Assembly (NCBI GenBank): GCA_033819885.1
Contig: JAQYUZ010000003.1
Span: forward strand, 620,001 to 684,000
Direction of reading: 5' to 3'
From: Microbotryomycetes sp. JL201
Lineage: Eukaryota > Basidiomycota > Microbotryomycetes
DNA length: 64,000 nt
This document shows, piece by piece, positions 1 to 64,000 of the stretch (the first letter of the stretch is position 1; each line of letters starts with the position of its first letter). A program made the position numbers and the translations under genes. The notes under the pieces were generated by a model. It did not search any database. It was given only the letters and a program-made list of their open reading frames with translations, and had not been told where the DNA came from.

Positions 1-132
1 AACGGAGAAGCCACAAGTTGGGCCCCGCTTCGGAACCTCGGGCCGAGCTCGCTTCACCCGGTTATACAACTCTTGAGTTCATTACGCAAGCCATGCTGTC
101 TATAACTACTTGCAGTACACAAATGCGTCCAT

Positions 133-3100
133 TCACTCCAGTAACCTGTTCAGTTCACGCAACCCTTTCGCCAAACCGAAACTTGCTCCCGCCATGGCCT
201 GCTTCGTCTGCTTCGAGAAAGCTTGCCCGGGCGCCTTGCTCGTCTCGCTCTGCATCTCGCTCAACTTGTCACAATTGTCGATCAGATCCCTCAGAATGCC
301 GTCGCCTTCCTCACGAGCAGATCCTTGAAGCGCGTCGCGTGAGATAGCCACGATCGACGAAACGATCGTGATGATCTCTGTCAGGTTTTCGTTCAACTGC
401 TCGCCTGACGCCCCATTCCGCATCGACGACAGCAGAGACTGAATCGAGTGGACAATGGCCTCTGTTTGGTTTTCGATGTAGGCCTGCGATACGGGCATTC
501 AGCATTCGTGCATTACACGGGACGAGGAAGTCAGGCAGGCCCACCTTGAGTTCCTCGGCAGAATTCTCTATCCGCGGGCTTTGACCTACGTCGGGACCAG
601 GCTGGGAGAGCGAAATAGCCCTGGACGCGCCAGAGTATCGTTGCTGCTCATCCCGAACGCCCGAGTGAGAAGCTTCGCCATCGTAAGCTTGTCTCTGCTC
701 GCGCTGGGTGTCGTAATCAGCTTGACTCCGCCCCTGCCAATCATTGTAATGCTGAGTGGGTGTAGGTTCTGGATGACTCGGCGGTTGCGGCAACGCCGCG
801 TTTGAGCGCCCTTGATAAGATGAAGCGGTCGAGTCGTATCGGTGGTGCTGGGGCGAAGCGACCCGGCGATGCGGATCTACTGTTGACTGTTGATTATATC
901 GGTCTTGCTCCCACGAGGATGACGGGGGCCGGTTGGGGCTGGCACTCGATCCAGCCTGCCATGACCGCTCATTTGGCGCTACATTCCGCGTTTGAGATTG
1001 CATCGACCCGACTGGCGACGTGGCACGCTCTGCCTGAGAACTGCGATCTCGCGACCCACTGCCGCCGCCCATGCTAAAGCTGCTGAAAGCGTTCTTGACG
1101 CTGCTCAAGCCACCGCTTAGGTACCCGTTCGGCTTTGAGGGCGGCGCAGGGGCGCTCGAGTCGGGCAAAGAAGGCATTGGCTCGTTTCTAGCCTCTGCCG
1201 CCATTCGACTGGCTGCGGTAGATCTCCTGATCTTGAGCAAGCGTACGAGGTCGACCACCGTTGCTGATAAATGTGAAGCGGCGGCGTCGAGCAAAGACAC
1301 GGGCGAGATGCCGAACGAAGTTGCGTGCGTTTTGCTGGCAGTCATCAAGTTGGACAAGGTCGCCTGAAGCTTCGGTCGCAACATTTGCATTTGTTCTTGC
1401 TCTTGCGGAGACAGCCGAGACAGGTCGACCGACAGCAAATCTTCCTCGATCTTGTCGATGGCTGATACGACTGCTCGGGCGGCACCCAGAACGGATGACA
1501 CGTCCTCTGACCTGCCGGCCTGCAGCAGATCGTCGATGGACGTCTGAAAATTCGAGACGTTGATGTCGGCGATCTGACCATCCGGGCTGGCAGGCATGTA
1601 ATCGCCTTCGACCCGGATGGTAGATGAGAATATTTGAGAGGTGGCTGCGGACAAAATTTCAAGATCAGAGACCTCGAAAAACGCCGGAGGTTTGACAGCA
1701 TAGAAAAACGCCGGAGGTTTGTGACAGCATACCTTTGAGATTGCGCAGCTCCGTTTTCGTTTGCTCGTACCGCTTCTTCCAAGTTTTAACTTCGTCCTCT
1801 CTGCTCTCGAACGCTTTCTGATCGCGTTCTCGTTCTTCCAGCAACGCTTCGTACTTTGCGTTGACATCTCGCAACTCGTACGCCAGCGATGTGACTTCGT
1901 CTCTCAACTCGTTCGCCAAAATCTCCGCCTCTGATTTTTCTCTCGCAAGCCTCTCCAAATCAGATCTCATCCTCGCAACATCTCCGGGCGCGGCAGTTTC
2001 GCGGGCGCGAGCTTGGACCGCATCAAAGTCTCGTCGTAATCGGTCGTAGCTCATCTCCTGTTGCTCGTATCGCTGTTTAAAAAACAGTGTGAGCCGACTC
2101 AGCTCCTCTGAAGGTCGATGCACTTACTTCTTGATGCGTCCGAACTTGGTTCTCAAGATCGCGCATCCGGGCCTGTTCATCGGATCGGTTCTAAGCAAAA
2201 GTAGTCATGAGTATAGGGTACACGGTTGCAGGAGAAAGCCTTCGCTCACTTTCAGGGCGTTGCTCGCATCTTCATTCTCGCGCTCGAGCTCAGCGATCCT
2301 GTTTTGCATGACCGTGATTCTGTACTCGTAATCTGACTTCATCTTTTCTCGCTCTTCATCCTTCCACTACATTCGGTTCACGGAACGTCAGTATGAAAGA
2401 CCAGCGGAGGTTGAGACGACCTTACATTCCGGCCTGAGTCGCCAACCTCGCTCGCCGGAGCGCTGCCATATCCGCCAATGAAGCGAGTGCCAGCACTCGA
2501 TTCGCTCGCACGAGACGCAACAACAGAGTCTGCGGGCGGCGACTGCGGTTGACGGTCTGCGAGCGCCTCTTGCTCTCCTTCTCTGCTGAATTGCTGGGGA
2601 CTGCCGTACGACGCCGTCGAGGGTGAATTAACGAGATCTTTCGGTTTCGTTAGACCGCCAAAGCCCGGTTGGGATGTGAAAGACTCTCTCCGTTGATGAC
2701 CATCTGGTCTCACGGGCTGTGCGTTATTATTGTATGCGCCGGACGGTTGTTCCTCCATTACGAGTGTACTCTTGTTCGGCACAACGACGTCATTCGATGA
2801 CGATTGAGGCGTCGGTGCGCGTCTCGCAGCTAGATTCGTTGGTGGCGCGTGTTGTGATGATGGCTGCTGCAAGTTTGACGAGGTCGAGTCTGAGCGAGGG
2901 ATCGACGATGACGAAGGGTCTCGCGGAAACGTAGGCGAGTGGATGGGGGACTGAGAGGGCGTAGGACCCTGTTGGTCGCCCACTTAGCCTCCAGCAAGGC
3001 ACAGATAAACAGAACTGACGAACCTGGTCTGAGAACTCGGGGTAACGACGATCGAGCTCGAAGTATACGTCGCTAGCCAGATCACGGAAGCGCTGAGGTG

Positions 3101-3821
3101 GCAACGTCGCCAACTTTTGGCGCGCCTGATTTCGTTTCGGATGAAACTCGTTTCTAACCGACAAGAATGGTTCTGCGTGGTGAAGTGATAAACGTTAGAG
3201 GACAGGAGATGAAATCGAGCTTTAGGATGAAGACGCACGCTCTCCTGGTCGTCCAGCGGCATCCTCGAGCCGCCTGATAAGCTCATCATACACGTCCGTG
3301 CTCAGCTCCTGGAATTGCTGCCGTGTCAGGCGCGTGAGCTTTTCACGCGCATTGCTGCGAAAGTGCCGAATAGGAAGACGTCAGCAACGAATTTCACAGG
3401 TGCTCGTCGGCGGGTCGAGTGCCTTGGCATGCATCGATGACCTTGCCTACAAGTCATCCAAGCATCCATGTGTTACTCACTTGCGCGTTGAGGCGTTTGC
3501 AAGCGCGCCTTGCTTGGTCAACCAGTCTTTGAGTGCGTCATAGTGTGTCCTGGCGACCTGTCTGCTCTGTTCCAAGCTCAATGGTGCCGGTTTTGGTGGA
3601 CCTGTGCCTGCTGCAGAGCTACCGACGCCGCTCGATCCAGAGCCGGACCGTTGTGGTGGTGCGCCGAGCGGCTTGCCGGTGCTCGCATAACCAGCGTTCG
3701 CGCCGTTCGCATGGCTGTTGAGGTGGCCGTTGTTATTGCTGTTGCCTGCGCTCGACATGGAGTAGCCCGTGAACGCGTCGGCCGGGGGAGGCGGGCGCGT
3801 CGGCGCGCGTTGCGACGACAT
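133..3821 (-). CDS. SPA2: Spa2-like polarisome scaffold protein
   Basis: Spa2 organises the polarisome at sites of polarised growth, linking formin, MAP kinases and actin regulators. The start is the ATG at 3821 (MSSQRAPTRPPPPADAF). About 80 residues in, the first Spa2 homology repeat spans an intron and contains NAREKLTRLTRQQFQEL followed by STDVYDEL. The second repeat contains RNQARQKLATLPPQRFRDL and DVYFEL. This paired repeat is the hallmark of the Spa2/GIT family. A Ser/Pro-rich linker follows, then a long coiled coil (about 2340-1735), a second disordered region (about 1150-550) and a conserved helical C-terminus ending RELNRLLE before the TGA at 133-135. There are at least eight exons. 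The intron at 1645-1732 carries a tandem duplication. The upstream gap to PXR1 is a shared divergent promoter. Identification is strong; exact inner exon borders are less certain. Confidence 0.88.
1676..1731. repeat. Near-perfect tandem duplication inside a SPA2 intron
   Basis: Two adjacent copies (1676-1702, 27 bp; 1703-1731, 29 bp) share the core AAAACGCCGGAGGTTTG and differ only by a TG insertion. On the minus strand the upstream copy carries the GTATGC donor (from 1732), while the inner copy reads CTATGC and cannot be a GT donor. The intron is 88 nt; removing one copy leaves about 60 nt, the usual size here. A recent local duplication is the simplest reading. Confidence 0.85.
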
Positions 3822-4331
3822 TGACTCCTAAGCACGCGTCGCGCCCACAAATGAGAAAGGCCACGAGACTGTTTGCGTAGTGACGGGTGCCCGGTGTCCG
3901 CCCGTCGATGCGATGCCTTTTGCTGCTGCAAGATATCCCGCAGCAGCCGAAACCTTCGCGTGCGCCTCCTGTCTTTCGTTGTGCTCTGCGTCTCCTGCCT
4001 GAGCTCGAGACTCTACTGCGCCATCGACGTATTACGCTAATAGCAAGTTGATCCTCCGCTTACGTCACTGGCCTGTCTAGCAAACTAGACATGGTTAGGT
4101 CGAGATCACGTGCAGGCTCGATCGCTGACCGTGTGCGACTGTTGCAGTGGGACTGTCGGGTCGCAAAGAGAAGCAACGCATCCCAGAAGGTTTGTGGCAA
4201 TGTGCCCCTTACTACTGACTTGCTCAAGGTCGTTGCTGACGCTCTGCAACTTTTTTGATCCGCCGATTCGCGCTCGGCGTTTTTCGTGTGCTGGTTTGTG
4301 CTGCACCTACTACAGATCCTCGTAACACGAG
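3822..4331. promoter_or_regulatory. Divergent intergenic region SPA2 / PXR1
   Basis: This 510-bp gap separates the two start codons and must hold both promoters. The only named motif I see is a CACGTG E-box core at 4107-4112, which is common by chance. Short open frames in both strands look incidental. Confidence 0.45.
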
Positions 4332-6001
4332 ATGGGCCAACGGTCAGTCACCTTGAGCTCTCCGCCGTCTCTCAGTTCTGTGATTGACCCACCAGAGATT
4401 GCCCCGCAGACACTGCCGCGCCAGGCTTCCGCCTGCTAGCGTCCATGGGATGGACGCCGGACGCACCTGGTCTCGGTCTCGCGTCCTCTCAGCAGCAAAT
4501 TATTGCAGGCGGCGGGTCACAGTTTTCGAAAAAGATCACGGCGATTCCCCTCGCAAAGGACGACACGATGGGCATTGGCGCTAGGAGGGGCACGGCTATT
4601 GGCAACATTCGTGCAATGGGCTTGCCCGCCGTGAACGGGTTTGTGTCCGCTAGCAGCGGCGAGGGCACGCCTACGACAGGTCAAGCACCAACAACGGGTG
4701 GCGACTTTGGCAGGCTGCTCGAACGTCTCAACAAGGCAAAGAGCTCGCAGGCAGCGTCGTCAGAATCGCAATCGACTACAGAAGACACTGACGTGCACAA
4801 GGCTGCCACCGAGAAACCCAAAAAGGACAAGAAGAGTAAGAAAGACAACAAGGAAAAGAAGGACAAGAAAGATCGCAAGCGCAAGCGCGACGCTGACAGC
4901 GAAAACGAGCAAGAAGTCTCAAAGGAAGAAGTTCCTGAAGTGGCTGCGAGCACGGAGGCTGTCAAAGCGTCCGCTGGGTCAGCGTCAGTGTCTGAAAGTG
5001 CATCCCCGACAGCCTCCCCAGGGCCAGAAGCGATTCTTCGCAATCCACGCATGGCGTAAGTCTGCCCAATTCTCCATCCTCCGCAATACTGACTCCGCAT
5101 ACCCAGCGCTCGTTCAAAGCACTTACGAGCCAAACGTCTCGCGGCAGGTAATGCCGCCGCCATGGCCGAAATTCTAGGCATCGCGCCTGCCGGTACTGCG
5201 TCTGCCACACCATCTCCTCCACCTTCTGTAAACTCCATTCCGTCAAACGGTATTGCCAGCACACTCACGGCTAACGCTGGCGCGGGCATTGGTGCGGCTT
5301 CGTCAGGATTGCGAAGCGAGGTTCTGAGGAGCGAGCCTCTCAGAGTCAGCAAACCCTCGACTGAAGGTTGGCCAACTGCTCCTCCGCGGACATTTCCCTC
5401 GTTCGCCGCGGCGAGCACTTCAAATTTGTCAGCGACGTTCGCCCCTGGATCGTCGTCTGAAACAACAAGCGATCCCAACGCGTCAAAAACGGCGTTCCCA
5501 ACGTTTGCGAAAGCTAGCACGACTAGCCTAGTTGCTTCGTTTGAGCCAACAAACGCTGAAAAGGCTGCAGCTGTTGAGAAGACGGAGGAGAGCGACAAGG
5601 AGAGACGAAAGCGGGAGAAGAAGGAAAAGAAGGAGAAAAAAGACAAGAAAAAAAAGGCCAGCAATGAGCAAAATGCAGGAGATGCGTCGGAAGAGACCGC
5701 GCCTGTCCGACACGAGCCCTCTGTCAGAAATGGTCTCGGTTCGGGAATTGGGAGCGGCGAGAGCGCAGCGGCAAAAATGATGGCTTCAATGTTTGCGAAA
5801 GCATCAACGACCAGTTTACAGTCGACTTTTGTCGCAGAGACGAACACTGAGGCAGCGGAAGGAGCCATGGACGCAGACACGGCCGGAACCACCGCCACTG
5901 TCAATGGCGACGAGGCAGCACGCAAAAAGGAGAAGAAGGAGCGCAAGGAGGCCAAGCGAGCAAAGAAGGAGGCAAAAAGGGCCAAAAAAAGCGAGGCATG
6001 A
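4332..6001 (+). CDS. PXR1: PXR1/Gno1-type G-patch protein (PinX1 family)
   Basis: Members of this family act in the nucleolus in rRNA/snoRNA maturation, and PinX1 also inhibits telomerase. Exon 1 is tiny (MGQ plus two bases from ATG 4332); a 53-nt intron with a GTCAGT donor leads into FRLLASMGWTPDAPGLGLA, a G-patch core. RLLERLNKAK follows, the conserved segment after the G-patch in PinX1 proteins. A second intron near 5057-5108 joins to ARSKHLRAKRLAAGN, matching the basic R-x-K-R-x-A block of the family. The rest is low complexity: two Lys/Glu-rich tracts (about 4810-4900 and 5590-5660), a Lys/Arg/Ala-rich end, and three copies of a FAKASTTSL-type repeat (about 5401, 5499 and 5789). The stop is at 5999-6001. 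A long antisense open frame across it is compositional, not a gene. Confidence 0.82.
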
Positions 6002-6097
6002 GTATTCGTAACCCCGCTGGAGCGCAGGGATCGCTAAGGGTAGACGGTGGTTCTAGACATGCTGAATGCATTGCACTAATCAACGGGAACAGGGAAC

Positions 6098-7231
6098 CTA
6101 TCGAATCTGACTTGGAAAGCACCCTAACTCTCGTTCGGCTTTGTGCTGGGCACATTCACGCTTAAGATCGTGGCTCGGGCTATCGATTGATGTTCTGATT
6201 TTGTGGCGAGACGGCTTTGTCGGCGATGGGCCAATCACTGACAGGGCGCTCTCTCGACTCCGAGTTGTTGTTCGTGGGGTAGCCGGATTCCGAATGGCAG
6301 ACTGCGTCGAGTGCCTGCGATGCAGTGCAATCCTGTGGTTCGGCTTCGGTGAAGCTGGCGGGGTCGCCATTGGGGAAAGGATTGGAGTCGAGACGAGCGC
6401 CTTGGTTCCAGACTCTATCAAGGCTCTGATACGCTCTGCCATGGCGTCCATCTCGGCGTCTGCTGCGCGCGATTCGTCGTCCTCGTGTTGGTCCTCTTCG
6501 TGATGTTCGAGCGGTTCGAATGCTGCTAGCTTGCTAGGCAGCCGTAGATGCGCAAAAGGATCCGTCCCAGATACCAGCTCAATGTATGGTGAAGATGATG
6601 TGTACACGGCTAACGATCTCCGCTTGGCGTGTTTGCGGTCTCTGACCGAGGCGCGAGCTTGAATGTCCTTTGATCGCACATGGGCATCGTCAGCATGTCA
6701 TACTGGCCAAAAAGATGACAATAGCTCACGCCAGATAAGACCGTCAAAGACGGAGTAGGCCGTGTGGTTTGATTGATTGCAGCTGCTGTGTTTGCCACTC
6801 GCCGAACTGCCTTCTGCTCCCTTGCTTTGAGATGGCGGTCGACGTCGTCGTCCAGAATAGTGACAGGGCTGCGATTTCAGAGCACTGTGTCAAGAATGTC
6901 GCGTACGCGCTTGTGCCAGAGAAGCTGACTCTGGATTCTGCCACAGCTGGTACGCCGCATGAGCAACTCCGACAGAGAACGCAGCACTCTCGACTCCGAG
7001 CGCGATCGTGGACCCAATCAAGCTTCGTCTCTTGCGTCTCGAGTCTGCGCTTATGTCTTCATGTCGCTCACTGTCGGCTATTGACATGTTTGACGCGTCG
7101 GACCGCGTCGACGAGCCGGACGCTGGCTCCTGCAAGCGGTCATGGTCGCTCTGATGGCTGTCTGGCGCATGTACACGAGGTCGATGCTGAGTTGCTGGTC
7201 GGCTGAAGAATGTTTGCAAGGGCCACGGCAT
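6098..7231 (-). CDS. Hypothetical protein, possible single membrane helix
   Basis: I do not recognise this protein. The likely start is the ATG at 7231 (MPWPLQTFFSRPATQHR). The first exon ends in a mildly hydrophobic stretch, SLIGSTIALGVESAAFSVGV, then HAAYQLWQNP. A 60-odd-nt intron with a GTCAGC donor rejoins in frame at PVTILDDDVDRHLKAREQKA, a charged helix. A second intron (GTGAGC donor, acceptor just before GACATTCAAG) leads to DIQARASVRDRKHAKRRSL and an acidic, Ser/Pro-rich tail ending at 6098. Phases agree at both junctions, which supports a real gene of about 310 residues. A downstream start at MSIADSERHED is also possible. It lies convergent with PXR1 and divergent from the protease. 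Confidence 0.55.
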
Positions 7232-7663
7232 GCTGGCTAAGTAGGAATGTCGCGCGTGAAGAAGCAAGTGCCGCTTTCCGTGCAGGCCACGTACTGCCGA
7301 CAAAGCCTTGCCTTTCGACTTTGTCAAAACTATCTACACCGGCTGCAGTCGGGATGAGTCAATCGGATGAGAGGAAAAAGGAGTTAAGTCACGTGACTTG
7401 ACAAGACATTGGTGTGCATTGCTTCTTCCCTCATCGCAAAACAGTAGTGCTTCGGAGGTTTAATTTCTTCGGTGTGACTTCGCAGTACCCAGCGTTGCAC
7501 GGCCTGTGATGCGCAGTCGCACTTCCTCAGATGTAATGACGGAGACGCACACCGAGCGCTACTTGACTTCTCACCACAACCACCGACCTCGCCAGGCTCT
7601 AGTTCTTGATCGCCTTCGCCTCCTTGCACTACTCCTAGGTCGGCTTACTGCGTACAACTCGCT
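7232..7663. promoter_or_regulatory. Divergent intergenic region with a 14-bp E-box palindrome
   Basis: This 432-bp gap contains AAGTCACGTGACTT at 7386-7399, a perfect 14-bp palindrome around a CACGTG core. That is the binding form of bHLH factors of the Cbf1/USF type. It lies about 265 bp upstream of the protease ATG. Other CACGTG cores sit between genes at 4107, 28845, 34609 and 38363, but without so long a palindrome. The regulatory role is inferred. Confidence 0.45.
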
Positions 7664-9413
7664 ATGAAGTCGAGTTTGGCTGTGACTGCGACGATCGCAG
7701 CGCTCGCGGCGACGCTCGCTGGTCCCCACGGCGTCAGCGCTGCTCCCGCACCTGCTTTACCTGTGTCAGAGCTCGGATTGAGCGCTGGTGACCATGCTGC
7801 ACGCGCGATCACGGTGCCACTGAAGCGTCGACGTGCTGCCAACGCCAACGGTCGAGGCAGTGCCGAAGACTTTTTGCGCAAGGCGCACCACATGATTAAC
7901 AAGTACGGCGGCACCGTTGCAACGAGCGGCTCAAATGAGAAGCGACAGGCCAAGCTCGACTTGACCAATTACCAGGACGCGTGAGTCGAGCTCGTCACGG
8001 CTCGGCCTATTTCTGGAGCGGCGCCGCTGACGCCACACGGCACCGAATCACAGCCAGTTCTACGCCACTGTCACGATTGGCACTCCCGGCCAAGACTTTA
8101 ACCTGATCATGGACACGGGCTCGAGTGACCTGATCCTCGCGATCGAAGGCTGCAGGGGCTGTCAGCGCACGACGCCAGGCTTGACGGAGAGCGCGTCTTC
8201 AACACTCGAGATCTCGAGGAACGATTTCCAAATCACGTACGGCAGCGGGCAAGCATCTGGTCAGCTTGTAGAAGACACTGTCTCGATTGGGAACTACACG
8301 ATCGAGTACGTCTCGACCTGTTGAACCCTAGAGATTTCGCTGACTGGCGCTCGTAGTCCTCAGATCTTTGCCGCTTGCAGCGTGATGCAAAACATTGTCG
8401 ACGGCAGCATCAGTGGCATTCTCGGCCTCGGCTTTCAAAGCATTGCCCAGTCAGGAGCTACGCCTCTTGTGCAAGCTCTGGCGCAGAATGGCTCGCTTCC
8501 CTCCCCCGAGATTGGTTTCGCGTTCAAGTAAGCTCAACAGATACGTACTCATAATAACGATTGAAATTTCTTCTTAACAGGACCTACGCTTACGATGAGC
8601 TTACCAACGATGAAATGCCTGGCGGCACGATGACGATTGGTGGGGTCGACAGTAGCGCATACACAGGCGATATCAACTGGATCAGCCTTGTTCAACCAGA
8701 GGGCTACTGGCAGATTCCACTCGAAGGCATCACAGTCGAGGGCAATTCTACTGGCATTACGGCTGACGCAGTCGTCATCGATACGGCCACGACTCTGATT
8801 GGTGGTCCGGCTGGTGCAGTGCAAGCGATCTACGCCAACATTCCAGAGGCTCAGCCGTACACTCTGCAGGGCGAGTCAGGCTATTACTCGAGTGAGTCTT
8901 GGACTGTGACGAGTTTCCAATGCTCGAGTGCTGACGTGCGTCGTTCCAGTGCCTTGTTCGTCGCAAGTCGATGTCAGTCTTCGATTTGGCGGTCAAACCT
9001 ATTCCATTCCGGCGGATTCGTTCAACGCCGGAGCGATAGACACCGCTGGTCAAAATTGCCTGGGCGCTGTTTTCGTCTTGCCCCAATCTTCGTCGATGCC
9101 CTGGGTTATTGGAGAGTGAGTCATTTCGTGACTTTCGACATGATGACTGCAGTTTTGACGGTTTCGGATGATCGTCAGGGCGTTTTTGACTGGCGTGTAC
9201 TCGGCGTTCCGCTTTGAACCTGCTGCAGTCGGACTCGCAACGCTCGGCAACGGTGGCAGCTCTGGCGGAAACTCGCAAGACTCGTCGTCCGGTGGATCAA
9301 GCAGTGGTAATAGCAGCGGTAGTGGCGGCACAAGCGGCGCAAGCACTCTGTTGAAGACGCCGTTGTCCGTTGCCACACTCGTGCTCGCCGCATCCGCCTT
9401 CATGGCCATGTGA
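7664..9413 (+). CDS. Secreted pepsin-like aspartic protease, probable GPI anchor
   Basis: This is an A1-family aspartic endopeptidase. It starts MKSSLAVTATIAALAATLAG, a signal peptide, followed by a basic propeptide (LKRRRAAN) and a Lys-Arg before the mature region. Six exons give ATVTIGTPGQDFNLIMDTGSSDLILA (first catalytic Asp, in two pieces DFNLIMDTGSSD), the flap YGSGQASGQL, GILGLGF, GGVDSSAYTGDINWISL and the second catalytic segment VIDTATTLIGGP. The second motif is DTA rather than the usual DTG or DSG. The C-terminus is a Gly/Ser-rich spacer ending in a hydrophobic stretch with AMAM-like end, which suggests a GPI-anchored, yapsin-like enzyme acting at the cell surface. Intron donors are all GT; phases agree. 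The exact substrate cannot be told. Confidence 0.9.
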
Positions 9414-9553
9414 TCTAGACAGTGACTGTTGATACACGCTTGCAAGCAATCCTTTGTAGACTTTGCGCCACTGCTGCATCTGCAAATTTTTCATATCGTT
9501 GATGACGCTCAGGCCGCGCTCGATCGCTCGCTGATGTTGCTCAGGCGCATGGC

Positions 9554-12500
9554 ATGAACGATGAGAGCCAGCAAGGGCCGCGCCCGACCGAGGCCGTGCC
9601 CGAGGACGATTGCATCATCAGGTTCCGGCTGTCTGACTTGGACAGCGTCATGCTGCACGAGCACGAGGCGCAGCCGTTTGACGTTCGAGTCTCGCCGTTC
9701 GTCAAGTCCGGAACCGTCCTGCGCTCCGTGCCCGTCATTCGCATCTTTGGAGCAACAGATCATGGACAGAGGGTCGTCGCACACGTGCACGGCGTGTACT
9801 CGTACCTGTTTGTCGAGTACAAGGGCGGCAAACTGGATCCAGACACGGGCGAGTCACCGTTCCCACGTTTACATGCGTCTGCATGCCTAGGCTTACTGTT
9901 CAAAGCACATGATGACAGTCAACACTTATATCTTTCGCCTCGGCAACTCGCTCAACCAGGCTCTCGACATGACCCAGCGTCGGAGGCCTCAAAGTGGAGC
10001 CCAACACCGACCTCCTCAAGACCCACAACACGTCGCGTTCATCGTGCTCGTCAAGGCAGTCCCAATCTACGGCTACCACGTCGGCTACAAGCCTTACCTC
10101 AAGATCTACATCACCAACCCGCGCAACAAGACTCGAACGTCAGAGCTGCTTCGCAGTGGCGCCGTGATGGGCACAAAATTCGACGTGTTCGAGTCGCACG
10201 TGCCTTACCACCTACAGTTCATGCTCGATGCCAACTTGTATGGTTGCGGATGGGTAGAAGTGTCCGACGAAGCCAGATTTCGCACGCCACTGCCAGGTGA
10301 GCAAGTTGGGCAGGGACGCAGTTTGGCAATCCTTGTTTAACGTTAAAAGATACATAGACGACGCTCCAGCGAGCTCATTCTACTATGGTAAACCCTCCAT
10401 CGCCGGACCCTTTGGTACACGCGTGTACACTGAGGAAACCGTACCCGCCGCTTTGCGCCATCCACTGGATGACAGAAGCCCGGACAAGTCATCACACTGC
10501 CCGATAGAGATCGATGTACCACTTTCAGCCATCATTAATCGCCGACGATTGCATCCCCGAGATATTCATCATGATTTTGTCGAGCTTCTTCGACCAGAGA
10601 CGGTCGAAGTCGACAAGCTCGTCAAGTCTCTCAAAGAGCTGTGGGATGACGAACAGAGGCGAAGGACAGCCAGAGGCGAGCCGGGTCCGAAGGATGTCAA
10701 AGACACAGAACCGCGCGAGTGGGACGATCGAGCAGTGGACGAACCCCATTGGCAGCTCGAGGCAGACTTGCGTCGAAAAGCATACGCCCTCGCGGCCAAA
10801 AGTAAATCTCAATTTCACGCCTTGATGCAGTCTCAAAAAGATCCGGATTTTGTCGACTATGTCGAAAAGATACAGAGGGCAGAAGGCGTACAAGTTGGAT
10901 TTCTCAATCGGGTCCGGACCTCCTTCGACTCGTACGACACCTTGTTTCAATCACGCATGAGATACGACGAGAGGACTCAATTCGAGTACGGTGCTTGGGC
11001 AGTTCGTGGCATCGGAATCGACATGGGGCGGGGAGAGCACGAGATGGTAATTGACCACGACATCATAAGCCGGACGCAAGCAACGTTTGATCGTGCCGAC
11101 ACACTTGACGTGGATGAGGATGTGATTGAGGGTCGAGGACAGGACTTTGCGCGGGACGATGAGCTCGATCTCAACGCAGAGGTCACGGGCGAAGAGGAAG
11201 ACGATGCAGATCACGCTTCGGACGAATTCAAAGACGTCAAAGATGAAGGCGGAGAAGATGCTGCACTGGCGCTCGCTGGATCTCTATCACCAACACCAAC
11301 GGCTTCTGCCGAGAGCACCGAATCGGCTGAAGGAAGACCTTCCCCACTGAAACGAGCCAAGCGAGTACATGTCGTGACTATGCCGACGCCCTTCCAGCGC
11401 AGAGAAACCGAGGGATCTCAGGCGCGGCAACCGCAAGTTCACTCGCCCGCGATAAAGGCGCCGTAAGTAGCTCTCTGATATACGCCTACAGACGCCCGCT
11501 GACAAGCGAGCAAACAGGGCGATGACGCAACTTGAGTCTGACTTTGCGGATTCATCGGCGTCTCCCAGGAGATATGCTCCTCGAAATCCGTTTGCTAGCC
11601 CAGACAAGGCTGTCTTGGTCCGGAGGGTACAGCAAGGCACGCCTTTGCCCTCGCGAGAACCTAGTACCGACGGCGACGAGATGCCGCTTCTGACCTTTCG
11701 CGAGGACGCAAGCGAGGCGTCTGACGAAGTCGACGCTGCCCCCAAACCGCAGCAAAACCCACCAGTTCTGGAGGCGGAAGTTGAAGAGTTGGAGAATCTT
11801 CCGTCGAGCGCGTTCAACGAATACCGCCCAACTCCGACAATTCGAGCGACGCAGCAGTACGACACTGTCCCAGTCAATCTTCGGTCCACCACCGATGAAG
11901 AACTCGCGCTACCAATCTCTTCGAATCGTTCTTCGTCAACGTCGGCAAGCGAGCTGCCGCCTCTCGAGGAGTCGAGCAACGATGATCCTTCGGCAGGAAC
12001 ATTGCCAAAGTCGTCTTTTCGGAAGACTGTTACTTTCACAGTTGATGCGCCTGCAGCAACAGAGCTGCAGACATCCACGGCGTCTTCGGCAACCGAATCA
12101 AAAGTACTCCCACCGCTCAGAAGTACACTTTCTTCAGAGACCGTCTCGCATCGTACGACGACGAGTAAGTCGGCTGACTTTGACGAGGCGATGGCAAGGG
12201 CTGACCGCGTTTCGACAGCCGACTCAGGACCAGACTTGCCCAAGCCGGTGCGACAGCATGCATTCGCCAGGAATGCATTCGTTTGGTCGAGAAAGCCTCC
12301 TCTTGCGACTGAGCTTGTCGAATCCTTGGAGTCGTACGGCCAGCCGCGCGTCTTGTACAGAGATCCATTCTACGGCGATCCTGCAGACATTGCAAAGTCG
12401 AGCTTATCCAAGGACAGATCTGCGATCACTCGCGAGTATGGAGGACGAGTATTCAAAATCAAGGATGACTCGATTCGAAATGTGCCTGCTTTCGAGCACT

Positions 12501-15500
12501 ACGGCGCGAGGCGCGAGCGAGATGGGATGAGGTCGTGTCGGACTCGTGCTGTGCAAGAATGGGAATTTATTGAAAAGCCACCAACTTGTAAAGAGATCGT
12601 GCGATGGGCCAAGGTGGATGCGGACACAGGTGAGCGGTACGAGAACCCAAACAGAGAGGTCTGCTGACTGTCTCGAGAAAGGCGCCAGCGCAGCTGAGAG
12701 AGCCCAGCAAAAGGTCCGAATGCGACAGGTGAGTGGAACGACGAGTCTCTCGGCCTCATCGCTGACGCCATGGGTGTAGATTGAAGGACCGACTCAAAAA
12801 GACAATCGTTTCCACGTACAGGCGGTCGCTGGTTCCACTAGTCAGCGCGAGCCGCAGCACATGTCAATCCTGGCCATTGAGTTGCACGGTAAGTCAGGCT
12901 CCTGGCGCTGGCAACAGGTCTTGCTGATGCTTCTTCTTAGTGAACACGCGCGGCAAGCTCTTGCCGAACCCCAAAGAAGACGAAATCAAAGCTCTCTTTT
13001 ATTGCTTGAAGAGCGAAGACGAGCGAGTAAAAAAGAATGGTCACTCTGCAGACACTCACATCGGTGTCATAGCTGTTGGAAATCCAGACCTCAGGCGGCA
13101 GTTTGGTGGCCACACGAATGAACCGGCTGGCGACGACAAAGGGCGGCCCGATGATTTCGTGTTGGACATCGTCGGCACTGAACTCGATCTGATCGAGTTG
13201 TTTGTTGAGAAGTTGACGCAGGAGTGGGACCCTGAAGCGGTTGCTGGCTACGAGGTGCATAAAGCTTCCTGGGGTTATTTGCTTGAACGAGCGTCTGTGG
13301 AGCACAGTCAGTGACAGACCGACCTTTTCTCCTTGCTCAGACGCTGAACTGGATCGATCGCGCAGATGAAAATCTTGTACCGAGACTCGGCCGCGTCATT
13401 GATCACGACACTGGACGGCATGGCGATGCAAAAAGCGACAGATGGGGTTTCAACCAGGCTTCGACGCTGAACTTTACCGGTCGACATGTACTGCCGATTT
13501 GGCGTATCCTCAAAGCAGACAATCATTTGCAGTACAATAGCTTTGAGCACGTCGTGTTCCAAGTGCTGAAGAAACGGTAAGGCAATTGGGGGTAGTACTT
13601 CGAGCAGTCTGACGCTTACATGAGGACAAAGAGTACCTCACTTCTCCTTCCAGACTTTGACAACGTGGTACAATTCTGGAGAGCCGCACAAGGTATCCCG
13701 AGTGTTCGCCTACTGGCAAGAGCGAGTCGAACTCGATCTCGACATGCTCGACGCCATGGAATTCATCGAGCAAACCTGGTATGTATTTCCGTGAGTACGG
13801 TTGCTCTTGCATGACTGAGTTGATTGCAAACAGTGAATCGGCACGTGTGTTCGGAGTCGACTTCCGATCGGTCCGCACGCGCGGAAGTCAGTTCAAGGTC
13901 GAATCTGTCATGTTTAAACTGTCAAAACCCGAAAGCTTCATGATGCTCTCACCAAGCAGACCGGACGTCGGCCGACAGAACGCCGCGGAATGTCAGCCCT
14001 TGATCATGGAGCCTCAGTCGGCATTCTACAAAGGACCGCTGGTCGTGCTCGACTTCCAATCACTTTACCCGTCTGTCATGATTGCCTACAATTTCTGTTT
14101 TTCGTGCGTCGCATCATGCATCTCGTCCGTGGAACGGTTCCGCTTACGTGTTCATGGCAGCACATGCCTGGGTCGCGTCGAGCCCTTCAAAGGCACGACA
14201 AAGTTTGGCACCTCGAACCTCGAGCACCCTCCAGGTTTGATCGAATTGCTCAAGGATCACATCAACATCTCGCCAAATGGCATGATGTTTGTCAAGCCGC
14301 AAGTGCGCAAGTCACTTGTCGCGAGGATGTTGACAGAGTTGCTCGACACTCGTGTCATGGTCAAGACGAGTATGAAGCTAGTCGAGAAGGACAAGTCTCT
14401 GCTCAAGCTCATGAATGCACGTCAGCTCGCTCTCAAATACCTTGCTAACGTCACATACGGGTACATTGGAGCTACTTTCAGTGGCCGCATGCCATGCGTT
14501 GAGATCGCCGACGCGATCGTTCAGACAGGCCGCGAGACGCTGGAGAAGGTGAGAGCTCAACAGGCTACTGCAGCGCACGAGCTGAGACTGAGTGCTTGTC
14601 ATCCCAAGGCTCTGCGGACAATTCATGAGAAGAAAGAGTGGGGAGCGAGAGTCGTCTACGGCGACACTGACTCGTTGTTTATATACTTGCCTGGCAAGAG
14701 TAAAGAAGATGCATTTCGGATCGGCAACGAGATGGCCGACTACATTACGTCGCGAAATCCGCGCCCTATCAAGCTTAAATTTGAGAAGGTGTACCTGCCT
14801 TGCGTTTTGCTCGCCAAGAAGAGATATACGGGCTACAAGTATGAAAAGCTTACGGACACGCCAGAGATTGAAGCGAAAGGAATCGAAATCATACGTCGTG
14901 ACGGGATCCCTGGTCTGCAAAAGATGGAAGACCAGTGTTTGAGGTGAGTGAGGGGCAAAAGATCGTTTGCAGCTGTGCTTGACGCCATGTACGGCCAGAC
15001 TCCTGTTCACTACGCAAGACTTGTCGCAGGTCAAATCTTACTGCCAAAGACAATGGGCGAAACTGCTCGCGAACAATGCCTCTCCACAAGACTTCATTAT
15101 TGCTAAAGCGGTCAAGCTTGGGACTTATGCGTTCGTTTCGAGCAATCGCTGGCTGTGAGCGAGCCAACACTGATGTCGGTCATTTCAGCGAAGATCGCCA
15201 ACCGCCGCCGGGTGCTGCTGTTGCAGCTCGTATGAAGGCACAAGACCCTCGAGGTGAACCCGAATATGGCGAGCGCGTGCCCTACATACTCTTTCAAGCA
15301 GAGCCTGGCACAAACCAAGTCGATCGTGCTGTTTCACCTGAAGAGTTTTTGGCAGACCCGTGAGCGACTCATTGCACTCGAAAATTTGCTTTGTTACTGA
15401 TCGCATTCGCGTCCAGACGAATGCGCTTGGACGCGTATCATTACATCGAGGCGATGATGCTCAAGCCACTTGGTCGCATTTTCGATCTGATCGGCGCCGA

Positions 15501-15943
15501 CGTCCAAGCATGGTGGCGGGAATTGCCCAAAAAGAAGATTGTCGTCAAACCCAAAGGCCCTAATGGCGCTGCCAAGGTCTTATTGGACGAACACTTTGTT
15601 TCTGACCGCTGCGCGATCTGTAAACAGCCAGATGGCCACGGTGGTGTGTGTGATTGGAGCTCTGTGAGATTGTCACGCTGACTTTGCATGGTGTTCAGGC
15701 TTGTGCCAAAGTTGCAAAGACGATCCGAGTGGCAGCGCTTACAAGGCCTACGCGCGATTGCGCAACATCGAATCGACCCGTCAAGCACTGCACGAAGTTT
15801 GCGCGAGTTGTTCCGCCCAACACGATGGCGAGCCTATCGCCTGTGATTCTGTCGACTGTCCGATCAGATGGGACCGAGCCGCGGTAGACATTGAAAGGGC
15901 CGATGCCGTGAACCTCGTCAGGCTAGTCAACGAGTCGACCTGA
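9554..15943 (+). CDS. REV3: DNA polymerase zeta catalytic subunit
   Basis: Rev3 is the family-B polymerase that extends past DNA lesions in mutagenic translesion synthesis, with Rev7 and the Pol delta accessory subunits. The start is MNDESQQG at 9554. The N-terminal B-family region includes VAHVHGVYSYLFVEY and YGYHVGYKPYLKIY. A long disordered insert (about 11100-12200) is typical of Rev3. The exonuclease region reads LAIELHVNTRG, with the first catalytic Asp of ExoI replaced by Ala, as expected for a proofreading-deficient Rev3. Polymerase motifs are intact: A, DFQSLYPSVM (about 14051); B, KYLANVTYGYIGA (about 14435); C, YGDTDSLF (about 14656). The end carries two cysteine clusters, CAIC/CQSC and CASC/CDSVDC, the zinc and 4Fe-4S modules. 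It has about twelve exons. The intron at 9849-9918 appears to use a GC donor. The gene ends 87 bp from the TRS85 stop. Confidence 0.93.
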
Positions 15944-16030
15944 TCTTGTTTTTTTCGTCTTTGTTGTTGTTATATATGAGCAACATGCAAGATCACTGTA
16001 ACAACAAGTAAACGGCTACGATTCTAGGAT

Positions 16031-19000
16031 CTAGGCATACACCGGGACGAGGTTGTAGCCAGGCAAGCACGCCAAGGACGAGTCGGCAACGCGAACTTCG
16101 AATCTTGGGCCGATCAGTTCCCACGTCAGGTCTGGGGAGCGCTGAGCTGTCAACTTCCATCCTCCAATGTTGTACGACCCTTCTCGCGAAACCCAGAGCT
16201 GTGTGGTCACGGTCTCCGTGGTGCAGGGTTGAACTTCTCCACGGTGAAGAATGCTGCCAGCGAATGCGACATCCAGGCTGCCAATGCAAAGGTCAGCTAG
16301 GTGTGATGTCAACCCGGGACCGTGGGCTTACGGAAGCTTGGCAGTGAGATCACTCAGACAGAGCGTGAACGTGAAAGCCTTGTTAGGCGACAGATTGCGA
16401 ATCTTGAAAGCCACAGGCACAATGCAAGGTCTGCAACGACAGCGTCAGAGGGTCAGCTTTCAACAAAAGGCGCCCATGTACGACATACCCTTGCTCAAAA
16501 TCATGTGAGAGGACGTCATTCACCTCTGTCCAGATTTTCGCTGGATTGTCGTCCCGACCAAATTCGCTCTTTGCAAGACCCGAAAGAAGCAAGGTTCTTT
16601 CGCGCTGACTCTCGGCGTACAAGCCTCCAGCTTTCGTTTCAGCTGTGGCCAACACGCTTCTCAGTTCGTTGGACGCAGCGCCGAGCGGAATGCCGGTCAA
16701 ATGATGATATCCTTGCTGCTGAGTCGAAGGTATTTGCCAGAAGACGAGCAAGTCGAGAGCGAATGGGCTGAACAGAGGAAACAGCCACCTGTGAAGTGAC
16801 GTCGGAATCGTCGGAAATTGCGCTGCCAGCGACGCGGTCCTCAACTCCCGGTGAGTGGCAACGGTGGATTGGAGTAACCGAGCCGCGCTAGCTTGAAAAG
16901 TCAGGGACGGCGAGCTCATCTGATAGGCTCCATTTTCAGCTCTGAGACGAGACGAGCATACAAGCTAGCTTACGCTTGGCACCGAGGAGCATTGCATTGC
17001 GACTTTTGGAGGATCATCGTGCGCGACGTCTTTCCCATCGAGCAAGGAACCCATTTGGCGAGCAACAAAATCCATGACGGGAGCAAAGCGAGATGCAGCA
17101 CCTTGCACTTGCACCACACTGAAATGAAGCATTGCTGTCTGCTTCGGGATGATCGGCAGACCCTTCATTAGTGCCTCACTTTCCTCCAAGGAATCCAGTT
17201 TCCACAATGGGCTGATAGCCGATACACCAGTAATGTGGACATTCTGAGGCAAGTCGATGTTCGTGACCTGCAGCGACTGATTAGTCGCGACCCGATTGTG
17301 GACTTCTGGGGAGCCGCATACGTTAAGAGAGACCGTGAACGTAGACTCCGGCGTGACACTTGATTTGATCAAAGGCCGAATCTCCAATGAAGGCAAGATC
17401 TCGATGCTTGTTGACGCTCGAGCAGTCATAATCTTGCCGCTCGCCTGTATCGCGCAGGGTAATGAGCACACTTTGCCGCAATCTATGCCCTCCTCAGCTC
17501 ACACCATCCTTGAAAGCAAACACGAAGCGAATTCTGTGATATCCCATCGAATCTCCGCGGACGAGGACCGTGACTTTTTCGGACTGTTCCGGCTCGAGCT
17601 GTCTTGTGGGAAGTAACTCGCAAAGAGTTTTTCCACCAAGCGAGTTTGAAATACTTGCATTGTTGTCTGCGGTGTCTGCCGGCACGTCAATCGGTTGATT
17701 GAACAGTACAAGCGATGGCGAATCACACATCGCAAGCAAATGTGACAGTGACACCTGGCCGACGTTCGTGACAGTGATGGATGCCGAGACGCCTTCTCCG
17801 GCCCGCAAGACAGCCGGCAATTCGTTCAAGGTTATCGCCAAAGCTGCCGAAGGCGGATGTACTGCCACGCTGAGCTTGATGGGGCGTACGACGGGTTCGG
17901 ATTTGCCGGCAACGTATTGCGGCTTGGAGCGTCGAACGAGGGTTTCCTGGCACAATAGCATGCCGTTGAACCGGTATGAGACGGCTTCAATCTCAAAAGA
18001 CTGCAGTTCGTTGGCTTTGGCGGGTACATAAATAGTCGCCGACTGCTTCGGCCCGAGCTCAAGATCTTCGGGTGTGGTGAAATCGACGACGTCGCGCCCA
18101 ACGTTGGCTACAAGACCGACGTCGGTAATCCTCAGGTTTGAATGCAACGGATTGGTCACGACGAGCTCGACGAAGAAATCATCTGTGAGACTAAATGTCA
18201 GAAGGCTTCGTCGTTGTCTCGACGAATCCTATTAATCAAGAACGAACCGTGAAGAACAACCTTGTTGCCTTCAGACGGCGCGTTGAGGTTCGCTGGTCGT
18301 GCCAAGAATGGCCATTGCGCAGACATTTCATCGGCGAGACGGGTCCATGCTTCGTCCGACTGGTCTACCGAGCAATCCTCTCTTGTTGTTCTGATCTTGG
18401 CTTGCTCCGCGCTGAACAGCGTGATCGGCAGCGTCACTTTTCTTTGCGCCGCCATCTCATCTGCCTGTGGACCAAGTTGGGTCCAAGCCAAAGCGAAGTC
18501 GTCCAGCCAATCTGATTCGTACAAATCTTCCGATTCGACAGCTGCCTGTCCGACTAGCAATTGTAAGAATTGCTCGGCGGCTTCAATTGAACGGCCAACA
18601 CTGTATGCTTGTCGACCGAGACCGTGATACAAATGGCCTCGAATGCCCGTCCAAGCCGCCGGCTGCCGAGGATGTCGCACGTCGTTTTCGAGATTTGAAT
18701 TGAATTTGAACACGGAGGAAGCCTGAGCCAGGCACCTACGCGATAGCAATTTCTGCGACGCATGATTGAACACGGCGCTCTCTTGCGCAGGAATCGGACG
18801 CGAACTCACGAATCCGCATTTTTCGTAACGAGCAGCGGCCATCGCCATGTGAAACGCATACTTACGCCGCAATGGCCGTGGCAAGTGCAAATCTGCTAAG
18901 GCCGCTTGCTCAAGCAAGAGTGCCGAGCAAAGCTCGTCGGCGTCGCCGGCTGTTCTCAGCAGGCCACTTGGCGCGTATCTCCAATCGTCAAGCGCCCGGT

Positions 19001-21074
19001 ATACCTCATAGTACAGCATTTGAGCTTGAATACCGTCAAGATCAACTCCCGCGGCGTTGGAGAGAGGGCTCTGTGCGGCTAGTTCGAGCCATTGGTCCGG
19101 ATTGAATGTCAGTCGAGATTCCGAAGGCAATCCCAGCATTTGCGCTAGTCCGACCATCCTCTGCGCAGCCGTCGTCAATCAAGCTCAAATGACGTCCACG
19201 GGTTGGCTTACAGAGGCACTTGAAAAGTATCGCCACGCCTTGTCATTGCGAAAGTCCTTGCTGACCGATTCGTACACTGACGCGGCAAACTTGTAATCTG
19301 TGAGCATGAACGCAAGGTCTGCTACGCGACGTAATTGGGATTCTTGCGCGGTGAATGGATAGCTGAGAGCATGCGTTGTCAGAAGCGGATCAGTCTGACG
19401 TGTGTCTGAACACGCACAAGCCACGTGTACTGTTGAAGCCGAGCTGGGCGCCACTTGCGGACACGGGTGATCCTGACCGAGAGCTCGTCGCTGAGCCGAA
19501 ATACTTCCGGCCGGCGCTGAACAGTCTGCCGCCGATGGACCGTTTCGACGCAGCAAACTGACCAGACTTATGTCAGACAGCCACGCGAACAATGTAATAA
19601 ACCCAAGCTCACTTGTTCGGCACCCACAACAATACTTCGCTCCATCCATGGGATGATGCTTTGAACGACCATCTCACGCACGAATATTTTCAGCGCACGC
19701 ACATCATCGTCGGACAATTCGGCCCCGTAAGCCTTGGACGCCTCGGACTGGTCCACAGATTGTGAGGCCGAGAAACCGTCTGTTTCATCTTCATTCGTGA
19801 TGCCCAAATCCATCACGGGCCGCGTCAAGGTGGCCTGCAGGGACTGACCAGCGCTGGAGCGCCACAATGCGTCAACTCCGCGAGCTGGAGGCTGAGGATG
19901 GGCAGCCGATGTTGAGGCCGAAAACACGGAGAGCAAGGCTGTGTGAAGGCCATAAGTCTTGCGAATGGTTTCGTGCAAGGTCTGCGCACTGCGGAAAGAC
20001 GTCATCAGACGGGAATGAAGTCCTGCTGGTATCCAGAGACCTCACTCTTCCCAAGCGTCGCGACTTCCGCCTGCGCCAAAGTCGTGAATGAGCACGACAT
20101 AACGCAAGATGTCTGGCTGCGCCCAGTCGTGGCGGCCATCTTCTTCGGCGCCTGATTGAGGGGGATACGAAGCCGGCGCAAACAGGTTATCCTTAGATGT
20201 CAGGTCCCAGAGCGATGCCAGCGCATTCATTGGGTCTGGATGAGATGTTGACAAAGCGAGAAGACCTGTCAAGGAAGAAGGAATGTCAGGGATGCAGACA
20301 ACGGCTCTTGACAGGTCGGCCTGACGTGCACCCGACAGGCCAAGCAAATGTGTCCCACTCGACCATTTCACGCCTTTTGAGTACTTGATCCCTCATGGCC
20401 GCGTACCATGGAGTCAGGCTTTCGATTGACCTTCCTTGCCACCCCTCGTCGTCTTCTATCACTGGCTGAGCCTCTTCGCCCAGGTCTGGCAGTCTAGGCT
20501 TAGGTCTCGCGCCATGCACTTCTAGCTCTTCTCTGCCTGTCTGTGAGATCCATCCTTTGAGGTTTGCGCCGACAGTGGACGATAGCGAATCGAGAAACAG
20601 CTCATCGCGCTCCGCTTGAGACGGCCATGAGAACGGCGTCTGCGGCGTTGAAGGCGCAAGCTGCTGAGCTGTGTGTGCCATGACTTGCGAATTTGGATGC
20701 TGAGGTGTGGAGTGGCCCGCTACCTGTGGCGTCTGCTGGTGGCTGCCAGCGCTGGCCGAACTTGTCACGGTCGAGCTCCTCGGCCGGCCGCTTGAGCTTG
20801 CAGTACCTCCGATTTTGGTCTCGAACCAGTTCGGGAGAGGCCTCTCTACGAACTTGACCGGGAATCGAGGCAGCTGGCGTGGTTCGTAGGTGGTTGATCG
20901 AACTTGGACGCGCTCGACGCTCGCCTCGAAAGCCGAGAGCATGTGCGACATCGAGTCGAAATGGGACCGACGCAAGATTGGCTGCAAGTCTGGCGAAGTG
21001 AATGTGTGAATGATGGGCGCCAGGTGCGGCTGCACGGTGAGTGCCGCGGCCGAAGGCGGAGGGAGCGACGTCAT
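16031..21074 (-). CDS. TRS85: TRAPP complex subunit Trs85/TRAPPC8
   Basis: Trs85 directs the TRAPPIII complex, the Rab1/Ypt1 exchange factor used in autophagy and ER-Golgi traffic. The N-terminus (ATG 21074, MTSLPPPSAAALTVQPHLAP) is followed by RPLPNWFETKIGG, a landmark of the family's first conserved block. The central region has the diagnostic segment ELCSALLLEQAALADLHL then RRKYAFHMAMAAARYEKCG, seen in TRAPPC8 across eukaryotes. The C-terminal third (about 18160-16031) is made of beta-rich segments (for example LSVAVHPPSAALAITLNELP) as expected for the Ig-like modules, ending NLVPVYA before TAG. There are about ten exons; the protein is roughly 1,400 residues, normal for the family. An exon upstream of the ATG cannot be excluded. 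It shares a 101-bp divergent promoter with SEC39. Confidence 0.87.
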
Positions 21075-21175
21075 CACCAATCACGAGCCGCTCGGAGATA
21101 GCCCTTGAAATGATGTTGAGCGCGTGCTTCCAGCAACTGACGCGAGCGCAAGTCTCTGCCGAGCTCTTCTAGGCG
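21075..21175. promoter_or_regulatory. Short divergent promoter, TRS85 / SEC39
   Basis: Only 101 bp separate the start codons of two membrane-tether genes read in opposite directions. No TATA box is apparent. Co-regulation is an inference from the spacing. Confidence 0.5.
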
Positions 21176-24100
21176 ATGTCGAGTGAAGCCAACCGGCGCG
21201 CAGCCCACCACTGTTCAGACTCCCTCCTCATACACACTGACACCTCGAGGCTCAACGCTCAGCTCGTCAGGCATCTCGCATCTCCAAGCTGGACCGGCTC
21301 AACACCTATATCGAGAGCCGCCAGTTTGGGCGAGCGCTCGAGCTGCTCAAGCATGATCAGCGACTCGACCAGTCGTACCGGCCGTACTTGGCTCAGCAAC
21401 ACTTTCTGAGCTTGGCACCGCACGAGCTAACTCCAGACAAGCTCGAAGCGGTGCTCGCGCTCGTTGACGACTCTGAGTGGGTCGCGTCAGCGGCGCTGCA
21501 GACGTGCAGGACCTCGAACGATGTCGCACTTGTGCTCAGGGCTGTCAATGTGGGTCAGGACGCCGTCTACCAGGCAATACAAGGCATGGAAGACCTCGCG
21601 CAGCTCGTTGAAGCCGAGGACGTTGACGGAGTGCGCGAGCTGTGCAGTCTCGACGAAACTGTACGCAAGCTGTGTCTTATCGCAAAGAACTTGATCGAGA
21701 TCGGCGACAAGACGCGCACCTGGCAGCACTCATGGTCAGCCAGACATGCAGATGTGCAGGCCCGGCGAGCCAATGCGACAGGCCGACTCTCAAACCCTTT
21801 CGCCGTCGCAGCAGCAGCTGGCGCAAAAGACGATCAGGGCCATGCTATTGTAGCTCAAGAAGAGGATCAAGACGGCGACATGACTGTAACGACAATGTCA
21901 CTCACCGCCTTCATCGCCGAACCGCTATCTTCAGTGGCACTCGAGCTCGCCGCATCGGCCGAGACCGCGCTGCTGTGTGAATTGTGCAAGCGACATTCAC
22001 GCGCGCTGTGGCCCGTCCGATCGGAACTCGTCAACGCTGTACCCGAATGGCAGGATCCTCATACGTTCTCGCCAATCCTGACCGGCGTCGACAATGGTCT
22101 CGAGACGCATTGGCGCGCAGAACCATGGCGCGAAAAGATTGAATTCATCGAGCACGTGTTTTCAGCTGGAGACGATGATCAGGATCGCAGGACGGCGCAG
22201 GAGCTTAGCTCGTTCTACCGACAACGGATTGAGCACGTTGCGGCGCTCAGCCTCGTCTCGGTCGCACTCGCGTACGTCCAATTGTGTGCATCACTAGACG
22301 TGCCGGACCTAGAAGATCTCGGTGAAGAACTGTCACTGCTAAGTCGACTGGCTTACGATCGCCCAACTCCGCAAGCGGCGACTGCGCGAGCACCTTCCCT
22401 GCCCTTGGTGAAGGAAGACAACCTAACGCTGGACGACTGGAGACAGTTGGCACCCACTGACGTGCTGCGAGCTTATTTGGACGGTTGGCCTGCGGCTGAG
22501 CTGCCATCCGCCATTCGCCGTCTCGCTACGCCATATTTGTCTGTCCTTGAAGCACGCGCCGAGCGGGCCGGGAACCCTGACGTGAATCTCGGCACACGCC
22601 TACTCTACGACTTCATCATGGCGCTGTCGTCAGCTCGACCTCCACGCCTTGACAGCCTTTTGGCCGTGTTCGAAGCGTCCAAGCCGACCTTGCCAGCAGG
22701 CTCGCGCATCATCAAGGACGATGAGGATCTCGCTCGACTTGCGCTTGCTGGCGTATACGGCTGCAGAGACAACTCGACTGAAGCTATCGTCGTAATGAGC
22801 AAGATCTTCGAGTGCCTGCCCGTTTTCGACACGAAGGCAATAAGCGATTCCGCACAACAGTCATCGTCGAAGACAAATCTCTTTGCACTTCATCCACCTG
22901 GAAGCGACTTGCCTACTCCTCAGTACTTGTTCAAGGAATTGCAGAGCTTTTCGCTCGTCAAGTTGACCGCTTCGATCGACGCGCTCGACTTGCACCTAGC
23001 CGAAGCAGAGACTTTCTCGAGGTACTCGGTCGCCGTACCTCTGTCGTGGTTCTTGGCGTCTCACAATGACGCCAAAGCTCAAAGAGCCTGGGCAACTCGC
23101 ATGGCCAGAACGAGTTCATCTGGAGGTGGAGGCAAAACTGGAGACGAAGGCGAATTCGAAGGCGAAGACGAGTGGGAGATGCTCATGGAGGATATGGTGT
23201 CTCTGACGGAAGGCGGCGACATTGACGAGTTGCGAAAAGCGTTCTGGATGCTCGAAAAAGAAGAGATCCTGCGAATCTTTTTCGGTGGTCTACTGGCAGC
23301 AAGCCGTGAGTATCGCCCATACACAAACGGACCGCTGCTTGACCGACATCGATATGCAGGTATCACTCTCGCAAAAGCGCTGCTGCACCCGAGTCATGGC
23401 GAACCGCCGCTTCCTCCTCACACTGTCGAAGAGCTCGTGATCGCGGCGTCGAGAGAATTCTACGACAATGCAGAATCAGGAAACATGAAGCATGGCGACA
23501 TGAAGCTTGCTTATGAATGGTGAGGTGATCTCTGTCGCATCGGCAATTCGGACGCTGACCTCCTCGCGGTTCAGTCTGGCGGCAGCTCCGCAGACGGCCG
23601 AGATCCGAAAGCAGCGCGACTTTATCGAAGCCACGTCAAGATTGTGCTCTTACAAGCTTCAATCGTACGCCAAGGCTGACTTGACCCCGATTGAAATTCG
23701 TTTGTCAAACGATCGCCTCGCTTTCGTCGGTCGCCTGCTCGCTTCGAATGAGGATGCTTACAGACATCCCGACGTCATCCTCGACCTCGTCGCCAAACTT
23801 GGTTATCGTGACGACAAGCTGGCTGAAATTCGCACGTACGCAATGATCAGCGATTCGAGCTTGCAAGCCGGAGACTTTGAGCGAACGGCAGAGATTTGCG
23901 ACCGAATGGTCTCTGCAGTGGAAGACCTCCGGCGAGAACATGACAAAGACAAAGAGAACCAATCAAAATCGATCGCTGCTGTCAAGGGGCGCGTCAACAT
24001 TGTGCAAGAGGCGTCCGAATTCGCCTGGCGCAACTGTTTTCAACTCGGCAAGCATGAAGCATTCGAGGATCTAGATCGTCGCATCAAGGCCCTTGGACAA

Positions 24101-24772
24101 GCTCTCATCTTGTGTCCTGGCGACAGGATTTCGCAACTGTTGCCTGTTTGGACAAAGCTGGAAGCAGACATGGCTGAACGAGCTCGTCAGCGCCTTGAAG
24201 CTGCAAAGCAAAAACCAGTTGGAATGCTAGCCGGCCTAGGCGCGCCATTCTCATTCGGTCCGAGCGCCGTGTCTGGACCGTCAACGTCTACCCAGCCAGC
24301 GGAACCCAGCGTCTCGGGTTCGCCTCGGCAGTCCCCTGCGTCCCAGTTGCCAAGAGTAGAAAAGCCGGGTGTTGCCACTAGAACTATCAATGCGTTCTTT
24401 GGCGGGGGCGGGCTCAGACAAACGGGAAGTCCGGTCAGAAAAAGAGAACACAGCGCAGAACGGACAGGCTCAAGAGCCTCGGACCGTACAACAAGCGAAG
24501 ACGAAGGCTCCAACTTGTCTGACACCTCAGGCTCGCCTGTTGCTCTTTCGAAGGTCGTAGGCAGCAAGCGGGAGCGCCCGACGGAAGATTTTGGCCGGCT
24601 ATTCGGAGATGAATCTACGTCATCGCAGCAGCAGTCGAATCAACATAGAGGGGAGAGAGGGGAAGGGTTCAGGGCTGGACTCAGCTCTCGTTTGACCAAG
24701 GGTGTTGGTTGGCTGATTGGCGCAGACGAAGAGCTTGAGCGGATCGAGCGAGAGCGTCAAGACATGTTGTAA
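21176..24772 (+). CDS. SEC39: Sec39-domain protein (Dsl1/NRZ tethering complex)
   Basis: Sec39/NBAS subunits are long helical proteins of the Dsl1 complex that tethers Golgi-derived COPI vesicles at the ER. The start is proposed at ATG 21176: a two-codon first exon (MS plus one base), an intron beginning GTGAAG and an acceptor near 21262, giving MSTRQASRISKLDRLNTY. This choice avoids an in-frame TGA just upstream. One long exon follows to about 23518, with FGRALELLKHDQRL and the family-typical end EELVIAASREFYDNAESGN. A 55-nt intron at about 23519-23574 restores the frame to give AYECLAAAPQTAEIRKQRDF. The Sec39 region ends near LPVWTKLEADMAERA; a Ser-rich, disordered tail reaches the TAA at 24772. 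Length, about 1,170 residues, suits a fungal Sec39-family member. Confidence 0.83.
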
Positions 24773-24951
24773 ATTCGAGACACAGTGCGACAAGAGCTGA
24801 CGCCTGAATTGTCGTTGCAAACCTTCATTTATGCTGCCCGCCGAGTGCGAGAGGCTCGAGCGCGAACGTCTGGCCACGGCCCACGTTTCATTGCCTGCCT
24901 GTCCCGGCCCCATGCTCTCCACCGATTTGATGACACGGTGATTTGAAGAGG

Positions 24952-26816
24952 ATGCCACCGTACGCCGCTAGCTACTTGCCGCCGGTGTCGGACGATGTGG
25001 CCCACGCAACCTCTGACGGCCCCGTGCGCCTGTACCTCGGCTCGGGTCTTGTCCCTGATGTGGTTGAGCATAAGATGGATTGCCAGGAGCTCGTTCCGGA
25101 TGCTCAAGAGGTTCAGTTGGCCGTCGAAAGCTTGCGCAAGCTCGGTCCGAGTGAGATGGATGTAGACGGTGAGCGCTGGTGGACCGACAGCAGAACAGAA
25201 CAAGTCGAAGGAGAGACTGTAGTCGTTCTTGGTGCGTAGCTCGTTCGCAATGGCGTACTCTGCTCTTTGGCGGGACCACTGACGCTCGGACCGCTATGAT
25301 GGTCGTCACAGACACAAACATACTCTTACGGTACCTGTCGACACTCCAAGGCCTCGTACATGTTCTCAACAGCGAGCCCTGTACTGCATTCGTCATCTTG
25401 GTCCCGCACATTGTCGTATCCGAACTTGACAAGCTCAAGACGAGCACCAGAGAAGCTTCCATGCAAGAATCTCAAGCTAGAATGAGGATTGCAACGCTGG
25501 CGCGCAGAGCCACCAATTGGATCCTCGACAACCTCGCCAGCCCGTCGTCGCCGCGTTCTGTCTTGCGTGGTCAAAGACGAGACGAGACATTGGTCGATCG
25601 AGACGAGTTTGGGTGTCAGGCTGTTGAGAATAATGATGCACTCGTCTTGGACGCCGCACTGTTCCACGCTCGAGTCAAAGGTCGCCGTACTTATCTACTC
25701 ACGGAAGACAAGAATTTGGCCGTGAGAGCAAAGATGGAAGATCTGGTTGCGTTCGGCATTGAAGACGATTCTGTCGAGGGACTGCTGGCCAAGTTCCGGC
25801 CAGACGCAGTCGATGGACTGATTACATACAAGCAATTCGGCAACGGAGTTGGTCTGGGATCAACGAGGAGACTCTCATCCGATGCAGCACGACGAAGAAA
25901 GGAAGTCGAGGCGTTTCCTGCGGTACATCCCGTCGAAGCACCTCAAACGGACGTCGAACAACCTCGACGGAGAAACTCGTCGCTCAGCTCGACAGGAGGT
26001 AGCAGAAAGCCGCCAGTGCCATACCAACTTGCATCAGCTCGCGAGGAGGACACGCGTATGGAGCTTGAACCAGACGAGCCTCATGCTCCATTGGTCGAAC
26101 ATGACTGCGTTTTTGCACCAGAATTGGTACCAGTTACGCGACCAGGCGACGTTTTTATCAACGTCTCACGTGTGATGGTGGCTTTCGTCGCCGCGAGACT
26201 GTATAGTCTAGTGTTTCGAAAATTGCAAGAGATCAGGAGGAAAGAGCAACACGAATGGCAGAAGCAACTTGGAGACTGGAGGTGGTGGAATGCGGAGCGA
26301 TGCGCCCGGGTGATGAAAGAGTATTGGGAGCAGGGAGGAGTCCAGCAAGTGTGCCTCAGCGGGTTGGAACGGCAAGTGAAGCCATCATCATTGCCAAAAA
26401 GTCAGCAAGACATTCAACAAATTACGCCACAGATACGACACGACACGACAACATCTCGATGGGCCAGTTCATGCTCAACTTCGACCGCAGCTACGCCGAC
26501 AAACCTGACTGTGCGCGCCCCGATAACATCGACTATCAATGAAAGACTGTCTCCCGAGAAGCGACTCGCCAAGATCCATGCGAGTTTGACAGGCCTCGCC
26601 GCATCGTTCGCCACTGAACCTGAACAAACTCACCGCTGGTCTGCTCCGCGGTGGGAAGTGTTCCTTGAATCAGTAGCAGAAGTCCTCATCGCACTCCTCG
26701 GTGGATTCTTCTCGGGGGGAGTCGAGGATGTCGTAGGTAACGTGTCTGCAGAATGGGCCGCTCAACTTAGAAACCTGGGCATTGATGTGGTGCTCGATCC
26801 AGCTGCATTGCAATAA
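24952..26816 (+). CDS. SWT1: Swt1-like PIN-domain RNA endonuclease
   Basis: Swt1 is a nuclear endoribonuclease that helps clear defective mRNPs at the nuclear pore. The start is ATG 24952 (MPPYAASYLPPV). A first intron with donor GTGCGT, ending in gtcacag near 25310, joins to give EGETVVVLDTNILLRYL, the first PIN motif with its catalytic Asp. Further acidic positions follow: HIVVSELDKLK (Glu), ENNDALVLDAALF (Asp) and YLLTEDKNLAVRA (Asp). This set and spacing match the Swt1/SMG6-type PIN fold. The rest is a single open frame with a disordered middle and a helical C-terminal part (LAKIHASLTGLAASF, EVLIALLGGFFSG) in the place of the HEPN domain described in Swt1. It ends at TAA 26814-26816, only 9 bp from the DPH1 stop. 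Confidence 0.78.
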
Positions 26817-26825
26817 AGCTGCCTA

Positions 26826-28670
26826 TCACGCCGCTGCCGCAACCGCGTCTGGCGCCTGCTGTCTTTGCCGCCTGCTCTTTGGAACAGGTCGGTTCTTTTC
26901 GCCACCCGCTCGACGGACGCCCAAGCCATGCCTCGGCGTCCACTCTCCTAAACTCTCATTCGCGTAAAAGTCCATAGGATAGTCGCCTTCTGAGGGGTTT
27001 GACGTCGCTTCAGAGTTTTCGAGCGCTCGAAGTTGTCCCATGCCGGACCATCCTCGAGCACCTTCGACACCCAGGGCGACGGAAGCTTCGTATGGAGATA
27101 GTAGAGGTTTCGGGAACGCGTAGCCCCAGTCGACGGACAAACGCGGGCACGATGTTTGCACAAATGTCGAAATACCTCTAAATAGAGATAGCTTGGCGGG
27201 CGACAACTCTGACACGAGCATCGGAACGAACGCGGTCGCCGTCCGTCTGGTCGATACCGTCGAAGATTGAGGATCTAGATGCTTGGTCACAGACTGCGCG
27301 CAGGCGTGATCAGTATGGCACTGTAGGCATAGCGGTACTTTCTCAGAATTGCTCACCCTCAGAACGCGCAGATTCCCTTGTCGCCCAAGTGTGCCAAGCA
27401 CAACTGCCCACATGCCCTTTTCTCCATGAGCTTCTCCCGCCGTAGCTCTGACGCTGTCTCGGGCTTGCTGCACTGCTTCTCCTCTCATCTTTCGCATCTC
27501 CTCGTGCTCATACAGTTCGCGCGTCAAACGCTTCGTGTAAGGATCATAGCGGAATGCTGGGACTTTTGGATTCGCGATCATGATCGACTCAAGGTGGAAC
27601 CTTCCGTCTCCGACATAGCTGCGGTGTGCAATGGCAAGGTCAGTCACCATCCTCGGAGCTTGAGCGGGCGGCACGACACTCACAGCAAGGCGTCAGTGTC
27701 CTCAGGCAATCTTGGCGCTGTGCAACCCAAGATTTCACCCGGACTGAGAGGTTTGACCTGTGGCACGAACAACTCGAACTGTTTTTTCGTGACTTGTGCC
27801 GATTGGTCACTGTCTGGAGACAACGCATCTTCTACCTTGTATGCGGGCTCGATAGCGAGGCGCATTGAAGCTTCGGCTGCGTCCTTGTCTATGTCATCTT
27901 TGAGACTTTGAACGGCTGCCACGAACTGGATCGTCCCCACGACTGCCATCTTTGTTGGCCGAGCCAGATTGTTTGCCACTGCAGTCTCTGTTGCTCCTTG
28001 GGTCTGCTCGACTGCAATCTCGAGGGCAGGTCCTTTGCCTTTAATTGAGCTTGACGCTGACGCAGACGTCGATGGAATGCACTGAGGAAAGTTGTGACGG
28101 ACTGTGGCGGCAAGGTGTGCTCTGTCGACGCCAATCTCGACAAAGACGTACAGCGTCTTGATAGTCGTCGTGTCGACGGGAACTGTGATTGTAAGGTAAT
28201 GAATCAGTCTGTAGTGCCCTTGCGCGCTGCGATCCGGGCTGACCCAAGCAAGAATGGCCGTAGTGGACCATCATATCGCAGCCGAGTGCGCGCGCCGTGT
28301 AGTCGTCGATGCAGCATGCGCCGTACGTGACGTCTCCCATGATGACGCACTCTGCGTCCGTGAACCTCTCGATGATGTCCACGATCGAACAGCCGTACAT
28401 GAGCAAACCCTCCGGCATCTGCAACGCCACGCGCGTCGCCCCATTTCGCTTGATCTGCTGTACAGTCTTTGGGATTTCAAAGTTGTAGTTGCGCGGCAAC
28501 AAGTGATCGATCGTCGCCTGCAGCAGTGGATCAACGGCAGGAGCGGCAAGCGCAGGTCGAGCGGATGACGGTGCTGCAGACGATGACGACGAGCTTGCAG
28601 CGGGGGCATGTCCAGACTTGCCAACAAATCTGCGTCGAGGTGCGCCAGTCTTCGTCTCGTGGTCCATCAT
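26826..28670 (-). CDS. DPH1: Diphthamide synthesis enzyme, DPH1 subunit
   Basis: Dph1 with Dph2 transfers the 3-amino-3-carboxypropyl group of S-adenosylmethionine to a histidine of elongation factor 2, using a 4Fe-4S cluster. The start is ATG 28670 ([15 protein letters not shown]). After a Ser/Ala-rich leader come [18 protein letters not shown] and the sequence [13 protein letters not shown]. Cluster-binding cysteines are recognisable: [28 protein letters not shown]; and [30 protein letters not shown] is a further family signature. The last exons end in a basic, Ala-rich tail at the TGA, 26826-26828. There are about six exons. It is divergent from the spartin-like gene and tail to tail with SWT1. 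Confidence 0.92.
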
Positions 28671-28931
28671 GTGCGGCGAAGCAATAGCATGGAAGTGCCC
28701 CTGCGAGCAACTCAAAAAAATAATTTCGACGTGTGATCGTGCATGTCAAGTATGCTGGCTCTGCTATTGCAGCCGTAAGAAGTTACTTTCCCCGGCCAGC
28801 CTTCCGCTGACCTGGCGCACAGCGGTCACTGGGGTGCATCTCGTCACGTGATGCGGGCGCAAAGAGATGCGGCGTTGCCCCTCGTCCCTCTTCGAACGCG
28901 CGCCCATACTAGCTACCAATCACGGACAGAG
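28671..28931. promoter_or_regulatory. Divergent promoter, DPH1 / spartin-like gene
   Basis: This 261-bp gap contains GTCACGTGAT with a CACGTG core at 28845-28850. I see no clear TATA element. Confidence 0.4.
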
Positions 28932-30554
28932 ATGCAAGGCTCGGCACTTTGCGCGATCGAGAATGTTGCGGTTGAGCATTTGCTTGCTGGCACGGTGACG
29001 TCGCTCGGCGCTGGCCAGCTGGAACTGATCAAGGTATGCACTCGAGACATGCGGTGAGAGGCCGCACGCGCTGACGATTACCTTGGGACCCAGGTCACTG
29101 TGCCTCTCGACCCGAGCCGGCCTGGATCGAGCGCGGGCGTGGCCGCTGACGCCAAGCTTGCGAGCGCTGCACAGCCGCAGCCAGCCGTCGGCGCTGATTC
29201 CACAGGCGACCGGACGGACGAGTGGCTGCTCGTGACGGTCACAGCTCCTGGCGACGCTGAGCCGTTCTACGAGCTGCCAGTGCCGGCGTCATCGCGGTGA
29301 GCTCGCGGCCAAATCTTTGTCGGTCAGTTCTATGTGCACTAACCTCCAGTTTCCTTCCCGCTAGCATCGTCACAGCACCGCCAGCATCATACATTATCCC
29401 AAACACTGTCGCCACCGACGAAGACGCCGGGTTCATCCGACTGACTTTGCCACACGCCGTCGACACTGAATTGCGCGAGACATTCGAGGCCATCCTCTGG
29501 AACCAGACATCATTCTCGGCTCCAGTTGCCGAGCACAATGACGGTTCGCCGCCATCGTACGCAGACCCGTCCCTACGCTCAAAACTGGTGCTCGTCGACA
29601 ACCAAGGCACGGTCCTAGGCGCCTTGTCGCCTTCACTGACCGTCTCTGAAGATCCCAATCTGTCTGCCGAAAACCAAGGCCCCAAGCACGAGAAAGAGCC
29701 CGTCGTCGTTGAGCCTACAGAGTCCAAGACATCGCCCTTCGATTTCACAGTCCGTCCAATCTCAGGGTATCAACCGACGCCGAACCCCACAAACTCGGGT
29801 ATCATCACGGCTGGTGATTGGATATCAAAAGGAATCATCATTGGGGCAGAAGGGCTCGCTCGCAGCATGGAGTGGGGAGCAGACAAGTTTGTGACAAAGA
29901 GTAAAGCAGCCGACAAACCGATCGAGTTTTCACCGACAGCGAAAAAACGCGCCGATACTGCCAACATGTATACTGGGAAAGCTGTCCAAGTGTCTGGAAA
30001 AGCTGCTGCCGCCATCGGCGAAGTGGCGCAAAACATTGGAGCGCGCATTGGCAAGGCGACTGGCTTGCAGCAATCGGCGGACGGCAAGCCACCGAAGGGA
30101 TTGAAAGGCGCAATCAACAAATCGCTCGTGGCTTTCAATACAGTTCTCGATTCTGTTGAAACGGGAGGCAAGACTTTGCTCGCGAGCGGCTCAAAGTCGA
30201 CAACCCAAGTCGTCAACCACCGATACGGCAGCGAGGCGGCAGACATTTCTCGCAAAATCGGCGGCAGCGTGCAACACGTCGCTCTGGTCTACATTGACGC
30301 GAGAGGAGTCAGTCGCAAAGCCCTCCTCAAGAGTGTGGGCAAAGGCGCATTCAAAGCAAAGATGGTGCGTTGAGCTCGACCTATGAGCAGCATGCAGCAA
30401 TAGCTCACGGCTGTGTGTTCTCCGGCAGGCTGACGGACGAGAGGTCGTTCTGGCCAGTGACGGTGACAAAATGCAGTTGCAAGATCCGGAAACGTTCTCG
30501 ACAACTTCGCCTGCCACATCGGCCCAGAGCTCGTCAATCTCAAAGAAGCAGTGA
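28932..30554 (+). CDS. Senescence/spartin-domain protein
   Basis: Spartin-like proteins associate with lipid droplets and membranes through a C-terminal senescence domain. The start is ATG 28932 (MQGSALCAIENVAVEHLLAG). Intron 1 (GTATGC donor) and intron 2 (GTGAGC donor near 29299) rejoin in phase to give SSRFLPASIVTAPPASYII. The long third exon holds GDWISKGIIIGAEGLARSME, then KAVQVSGKAAAAIGEVAQNI and repeated Gly/Ala/Lys-rich amphipathic helices, the pattern of the senescence domain. A last intron at about 30367-30428 leads to ADGREVVLASDGDKMQL and the TGA at 30552-30554. No N-terminal MIT domain of animal spartin is visible. Family assignment is from pattern recognition and is fairly firm; the function in fungi is inferred. 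Confidence 0.75.
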
Positions 30555-30687
30555 CATGAAAGTATTCTGTGCATGTATGACTAGAATAAATGCAATGCAT
30601 TACTGGGCTTGCGTAATTAAAAGGCGAAACGGAAATACAACAAAGGGAAGAGACAAAAGCTGCTACTGCCGCAGACGTCGACGCGCA

Positions 30688-32253
30688 TCAACCATCCACG
30701 CCTCCCAAAGGTTTGACCTCTTTGTTACCCTCCTTCTCCAACCTGGGTTCAACGCCATCTTGAATTTCCAATTTATCCAATATCCTCTCGACACCAATGT
30801 TGCCACCTAATCGAGCGACTTCGGCTCTGGCTTGGCGCATGAGAGACTCGAGAACTCGTCGAGTGTATTCGAATGATTTCGTTCGTTGAGCCATGTACGA
30901 CACAGCATATGATTTTGGCGAAGGCGATGAAGGCCGTTCGCGAAGGATATCTGAGCGAGAAGCACCACGATTTTGAAAATCAGCAAACGTCGCAAAGGAG
31001 CGCCATGGCAGAGAAGTGAGTTTACTGAGAATTTGTCGATTTGACGTGTCTGCTCTGATGGCGTGCACAATCGGGAATGAAAACTTGCCCTCGCTAAAGT
31101 CTTCGCAGAAGCCTTTATTGTTGGCATACTGTCGAGGCATGCTTAGCAAGTCCATGTCACGGTCGTCGGTCATCGAACCTACTTCAGCTGATTGTAGGTT
31201 GACGTAGTCGTCTCTTATCTGGAAGATGATGCCAAATAGGTTGACTAGGGGTACGTAATTCCTACGCAAGGCGAGACCATCAGCGAGTCGCCTCATCGGC
31301 AGCTTTGTAGACCTGCCTTGGAGGATCCTCCGTGGAAGCCGCCATCATGAGCTTGATAGCTATCCGAAACAAGCCACCCGTTTCTGTTACGAGAAGGTCA
31401 GGTGGTGATCGATTGAAACTTTGGCGCCAACTGACTATTGTTGACCATGTCAATATACTCTGGCTCTGTTGGACAAATCAGATTTTCCCTCCAGAACAGG
31501 TCCATGCCCTGACCGCGGTGCAGATTGAGCATTTCCTCTTTGCACCGGAGCATGTCAGCTTCCTTGTGTTTGCCTTGGCAGACTGGTACCGATGTACTCA
31601 CCTGTCACCATCTCTTCGATCCTGATGCCTGGCCTCCACTTTATTCGTTGAAGCTCTTGGTATGCCAGGAAGTAGACGTAGTTGGCCGAGTTGATCGTTT
31701 GTGGGACGCCGTAGATCTTGTGGGCCACTGGCAGACAGAGCACTGTCAGACTGACGTTTTTGATTCCGTGTGTGTGAGATCTTAACGTGCCTGGCATGCC
31801 TCGCCGCAAGTGAGAGTCGTCTTCGACATCGTCCACTCTGCTCATGTCGAAAGCACAGTCGAGAATTGATCGTCAGCGATCCAGATTCTAAGACTGCGAG
31901 CCAGCGCATCGCTGTGAACGATAGTTGCAAGACTGACAGCAAGCTAGCTGTGTGTAGCATGCCAACGACGTTCTTGACAAGGCCGAGATCGCTGTCGGGC
32001 ACATGCATCCATTCATTGAAGGCAGCCATGAGTGCACTGCGCACTTCCTTGCCAGGTACAGAAGCCAAGTACGTGTAAGGCTCGACGAGCACCTACGTCG
32101 AGATGTATGTCAGCGCCGATCCACCTTTGGCCGAGCGAGCGGTGCTGCTCGGCGTTGCGTGCGACGCACTTGTTCCGACTCTTGAGACCACTGCGGCGCA
32201 TCTTTGACTTTGCTTATAAAGTTGTCGTAGAACGACACGTCGTGATCGCCCAT
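30688..32253 (-). CDS. BTS1: Geranylgeranyl diphosphate synthase
   Basis: This enzyme condenses farnesyl and isopentenyl diphosphate to the C20 precursor of carotenoids and of prenyl anchors for Rab and Rho proteins. The start is ATG 32253 ([17 protein letters not shown]). Exon 2 begins [19 protein letters not shown], a conserved opening. The first Asp-rich motif is in [18 protein letters not shown], split by a GTCAGT-donor intron; the reading crosses about 31835-31817. Later come [34 protein letters not shown] and [13 protein letters not shown]. The second Asp-rich motif is FQIRDDYVN (about 31220). The protein ends at 30688, about 340 residues, normal length. Its ATG lies head to head with the ERV2-like gene, where starts may overlap. 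Confidence 0.93.
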
Positions 32254-33280
32254 GTTACCACGCGCTCTTTTTGGGGTCCGAGCGGCGCAAAGGAGAGAAA
32301 CCACAGCTCAGTCTCCCACACGAATCGGCCACGCTGGCACACCCGCTGCCCCTCCACAATCTAACTGGCCCGTCGTCGGCGTCGCCGTCGGCTAGTCATG
32401 GGCGTGGCGCGACCCATGAGGGCCCGTTGACATCCTCAGCCAGGCGCGTCGGCGCACTCGCACGACGGTTCACCCCGACGCGTCTCGTCTTGGTCGCCGT
32501 CGTGTGCTCCTTGCTGCTGTTATTGCCAACGCTCATCGTTCTGAAGCCGACGATCGACACACCAGAGGTGCACAATGCGCGATGGCTCGACATCCCAGAC
32601 AACGATGTCCTGCTCGGCAACGTCATCATGCCCAAACTCGGCAATGCGACCGCGAAAGCTGAATTGGGTCGAGCATCATGGCGTTTGCTGCGTCAGTTCA
32701 GGATCGCGCTCTTGTCAGGGTTTTCGAACGAGCGGCTCATGTCTTCTCTCGCCACCACAGACACGATGGCCGCAAGATTCCCAGAAGAGCCATCGCAAGG
32801 CGACAGAGATGCATTCAAATCATTCATGTATTTGTTCTCACGCGTGTACCCTTGCGGAGAGTGCGCCGCAGAATTTCAAGAGCTATTAAAACTTTATCCG
32901 CCACAGGTCAGTCTGCCGCAAAAGGCTGCAAGCGCTCAGTGGTCCCGATACTGGCCCTTTTAGCTGACAATATTGATCATCAGACATCTTCACGCCAAGC
33001 CGCCTCTCTATGGTTGTGCGTTGTTCACAACCAGGTCAACGAAAGGCTCGGCAAGGACGAGTTTGACTGCTCGCAAAACCTAGAGGGACTGTACGATTGT
33101 GGATGTGGTGGTCCAGACGGCACTGCTACCACTTCCGAACTCGAGCTGAGTCAGAAACGCGGGCATGTGGGCACCAAGCCCGAAGGTTTGCCGCCCCGAC
33201 GTGGACAAGACAACTATATTCTCGACAGGCAGGGCAGACGGATTGATCCCATCACCGGTGCAAAGCTTGTGGGTGGGTGA
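32252..33280 (+). CDS. ERV2: ERV2-like ER sulfhydryl oxidase (N-terminus unsure)
   Basis: Erv2 is a FAD-dependent oxidase that makes disulfides in the ER lumen. The open frame shows a membrane anchor, TRLVLVAVVCSLLLLLPTLI, then ELGRASWRLLHTMAARF (joined across a GTCAGT-donor intron). The redox motif is YPCGECAAEFQELL, and after a second GTCAGT-donor intron SLWLCVVHNQVNERLG supplies the HNxVN flavin-binding signature. It ends DPITGAKLVGG. No ATG exists in the frame of the anchor. The only nearby upstream ATG is at 32252, which overlaps the GGPP synthase ATG in a CATG. An intron from about 32309 (weak GTCTCC donor) with a CTAAC branch-like sequence and an acceptor at GGCTAG near 32393 would join it in frame. 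The start is therefore tentative; the family call is firm. Confidence 0.82.
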
Positions 33281-33354
33281 TGGTAATTGGCTAGCTGGAT
33301 GTGGATACCCGTTTGCAATTCGATACCCAACGTGTCTACCTTGTACGAAACAGT

Positions 33355-34455
33355 CTAGTACTCGGCTAGTCGAACCTCTGCCGTGAACACGATAGGTGCG
33401 TCCGTCGTCAGAGTTATCGTTTCATGCTGAAGGTGGTTCGATGTCGAGACGCCAGAAGCCAACGAGGTCGGAAACATGTCTATCGAAACAGCTGATTAGA
33501 GTGGAGCAGTTTGGCAGAGACTCAAGCCCACTCACAAGATGTCGGTCCGAGGTCCCATTCAAGACCAGTTGTTGTGACGTATGCTTCCTGTCCGACGGGC
33601 AAGATGCCGCAGGTTTTGCCAAACCGCTCTGGTGAGATTGTCAATTCGTGGTCTCCCTATGTGCACCCGCAGTGTGTCAGCCCTTGCTTGATTTGTGGCA
33701 GCATGGCTCCGTTTGCATCTTACGAACCTTTCCTAGAACGCATGCTATGCTCTCTTCGCCGATTGCCCACGTCATGGCTCGGTCTTGCTCGAGCTGCATG
33801 AGCGCGTGCAGCGTGTGTATAGTCTGATCTAGCCGTCCGCTTAGACCTCCGACAATGATCAATTGATATTCGTGCTCAAGAGTGCGCTCTAGCTCTGCGA
33901 CGTGAGCTACGCATTTGCCGAGGTCGGTACTGAATTGGTCAGAGTCGTGAATTATTTGAACACCCTGAGTGGTCAAAAAAAGTTCAAGTGAGGATACGTG
34001 TGACTTTGATTGCAGTTCACGTACTCTGTCCTGGTAGTATTGCCTCACGTCGGGCCGAAGAGAGTCAAAGTCGCCCTTGATGACATCAGGCAGCCACTGA
34101 TTCGATTCATCTTGTGTGACTTGTGTTGCATTCCTGACGCTGCCGCTGTCTGACAGCGTGCTTCTGCCCGTTCGCTCTGAGTTGCGAGCCAGGCTCCCCT
34201 TGGCGTATCTGCTGTATAGTCTGTTGGCACCGCCATCTGCGCATATCCTGAGTGACGCTAGAAGCGTAGGTTTGGCGCGTCAGAACACAGCAACGCCGGC
34301 ACACGATGACCTCTTCGCTCCTTGGCCTGACCTGCGCTCCAAATCTCTTGAAACAGTGCATCGTGCACGAGGGGCGTGTTTAGAATGATCAATGCATTCT
34401 GCTGCGTCGTATTGCTCGTTAGAAACGAGGATGTGTTCCATCGCTTCCTCGACAT
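33355..34455 (-). CDS. THI80: Thiamine pyrophosphokinase
   Basis: The enzyme converts thiamine and ATP to thiamine diphosphate. From ATG 34455 (MSRKRWNTSSFLTSNTTQQN) the protein runs NALIILNTPLV, then after an intron LRICADGGANRLYSRY, an unmistakable family motif. KGDFDSLRPDVRQYY carries the catalytic Asp pair, and HDSDQFSTDLGKC the D-Q-x-x-T-D motif. GGLSGRLDQTIHTLH is the next conserved block. The C-terminal exons give GILPVGQEAYVTTTGLEWDL and a final beta strand ending VRLAEY before the TAG at 33355-33357. An in-frame upstream ATG at 34596 (MWRRARPYPDSST) is possible. A separate 88-codon open frame (34724 to 34458) ends just before the ATG and could be an upstream ORF. It is tail to tail with the ERV2-like gene. 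Confidence 0.9.
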
Positions 34456-34852
34456 GGTCAGCAGGCCAACAGACGGATGAGCTCGGGCCTCGAGCGCTTC
34501 GATCTCGTGTGCAGCACTATTCGCAGCGCTGCAGAGAACAACCTCTTTTTCCGCATTAGTACTGCTGTCAGGATAGGGCCGAGCCCGCCTCCACATGAAA
34601 AGTCAGGACACGTGACCTTGGCGATGGGCATGCGCGATCTGTAGGGCGTCAATTCGAGCAGATCAGAGCACTTGATTATCAAGGCCTCCACATTTCCATT
34701 ACGAAAGGCTGTGTAGAACCGCATGCCCGAGAAGTTGAAACCGACTTTGACGCACTTGCTTCAAGTTTGACGATCGCGCAGCAGCGTCCCAGCCTGATCA
34801 TCAAAAAGGCGCCATCGTCTGTCCCCTCTCATCAATCTACCTACCCGACCCG
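34456..34852. promoter_or_regulatory. Divergent region, THI80 / SIS-domain gene
   Basis: This 397-bp gap includes a CACGTG core at 34609-34614 and the 88-codon minus-strand frame noted under THI80. No thiamine (THI-box) riboswitch pattern was recognised by eye. Confidence 0.35.
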
Positions 34853-36118
34853 ATGGCACGACCAAGACGTGCATCTTCTTCATCAGGTGGCTCTCTCCCA
34901 TTCCTGACCATGACATCCTCGTCATCGTACACGGATCCTGCAAGCTCGTCGGCTTCCTCATCGACGTACGATTCCGACCTGTGGTCGCGCGCATCATCGA
35001 GCGTGTCGCCAGCATCGTCGATCGGCTCATCGCCTGCATTCCAGCCGAAAGACCCATTCAGCAGTCCGGTGCTCGACCTGCTGAGCCTCGATGGACCTGC
35101 ATCAGCAAATCGGCCGCGCCAACCGAACCAGACGGCCCGCTCGGCTTACGCGGCGTCAATCATCCGTAACGAGGCGTACGCGCTCCTTGCTCTCGCATCC
35201 AGGCTTGCTCCTGCTGCTCATCCCGTCGTCGATCGCGAAGACACGATCGATGACAGCAGCCTGCCTTCGACCGACGCCGGGTCGAGCTCGGACGAGGCTG
35301 GCTCGCCCACAATCAACTCTGCATTCTCAGAGTCCCGCACAAACCAAAGCTTCAATCATGTGGTAGACATGCTCAGCGGCTTGCCGGCTCACGGCAAAGT
35401 GATCGTGACCGGCATCGGGAAAAGCGGAATCGCAGCGCGCAAGATGGTGGCAACATTCAATTCTCTCGGTCAGCTGCTCACCGGAAAGAGTAGCGAGCAC
35501 ACGAACTGACTCTTCATTGGCATATCTAGGTATTCCATCGGCGTTTATGCATCCTGTCGAGGCGCTGCACGGCGACCTGGGTTGCATCTGCCCGTGCTCG
35601 CCGTCAATGCCTTGCGACGCTCTCCTGCTCATCTCACACTCGGGTGCAACCGCCGAGCTCATGCGGCTGCTGCCCATCGTCCGACCACGAGTGAGGCATC
35701 TCGTTGCCGTCACGCGCGACCCTGAATCAGTGCTAGCACGTGCATGTGGCGGCTGGTTGGACGCAGGAACGGGTGCCTACGTCGGTCCTACACGAGACGG
35801 TGGCCACAAGTACACTGACGAGGCAGACTCGCTTCTACCGGCACCAACGAGCTCGGTGGTCTGCGTGCTTGCGATCGGAGACGCATTGGGCTTGACACTC
35901 AGCCGTCTCAGGATAGGCTGGGACAAGGACGGCAAAGGTCGAAGGGCGGACTTTTTCAGATGTCACCCTGGAGGGCAACTTGGCATAGAAGTAAGTCGTC
36001 CCGTACTTGTTGCTGTTGCGCCACTTGCTGACTCCTTTCGCTGCAGCTCGGACGAGAAGGTAGAGGACTGGAGCCGGCAAATGCAACTTCGGCGCCTGTT
36101 CCGACTCAAGCCGCTTAG
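34853..36118 (+). CDS. KpsF/GutQ-type SIS sugar-phosphate isomerase
   Basis: The SIS domain resembles arabinose-5-phosphate isomerases, which interconvert ketose and aldose phosphates. The start is ATG 34853. The first 100 residues are Ser-rich and probably disordered (SSSSYTDPASSSASSSTYDS). The domain begins NHVVDMLSGLPAHGKVIVTG and GIGKSGIAARKMVATFNSLG; an intron at about 35469-35530 follows. Then come PVEALHGDLG, LLLISHSGATAELMRLLP and VRHLVAVTRDPESVLAR. TSSVVCVLAIGDALGLTLSR and ADFFRCHPGGQLGIE end the domain. The CBS pair of bacterial KpsF is absent. A last short exon (LGREGRGLEPANATSAP) reaches the TAG at 36116-36118. Fungi lack lipopolysaccharide, so the true substrate is unknown. Confidence 0.82.
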
Positions 36119-36457
36119 AGCGCGCATCGTCAGTATAAATCGAGCGCAAAAGAGGCGTTCAAGCACCTCCATACAGTGTTCAAATGTCGTCAATATCGTG
36201 TCGTATCAACAAAGCCGGGCTAAATGTAAATTCCCGGTCTCCGCATTAGAATTACCTTTCTTTCTTCTCTACATTCGGCAGTAAATCCAGACAATACCGC
36301 ATGCCTTTCTTGAGCAATGTAGCTTTTTCACATTTGAATGTCACATGCGTCGCTCGGGCCCCTACCAAGCTCGGAGATGGGCAAACAGTCGCGCCGGCCG
36401 GCCGGCCGCGGTTTGCAGCGTTTGGCTTTCGAACACGTTCGCGCTCCAACGAGAGAA
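36119..36457. other. Intergenic region upstream of the MetE-like gene
   Basis: This 339-bp gap lies between two plus-strand genes. It holds a GCCGGCCGGCCG run near 36400 and nothing else I can name. Open frames across it look incidental. Confidence 0.35.
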
Positions 36458-38165
36458 ATGGCACCTACGCAGAACCCAATCATCAACCGCCCCGAGCACG
36501 GTGAGCTTGAGCTACTCTGCTCCTCGACAGCTTTCAAGCACGCTCACCTTGAATGCCCCACTCGTTGTCTGACTCCTGACACACGTGTCCGAATGCGCTC
36601 ATCACCTGTTGCTCTTCATTCAACTGGACTACATTTGCAGTCGGTTCCTTCTTGCGTCCGCAGGAGATCCACGATGCCCGCGCCCAATACTTTGCAGGTA
36701 AAATCGACGACGCCGCCCTCCGCAAGGTCGAGGATGCCGCGTGAGTGCTTTGCCAAGGCGTAGTGCCTTTCTCAGTTCCGCGCTCTTGCTGCGAGATGTC
36801 GCTAGCATCTCTTCATTGTCTGATCTTGTCACTCTGTTCCGTATGGCAGCATCAAGACGCTCGTCAAGCAGCAAGAGGATGCCGGCTTGCGCGGCGTCAG
36901 TGATGGCGAGTTCAGGGTGAGTGAAACGCTATATCTCGCACGCGCGCCCTTGTTTACAGACCTTCTGATTGTTTCTCTGACTGAGCAGCGCGAGTACTTT
37001 CACCTCGACTTCTTGAAGCACCTCGGCGGAGTGACCATCTCCAAGAACAAGCTCGTTGAGAAAGACAAGGCCGACGCTGCCCGTAAGCTCCCGCAACAAA
37101 TGAAATTTTCTTTCGCACATCTAAAATTTTTTTAACGTCATTGCGCAGCCCCCCAATTGACCGTCACCGGCAAGCTCAAGCACGTCAAGCCAGTTCAGGT
37201 TGATGACTACCTGTTTGTCAAGTCTTGTCTCTCCCACACAAAGAGCGAGGTCAAGGTTGCCATCCCTTCGCCTACCATGGTCCACTTCCGTGGTGGTCGT
37301 GCCTCGATCGACATCGAGTCGTGTGAGCAAATTCGTCAGAAACCGCACATTTTCTGTCCCGCCGTGACTGACGTCGATGATGATTTGTAGACCCCAACAT
37401 TGACGAATTCTTTGAGGATTTGGCTGCCGTCTACCGCGAGGAGATCGCTCAGCTCGCCAAGGCTGGAGTGAGTCTCATCAGGTTCAGATCGTGAAGTCGA
37501 GCGCTGACCGAGCACTTCACGAAAACAGTGCAAGTACATCCAGCTCGACGACACTAATTTGGCTTATCTCTGCGTGAGTTCTGAGGTGTCGACCTGTTCA
37601 AACTTAGTTCTCTGACTTAATGGTCGAACGAATGCTGTAGTCGGACGAGATGCGCGCCGCCGCCGAGGCCCGCGGTGAAGACGTACAGCAGCTGCCCAAG
37701 CAGTACGCCGCTTTGATCAACGCCGCCCTGCGCGACAAACCTGCCGACATGACGGCCGCCATTCACTTGTGCCGCGGCAACTTCCGCTCGCGCCATTTTG
37801 CCGCTGGAGGCTACGAACCCGTTGCCGAAGTTTTGCTCAAAGAGTTGAACGTCGATGCCTACTTGCTCGAGTACGACGATGAGCGTTCTGGTGGTTTTGA
37901 GCCTTTGCGTCACTTGCCAAAGGGCCACAAGACGATTCACCTCGGCCTCATCTCGACAAAGACTTCAAAGCTCGAAGACAAGCAGGAAGTCATTGCACGC
38001 ATCCGCGAGGCCGCCAAGTTTGCACCTCTCGAGCAATTGTCACTCGGTCCTCAATGCGGTTTCGCTTCGACTGTGCATGGCAACGAGATTACTGATGAAG
38101 TTCAATGGGCCAAGATCAAGCTGTGCCAGGAGATTGTTGAAGAAGTGTGGGGCAAGCAGGAGTGA
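36458..38165 (+). CDS. Short MetE-like (cobalamin-independent methionine synthase fold) protein
   Basis: This belongs to the MetE C-terminal-domain family (COG0620 type), but is only about 400 residues, so it lacks the N-terminal domain of true MetE. The start is ATG 36458 (MAPTQNPIINRPEH); an intron of about 140 nt joins in phase to VGSFLRPQEIHDARAQYFAG. Six further exons give KQQEDAGLRGVSDGEFR, KYIQLDDTNLAYLC and the zinc-site residues AIHLCRGNFRSRHF (His-x-Cys) and LSLGPQCGFAS (Cys). These ligands match those of MetE, so metal binding is likely kept. It ends EEVWGKQE with TGA at 38165. The methyl donor and acceptor cannot be told from sequence. Confidence 0.82.
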
Positions 38166-38592
38166 TTGAAGAGTATGCGAAACTTGCATGGTGCGTCTCC
38201 TTGTTTCAACAAAAAGGGGCAGTGATGAGTCCCAACGAACTCGACCTTTCAACAGTGGTTGTTGTATTTTATTGCCTCTCGCATACCTTTGGAAAGCCCG
38301 TGTCTGAATGTGGGCTAGCAGTCAGGCTCGGGAAATCTGCCGAGCTCGAGACAAGGGCCAGTCACGTGCCCGACGACTTTGATTGAAATCGTTGCAGATC
38401 GGTGGAGCAGATAACCTTTGTACGTATACTTGTGCTCGTTTTCAGATTGACGACGAATGGGCAGCGGGGGATGTTTGTTCTTGACGCGTCGGGTGTGTGG
38501 AACCGATCAGCACGTTTCGCGAGACGTCAACGCTGGACCAACTTGAGCTTTTTCGAACTTCGCGCGCGAACGTATAGAATCGGACGGGGGCC
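38166..38592. promoter_or_regulatory. Intergenic region upstream of TAZ1
   Basis: This 427-bp gap between two plus-strand genes has a GTCACGTGCC site (CACGTG core at 38363-38368). No gene was recognised. Confidence 0.35.
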
Positions 38593-39860
38593 ATGGCCAT
38601 CCCGTTCATTGTCGGAGCAGGCTCCAAGTTGTTCCTGCAGGCCGGCTGCAACGAGGTCAGGGTCGACGGCTTGGGCCCGTTCGTCGAGCGCATTAAAAGT
38701 CCCCGGGGAGTCGTCACAAGTCAGTCCTTGAAGCCTGTTTGCCCTGGCAAGAGCTCGTTCGTGAGATCCAACACTGATGATGCATACACTGCGATAGTCG
38801 CCAACCATGTTTCAGTGTGCGTCAAAGCGTTGGCGAGGCGTCATTTCACCTTGGTCTGGTAAACGGCTCACGCGCTTTGTTGACGGCCCACGGCCATACG
38901 TTTGCAGCATGGACGAGCCACTCATGTGGGGAATATTGCCTATACATATGTTCTACGACTCGAGGACCGTCAGGTGGACGCTCGGCGCGTCAGACATCAT
39001 GTTCACCCGAAAGTCAGTCTCCGTTGCGAACGCGGAATCAACCGGCCTTGCCTGTCGCAAAGGTGTACCGTATTGACAATGTTGTTCGTGTGCGCGGTCG
39101 GACAGGCTAGACAGTTGGTTCTTTAGAAAAGGTCAGGTGATAGAGACTTTCAGAGGCAAGGGAATATATCAACGAGCGATAGACGAGGCGACAGAGAAGC
39201 TGGACGAGGGCAAATGGGTTCGTTGATCACAGCTGCTGCTCGCCGATCGAACTAAAGCATCGTTGTCTTGCTTGCGGTTAGGTGCACTTGTTTCCAGAAG
39301 GCAAAATCAAACAAGAAAATTTGGAGGACTTGAGGCGATTCAAGTGGGGCGTCAGTCGTATGTTGATGGAGTGCAACGGTGCCAAAGGCGGACAACTCCC
39401 TCTCATCATTCCAATATGGATCCAAGGTGAGACAGTCGAGGTGCTAGGCAGATACTTATCTGAGCCCGCCGCATCGTAACGCAACGCAGGATTTGAGCAA
39501 GTCATGGACGAAGAGCGCGGGTTCCCCAAATTTTTGCCTCGCGTTGGCAAGAACGTTCAGATCATCATTGGCGAGCCGATCAATGACCGGATAGAGCCGC
39601 TCATTGAAGAGTACCGACGCAAATTCCCAAAACCATGGCGACCGGTCACTTATAGCCGGGACGTGCAGGCAGACTTGAGAGATGAGCCTGACGATCTGGC
39701 ACGGTTGCGATCCAAGATGGCCGCCGTCATGCGGGAAGAGGTGATGAAACTAGGTGCCAGGGCCGAGGCGCAACTAAAGAGACCACCAGATCGCATCAAA
39801 TGGGGCTTTTTGCCAACGAGCGAGGTCTCTGCTGGCAGTGTCACTAGTGTAGAAGCGTAG
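38593..39860 (+). CDS. TAZ1: Tafazzin, cardiolipin transacylase
   Basis: Tafazzin remodels cardiolipin acyl chains in mitochondrial membranes. The start is ATG 38593 (MAIPFIVGAGSKLFLQAG). The exon order gives SPRGVVT, then a 19-nt exon at 38798-38816, then MDEPLMWGILPIHMFYD; together they read VVTIANHVSVMDEPLMWG, the acyltransferase HX4D motif with its His in the microexon. Flanking introns are 78 nt (GTCAGT donor) and 91 nt (GTGCGT donor). Next come WTLGASDIMFTRK, LDSWFFRKGQVIETFRGKG and HLFPEGKIKQ, the second conserved motif, then LPLIIPIWIQGFEQVMDEE. The C-terminus is charged and ends SVTSVEA at 39860. All junction phases agree. Confidence 0.92.
38798..38816 (+). other. TAZ1: 19-nt microexon of TAZ1
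   Basis: The exon TCGCCAACCATGTTTCAGT is bounded by ..GATAG and GTGCGT. It encodes the N-H-V-S-V part of the catalytic motif; the motif's Asp is in the next exon. Skipping it would shift the frame and delete the active-site His. Confidence 0.85.
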
Positions 39861-40470
39861 CATGAGTGTTGTATAACCTTCGACCGGGAGTGCAAAACGC
39901 CACGATCGCTGTGAAGACAGGGGCTTGCTTGAACCGAAAGGCGTATCGCACGCAATTAGTGCATAAGTGAAAATGTCGCATCTGTCGCGTCTCACTGTGT
40001 CAATGCAGAAACATGACTTTGCTTCGGTGCCTCGTCGGGAATTCTTCGCTCTCCATCTGACACGATTGCCGTCACTGCGGCGCTTGCTGCACCCTTGTGC
40101 CGCTCGTTTGAGCGTCTGTGACCCTTGTGCAAGCGCAACGGTCGGAGCAAGCACAGAAGCCGCGTCGGGGCGCGGTTGTCCCAACTCGGCTTTGCGGCGT
40201 CTTGCCGCCTGAACTCGTTCACAGTCATGTGAGTCGCTCGTTCCCGGCTCAGACGGCCAAACAAAAATTTCTGGAGCTGCTCTGGCTGTCCCCTGGGGCC
40301 GCTGCGAGGCTTGCGGACGTGTATTTCGCGTGCGGAAGTTGATCGGTCACGGCGTCGACGCCGCAGCACGCCTTGCACAGCCTCACAGCGCCGCTCGCGC
40401 GCTCTACGAGCAGATGCAACGGTGTCCTCGACCGTTAAACTCGACATCGGCAGCGATCCAACGCTAACAG
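39861..40470. other. Intergenic region TAZ1 / PP2C gene
   Basis: This 610-bp gap has overlapping open frames on both strands (for example minus 39992-40576), but none shows a known domain or good start context. It most likely holds the TAZ1 3' end and the PP2C promoter and leader. Confidence 0.35.
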
Positions 40471-42391
40471 ATGGCCTCGTGGGGCGTGTGCAGGTCCAAA
40501 TCCCCAAAGAGTCTCTCGTCGCTCGCGTCCACCCTGGCGCTCTCGAGCATCTCGAGAGCCCGCACAACAGGCACAAATGCGATCAGGTATACCATCAGGC
40601 TCCCCGATGGTCGCTCCACGATCGTTGTAACGCAAGCGCGGGCCGCGTCGGCGGCAGCCACTTCGCCCGTCGGATCTTCATCAGCACCAAGTGGGTCTGC
40701 CAGGACAACAGGCTCCAACCCCAGGGAGGGCACCGCTCTGTTGAGATCATCTGGAACGGCTGCCAGCTCAACAATCTCGTCAAGGACCTTGCATACGTCG
40801 TCCCGCTCGGCGCACCAGCAACCGCTCGCGGCAAATTCCTCGTCAAACGGCATCGTCAACCCGCTCATTGCACATAACGCATGTCCATCCCACGCAGACG
40901 GACCGTCGTACAGCGGCCGCTCGTCACCTTTGTCGTCGTCTGAAGGCTCGCTACTGTTGACGCCACACCCCGTATCTGTAGGCAACGCCGCCGCGGCCAC
41001 ACCGAGCGACCCTTCGGCGTCATCGACTACAGGTACAACTTCATCGTCTTCAAATTCCAAGGAGACTACGGTCGACCGTGCAACCTTGTTCGGTTCGAGC
41101 GCTTCGGCGTCGTATCCGAGCCAGGCGCTGCCCACATTCTTTGGCGCATCGCTCAATGTGGCACGACGGAGTAACCTTGTGTTCAGGAACGGCGCGTACG
41201 GCATACCCAAGATTCCGGTCGACGATAAAGGCAAGGAAAAGGCTGCTGCGATGGCGGAGGCAGAAGAGACAAACAACATCGACCTGCCTCTGAGCGTCTC
41301 TGTTGGCGAGGATGCAGTCAGTCCTTTTTCCTGCGTGGTCAACTCGAGGAGACTGACGCTGGCGGCATCATAGTACTTTCTTCGCGCAGATTCGCTTGGC
41401 GTCGCCGACGGAGTTGGTGGCTGGTCTCGCCATGCAGGGGCAAACCCTGCACGCTGGTCTCGCAAGCTGATGCATCGTCAGTCGCGCTCGTTGGCGCTCA
41501 TTCCCATATACTGACCTACATTTATCCCAGACTGTTCGTCCGAACTGGCGCGTTATGACAATGTCGACGACGAACTATTTTTGCGGTATTACGAAGTAGA
41601 CCCTGTCGAGGTCCTGCAGGTGGCATTTGAGAAGAGCTTGTCCGAGTGCAAGGAAGAGGTGAGTAGTCATCCTGATGCTTGAGCAGGATCGCAGCTCACG
41701 GTCCGGCGAGTGCAGGGTATCGTCGGATCTTCGACTGCACTTCTTGCCGTGCTCAGGAACGATGAGCTCAGGCTAGCCAACATGGGAGACTGCACTTGCT
41801 CGTTAGTCCGACTCTCGCCACGACACGCAAACGCTGACCTCGTCCCCTTTTTGCAGCGTGATTCGAGGAAACGACTACATTTTCCGGTCTGAAGAGCAAC
41901 AGCATGCATTCAACTATCCAGTACAGATTGGAACAAACTCGAAAGACACGCCTACGAAGAATGCACAACGGTTCAACATCAAAGTCCAGAAAGACGACGT
42001 GAGCCGCCAGCGTGCAAGATTTGCCGAGGGAGAATGACTGACAGAGTGCCCCCAGATTGTCATCCTCTCGTCCGACGGATTGCTCGACAACATCTTTGAT
42101 TACGATCTGCTTGAGGAAGTCAACCGATTCGTCGCGGCGTCAAGAGGCGGTTCCAGCAGCTCGCGCCATCCTTCACAGCGTTTCACGCTCAATCGATTTT
42201 CGCCTCAAGCCGTCTCTGAAGCTCTCAGTCGACGAGCTCAATCCGTATATGAAGATCCTCATGCGGTCGCTAGTCCGTTCCAGCAGCGAGCAGTCGAAGA
42301 GGGTATTTACTTTACAGGCGGCAAGCGGGATGACATTACGACCGTTGTCGCCGTTGTTGGTGAACTCGAACCGAGTGCAGACCGCCGGTAA
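40471..42391 (+). CDS. PTC7: PTC7-type PP2C protein phosphatase
   Basis: PTC7-class PP2C phosphatases work in mitochondria; in yeast Ptc7 activates coenzyme Q synthesis. The start is ATG 40471 (MASWGVCRSKSPKSLSSLAS); the Ser/Arg-rich, acid-free opening looks like a mitochondrial presequence. A Ser/Thr-rich spacer of about 200 residues precedes the domain. After a GTCAGT-donor intron comes YFLRADSLGVADGVGGWSRH with the metal-binding Asp. Later exons give GIVGSSTALLAVL, RLANMGDCTCSVIRGNDY, IVILSSDGLLDNIFDYDLLE and GGKRDDITTVVAVVGELE, all PP2C motifs with their Asp residues intact. It ends at TAA 42391. The phosphatase call is firm; the PTC7 subclass rests on the ADGVGGW motif and the leader. 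Confidence 0.85.
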
Positions 42392-42662
42392 CATGTTGCT
42401 CGAGCGTCCATCTCCCATCCAGAAGCATCACTAGTTTTGTTCTTAGACTGTTCACGTCTCGGTTGTCGTTTTTCTTTTCCCTCTTCTGAAGCATGTTGTG
42501 TGTACTTTTCGTCGTTTGTCTTTCCTTCTCGTCAGTGCAATCAATACAGGATGCCTACAGACTAGCTTCCGTGGGTTTCTCAGGCTTTGCTATTTACAAC
42601 GTTGGGCTTAACCCCAAGCTTGTTCGTCCCGTATCTCTGAATTGCTACATTGCCCAAGCTAG

Positions 42663-43059
42663 TCATTCCTGCTCCCACTTTGCGCGTTGTCTCTTTGCAC
42701 CTTCATGCTCTCCCATTTTGGTCGGCAACAACCTCAACTCGCCAGGCACGGCAGTGAATGCTCTTGCGGCAGAGGCGATGCCGAACGTGCTCATAATGAC
42801 GACGAGCCCTATCAATGGGTATGCTTCTACGGGAACGAACTTGGAAAATCGCTGCATGGCGATACGGACGAAGCGTGTGTAAGGTTTGATTCGCCAATGA
42901 AACGGGGTGCGGACTTGCCTCTGACATGGTGTAGTGAGGTGGTTCGACGGCTCGCGGTACGGTTGAAGCGTACCTTTGAGCTGTATTCCTCGTCGTAGAG
43001 CTAACCCGTGATGAGCGGGCAAAACCGAGTGCCAGACGTCGGGTGGCGAACGAGGTCAT
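42663..43059 (-). CDS. B12D/NDUFA4-like small mitochondrial protein (copy A)
   Basis: From ATG 43059 the N-terminus MTSFATRRLALGFARSSRVS is Arg/Ser-rich without acids, a typical mitochondrial presequence. An intron starting GTACGC and ending GTCAGAG rejoins in phase to give NTAQRQVRTPFHWRIKPY. The mature part, QRFSKFVPVEAYPLIGLVVI, then MSTFGIASAARAFTAVPGEL and RLLP, has one membrane helix with the E-x-Y/T-P-L-I and L-R-L-x-P marks of the B12D / complex I-IV NDUFA4-like family. About 115 residues. Another member lies at 46287-46844 beyond PAL. The family call rests on pattern memory, so moderate confidence. Confidence 0.65.
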
Positions 43060-43475
43060 TGTCAGGAGTGGTATTGGGATTTGTTGTATCGCTCTGGCAG
43101 ATCAACTGTTGAGATTGAAAGAAAAAGGAAGGAAACACGGCCGTGAACGCGGTTCTTATAGCTCTGCACTTGGTGTCCGAAGGCGTCCGCAACCGAACGC
43201 GAAGCTCTGCGAAGCTCGCTGAACAAGCGTCAGAAGGCTTCGCCGACCTACTCGCAAACTGTTCTTCTGCATTTTGTACACACTCAAAAGGGATTCTCGT
43301 CACTCTGACGGACCATTTTTTAGAGGCTCACGAGGCGGCTTTATCGGTCAAGAACGAGAATCTTTCCAAAATGCTCACTTCACTACAAATGACGACTACA
43401 ACAAGTGACCTTCAATCGAAACCCTACGCTTGTGCAAATTGCGAAACCCTACGCTTGTGCAAATTGCGAGACCCA
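43060..43475. other. Spacer between PAL 3' end and copy A start
   Basis: This 416-bp gap lies between two minus-strand genes and should hold the PAL 3' UTR and the promoter of copy A. It includes the tandem repeat at 43417-43466. No gene was recognised. Confidence 0.4.
43417..43466. repeat. Perfect 25-bp tandem duplication
   Basis: Two identical 25-bp copies lie head to tail at 43417-43441 and 43442-43466, each starting CGAAACCCTACGCTTG, with a third partial match (CGAGACCC) after. They sit 9 bp beyond the PAL stop codon, in its presumed 3' UTR. Confidence 0.9.
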
Positions 43476-45842
43476 TCAGTGCATCATGTCAACCAAGATC
43501 GTGTTCATCTTGCCCGACTTGATGCTGTCGTAAATCTTTGAAACACCAAGACCAACAGTCTGCTCTTGCTTGCCGAGGAACACATCACCACGTCGAGCCT
43601 TGACGCCAACCTCCTCACGAACGAACGTGTACAAGGACTTTGTCTTGCCAAGCAAGGCGGCGGTGGGCGAAGTCTTTGCGGTCCAAAACTCGTCGCGAAT
43701 TTGGCGCGTCAAGGCGACGGCTTGGGTCGCGGCTTCTGATTTCCACTTGCCAATCAGCGGCAATGGGTTCTCGGTCGAGGTCGAGGTGGTCAACGCGTCG
43801 ACAACCAGCGACGAAACGTGGGCGAAAGCGTCAACCCATCGAGGTTCCAAGTCGACCGAGGTCGTCTGCTCAAGACGGCGCCAGATGGCCAACGTAACCT
43901 TGCTCGACAACGGAGCGAGCTCCTCCTTTGAAAGAAAGGTGGCGAAAGTGGTTTCGAGGCCAGAAGCGACGGCTGGGTTGAACTTTTCGCGGAACGCAAA
44001 CTCGAGGTAGCGCAAGTCGAGCGCCTGGCAGACGCAGTACAAGTGAGTAGCGAGCAGCATTGACAAGACATCGTTGGCTTCGGCGGTCTTTCGAGCCGAG
44101 ATGAGCGCAAGAGAGTTGACGGCTTGGTTGGCCATCTCGGCTGGCTGAACGTGCGAAGTGACCGGGTTGGCGAGGAAGCCGAGCTCGGACGTGTATGCGG
44201 CCGAGGCAATGTCAAGACCCTTGGTGTGGTACGACGTCGAGGGATCTTCTGCTGCCAAGCACGACGGCAAGCCGCGGTTCATTGAGCAGTTGAGCAACTC
44301 GGTGAGTTGGGCGTAGTTGAGCTTGCCCATTTGCTGTAGGCCGAGGCGAATCTTTTCCATCGCGTTCGAGACGGCCATGGCCTGGAAGTTGCCTCCGTGA
44401 TGAATCTCACCACCCTGGACGTCAATGAGAGGGTTGTCGGTTGTCGAGTTGAGCTCGATCTGAAGGGTCGCGTGTGCCGTGGCCAAATCAGTCAAGATAG
44501 GACCAATCCACTGGGCCGATGTGCGCAGAGGGTAACGGTCCTGTCGCAGGATACCACTGTCGGCTTTGACGAGGACCTCCTCCTCCTTCTGGATTGCGAA
44601 CGAACTTGACTCGAGCATGGTACGAATATTGCGAGCGACTTGGATCTGACCGGGATGAGGGCGAGTGACGTCGTGAATGAATGGGTGGAAAGAGCCGACG
44701 TGGCCGACCATAGCTTCGACAGTCATCGCAGTGACGGCTTGCGACAGCAGCGTGAGGAAATGCGTGTCGTACAAGGCATGAGTGGCAAACGAGGCCGAGA
44801 CGGCAGTTCCGTTGACGAGGCCGAGACCCTCCTTGGGGCCGAGGACGACCTTTTCAATGCCGTGCAGCTTGAGTGCCTCTGGTGCGAGCATTACCTCTGG
44901 CTTGCCCTTGATCGAGGTAACGACTTTGATGTCGGGGTGACCGCAGATGGCGCCAGCGATGTAAGAGAGCTATAGATACACACGTCGTCAGCGACAACGA
45001 GCACGACGCGTGGGTGCAGTGAATGAACACGTACAGGAGACAAGTCGCCCGAGGCTGAGATGGATCCGCGGAGAGGAACGACAGGAGTGATGCCCTCTTT
45101 CAAGAAGCGGATCAAGGTCTCGAGAACAGAGACGCGAACGGCAGAGTGTCCACTGTAGCGAGTTTTACTGTCAGTTGAGTGATAATCGTGAATCGAGACA
45201 ACGGAGCTCACCGAGTGAGCGAGTTGACGCGAATGAGCATCGCTCCGCGAACGACCTCGAGTGGCAACGAGTTTTCGAGACCACGGCCGAGCTCGAACGA
45301 GTCGAACGATGTAGGCAAGACACCGCAGAGCTGGTGCTCGAGCAACGAAATTTGGAGTGCAAGCGGGTCTTCGGTGCGGGTGTCGGCAGACTGCGCACGC
45401 AGAACCGATCGGCGTTAGAATAAACCGGAAAACAAAGGATGCATGCCAACAGACGTACGCCACCAAAGCCAGTCGTAACACCATACACCGAGTTGACCAA
45501 ACGTGACTTGAGGAACTCGACACTTTCGTCGATCCTGTTTTTGATCTCTGGTGCGTCACTAATCTTTGCCTCCTTGCGATGGCGGCCAGCAAGGACGACC
45601 TGCTCGAGCGTGAGCTTGTAGCCGTCGAGGACAACAACGTCCGATTGGTTGGCTGCCAGCATGGCACTTGCCAGCAGCAAGTGGTCGTCGTTCATGGCAG
45701 ATGCCTGGAGCGAGGGGCTGAGCGGCGGTGTGGTCCGCGGAGTGTCGACGAATCGGCGCGGCAGCGACTCTGCGCGTGGCGCCGGCACCTTTGTCGGCAG
45801 CGCCATCGAGGGGACAGTCTGAGGCACAGGAGCAGTCGACAT
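43476..45842 (-). CDS. PAL: Phenylalanine ammonia-lyase
   Basis: PAL deaminates phenylalanine (and in red yeasts also tyrosine) to cinnamate or coumarate, letting the fungus use aromatic amino acids. The start is ATG 45842 ([16 protein letters not shown]). Exon 1 ends [16 protein letters not shown] with the catalytic Tyr loop. Exon 2 begins [20 protein letters not shown]; the LEHQL segment matches the His-Gln selectivity pair of the Rhodotorula enzyme. [14 protein letters not shown] holds the Ala-Ser-Gly triad that cyclises to the MIO cofactor, with an intron directly after. The last long exon contains [45 protein letters not shown] and [18 protein letters not shown], ending VDMMH at 43476. 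Length, about 710 residues, and motif order fit fungal PAL. Confidence 0.95.
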
Positions 45843-46286
45843 GGTCGCTGGACAAGTGTGAGGAAAGATGTGGTAAAAGAAGAGAGAAGAGGCAGGTCAG
45901 AGACCGATGTCCGCTTTTGTGGGCCTCCAAGCAGTCACGCGGTGGGTGGTGGCGCTCAGACGGCAACCCGCGTCGCGGCATGCCGTCTATGCAGAGTCCT
46001 GAGCGCGTCTCTCTCGCCTGACCCATGCGTCTCGCGTCAGAACGACTTTTGCTCCGACGAGCAATATTGATGGGGTGCCTGTTATCGACCATTCGGTCCT
46101 GCGGCATAACCATAGCCTCGTCCAGACAACGGCGAGCCGCCAATGTAGCTTTCATTCCACCCTGAATGTACACATCGACGAAATACATACGGCAGTCAAG
46201 TACTTCATAGTGCAAAGCATGATCAAATCTTGGATGGTGATCTACACACAGGTTGCTTCGGACGCTGAGTCACGTGCCAGCTCAAA
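45843..46286. other. PAL: PAL promoter region
   Basis: This 444-bp gap lies between the PAL ATG and the end of copy B, both minus strand. It should hold the PAL promoter. No TATA box or clear regulatory motif was seen. Confidence 0.4.
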
Positions 46287-46844
46287 TTATTTGTTCAACA
46301 CCTTTTTCAACTTTTCATCGTGTTCATCAACAAAGGCTCCTGTTCCAGGCTTGAGGCGGATCTGCATCATCGAAGAGACATGTCAGTGAGCGAGCTGGAG
46401 AGCAGAGGTACTGCAACCTGGGCGCACGTCTTGATCCTTGTATACTGTGTCAAAGTGAGATCGAATATGAGTGGAAGCGTGTTTCATGCAGATTCCACAT
46501 GCTCACAGTGGTGGATGGCCGCTCCGGTAGCAATGCAGCATAGCTGTCGGCCAAAGGTAACGACGTCAGAGCGCGAAGGCGATCCATCCTCGCGACCAGC
46601 GATTCATGAGGACGTACAGCTCCTACAAAGGCAATCAACGGTGTAACTTCTATTCCTAGGCGAGACCTAGAGAAGAATTTGCTGCCACACACGAGAGGCG
46701 TCAGTCATGGTTGGACCCGGCACCGATCGAGCACGTCCAAAGAACTAACGGCGCTGGAGGTGGTCGCTGCGGGGTGACAGAGTAGGCTCGTACTGGTTGC
46801 ACCGTCTGTGCCAAGAGACGACGGGCGACGATGGGACGGTTCAT
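46287..46844 (-). CDS. B12D/NDUFA4-like small mitochondrial protein (copy B), microexon gene
   Basis: From ATG 46844, MNRPIVARRLLAQTVQPVRA is a clear mitochondrial presequence. Five exons are proposed. Exon 2 (from the CAG before CAAATTC to 46618) gives KFFSRSRLGIEVTPLIAFVG. Exon 3 is 37 nt (46507-46543, LCCIATGAAIHH). Exon 4 is 17 nt (46428-46444, LYKDQD across its junctions). The last exon (46287-46361) reads IRLKPGTGAFVDEHDEKLKK and ends at TAA. All phases fit only with the 17-nt exon; without it the end is out of frame. The protein of about 95 residues has one membrane helix and shares E-x-x-P-L-I and I/L-R-L-K-P with copy A. Confidence 0.68.
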
Positions 46845-47096
46845 GTTGTTGCAGCTCAAGCAGAGTAGCTCGGCAGCGGCGACGTCAAGGAACTGCGGCG
46901 ACCCATAACTAATTTCTGGCATGAGCACGGAGACAGCTGTGTATCTACATGCACAGGAAGTATGGCCAGGGGCGAATAACGAATTACTTGTTCCTTTTCG
47001 CCAGCCCAAAAGAGCGCGCCGTTGCGTCCGACTTGGCCAATTCCCGCATCTTCAAACGAGCACGCGTCGCGTCATCATCTCACAAGCACGCTCGCC

Positions 47097-48705
47097 ATGT
47101 CACGCAGCCGTGATCTTGATGCGCCAGCCGAGATCGACTCGTTCGGACGGTCGCAAGCGACGCTCGCCGGCAGACGCCAACGCGTGCCCGCCCAAAGCAC
47201 AAAGGAACGCGGTCTTCCGTATCAGGTCAGTCTGCTCGTCAAAGCCGATGATCATCGAGCTGACTGTACTATGTGCCGCTTGACGACAATATCGCGCTGC
47301 TTCGCTTTGGCCTCTTGTTCGTTTCAGCGTCCGACGTCCGCACCCGCCGCAACCTTGAACAAGTGGGACCATGACTTGTTCACGCCACTCTCGAGCCTGT
47401 ACACACCCTCGATCAATCCTGCAGCGCTCAAGGGCGTCAAACAGGGCACGAGGCCCGTGTCCAGCTCGTTGCGCCCATTTGGCAGCTTGACGCCAGAAAG
47501 CGACACGTTGCAACTCGACCCAAGAGCTTCGAAACACGATCCAGCACGTGCACCTTCGTCTGCAGCGAGCATTGTCGGTCCGACGGCTGTCAGCGTCCAA
47601 GGGCAGTCGGCCAAAGTCAAAGAGCGCGAACGCGAGCGTGAGCGACAACAAAAGCAGCAGCAGGACAAGATACGCAGGGCAGAACGGAAGCGAAAGATTG
47701 AAGACAGGCAAAGGCTGGAGAAGGAACATGCAGAGCAGTCGCGCATCGCAGAACAAGAGGACAAGGGCTCGGTCGTCCAGGTCGAGGGCCTCGTTACCGG
47801 CACGAGCGCCGAGGATGTGCAGGCGAGCAGATCCTGAAGGACGCTACTTGGACACCGATGCTGACGATTGTCTCGTAGACGGCATTTGGAGCCTACGGAG
47901 AAACGAGCTTCTGCTTCATCGCGAACGAAAACTCGGGCAACGACTTGATTGCACGGCTAACGTTCAAACGATACGAGGACGCAAATCAGGCATGCATCAA
48001 GCTCAAGTTCGTCTGTGTCTTGCTGGCCTTTGTTGTGGTCCGTTTCGCTGAACAGTATGTGCGCTTGACAGTGGCGCAATTGCCGACGGAAAACCTTTGA
48101 CGGTCAAAATGGTCAATCGGACACCTTTTCCACCGCCGCTTCCCCCATTCGAACTTGAACCTGCTCCGAAGCCGACTCAGCTTGAAGAGGCGCCTAGGAG
48201 GTTCGCATTTCTTCTTTTGACCTGACAGAGCCTGGGACAGCTCGCTGAGCAGCAATGCTTCTACCACAGGAGGATGTATGCGGACGAGGTTGAAGCCGTC
48301 GATCCTAGGTATTCGGGACCGGTCGCGATCCAAGTCGATGAAGACGTCAGCATGGACGTCGAGCCACAAGTGCCCGTCACGTCTAATGGTCGCCAGCGCA
48401 GACGAGAGGGTCGACCTACCCTTGGTAGTAATGAACGTGCACCGTCTGCGCCGGCCGCGGTCCCTTCGTCAGGATCGACCTCTTTGCTCAGTCGGTTTGG
48501 AGGTTTGCCGAATGCACGTGATGGCGGGGCGAAACATTCGGGTACAGCGAGCGCACAGCAGTCTCAGCCAAATTCGTTTGGACGAAGCTTGCTTGACCGC
48601 CTGGCTCCAGCCGGTGGCAGATCGCCAAAGGCGAGTGGCGGTACCAGCGGTGGCGGTGGCAAGGGCAAATCAACGGGTAATTCGCTTGCAGGCAGGATCA
48701 AATGA
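47097..48705 (+). CDS. RRM-domain RNA-binding protein
   Basis: The start is ATG 47097 (MSRSRDLDAPAEIDSFGRSQ). After one intron there is a disordered region and a highly charged helix (KVKERERERERQQKQQQ). An RRM follows: VVQVEGLVTGTSAEDVQ, TAFGAYGETSFCFIANE and DLIARLTFKRYEDANQACIK, then LNGAIADGKPLTVKMV. The intron inside the RRM (47823-47878, 56 nt) seems to start with GC; this keeps the V-x-x-x-F spacing of helix 1. A following intron uses the acceptor after CTTGACAG. The C-terminal tail has three SLL/SLA-x-R repeats (SLLSRFGG, SLLDRLAP, SLAGRIK), and an LDRL-type end resembles mRNA-export adaptors. The exact orthologue is not recognised. Confidence 0.7.
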
Positions 48706-48828
48706 CAGCATGTCTATATTGGCGATACTTGCATACCGTGACGAGACGCATTTCTTGGTACAAGCTTGTTTGGATAAATTTGGAACGGTACTTGCCTTCA
48801 TCGATCGAGCGCGCCGGAACTGATTCCC

Positions 48829-51023
48829 TCAGCCGTCAATCGACACTTCAAGCTTGCCGTTTGCTGCAACCTCTTCGAGTACGCCTGTCTCGCTCTTATT
48901 TCAGCTCAGTCATCAGAAAAGTGAGAAAGGCGAGGTTACGCACATTCCCAATCTTCCTGATCTACCAGCGAGACGATCACGCCATCAGGGTCCTTGTACC
49001 TATAACAATTCCCGATGTCAGCCCCAAGAATCGACCGAATCCCGACATCTCACTTGAGCGAGGGCTCGAACTCGAGGCAGAACTTTGTTTGCAGACGACG
49101 TCGAAAGTTGACAAGCGACAGGTTACTTGACACAATCTGACGGGCACTCATCAGCCTATCACAAGATTCGAAATCGTACACTCATCTCGACTGACTAGAG
49201 CTCTGATCTGGTCTTGGTACCCGACCTTGACTCGGATCTTGGCTTGCGCTTCGTTTGACATTGGTTCGTTGGGGAGAGCGATGCCGTGTGAAGGACTGGA
49301 ACCAGGACCAAAGCTCGTTTCGGGCGTCGACAACAGGGAAGCGAGATGTTCTGTGATTAAATTCAACGAATCGCAGCGAGGTCTATCTGAACCTGGCTGT
49401 GCAAGCGGTTGACTGCTCGGTGATATGGAAGTATGCGCATTCTCGTTTTCGGCGTTCTTTGATTGTGAAGACATGCTCGTCAGACTTGCATTGGCTCGGT
49501 GGCGAGCCCAAGTAGCAACTCGACTCAGCAATGGCGGCGAGCTCGTTTCACTTGCCGTTGAAGCGACCCTAGCCTTTTCACTCGTCGTGCGGCTGCGTTC
49601 GAGCCTGCTGGGGACAAGGGGTCGCACGGGCGAGAAACTTTCAGGCTCTTCACGGAGGTATTCGTTGACGAAATGCGCGCCCGCATACATGGAATGGTCG
49701 GGCTCCTTGGCGGAAGATTGCATGCCGAGCGTTCGAGAAGAACTCATAGCTGCGATTCCAACTTGTCTTTGTCTCTCATCGAGTTCTGACTCAGCAGCGT
49801 GGGGCAAAGAAGGGGCGCTGAAGGCACCAACTGTTTGAGTTCGACCGAGCCTCGTTGATAATATCTGTGTTTGGTGGTCATCATCTTGATTCGAAACAAA
49901 TAAGGTGTTACCCGGCTGGGTGAGAGGCTTGGCCACGCCAACGAATGTTGTCTCGAGCCTTGCACCTGACGTGTTCGAACGCCTGGGTCTAGCACCTCGC
50001 GGGCTCTGATCGGATTTCTCTTTGCTCAGTTTGGGCCTTTGCCGAGTTGAACTTCCAAGCTCTGTATGCGCGTCATCAAGACTTGCGGCAGCGATCAACT
50101 TTGGCTTTCCGAGATAGTCGCGAGTTTCGAGGTTCTTCATCTTGACTTCTGCCGGTCGGAACAGCAAGCCTTCCGGCATGGTGTACAGTTCGTGCTTCTG
50201 ATGGCCCTGTCTTCAGCCCAGCCCGTGCTGAAAAGGATTGAGAGTGCTCACCGAGCCAAGTTTGCCGAGGGCTTCTTCAATCTTTGCGTGCTGTGGTTCT
50301 GCTTTGCGAGCGGCGGCCTCTCCGAGATCGATAGAGGCCTCTTCTAATGAGCCCTACTTGTAGTCTCAGCTTATCAGGCCCCTCCGTCGATCCAAAAGGC
50401 TGCTCACTTGCTCGATGAACGCGAGCGCGCGGTTGAAGAGTACCTCGCATGCGAAGAGGCGAAATTTGAGTCCGAGTCTGAGCGAGAACGTTGCTATCAG
50501 CGGCAATGTTCATTTGTAGATAGAGGAACTGATCAAGCTCACTGCTCGTAGTCGATGATGGCGTTGCCTCGCAGGTTCTTTTTTTTCAGCACAGATTGTC
50601 AGTTCCGTCTCCTTGGCAAGGGAGACGGTGTCACGCACGATGAATGCCTTGTCAAAGCAGCGCTCGGCTTGCCTGAATCTCTCAATCCTATAGCTGCTGA
50701 TACCAGCCAAAAAGTAGGCCACCGCCAGGAAAGGGTCGAGCTCGTTTGCTCGTTCGCAGAAGACGATCGCCTGCGAGTAGTCACCTTGCTGAGCGAGGAT
50801 AGCCGCCACGTTGTACAAGACCTTTGAAGAATCAGCAATGTCCTGCAGCCAAAAGCTGTCAGAAACTCTAAATGTGTGGGAGCTGTCGAGGAAACAGGTT
50901 CGGTGGCACAGATCTATTCAACGCGACACTGACGCGAAATAGCGACAAGGACGCATCCAAGTCCCCTTCATTGTAGGCTTCGAGAGCCTGTCCCCACACT
51001 TGTAGCTCGCGCTTGAGCGCCAT
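48829..51023 (-). CDS. NOXR: NoxR / p67phox-like NADPH oxidase regulator
   Basis: NoxR activates fungal NADPH oxidases together with Rac, using N-terminal TPRs and a C-terminal PB1 domain. The start is ATG 51023 (MALKRELQVWGQALEAYNEG). TPR segments follow: VLYNVAAILAQQGDYSQAI, VFCERANELDPFLAVAYFLA and RIERFRQAERCFDKAF, then after an intron LRGNAIIDYEQLDQF. A long Ser-rich disordered stretch (about 50200-49250) leads to KIRVKVGYQDQIRALV, the first PB1 strand; later exons give YKDPDGVIVSLVDQEDWE and VAANGKLEVSIDG, completing the PB1 pattern (D-x-D-G-x-x-x-x-x-x-D-x-x-D). The TGA is at 48829-48831. Domain order matches NoxR rather than other TPR-PB1 proteins. Confidence 0.75.
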
Positions 51024-52809
51024 GCCACCGTGACGCTCCAGATCGAGGGAGAGCAGAGAGGTGGCCCGAGCGGTGCATTGATTTGCTAAACTCGTTCTTT
51101 GTGTTCACCCGCACTTACTCATAATTTATCAATATTCTATGTCCAACATTGCAACGCGTGTCGCTGGCTCACTAGACGGTCCCCCCTGTTTACGAAGCTG
51201 TTTTCCTGAGCGCTGTCGGCGCTCACCTGTTTTGACTTCGTGCGGACAAACTCCTGTGAGTGGGCCACCCATCGCGCGCATCAGTGCCACCCTCAGACTT
51301 ATCAGTACTGACATTGTCTCTCGATGCGTGTCTTGCTAGGGCCAACACCGTGTTGCCGGCCCCCTGGACACTTTTCCTCGTCAATGAGGTTTACGGTGGA
51401 CTTCTAGGGCCATCCGAAGAGCCGTGCGTCAGGACCAGGATAACATTACGATCCAGTCGGTACTCTAGTCCGAGTATCCGCTTTGTGACAAGGACGTCTT
51501 AGCGCCCATACGCTCTCGGCTCACTTCTGCCTCTCGCTGTGCCTCGCAAGGGCCTTTGTTAGAGATGGAGACGAGGGCGGGCCGGTAGTCCTGACATTCT
51601 TTCCCCGTTGAGATCATCTACTCTGGCATGTTTTCCGTCTGTAATTAGTGTAACTAGCTCGAAAATCGCTGTGCAATCGACTGCCTTGTGACGCGAACCT
51701 TCATTGGCCTGCCCTTTAGACGAGAACACGCTCGAAGTAGCTCCATGTCATTTTGCGCATGATGACTGCCCACTTTCCGTGCGCTTGCGAGGGCACTGTC
51801 ATAACTCGCCACCAGCCGACAAACAAGTCGGACACGCGACGGACTCGCATCGCTAGTTCTAGACAAGAACTTCCCATTACATGATACCAGCATGCGCTGG
51901 CGTCCTTTTCAAGAACGTATTACATCTCAGACCGGTGAAGGCTTCCAACCGTCCTCATAACCTTCCACGTTGGCTTCCCTCGCTCGGTTAGGCACTGCAG
52001 ACATCGCGGGACGGCCGAGATTGAGACGACACGAGTAGACGTATGCATGTAAGCGACATTTTGTTGTAAAACATGACGAAGAGCGGTTCCGGCGTCCAGG
52101 ACAAGCGTCATCGGAGGAGAGAGGCACGAAGAAGGATCCGACGTCAGTATATCAAAGCGGTCCAACGTGTTCTAACAATGCGCACGTGGGTATGTTGTAG
52201 GTGGGCGCTCTGCGGGCTTCCAGCCAAAGAAGCGTTTACGGATCTCTGGCACGGCGACGACGGCGATAGGGCCTGCATGGAACACGGTTGGATCCAAGCA
52301 GCATAACGTGACAAAGACGATCGTTCGGTCCGAGAGAGTGGGCGTGTACAGCGGAGGCCAATACCGGGCGACGCAGTGACAAGCGGGCCGACACAGCAGC
52401 AGAAACAGGTTGCACGAGTGTCAGCTACCTCGAGAGCAGACAAAATCAGACACGAAGTATCTGTGACTGACCGACCGCGCCCACTGCCAGCGAGTAGAAG
52501 ATGACAGGCTGTTCGTGCGCCAGCCGTTGCTACAAAGACGCGACATCATGGTCAACACGGCTCTCGACGCACTCAGACGAGCCACGTCCAGCATACGCAA
52601 TATGTGTATGATCGCCGGAACGGGCTGAAGATGGCGGCCATGATAACACCGCGAAGTGGTTGGTGCGCAAGCCGGCACTCGTTGCAGCGACCTGCAATCT
52701 CATCTTGCCAGAGTCCTTATGCCAAGTGTCCAAGCGAGTACGCTTTTCATGTCCCCCATTAATGCTGAGATGGAATGCCACAAGAATCCGACTACCGAAA
52801 GAGCTATGT
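51024..52809. other. 1.8-kb region without a recognisable gene
   Basis: Upstream of NOXR and downstream of MPC1. All open frames are short (under about 120 codons), lack known motifs and do not join across plausible introns. It may hold the NOXR promoter and long leader, a non-coding RNA, or a gene too fragmented to see. Confidence 0.4.
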
Positions 52810-53746
52810 TCACTTCTTGATCGCATCCTTGGCCTCTTGTGCCAAATCTTTTGCTTCCTTGACACCTTCCTTGATTGCTGGTGTTGCACCACCATCTGTG
52901 CACATGGTTCGCGCCATGAGCGCGATCTCTAGACACGGATTGTCTAAAACTCACAATGATCTGTTGAGGCGCAAGAGCTCGATCAGCATCGGCAAGCGAG
53001 ATGCACCTGATCGTATCACTCACACTTGAAGAAACGGAAACCTTGTGCCAGTTGCGCTGTCGAGTTCGTCAAATGCTGGCAAAACAGATGAGCTCATCAG
53101 TTCCATCCCAGCTTGGGCGAGCATGATTCAGCGAGAGCCTTACGCAAGCGAACAGCAAATACTATGTGGGTGATGATCGTATCAGCATGAAGCAATACGA
53201 GTCGGGTCTGCGCCTCTGCCTACATTTCTTGGTTGGACACGCCACGCTGAGACACGAAACTGTCAGCTTGAAAGCGCGCATCGCCTGAAATAGGCGAAAC
53301 CACGTACCAAATCTCATGAAGACCATCCTACAATGTTACAATATTAGCCTTGCTGCGAGACAGGTGCGCTCGTAAGAATGAGAATCAAGCTCACGAGTAA
53401 GACGCGAGTGCGGCTGTCATTGGGCCAGAGATGTATTCAGGATCCTTGTTGGCCAAGTCGCCGAGGGCTGCAAGCGGCAAGCCCCAATTTGCGACGGGTC
53501 TGCGTGCATAGTGGACAGGATTGACGAGGTGTGAGCGCGAATGGCGAGCGTTGCGCAAGTGCGGGAGGAGTTATGCGCGACCATACGCCACAGCAGCCGG
53601 ACTGACCCCCAGAAATGAGTTGAGAAGAAGTACTTGCGCGCCTCAGGCGATCTGCGAATGGTCCCAGGACGTCAGACGCCAGCCGTCACAGGTCATTTGG
53701 CCTATGCTCGGGCTTACTTTGCCCAGTTGATGAAGGTTGAGGCCAT
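52810..53746 (-). CDS. MPC1: Mitochondrial pyruvate carrier subunit 1, nine exons incl. microexons
   Basis: MPC1 pairs with MPC2/3 to import pyruvate into mitochondria. Nine exons are read on the minus strand: 53718-53746 (29 nt), 53607-53651 (45), 53395-53499 (105), 53308-53327 (20), 53224-53246 (23), 53144-53161 (18), 53024-53075 (52), 52955-52960 (6) and 52810-52895 (86). They sum to 384 nt, 127 residues. The protein reads [94 protein letters not shown] and [18 protein letters not shown], a near-complete match to the MPC1 family. All eight introns have GT donors, AG acceptors and 59-107 nt. The 6-nt exon can be skipped without changing frame, so its use is the one uncertain point. Confidence 0.92.
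52955..52960 (-). other. MPC1: Putative 6-nt microexon of MPC1
   Basis: On the minus strand the six bases ATCATT lie between CCTCAACAG and GTGAGT. The flanking introns would be 63 nt (52961-53023) and 59 nt (52896-52954), both standard here; without the microexon a single 128-nt intron would remain. Inclusion adds two residues and yields FFKYHYGGA instead of FFKYGGA. Confidence 0.65.
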
Positions 53747-53955
53747 CTTGCATGTGCAATGATCAGATTCTCGTCTCGTCTGGGATCGACTGAGCGACGA
53801 ATTAGACTGACTGGATTCGGTAGAATGCCAAAGGAGACAAGCGCGGACGGCTCTCTTCGGCTTGGACCCATACGCGACAAACTTCTGCCATTCTGCGTTA
53901 TTGTTCACAGACCACCTGCACTTCTCAACCTCTTTGCATAACGGCAAGCCCCGTC
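53747..53955. promoter_or_regulatory. Divergent promoter, MPC1 / EFM7
   Basis: This 209-bp gap separates two start codons in opposite directions. No specific motif stands out. Confidence 0.4.
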
Positions 53956-55174
53956 ATGGATGCGCCCGCGTCGCCTGCCTCGTCAAGCTCGGACATTGGC
54001 TTCGGCGACATGATGGAGGTCAGTCAAAGGCAACAACGCGCAACAAAATCAGGTCAATCTTGACAGACAACTCGCTTGCAGGAACCAGCCAACTTCAGAC
54101 CAGCGACACCGCCGCCGACCGTCCGCACATACTCGCGCCGTCATTTTGCGACAGAGCATGAGCGGCCGGACGCTAGCAATGACGTTCGAGTAGGCCTCGT
54201 CAGTGGTCATCCTCTGTGGGGTGAGCTCTTGGCCTGCAAGTCGCCGCTTACAGAACCTTTACTCATTTCCAAAACTTTTGCACGCTCAGGCCACATTTTG
54301 TATCCAGCTGCGATAGCATTGTCACGTTTCCTCGAGCTGCATGCGGACACGCTTCTTCATTCTCAAGACAAAAAGGGCAAAGGCAAGGCGGTCATCGAAC
54401 TCGGAGCCGGCGGAGGACTGCCCGGGTTGGTCGCCGCACTCGAAGGCGCAGACAAGGTCAGAATGCAGTCACTACTTGTAAGGATTCGGCTGACATGACA
54501 TGAACTAGACCGTCATCACCGACTTTCCCGATCCTGCCTTGGTCGACAACATTGCCAAGAACATTGAGCTGAATGTTGCGGGCGGCTCTCAGCGCGCTGT
54601 GGCTATGGCAAGTTACGCTTCCCAGCGATTTTTAGGTCTCTACTGACCATACCTGAGCTTTTTAGGGCTTTACATGGGGAGCTCCTCCGACTAATCTGTT
54701 CGACGCGATCCGAAACGAATGCGATCCCTCACGCAAATTCGATCTTGTCCTGCTGTCGGACCTCGTCTTTAATCACTCTCAGCATGGTGCACTACTGGAC
54801 ACATGCGAGGCCCTTTTGTCGCCGCGCCAGGTGACTCGTGACGGTGAAAGCCCGAGGGTCCAGCAGCGAGACTTGCCGGCGTGCGATCTCAGCTCGCCTG
54901 ATCTGGACACTCCCGCCGTGTTGTGCTTCTTTTCGCATCACAGACCAACAGAGGCGCTAATCAAAGCCGATTTGGGCATACTCGCGCTTGCAAAATCGAG
55001 AGGGTGGACGGTGACTCGAGTGTGGAAGGACGACAGTGCCGGAGTGAGTGCTTCCAGCCGACTGATGTCTTGGACGACTGACAATCCTCTCTTCATTAGC
55101 CTGCCTTCCCAGAAGACGAAGGCGATCTATGTATACGCAGCACAGTGCATGGATTTGCATTCACGAGGCCATGA
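53956..55174 (+). CDS. EFM7: EFM7/NNT1-type protein methyltransferase
   Basis: Yeast Efm7 (Nnt1) methylates the N-terminus and Lys2 of translation elongation factor eEF1A. The start is ATG 53956 (MDAPASPASSSSDIGFGDMM). After the first intron comes VRVGLVSGHPLWGELLACK, the family's entry motif. The S-adenosylmethionine loop is KAVIELGAGGGLPGLVAAL; the next exons give TVITDFPDPALVDNIAKNI and FDLVLLSDLVFNHSQH, equivalent to later methyltransferase motifs. The last exon reads PAFPEDEGDLCIRSTVHGF with TGA at 55172-55174; this ending is characteristic of the family. There are about five exons. Confidence 0.86.
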
Positions 55175-55294
55175 TGATGAGGAGGCCCTTACAATCAGAA
55201 CCTCACCTACGCGCCGTGCCCGAAGCAACCTCAAAATCACCTACGCCCGTCTGCTCGTTGAGCGCTCAGTTGTCTGAATTGTCTGTAATCGCCT

Positions 55295-56938
55295 TCAGAA
55301 ACTTTGGCTGCTCACCGTCTTCCAAACGACCGTGATCCGATGGCTTTCTGTCCGAAACTCCCACCTCGTGCCGCCGAGGCTTACCCAATGCCTGCTGAAA
55401 TGGGATTCTTGATTGATCTGAGACTCTTTGGGAAGTTTGCGACAGTGAACTTTGACGTAAGCGTGACCGTGACCGTCTTCCGTGACGAGCGTTTTTTGGA
55501 CGCCCAAGTCTAAATGGTCGTGAAGATCCTGGATGCAAACTACTTAAATTCAGAGTCGGTGACAAGTCAATCAGGAGTACTTGCCCTGAGAGCAATTGAG
55601 AAATTCATTTCTTTCAGTAACAATATCAACTCTCGTTCGAGTTTTGTTTCTTGAGCAGAAGCATTCGACGAGCTTGATGATGCAGAGGAGTAAGATATGC
55701 CACTGACTTCGCTTGCAGCGCGATTCGGGAACAGAGTAGCTTGGGCTGGAGAGACAGATGCGGGTCGGCGAGGGGAACTTGCTGGAACCGCCGCGGGTGG
55801 TTTTGTAGGGGCAATGGGCTTTCGCGGAGCCAGATACTTGAAGCTCGAGACGGACTCTGACTGAACGCCGTGAGGATGAGAACGACTGTACGAATTGAAT
55901 GGCAGCTCGTGGCGTAACGAACCGAGCCCGTCGAGAGGCGATGGAGGGCGGTACGAGCTGGGCGGGGCGCCCGAGCTCTCCACGGGAAGCATACTATTCT
56001 GATGCATGACTGACGTGAGAGGATTGCTCGTTGGAACACGTCGTCGATGAACATCTATGCCGGCGTTGAGTTCGTCCAGGCTAAGGTCAGTCGCGACGCC
56101 GGTGCCGATCGCGGTCGAAGAGTCGTCGTCATCGTGATATCCCACGCTTGACTCTGCCTCATCGTAAGTTTCCATCTTCGGCGTCGAGTACCGCTGTTGT
56201 TGCTGCACCAGCTGTGTCCTCAATCTCGGAGGTGGCGGCAAGCCTGGCGCAACGGAAGCATGCATTGCTTGCCTGGAGTACCGCGGTTCTTCATATCTTG
56301 AATCAATTATCGGATAGCCGGCTTCAGACTCTGCTACGACCGTGTCGTCGTCCGAGTCTCGCTCGTCCTCGTCAGAGATGATCGACTGACGTTGACGAGG
56401 AGGCGGCCGAATTCTCGGACCCGAGCTCGACCCCGGTGTCGGACTCAGGCTCATGGATCTCTGGGACAGATGTGTTGTCGTGTTCAGAAAGGCCTGACTT
56501 GGATTTGTGCCATATGCAGGGACAGAGGCCGAACGGACATTCGCTGAGAGCGCTGGTCTCAATGCCGGGCGAGGAGGAGCGACATTTGCTGGCGCTTCGT
56601 GCTTGTCAAAAAACACTTGGTCAGACACGGGATCCTCCATGAAACCCGCTCTGAAGGTTTGTGCAGGAACGGGCGGCAAAGCAGATAGATCGGTGGCCAC
56701 CGCCTGCGTCAATCAAGATCAAAGTGAGGTTCTGCTAGAGAATCACGGCTGCCAGTGAAGGACGCACAGTGTCGTCGTCATCATCACTAGCTTGACTATC
56801 ATCCACTATGACCAATCTCGGCGGCGGTACCAAGCCATTGCTTGGCAGTGCTGAGATTCAACAGTCAGCTGAGACCGCGGCGGAGAGTTGCAATCAATCC
56901 TCACGAAGCCTTGCAGGAGGACGATAGGCATGCCTCAT
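55295..56938 (-). CDS. Unknown, mostly disordered protein with a folded C-terminal segment
   Basis: I do not recognise this protein. A start at ATG 56938 (MRHAYRPPARL) fits in phase through a GTGAGG-donor intron to LPSNGLVPPPRLVIVDDSQ. Another intron joins to AVATDLSALPPVPAQTFRAG. The bulk is Pro/Ser-rich with a polyglutamine patch and acidic clusters. At ELILLLKEMNFSIALR the frame soon hits a stop, unless a 56-nt GC-AG intron (55529-55584, donor GCAAGT) is removed. The continuation DLHDHLDLGVQKTLVTEDG and SHFSRHWVSLGGTRWEFRTE looks like a compact beta-rich domain and ends at TGA 55295-55297. The N-terminus is the least certain part. Confidence 0.55.
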
Positions 56939-57096
56939 GCGTGCTCAAGCCATCAAGAGGCTACTTTTCCGAGATTGGACTTGAACTCTCGCTCGTCCGC
57001 GGACAGACAGTCGAAGAGCTCCTGAATGCACCAGGCGAGAACTGCGAAAAACATAGCAATAACAACAAGGAAATCATCGGTAACCGAACTACGTAT

Positions 57097-58730
57097 CTAA
57101 GACTGCATGCTCGATTCGTCCGTCTGCACCGAGGCACGCGATGAGCTGGAACGCTGGATCCACGTCGCTGGATCCTCGACTCCAGGCGGTAGCGGGAACT
57201 TGGCCTTCTTAAACTTGCTGTGATCAAGTTTGGACAGGTCCGAGAAGTTGACGAGTTGAAGAAGGTACCTTGCCACCCAAACGAGCTCGAGATCGGTGGC
57301 AGAGTGATTCATCGCATCTTTGTAGGCTTTGAGCTTCAAGCCGTTGCGAGGGTTCATAGCACTGGCGAGCGAAGCCATTAGCACTGACAGAGGTGGATGG
57401 ATGGCTGACGTGACACGCACAAATTCCTGCTTAGGTCATCGACAGCGATCGAGTTTTGCTCGCTCCAATGGGGAAACTTGGCCCAGAGCAGTCCCAGCGC
57501 TTTGACCTGAGGGCTCGCTTTAGCATTGAGTGCACCTTCAGAAACAATGATCGTACCTCGTGCTTGTACGGCTTGCCATTTTTCGTGGAATACACCGAAA
57601 ACATGGCGCGGCGATCAATTGTCGAAATGACGGGGTACCCATGACGAGCCGTTTCTCCAATGATCTGCGTATCAAGAAGTTAGTACATCCATCACAGTCT
57701 TCGTCCATTGCCTACGTCAAGTTCGATCTGGGAAGGACAACGTGTCAGCCAGATCGTACCCTGAACAATCGCAACTCTCGTACCAATTTCTGCTCCAGAA
57801 AGCGCCAGCTCGTTTGACTGTTAATGCAGAGGTTCACTTGAGTCAGGGTCATGAGCAGCACATCGTCAGCTCACCTCCAAATCACAATATCGTAGAAAGG
57901 GGAAACAGCCTCCAGAAATTGATGCAAGTATGGCCTGGCAAAATCTGCGTAGCACTCATTCAGACGATATTGACTTGCCGTAATGTCGCAACTTACGCTC
58001 GGCGACAAAATTTGACTCTTTCCACAGTGCCGTATCCAAGATGCAATAATCGAGATCGAGCACGAGCAAACGCTTGCCTTGCGTCGGGTGTTGCTGTCAA
58101 GGCAGCGGTCACCTCTTGATCCTTGAGAGAAGCACAGAACTAACCATGATGTCTATCTTGTAGGCGTTGATCGTCTGGGCGAGCTTGCGACTGGGCAGCA
58201 GTTCGTCAGCGCGCACGCGATTGATTTTCGAGACGGGGCACGGACCGATTGCGTGCTCCTTGAAGTGCAACATCGAGCAGTCCCTGGGCCGCGTAGTCTA
58301 TGTCGTCCTCGGCATCGTTCGGTGGCGGTGGCGGGCCGAGCTCTTCGCCCTCTGGAGTGCCCACCATCATAAACTTGCGCGCTGGTCCATCCGGGCTCAG
58401 GCCGAGGCTCTTTACTTCAACTTCGTCACCTGGCAGCTTGCCCTTGACGAGCCCGATGAGCTTCTGGCGGTCAGGCGCGACACCCGTCAAGCTCCATAAC
58501 GACGCTTTGACGTCACCGAGACAGTCTGTCTCGACCACTTGGACAGGCAGCTGTTGGCCTCGCCACGAGCATGTGAGGATGTAAACAATCTCGTCTGGCA
58601 ATAGTGCGGTGCCAACTGCCGCAGACTCGGCCCCGCTCGCCATGTTGTCGGCAACAATCGACGCGTCATTCGCGACAGGCACGACTTCAGAAGGATTCAT
58701 CGTCATTTGCGTCCCTTTCTGATTCGACAT
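57097..58730 (-). CDS. UBLCP1: UBLCP1-like proteasome phosphatase
   Basis: UBLCP1 has an N-terminal ubiquitin-like domain and an FCP-type HAD phosphatase domain that dephosphorylates nuclear proteasomes. The start is ATG 58730 (MSNQKGTQMTMNPSEV). The UBL part is ILTCSWRGQQLPVQVVETDC, then LIGLVKGKLPGDEVEVKSLG. A PPPPPND hinge leads to NRVRADELLPSRKLAQTINA. The phosphatase loop is GKRLLVLDLDYCILDTALWK; the nucleophile Asp is present, but the fifth position of DxDxT is Cys. Later exons give YADFARPYLHQFLEAVSPFY, NGKPYKHE and WSEQNSIAVDDLSRNFALNP, then NGLKLKAYKDAM, all as in UBLCP1. It ends DESSMQS at 57097. Identification is strong. Confidence 0.87.
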
Positions 58731-58892
58731 GGTCGCCAATGATGCGTCTCGCGCTGTTCAGCAGTCGAGACAAACGCGGCCTGAGCGCGACGGATCGCGT
58801 CTCGATATCCAAAGCAAGACATATGTTGATGACAAGAAACAAAAATGACGCAGACATACAAACACAGTGACAAAATGAAGGGGTGCGCCAAT

Positions 58893-60695
58893 TCATGATG
58901 CCGCCACCTCGCTCGCCGATTCACCCTTGGCAGCCGCGGTAGCCGCCTTCTTCGCAGCTCGTTCCAGTGCAGCGGCAGCTTCTTCTTCACGCTTGCGTTT
59001 TGAGCTGCCGCTCGGCGCCACGCCGTTCAGCAACTTTTTAGAATCGCTCGCCGTAAAGTTGATAAACGAGAACCCGCCGTCTTTGCTCCGCCGACCAGCT
59101 CTCGGCGCATTGTTGGTCGATCGACGAGCGGGTGTGACGGGCCGAATTGCTTTTGGCAAGTCTGGCTGAGAAGACATGCGCCTCGGGCCAGCTCGAGGCG
59201 TGATCGTGGTCGGAGCAGGCCCTATCGGTGACGAGGCTTCGTACGATCGTGGATTTGTATACGTTGGTGTCGGATAGCCAGAAGGGACGCGATTGTATTG
59301 AGGAGGCGTCTGAGGTCCGCTCATGTGATGGTAGTGCGATGGCGGTGGCGGCGGCAAATGCGGCACCGGGTAGGCGTTTCCATGTTGTATGCCACCGGGC
59401 GCCATCTCTGGGAACGAGCGCGGGACCGTGTCAACGGACGAGGTCCTACGATGCATGGCATTCTGAACCGCGACCGAGCGGAATGCGGGGGGCGCATACG
59501 TGCCAGGATAAGGCGCAAAGCCTCCGCTACCGATGGCAGAGCCAATGTCTGGCGATGCGGGCGCCGATCTCGGTCTTTCGAAAGGCGGGTGTAGCAAAGG
59601 TTGACCTGGTATAATGTAATCTGAAGGCTGCCCGACTTGGCTCTGACGCCGATTGACCGATGTTACCTGGCCATATGCTACTGACGGCGGCGGAGAGCGC
59701 CGTCTGCTGGATTCTCCGAAAGGCTGCTGCCAATGAGTGTGGTACCGTAATGTCGGAGACTGGGAGTAGAGCGCGTAATCTTCTTCATCGAGGATGACGC
59801 CGTTCAAGTTGTACGTCTGACCGGTCGCGACGGGTGCCAGAGGCAGTTGTCGAGGGTAGGCCGGTGTCGGTGGCGCTCGTGCGGGTTTTACTTCCGGCGA
59901 GACGGCTGCCAGGCCCTCAGGGCCAAGCATTTGGCTCATATCATTCATGAACTAGAGTTTCCGATAATTGAGAATCAGCTTGGGAGTGAGGCAAAGGTTC
60001 TCAGCGCAACTCACCTGATTGACATCTTCGATTGATGGTTGCTGATTCATTGGCTGACTCTCGGGGCCAGCGATAGTGATGCCAAGGTCACCAGGGCTTC
60101 CGAAAGCGATACCCGGCGGTCCGTTGACGAGCGAGGCGGAAGCGGACTCGCGGGCGCCACTCCGGGCGGCTGCACCAGCATTCGTGCTTCGCTTCCGAGG
60201 CCGGGGCGCTTGAGCAGCTCGTTGAGGATTCTCTGCCGTCGCTCGGGCTTGCTGAGACGGGCGGCGATTTCTTATCTGTTGACCTGAGCCGACCGGTGGC
60301 TGGCCATCCCTCGGATTAGGGATGCTTTCCTCTGACTTTGGAGAAGGAGGCGAGCCGGAGGCAAACATGCTCGTGACGGCCCCGATTTTGAGACCCTCAG
60401 ATGGGTTCTGAGCGGCATTTGTGGCGTAGAAAGGTGCAGGCGCTTGCCCGACAAACACCGCTTCGGAACTTCGAGCGCGGCGCAAAGGACTGGCCCGCGG
60501 CGACTGGGCCAGGTAGGGCGACGTCAAACCGATACGCGAATCGTCAAAGAGGCCATAGAATGAGCCGTTGAGCAAATCTTCTTTCGAGGGACTCGTGCTG
60601 CCAATGTCGGGCCAGGCAGGGACGGTCGGAGTCGCGAGCGGGTCAGGCGCCGAGTACAGACCCCATTCGGCCGGGGCTTGAAACTCGGTTTCCAT
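58893..60695 (-). CDS. Putative regulatory protein, disordered, with a basic C-terminal motif
   Basis: From ATG 60695 (METEFQAPAEWGLYSAPDPL) one exon of about 230 residues is Pro/Ser/Gln-rich, with basic patches (PRPRKRSTNAGAAARS). An intron between about 60017 and 59948 joins PSIEDVNQ to FMNDMSQMLGPEGLAAVSPE. The C-terminal exon has GGFSFINFTASDSKKLLNGV, then APSGSSKRKREEEAAAALER. A segment of the type FINFTxxDxxKxLxGVAPSGSSK recurs, as I recall, in uncharacterised fungal nuclear proteins; that is memory, not a search result. The basic stretch is a likely nuclear signal. A role in transcription is a guess. Confidence 0.5.
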
Positions 60696-62694
60696 CTTGA
60701 CAATTGGCTTCGTCGTCGTGATTGCAATGCAATGTGCCAAGGCCGAGGATCAACGGTGTCCGGTCGACGATCGGACTGGCCACAGCGCTGAGAAGTGGTG
60801 GCGGCTGTCTGCGCTGTCCCCGCTCGAGCCTCAATCGCTTGACAATGCCGTCGCTCAGTCGCTGGTCGCCGGCGCTGTCGATGCTCACAGTCGGTGCAAG
60901 AGCCCTCGGCGCCGTGCAATGATGCGACCTTGATTCTGCGGACTTAGATCTGTCGTCTTGCGCAGCACCTGCTCGGCTGCCGGCAGTCTTGCGGAGACGT
61001 CTTGCGAGCGCAACGCCGGTTTTGGAAGGTTTGCTTTTCTGCAGGAAAGTCGTGTGGACACGAACAACTCCGTGATTCTGCTGATGTGGATGAAAGCAAA
61101 CCTGCCAAGGCTGTGCAGCCAGTGTGAAATGCTTCATCGCCCTTTCATTTGCATTTCTGCCCGAAGCTCGAGCCATCCACCGGGCGTCAGCCAAATCAGC
61201 AAGCCTTCCTTCGCAAAGTTGCGCCTGGCGCGAGGGACCGCGGCTGACGGCCGAGATGTCAATTTGATGACGCAGAAAGGAGCTTGGAGACTACAAAATG
61301 CGACCATCGGCAAAGTGACATGTGTCGGCAAGCGAGTGTATCGACAATCAGGCTTAGCCGCCTCAGACTCGTGAGAGCGAACAGACTTACGATGAGGCAG
61401 GTCCTGTTTACACATTGATAACCTGGTCAGGACGCAAAAACCTTGGAGCTTGTCAAAGCAGCGAAGGGGAGGAGCGCGAGAGGGTTGTGCCCTTCCCATC
61501 GAGCTGAATTAACTTGCACAACATGATTTTACTGTCGTCACAGCGAGTTGCTTGACATGCAAGTGCTGCATAGTCTCTTTCTCCGCAAATTCGCGCCTGC
61601 CAGGCTTTTTTGGCGGTTCAAGGTTTCAAAAGAGTTGCAAAGCATTTCAAAGCTGTGAGGAACAGATTTCTCATGTACGAGTGTCTAGGAGTTCCGAAGG
61701 GTATTTGCGATCGCCATTTGGTCGAGGCCTTTGTGAGGAGCACGTTACAATTCGGCCTCATACTCAAACAGGCTAGATGGCTTTTTCATAAGCTTGAAAC
61801 TGGACCCTTCGGCTCCGCCAGCACAAGCTAACTAGTGTTTCTTGAGGTGATTGTTCGAGACACGTTTCATCGCATAAAATGTACCTGAGTGACAACAGAG
61901 TGTCTCGACGGCTTTCACTTGCCGAAGCTTACCCGCCCGATCTGTGTCACTTGTAGAATGCGACTCACATGCTTCATTGCATCTTTGTGTACCGAAACTT
62001 GCGCTGGTGCCATAGTCTATTCCCCGAAACGCTTCATGTCGACAGCTTGACACAAAAGCAGGAGCCTTCGAATGCATGCCTCGGTTTTCAAAGGTTTATC
62101 TGGAAGCAAACCTATAATGTTCTGCTGAGCTCTGTGCGGTCTACTCAGATGACGGACCTCCTTTTCAGATTGGTCGCACCGCTGTGCCCGCTCGACTTGC
62201 TGTTTCGCCGTGTTCAGTCGCCAAACCTGTAAGCGTCACTGCTTAGTGAGACTTGCTCGGCATGTGATCGACCGTGTCAATGTGTGCTTTACGACCTCGG
62301 ACGACTCCAATAATGGTCCTATGGAGATAGAACAGCGGCGCAAAGAAATTTGAACCGAGGCCCAGATCGACCGCGCACACGCCGTATGACAACGTCGGAC
62401 AGCCAGGAAAAGGAAATGAGAAAACGTTAGATGTATTTGGTTCTACGCCTGGCCGGCACAAGAGGGGCCGGTAGGCTGAAAAAGGGCACCGCGGGTTCAT
62501 GCGACCGCGACACCTCTCGACGACGTCTCCTGTACGCCATCCGACGCGACTTCCGCAGATACCACTAGTTATAGCACACACATTGACACGGTCGAGGTGC
62601 GGAGGCGCGGTGGACAGCCAGGGCTGACTTCGTTCCCCCGTCTTTTGTACCTTTCTGCAGCTCTTTTCAACCCCCCTCTCGACTTTAATCAAAA
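60696..62694. other. 2.0-kb region without a recognisable gene
   Basis: It separates the start of the putative regulator (-) from RPL23 (+). The first several hundred bases contain minus-strand open frames (to 61194 and 61499) with no recognised domain. About 61500-62240 has only short frames. The last stretch holds the RPL23 promoter with a pyrimidine-rich run (CCCCCCTCTC) just before the start. A long 5' leader for the regulator is possible. Confidence 0.4.
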
Positions 62695-63488
62695 ATGGGA
62701 GGACGTGGACGTGGTGGCTCTGCCGGTAACAAGTTCCGCATGACCCTTGGTCTGCCTGTTGGTGCCGTCATGAACTGCGCCGACAACTCGGGTGCCAAGA
62801 ACCTTTACGTATGTCGATTGATTCATCGTGGACGCTAGGTGAAGCCAAGTCAAATGCATTGCCCTTGCCTGGCGCGCGTACCGGTCGCGGTCGGCTAGGC
62901 TTGTGCACCCACTCGGCTCCGAGCGTCCATTGCTCATATGTGGGCCATGTACTGACCCACACATGTATTCACAGATCATTGCCGTCACCCGCTTCGGTGC
63001 TCGCCTTAATAGGCTGCCCGCTGCCGCCGCCGGCGACATGGTGCGTTTCACCTTCACTTCTTTGGCCGGTGTGGCACGCGCTCACAGACGAACATACACA
63101 GGTCATGGCCACTGTCAAGAAGGGAAAGCCGGATCTCCGCAAGAAGGGTACGTTGCAGACGCGAAGATCGGTCATTGCGAGTGGCGTTGCTGACCTCGTT
63201 TTCGTTGCGCCTTGTAGTTCACCCCGCCATCGTCATCCGTCAACGAAAGGCATGGCGCCGTCGCGACGGTGTTTTCTTGTACTTTGAGGACAACGCCGGT
63301 GTCATTGTCAACCCCAAGGGCGAGATGAAGGGTTCAGGTATCTCTGGTCCGGTCGCAAAGGAGGCAGCAGACTTGTGGCCTCGTGTGAGTCTTGCCCGTG
63401 ACTTGACGTTTTCCGCATCGAAGCATGCTCGAGCGCTTACATTCCGTCTACGTTGCAGATTGCTTCCAACGCAGGAACTGTCGTCTAA
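62695..63488 (+). CDS. RPL23: 60S ribosomal protein uL14 (L23)
   Basis: uL14 sits at the subunit interface of the large ribosomal subunit. The start is ATG 62695 ([20 protein letters not shown]), and the protein runs [95 protein letters not shown] and [20 protein letters not shown]. This is near-identical to known eukaryotic uL14. Five exons are split by introns of about 165, 60, 70 and 80 nt; the last exon codes only IASNAGTVV and the TAA at 63486-63488. The long first intron is common in ribosomal protein genes; I saw no snoRNA box in it. Confidence 0.97.
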
Positions 63489-63663
63489 ACTTGTCTAGCA
63501 CCTCTTTCGGATTCTTACATGATGTACTAGCGAGGCTTGGCGCGTTTTCTCACATGATCTTTGTTTGAGCTGGTGATCAGAATTAATTGAGTGTGTGTTG
63601 CTTTGAGTGCTTGGGCTTGTATCCGGGCCCGCGCTTCTCTCACATCCGGAACGCGAATCCGCA

Positions 63664-64000
63664 ATGCCTCAATACACGATCAGCGCGTTAGCGTACCTCA
63701 AGATAGTGTTGCATGCTGCCAAGTACCCGTCTGCACGCGTCGTGGGTCTGCTCATTGGCCCGGCATCCGACGATGCTCTCGTCACGGATGCTATTCCGAT
63801 GCTTCACCACTGGACAGACCTCAGCATGGCAACAGAAGCCTGCTTGCAACTTGTGAGCCATCTACAAAGATGAACTTGCTTGCGCTTTACAACGAACAAG
63901 GCTGATCCGACCCTTGTCGGTCACACAAACAGGCCGACATTCATTGCAAGAACCACAATCTCTGCTTCAAAGGTGTATACGTCTGTAACGAGCTGCTTGA
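63664..64000 (+). CDS. EMC8: ER membrane complex subunit EMC8/EMC9, partial
   Basis: EMC8/9 is a cytosolic MPN-fold subunit of the ER membrane complex, which inserts transmembrane proteins. The start is ATG 63664 (MPQYTISALAYLKIVLHAAK), followed by YPSARVVGLLIG and ATDAIPMLHHWTDLSMATEA-like sequence. An intron from about 63853 to 63932 (GTGAGC donor) joins QL to ADIHCKNHNLCFKGVYVCNE. The gene runs off the window at 64000. The family's loss of the JAMM zinc ligands cannot be judged from this fragment. Confidence 0.86.

What the first reader, a model, noticed from the sequence alone, without database searches (positions are those of the whole stretch)
52810..53746. MPC1 shredded into nine exons, including an apparent 6-nt microexon
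A 127-residue protein is spread over exons of 29, 45, 105, 20, 23, 18, 52, 6 and 86 nt. Every intron is GT-AG and every phase fits, so four exons shorter than 25 nt are well supported. The 6-nt exon ATCATT has a strong acceptor and a GTGAGT donor, and dividing the region into 63- and 59-nt introns matches the genome's intron size better than one 128-nt intron. Exons this small are too short for ordinary exon definition and suggest efficient intron definition.
Basis: partly seen in the sequence, partly recalled or inferred. Interest (0 to 1): 0.85.

Follow-up and report, generated by a model that had tools for sequence, protein, structure and literature searches.

The report
MPC1 gene with six-nucleotide exon
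The mitochondrial pyruvate carrier gene of a basidiomycete yeast is very probably split into nine exons, one of them only six letters long; tiny exons are common among the genes sampled in this genome and were already known in related yeasts, and gene catalogues of the yeast's relatives seem to miss this same exon often.

Summary
On the minus strand, 53746..52810 splices into nine exons (29, 45, 105, 20, 23, 18, 52, 6, 86 nt), with eight GT-AG introns in phase and a 127-aa MPC1. The identical protein is already deposited for Microbotryomycetes sp. JL201 on a contig of the same length, so a model with the 6-nt exon is not new. No transcript was available; support is comparative. Of 152 listed MPC1 homologs not named as Microbotryomycetes, 151 carry the Tyr-x-[Tyr/His/Asn] that the exon completes. 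Splice sites and coding this good appear in 3 of 20,000 shuffles. New here: 9 of 21 Microbotryomycetes MPC1 models are two residues short at this point, several beside an intact congener, which suggests a class-wide 6-nt exon that annotation overlooks. The partner gene MPC2 in the same genome needs a 7-nt exon whose loss would shift the frame. In 25 control loci, 14 of 63 trusted internal exons are 30 nt or shorter. Exons of 5 and 6 bp, set against cDNA, are published for basidiomycetous yeasts. Verdict: very probably real; a new member of a known kind.

The parts
53718..53746 (-). MPC1 exon 1 (29 nt, ATG)
53652..53717 (-). intron 1 (66 nt, GTAAGC..CAG, phase 2, CTGAC branch-like motif)
53607..53651 (-). 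exon 2 (45 nt)
53500..53606 (-). intron 2 (107 nt, GTCAGT..CAG, no CTRAY motif)
53395..53499 (-). exon 3 (105 nt)
53328..53394 (-). intron 3 (67 nt)
53308..53327 (-). exon 4, microexon of 20 nt
53247..53307 (-). intron 4 (61 nt)
53224..53246 (-). exon 5, microexon of 23 nt
53162..53223 (-). intron 5 (62 nt)
53144..53161 (-). exon 6, microexon of 18 nt
53076..53143 (-). intron 6 (68 nt)
53024..53075 (-). exon 7 (52 nt)
52961..53023 (-). intron 7 (63 nt, GTGAGT..CAG, phase 1)
52982..52986 (-). CTGAT branch-like motif of intron 7, A 22 nt before the 6-nt exon
   Evidence: position read
52955..52960 (-). exon 8, 6-nt microexon ATCATT; with the neighbouring exons it completes Tyr98-His99-Tyr100
52896..52954 (-). 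intron 8 (59 nt, GTGAGT..CAG, phase 1; only a weak CTCAT motif)
52810..52895 (-). exon 9 (86 nt, to TGA)

Best explanation
This is the MPC1 gene of the basidiomycete yeast Microbotryomycetes sp. JL201. The spliceosome removes eight short introns one by one (intron definition), so the 6-nt exon ATCATT is kept because introns 7 and 8 each carry their own signals; it is included constitutively and adds the conserved Tyr-His pair near the C terminus of the carrier. The same 6-nt exon is probably shared across Microbotryomycetes and is missed by many gene models. Shown: DNA, frame, splice-site quality, conservation of the encoded residues, matching gaps in relatives' models. Inferred: that transcripts include it, that inclusion is constitutive, intron definition, and the exon structure of the relatives.
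For: Model reproduced. Identical 127-aa protein deposited for JL201. Tyr-x-[YHN] at the site in 151 of 152 listed homologs not named as Microbotryomycetes. The 127-aa form aligns better than the 125-aa form to 150 of these 152 and to 10 of 11 Microbotryomycetes models outside the short group (global; local 149 of 152 and 9 of 11). Splice sites plus coding reached in 3 of 20,000 shuffles. Intron 7 has its own CTGAT 22 nt before its AG. Nine of 21 Microbotryomycetes models are two residues short here against 0 of 152 others, with intact congeners in Sporobolomyces, Rhodosporidiobolus and Rhodotorula and both forms within R. toruloides. The Sporobolomyces carnicolor model (P0121) reads through 114 in-frame nt at the same position, consistent with a T|GTGAG donor and a GCAG|AYAAYT acceptor (bases inferred from residues). 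MPC2 of the same genome needs a 7-nt exon. Control loci: 14 of 63 trusted internal exons are 30 nt or shorter.
Against: No RNA reads were available. Skipping the exon keeps the frame, so the reading frame does not force inclusion. Intron 8 has no CTRAY motif, only CTCAT. Two of six spliced alignments did not choose the 6-nt exon, one of them to a protein that has the Tyr-His (P0120), and introns 7 and 8 failed my own trust filter. Against the nine short Microbotryomycetes models inclusion wins in 0 of 9 globally (4 for skipping, 5 ties) and 3 of 9 locally (4 for skipping, 2 ties). Aligned directly to JL201, six of the nine short models show a one-residue gap at this point, not two, because JL201 is itself one residue shorter after Tyr100. 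DNA of the relatives could not be read.
Confidence: 0.9

Rival explanations
1. The 6 nt are not an exon: a single 128-nt intron joins 53024 to 52895 and the protein is 125 aa (KYGG).
For: In frame; 128 nt lies inside the observed intron range (16 of 100 at 120 nt or more); nine Microbotryomycetes models have the corresponding short form; Pfam score nearly the same (111.2 against 113.1 bits).
Against: 151 of 152 listed homologs not named as Microbotryomycetes have the two residues; good sites at this spot are rare by chance; the CTGAT motif would lie 87 nt from the distant acceptor; the nearest relative by score, JL221, is annotated with NYHYGG.
Confidence: 0.06
2. The 6-nt exon is a regulated cassette: inclusion and in-frame skipping give two MPC1 forms with different carrier activity.
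For: Length a multiple of three; both forms are present among gene models of one species, R. toruloides (P0004, P0049 with; P0139 without); a regulated 20-nt exon exists in Trichoderma Xlr2 (passages).
Against: The short R. toruloides model is also garbled at exon 4, so it looks like a poor model; the residues are nearly invariant outside the class; the Sporidiobolales genomes paper describes annotation by GeneMark-ES and Augustus with NP11 proteins as hints, with no RNA data mentioned in the passage seen; the human MPC1 4-nt exon is constitutive.
Confidence: 0.07
3. The two-residue gaps in relatives are true lineage-specific losses of the codons, not missed exons.
For: DNA of the relatives was not available here; three of the nine short models (P0005, P0034, P0156) have no intact congener in the set.
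Against: Would require repeated loss of exactly two codons in six genera, in three of them next to an intact congener, and within one species.
Confidence: 0.1

Closest known systems
bglA beta-glycosidase genes of basidiomycetous yeasts (PMC9142197; passages seen)
   Same: Many introns of about 60-80 bp, several microexons, some GC-AG introns; smallest exons 5 bp (Sirobasidium magnum) and 6 bp (Rhodotorula minuta), set against cDNA, and 18 bp in Hamamotoa singularis (taken there from earlier work).
   Different: Different gene; [quoted passage not shown] A fourth yeast, Sterigmatomyces elviae, had no microexon.
Human MPC1 exon 2, a constitutive 4-bp microexon (PMC9929638; abstract and passages seen)
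   Same: Same protein family, microexon in the coding region, included almost completely in mRNA.
   Different: It is the second exon, flanked by long introns and defined by exon-definition signals; here the 6-nt exon is the last but one, between 63- and 59-nt introns.
P450 genes of Phanerochaete chrysosporium (PMC1184071; passages seen)
   Same: Basidiomycete, shortest exon 6 bp, microexons coding 2-10 aa, small introns.
   Different: A large gene family; here a conserved carrier gene.
1-nt exon of Fusarium CYP621A (PMC12940212; abstract, introduction and discussion read)
   Same: Ultra-small fungal exon inferred by conservation.
   Different: Smaller, needed for frame, and confirmed by SRA reads.
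Trichoderma Xlr2 20-nt microexon (PMC11121469; passages seen)
   Same: Conserved fungal microexon missed in annotation.
   Different: Regulated by glucose; regulation was not testable here.

Membership tests
Mitochondrial pyruvate carrier 1 (MPC1, PF03650) | MPC domain above the curated cut-off | tested here: met
   113.1 bits, cut-off 27
Mitochondrial pyruvate carrier 1 (MPC1, PF03650) | MPC1 rather than MPC2 subtype | tested here: met
   best PDB matches are MPC1 chains (2.4e-36), best MPC2 chain 1.3e-9; a separate MPC2-like gene lies on C14
Microexon (internal coding exon of about 3-30 nt) | Internal exon of 30 nt or less between two spliceosomal introns with proper sites | tested here: met
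   exons 4, 5, 6, 8 of 20, 23, 18, 6 nt; sites GT-AG; shuffles for exon 8
Microexon (internal coding exon of about 3-30 nt) | Encoded residues conserved in homologs | tested here: met
   151 of 152 listed homologs not named as Microbotryomycetes, 11 of 21 Microbotryomycetes models
Microexon (internal coding exon of about 3-30 nt) | Included in mature mRNA | not testable with these tools
   no reads held; only the deposited protein model
Regulated (switch-like) microexon | Inclusion varies with condition | not testable with these tools
   no expression data
Intron-defined splicing | Short introns each with donor, branch motif and acceptor | tested here: inconclusive
   median trusted intron 67 nt; CTRAY in 6 of 8 MPC1 introns, missing in introns 2 and 8

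The most novel reading that the evidence does not exclude
A 6-nt exon in MPC1 has been kept across the whole class Microbotryomycetes, and its in-frame skipping, together with the frame-breaking 7-nt exon of MPC2, makes both subunits of the pyruvate carrier depend on microexon recognition, so that a change in splicing efficiency could turn mitochondrial pyruvate import up or down in one step.
Probability: 0.07. Interest if true: 0.75.

Novelty: new member of a known kind. Interest (0 to 1): 0.36.

Why it matters
It gives a clean, checkable case of a 6-nt exon in a conserved metabolic gene, and a practical warning: two residues are missing at this point from 9 of 21 related gene models, so protein catalogues of red yeasts (including one model of the oleaginous R. 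toruloides) may carry small in-frame deletions where gene callers skipped microexons. A genome in which 14 of 63 sampled internal exons are 30 nt or less would also be a handy system for studying how a spliceosome keeps exons too small for exon definition.

Tried and rejected
Papers on the strain: JL201 with Microbotryomycetes, 0; JL201, JL221, yeast, genome, any three: 4, unrelated by title. Papers on the theme: microexon with fungi, 61, of which 25 were listed; micro-exon with basidiomycete and intron, 2; two of microexon, Rhodotorula, Rhodosporidium, Microbotryomycetes, Sporobolomyces, 1,235, of which 10 were listed, none with microexon; microexon with Rhodotorula, 2; micro-exon with Cryptococcus, 0; R. 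toruloides with introns per gene and alternative splicing, 0; microexon with S. pombe and intron definition, 2; mitochondrial pyruvate carrier with microexon, 2, one on human MPC1 and one on photoreceptor metabolism. Within these searches I saw no fungal MPC1 microexon. Two apparent 3-nt exons in control loci (RPS23 L021, 14-3-3 L049) were rejected: poor sites, no residue support, and they arise where my aligner's cap of 250 nt per intron splits longer introns; all counts were redone without them. One search missed the 7-nt MPC2 exon because the fetched stretch L028 began after exon 1; one search used L001 instead. A gap scan against JL201 was less clear than the family spacing because JL201 is one residue shorter than most homologs after Tyr100. 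Loci L029 and L030 (actin-related) were fetched but not aligned, and further places listed by the control searches were not followed. No structure was predicted: it would not decide inclusion.

Full report
What is there. Pfam calls the product MPC (113.1 bits against a cut-off of 27), and its best relatives of known structure are MPC1 chains, far ahead of MPC2 chains.

Whose it is. The best database hit is an identical 127-aa protein, 'pyruvate transporter mpc1' of Microbotryomycetes sp. JL201, on a contig of 684,734 bases, the length of the window's contig C23; equality of the sequences was checked. The organism is a basidiomycete in Pucciniomycotina, class Microbotryomycetes. A deposited protein therefore already contains the residues of the 6-nt exon. 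On what evidence that annotation rests is not known to me.

Is the 6-nt exon real? It completes Tyr98-His99-Tyr100. I collected 173 MPC1 proteins, JL201's own included, in three searches (each lists only its best 120 of more than 1,000 hits). I sorted them by the names given: 21 Microbotryomycetes and 152 others; some of the 152 are unnamed metagenome proteins. At this site 151 of the 152 have Tyr-x-[Tyr/His/Asn]. The exception, P0167, an unnamed protein, reads N-C-Q-S there and ends soon after, which looks like an unspliced intron with a T|GTCAGT donor at this very position (inferred from residues). The 127-aa form scores better than the 125-aa form against 150 of the 152, with 1 tie and 1 against (global; local: 149, 2 ties, 1 against). 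Against the 11 other Microbotryomycetes models outside the short group inclusion wins in 10 with 1 tie (local: 9, 1 tie, 1 against); against the nine short models it wins in none globally (4 against, 5 ties) and in 3 locally (4 against, 2 ties).

Chance. In 20,000 dinucleotide shuffles of the 128-nt stretch from donor 7 to acceptor 8, an AG-N6-GT with introns of at least 45 nt on both sides occurs in 9.8%, one with good sites in 0.23%, and one that also codes Tyr-x-Tyr in 3 cases. Intron 7 carries its own CTGAT motif 22 nt before the exon, like the CTRAY motifs at 16-22 nt in 6 of the 8 introns; intron 8 has only CTCAT, a weak point. That CTRAY is the branch consensus of this organism is my reading of these introns.

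Independent spliced alignment. I wrote a protein-to-DNA spliced aligner and ran six homologs against the locus. Introns 1-6 came out identical in 6 of 6. The 6-nt exon was chosen in 4 of 6 (P0003, P0013, P0016, P0006) and the full chain to intron 8 in 2 of 6 (P0013, P0016); P0003 and P0006 took other last acceptors, P0120 and P0034 did not take the exon. The C terminus is divergent, and I take that to be the cause.

A footprint in the relatives. Of 21 Microbotryomycetes models 11 keep Tyr-x-Tyr, 9 are two residues short (P0005, P0006, P0011, P0015, P0034, P0045, P0122, P0139, P0156), and one retains an intron. Short means that the residues run like Y-x-G where the family has Y-x-Y-x-G; for P0122 and P0139 it is exactly two residues fewer than R. 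mucilaginosa and than other R. toruloides models with nearly the same tail. Six of the nine stand beside intact congeners: Sporobolomyces koalae and ruberrimus against blumeae and phaffii; Rhodosporidiobolus lusitaniae and azoricus against ruineniae and odoratus; Rhodotorula dairenensis against mucilaginosa and araucariae; and R. toruloides has both (P0004, P0049 with; P0139 without, a model that is also garbled at exon 4). P0005, P0034 and P0156 have no intact congener in the set and are less certain. Fisher's test of 9 of 21 against 0 of 152 gives 9.5e-10, though related species are not independent. The Sporobolomyces carnicolor model P0121 reads through 114 in-frame nt whose ends fit T|GTGAG and GCAG|AYAAYT (bases inferred from residues; whether intron 8 exists there cannot be told). 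A paper on Sporidiobolales genomes describes annotation with GeneMark-ES and Augustus and NP11 proteins as hints (PMC12093110, passages); that the JCM-numbered models here come from it is my inference from strain names. The simplest reading is a class-wide 6-nt exon that gene callers often skip, in frame and therefore without a trace.

How unusual is it in this genome? Ten human proteins typed from recall were used to splice 25 further loci, chosen from the places that the searches listed (the MPC2 locus came). Without two 3-nt artefacts, 68 of 93 internal exons in 26 loci pass a flank-identity filter, 63 of them outside MPC1. Of these 63, 14 are 30 nt or shorter, in 10 of 25 control loci, and 3 are 15 nt or shorter: 7 nt in MPC2, 12 nt in a Rac-like gene, 13 nt in an ARF-like gene. 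MPC1's own introns 7 and 8 fail that filter (6 of 8 introns pass). The MPC2 exon GACCCAA completes His-Pro-Ala-Gly-Pro-Lys-Thr and is not a multiple of three, so its skipping would break the frame; it is chosen even when each intron is charged 12 points more. GC-AG introns are 6 of 100. A 6-nt exon is thus at the small end of a common habit.

Mechanism. Short introns with their own signals make intron definition the natural reading; under it splicing efficiency depends on intron length and not on exon length, and PRP40 is cited as needed for exons too small for enhancers (PMC8624252, passages). I take inclusion to be constitutive. Not shown: any transcript.

Known context. Work on bglA genes with cDNA found 10 microexons with a minimum of 6 bp in Rhodotorula minuta, and lists 3 with a minimum of 18 bp in Hamamotoa singularis (which I recall as a Microbotryomycete), and calls such structure a putatively common feature of basidiomycetous yeast genes. 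Phanerochaete P450 genes go down to 6 bp, a Fusarium P450 to 1 nt. Human MPC1 has a constitutive 4-bp exon, but it is exon 2, between long introns. So this is a new member of a known kind; the added value is the probable class-wide conservation and the annotation gap.

Noticed in passing
L001:1138-1144 (G000 contig C14): MPC2, the partner subunit, has a 7-nt internal exon GACCCAA between 143- and 82-nt introns; its length is not a multiple of three, so the protein needs it. The same gene has a GC-AG intron (GCAAGT).
   Followed up: yes
L024 (12-nt exon AATGCTTTCCCC) and L025 (13-nt exon ATTCAACGTCTGG), minus strand of the loci: Rac-like and ARF-like genes of the same genome also have internal exons of 12 and 13 nt that match human homologs.
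   Followed up: partly
P0002 (Microbotryomycetes sp. JL221 MPC1 model): The nearest relative's deposited model lacks eight conserved residues (HLTNSTAQ in JL201) at the start of exon 7, as if an internal CAG had been taken as acceptor: probably another gene-model error.
   Followed up: partly
P0139 (R. toruloides MPC1 model): Besides lacking the two residues, the model is garbled at the place of the 20-nt exon 4 (SYSCVGMRAWRV for SYSLVFMRFAWRV in P0004).
   Followed up: partly
G000, 100 trusted introns in 26 loci: Six of 100 introns in the sampled loci start with GC (GC-AG; all GCAAGT, the only GC donor my aligner allowed).
   Followed up: no
window 47022-60740: Six of the seven open reading frames of 180 aa or more around MPC1 were scanned and have no Pfam match at 1e-3; they may be spurious frames or parts of split genes.
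   Followed up: no
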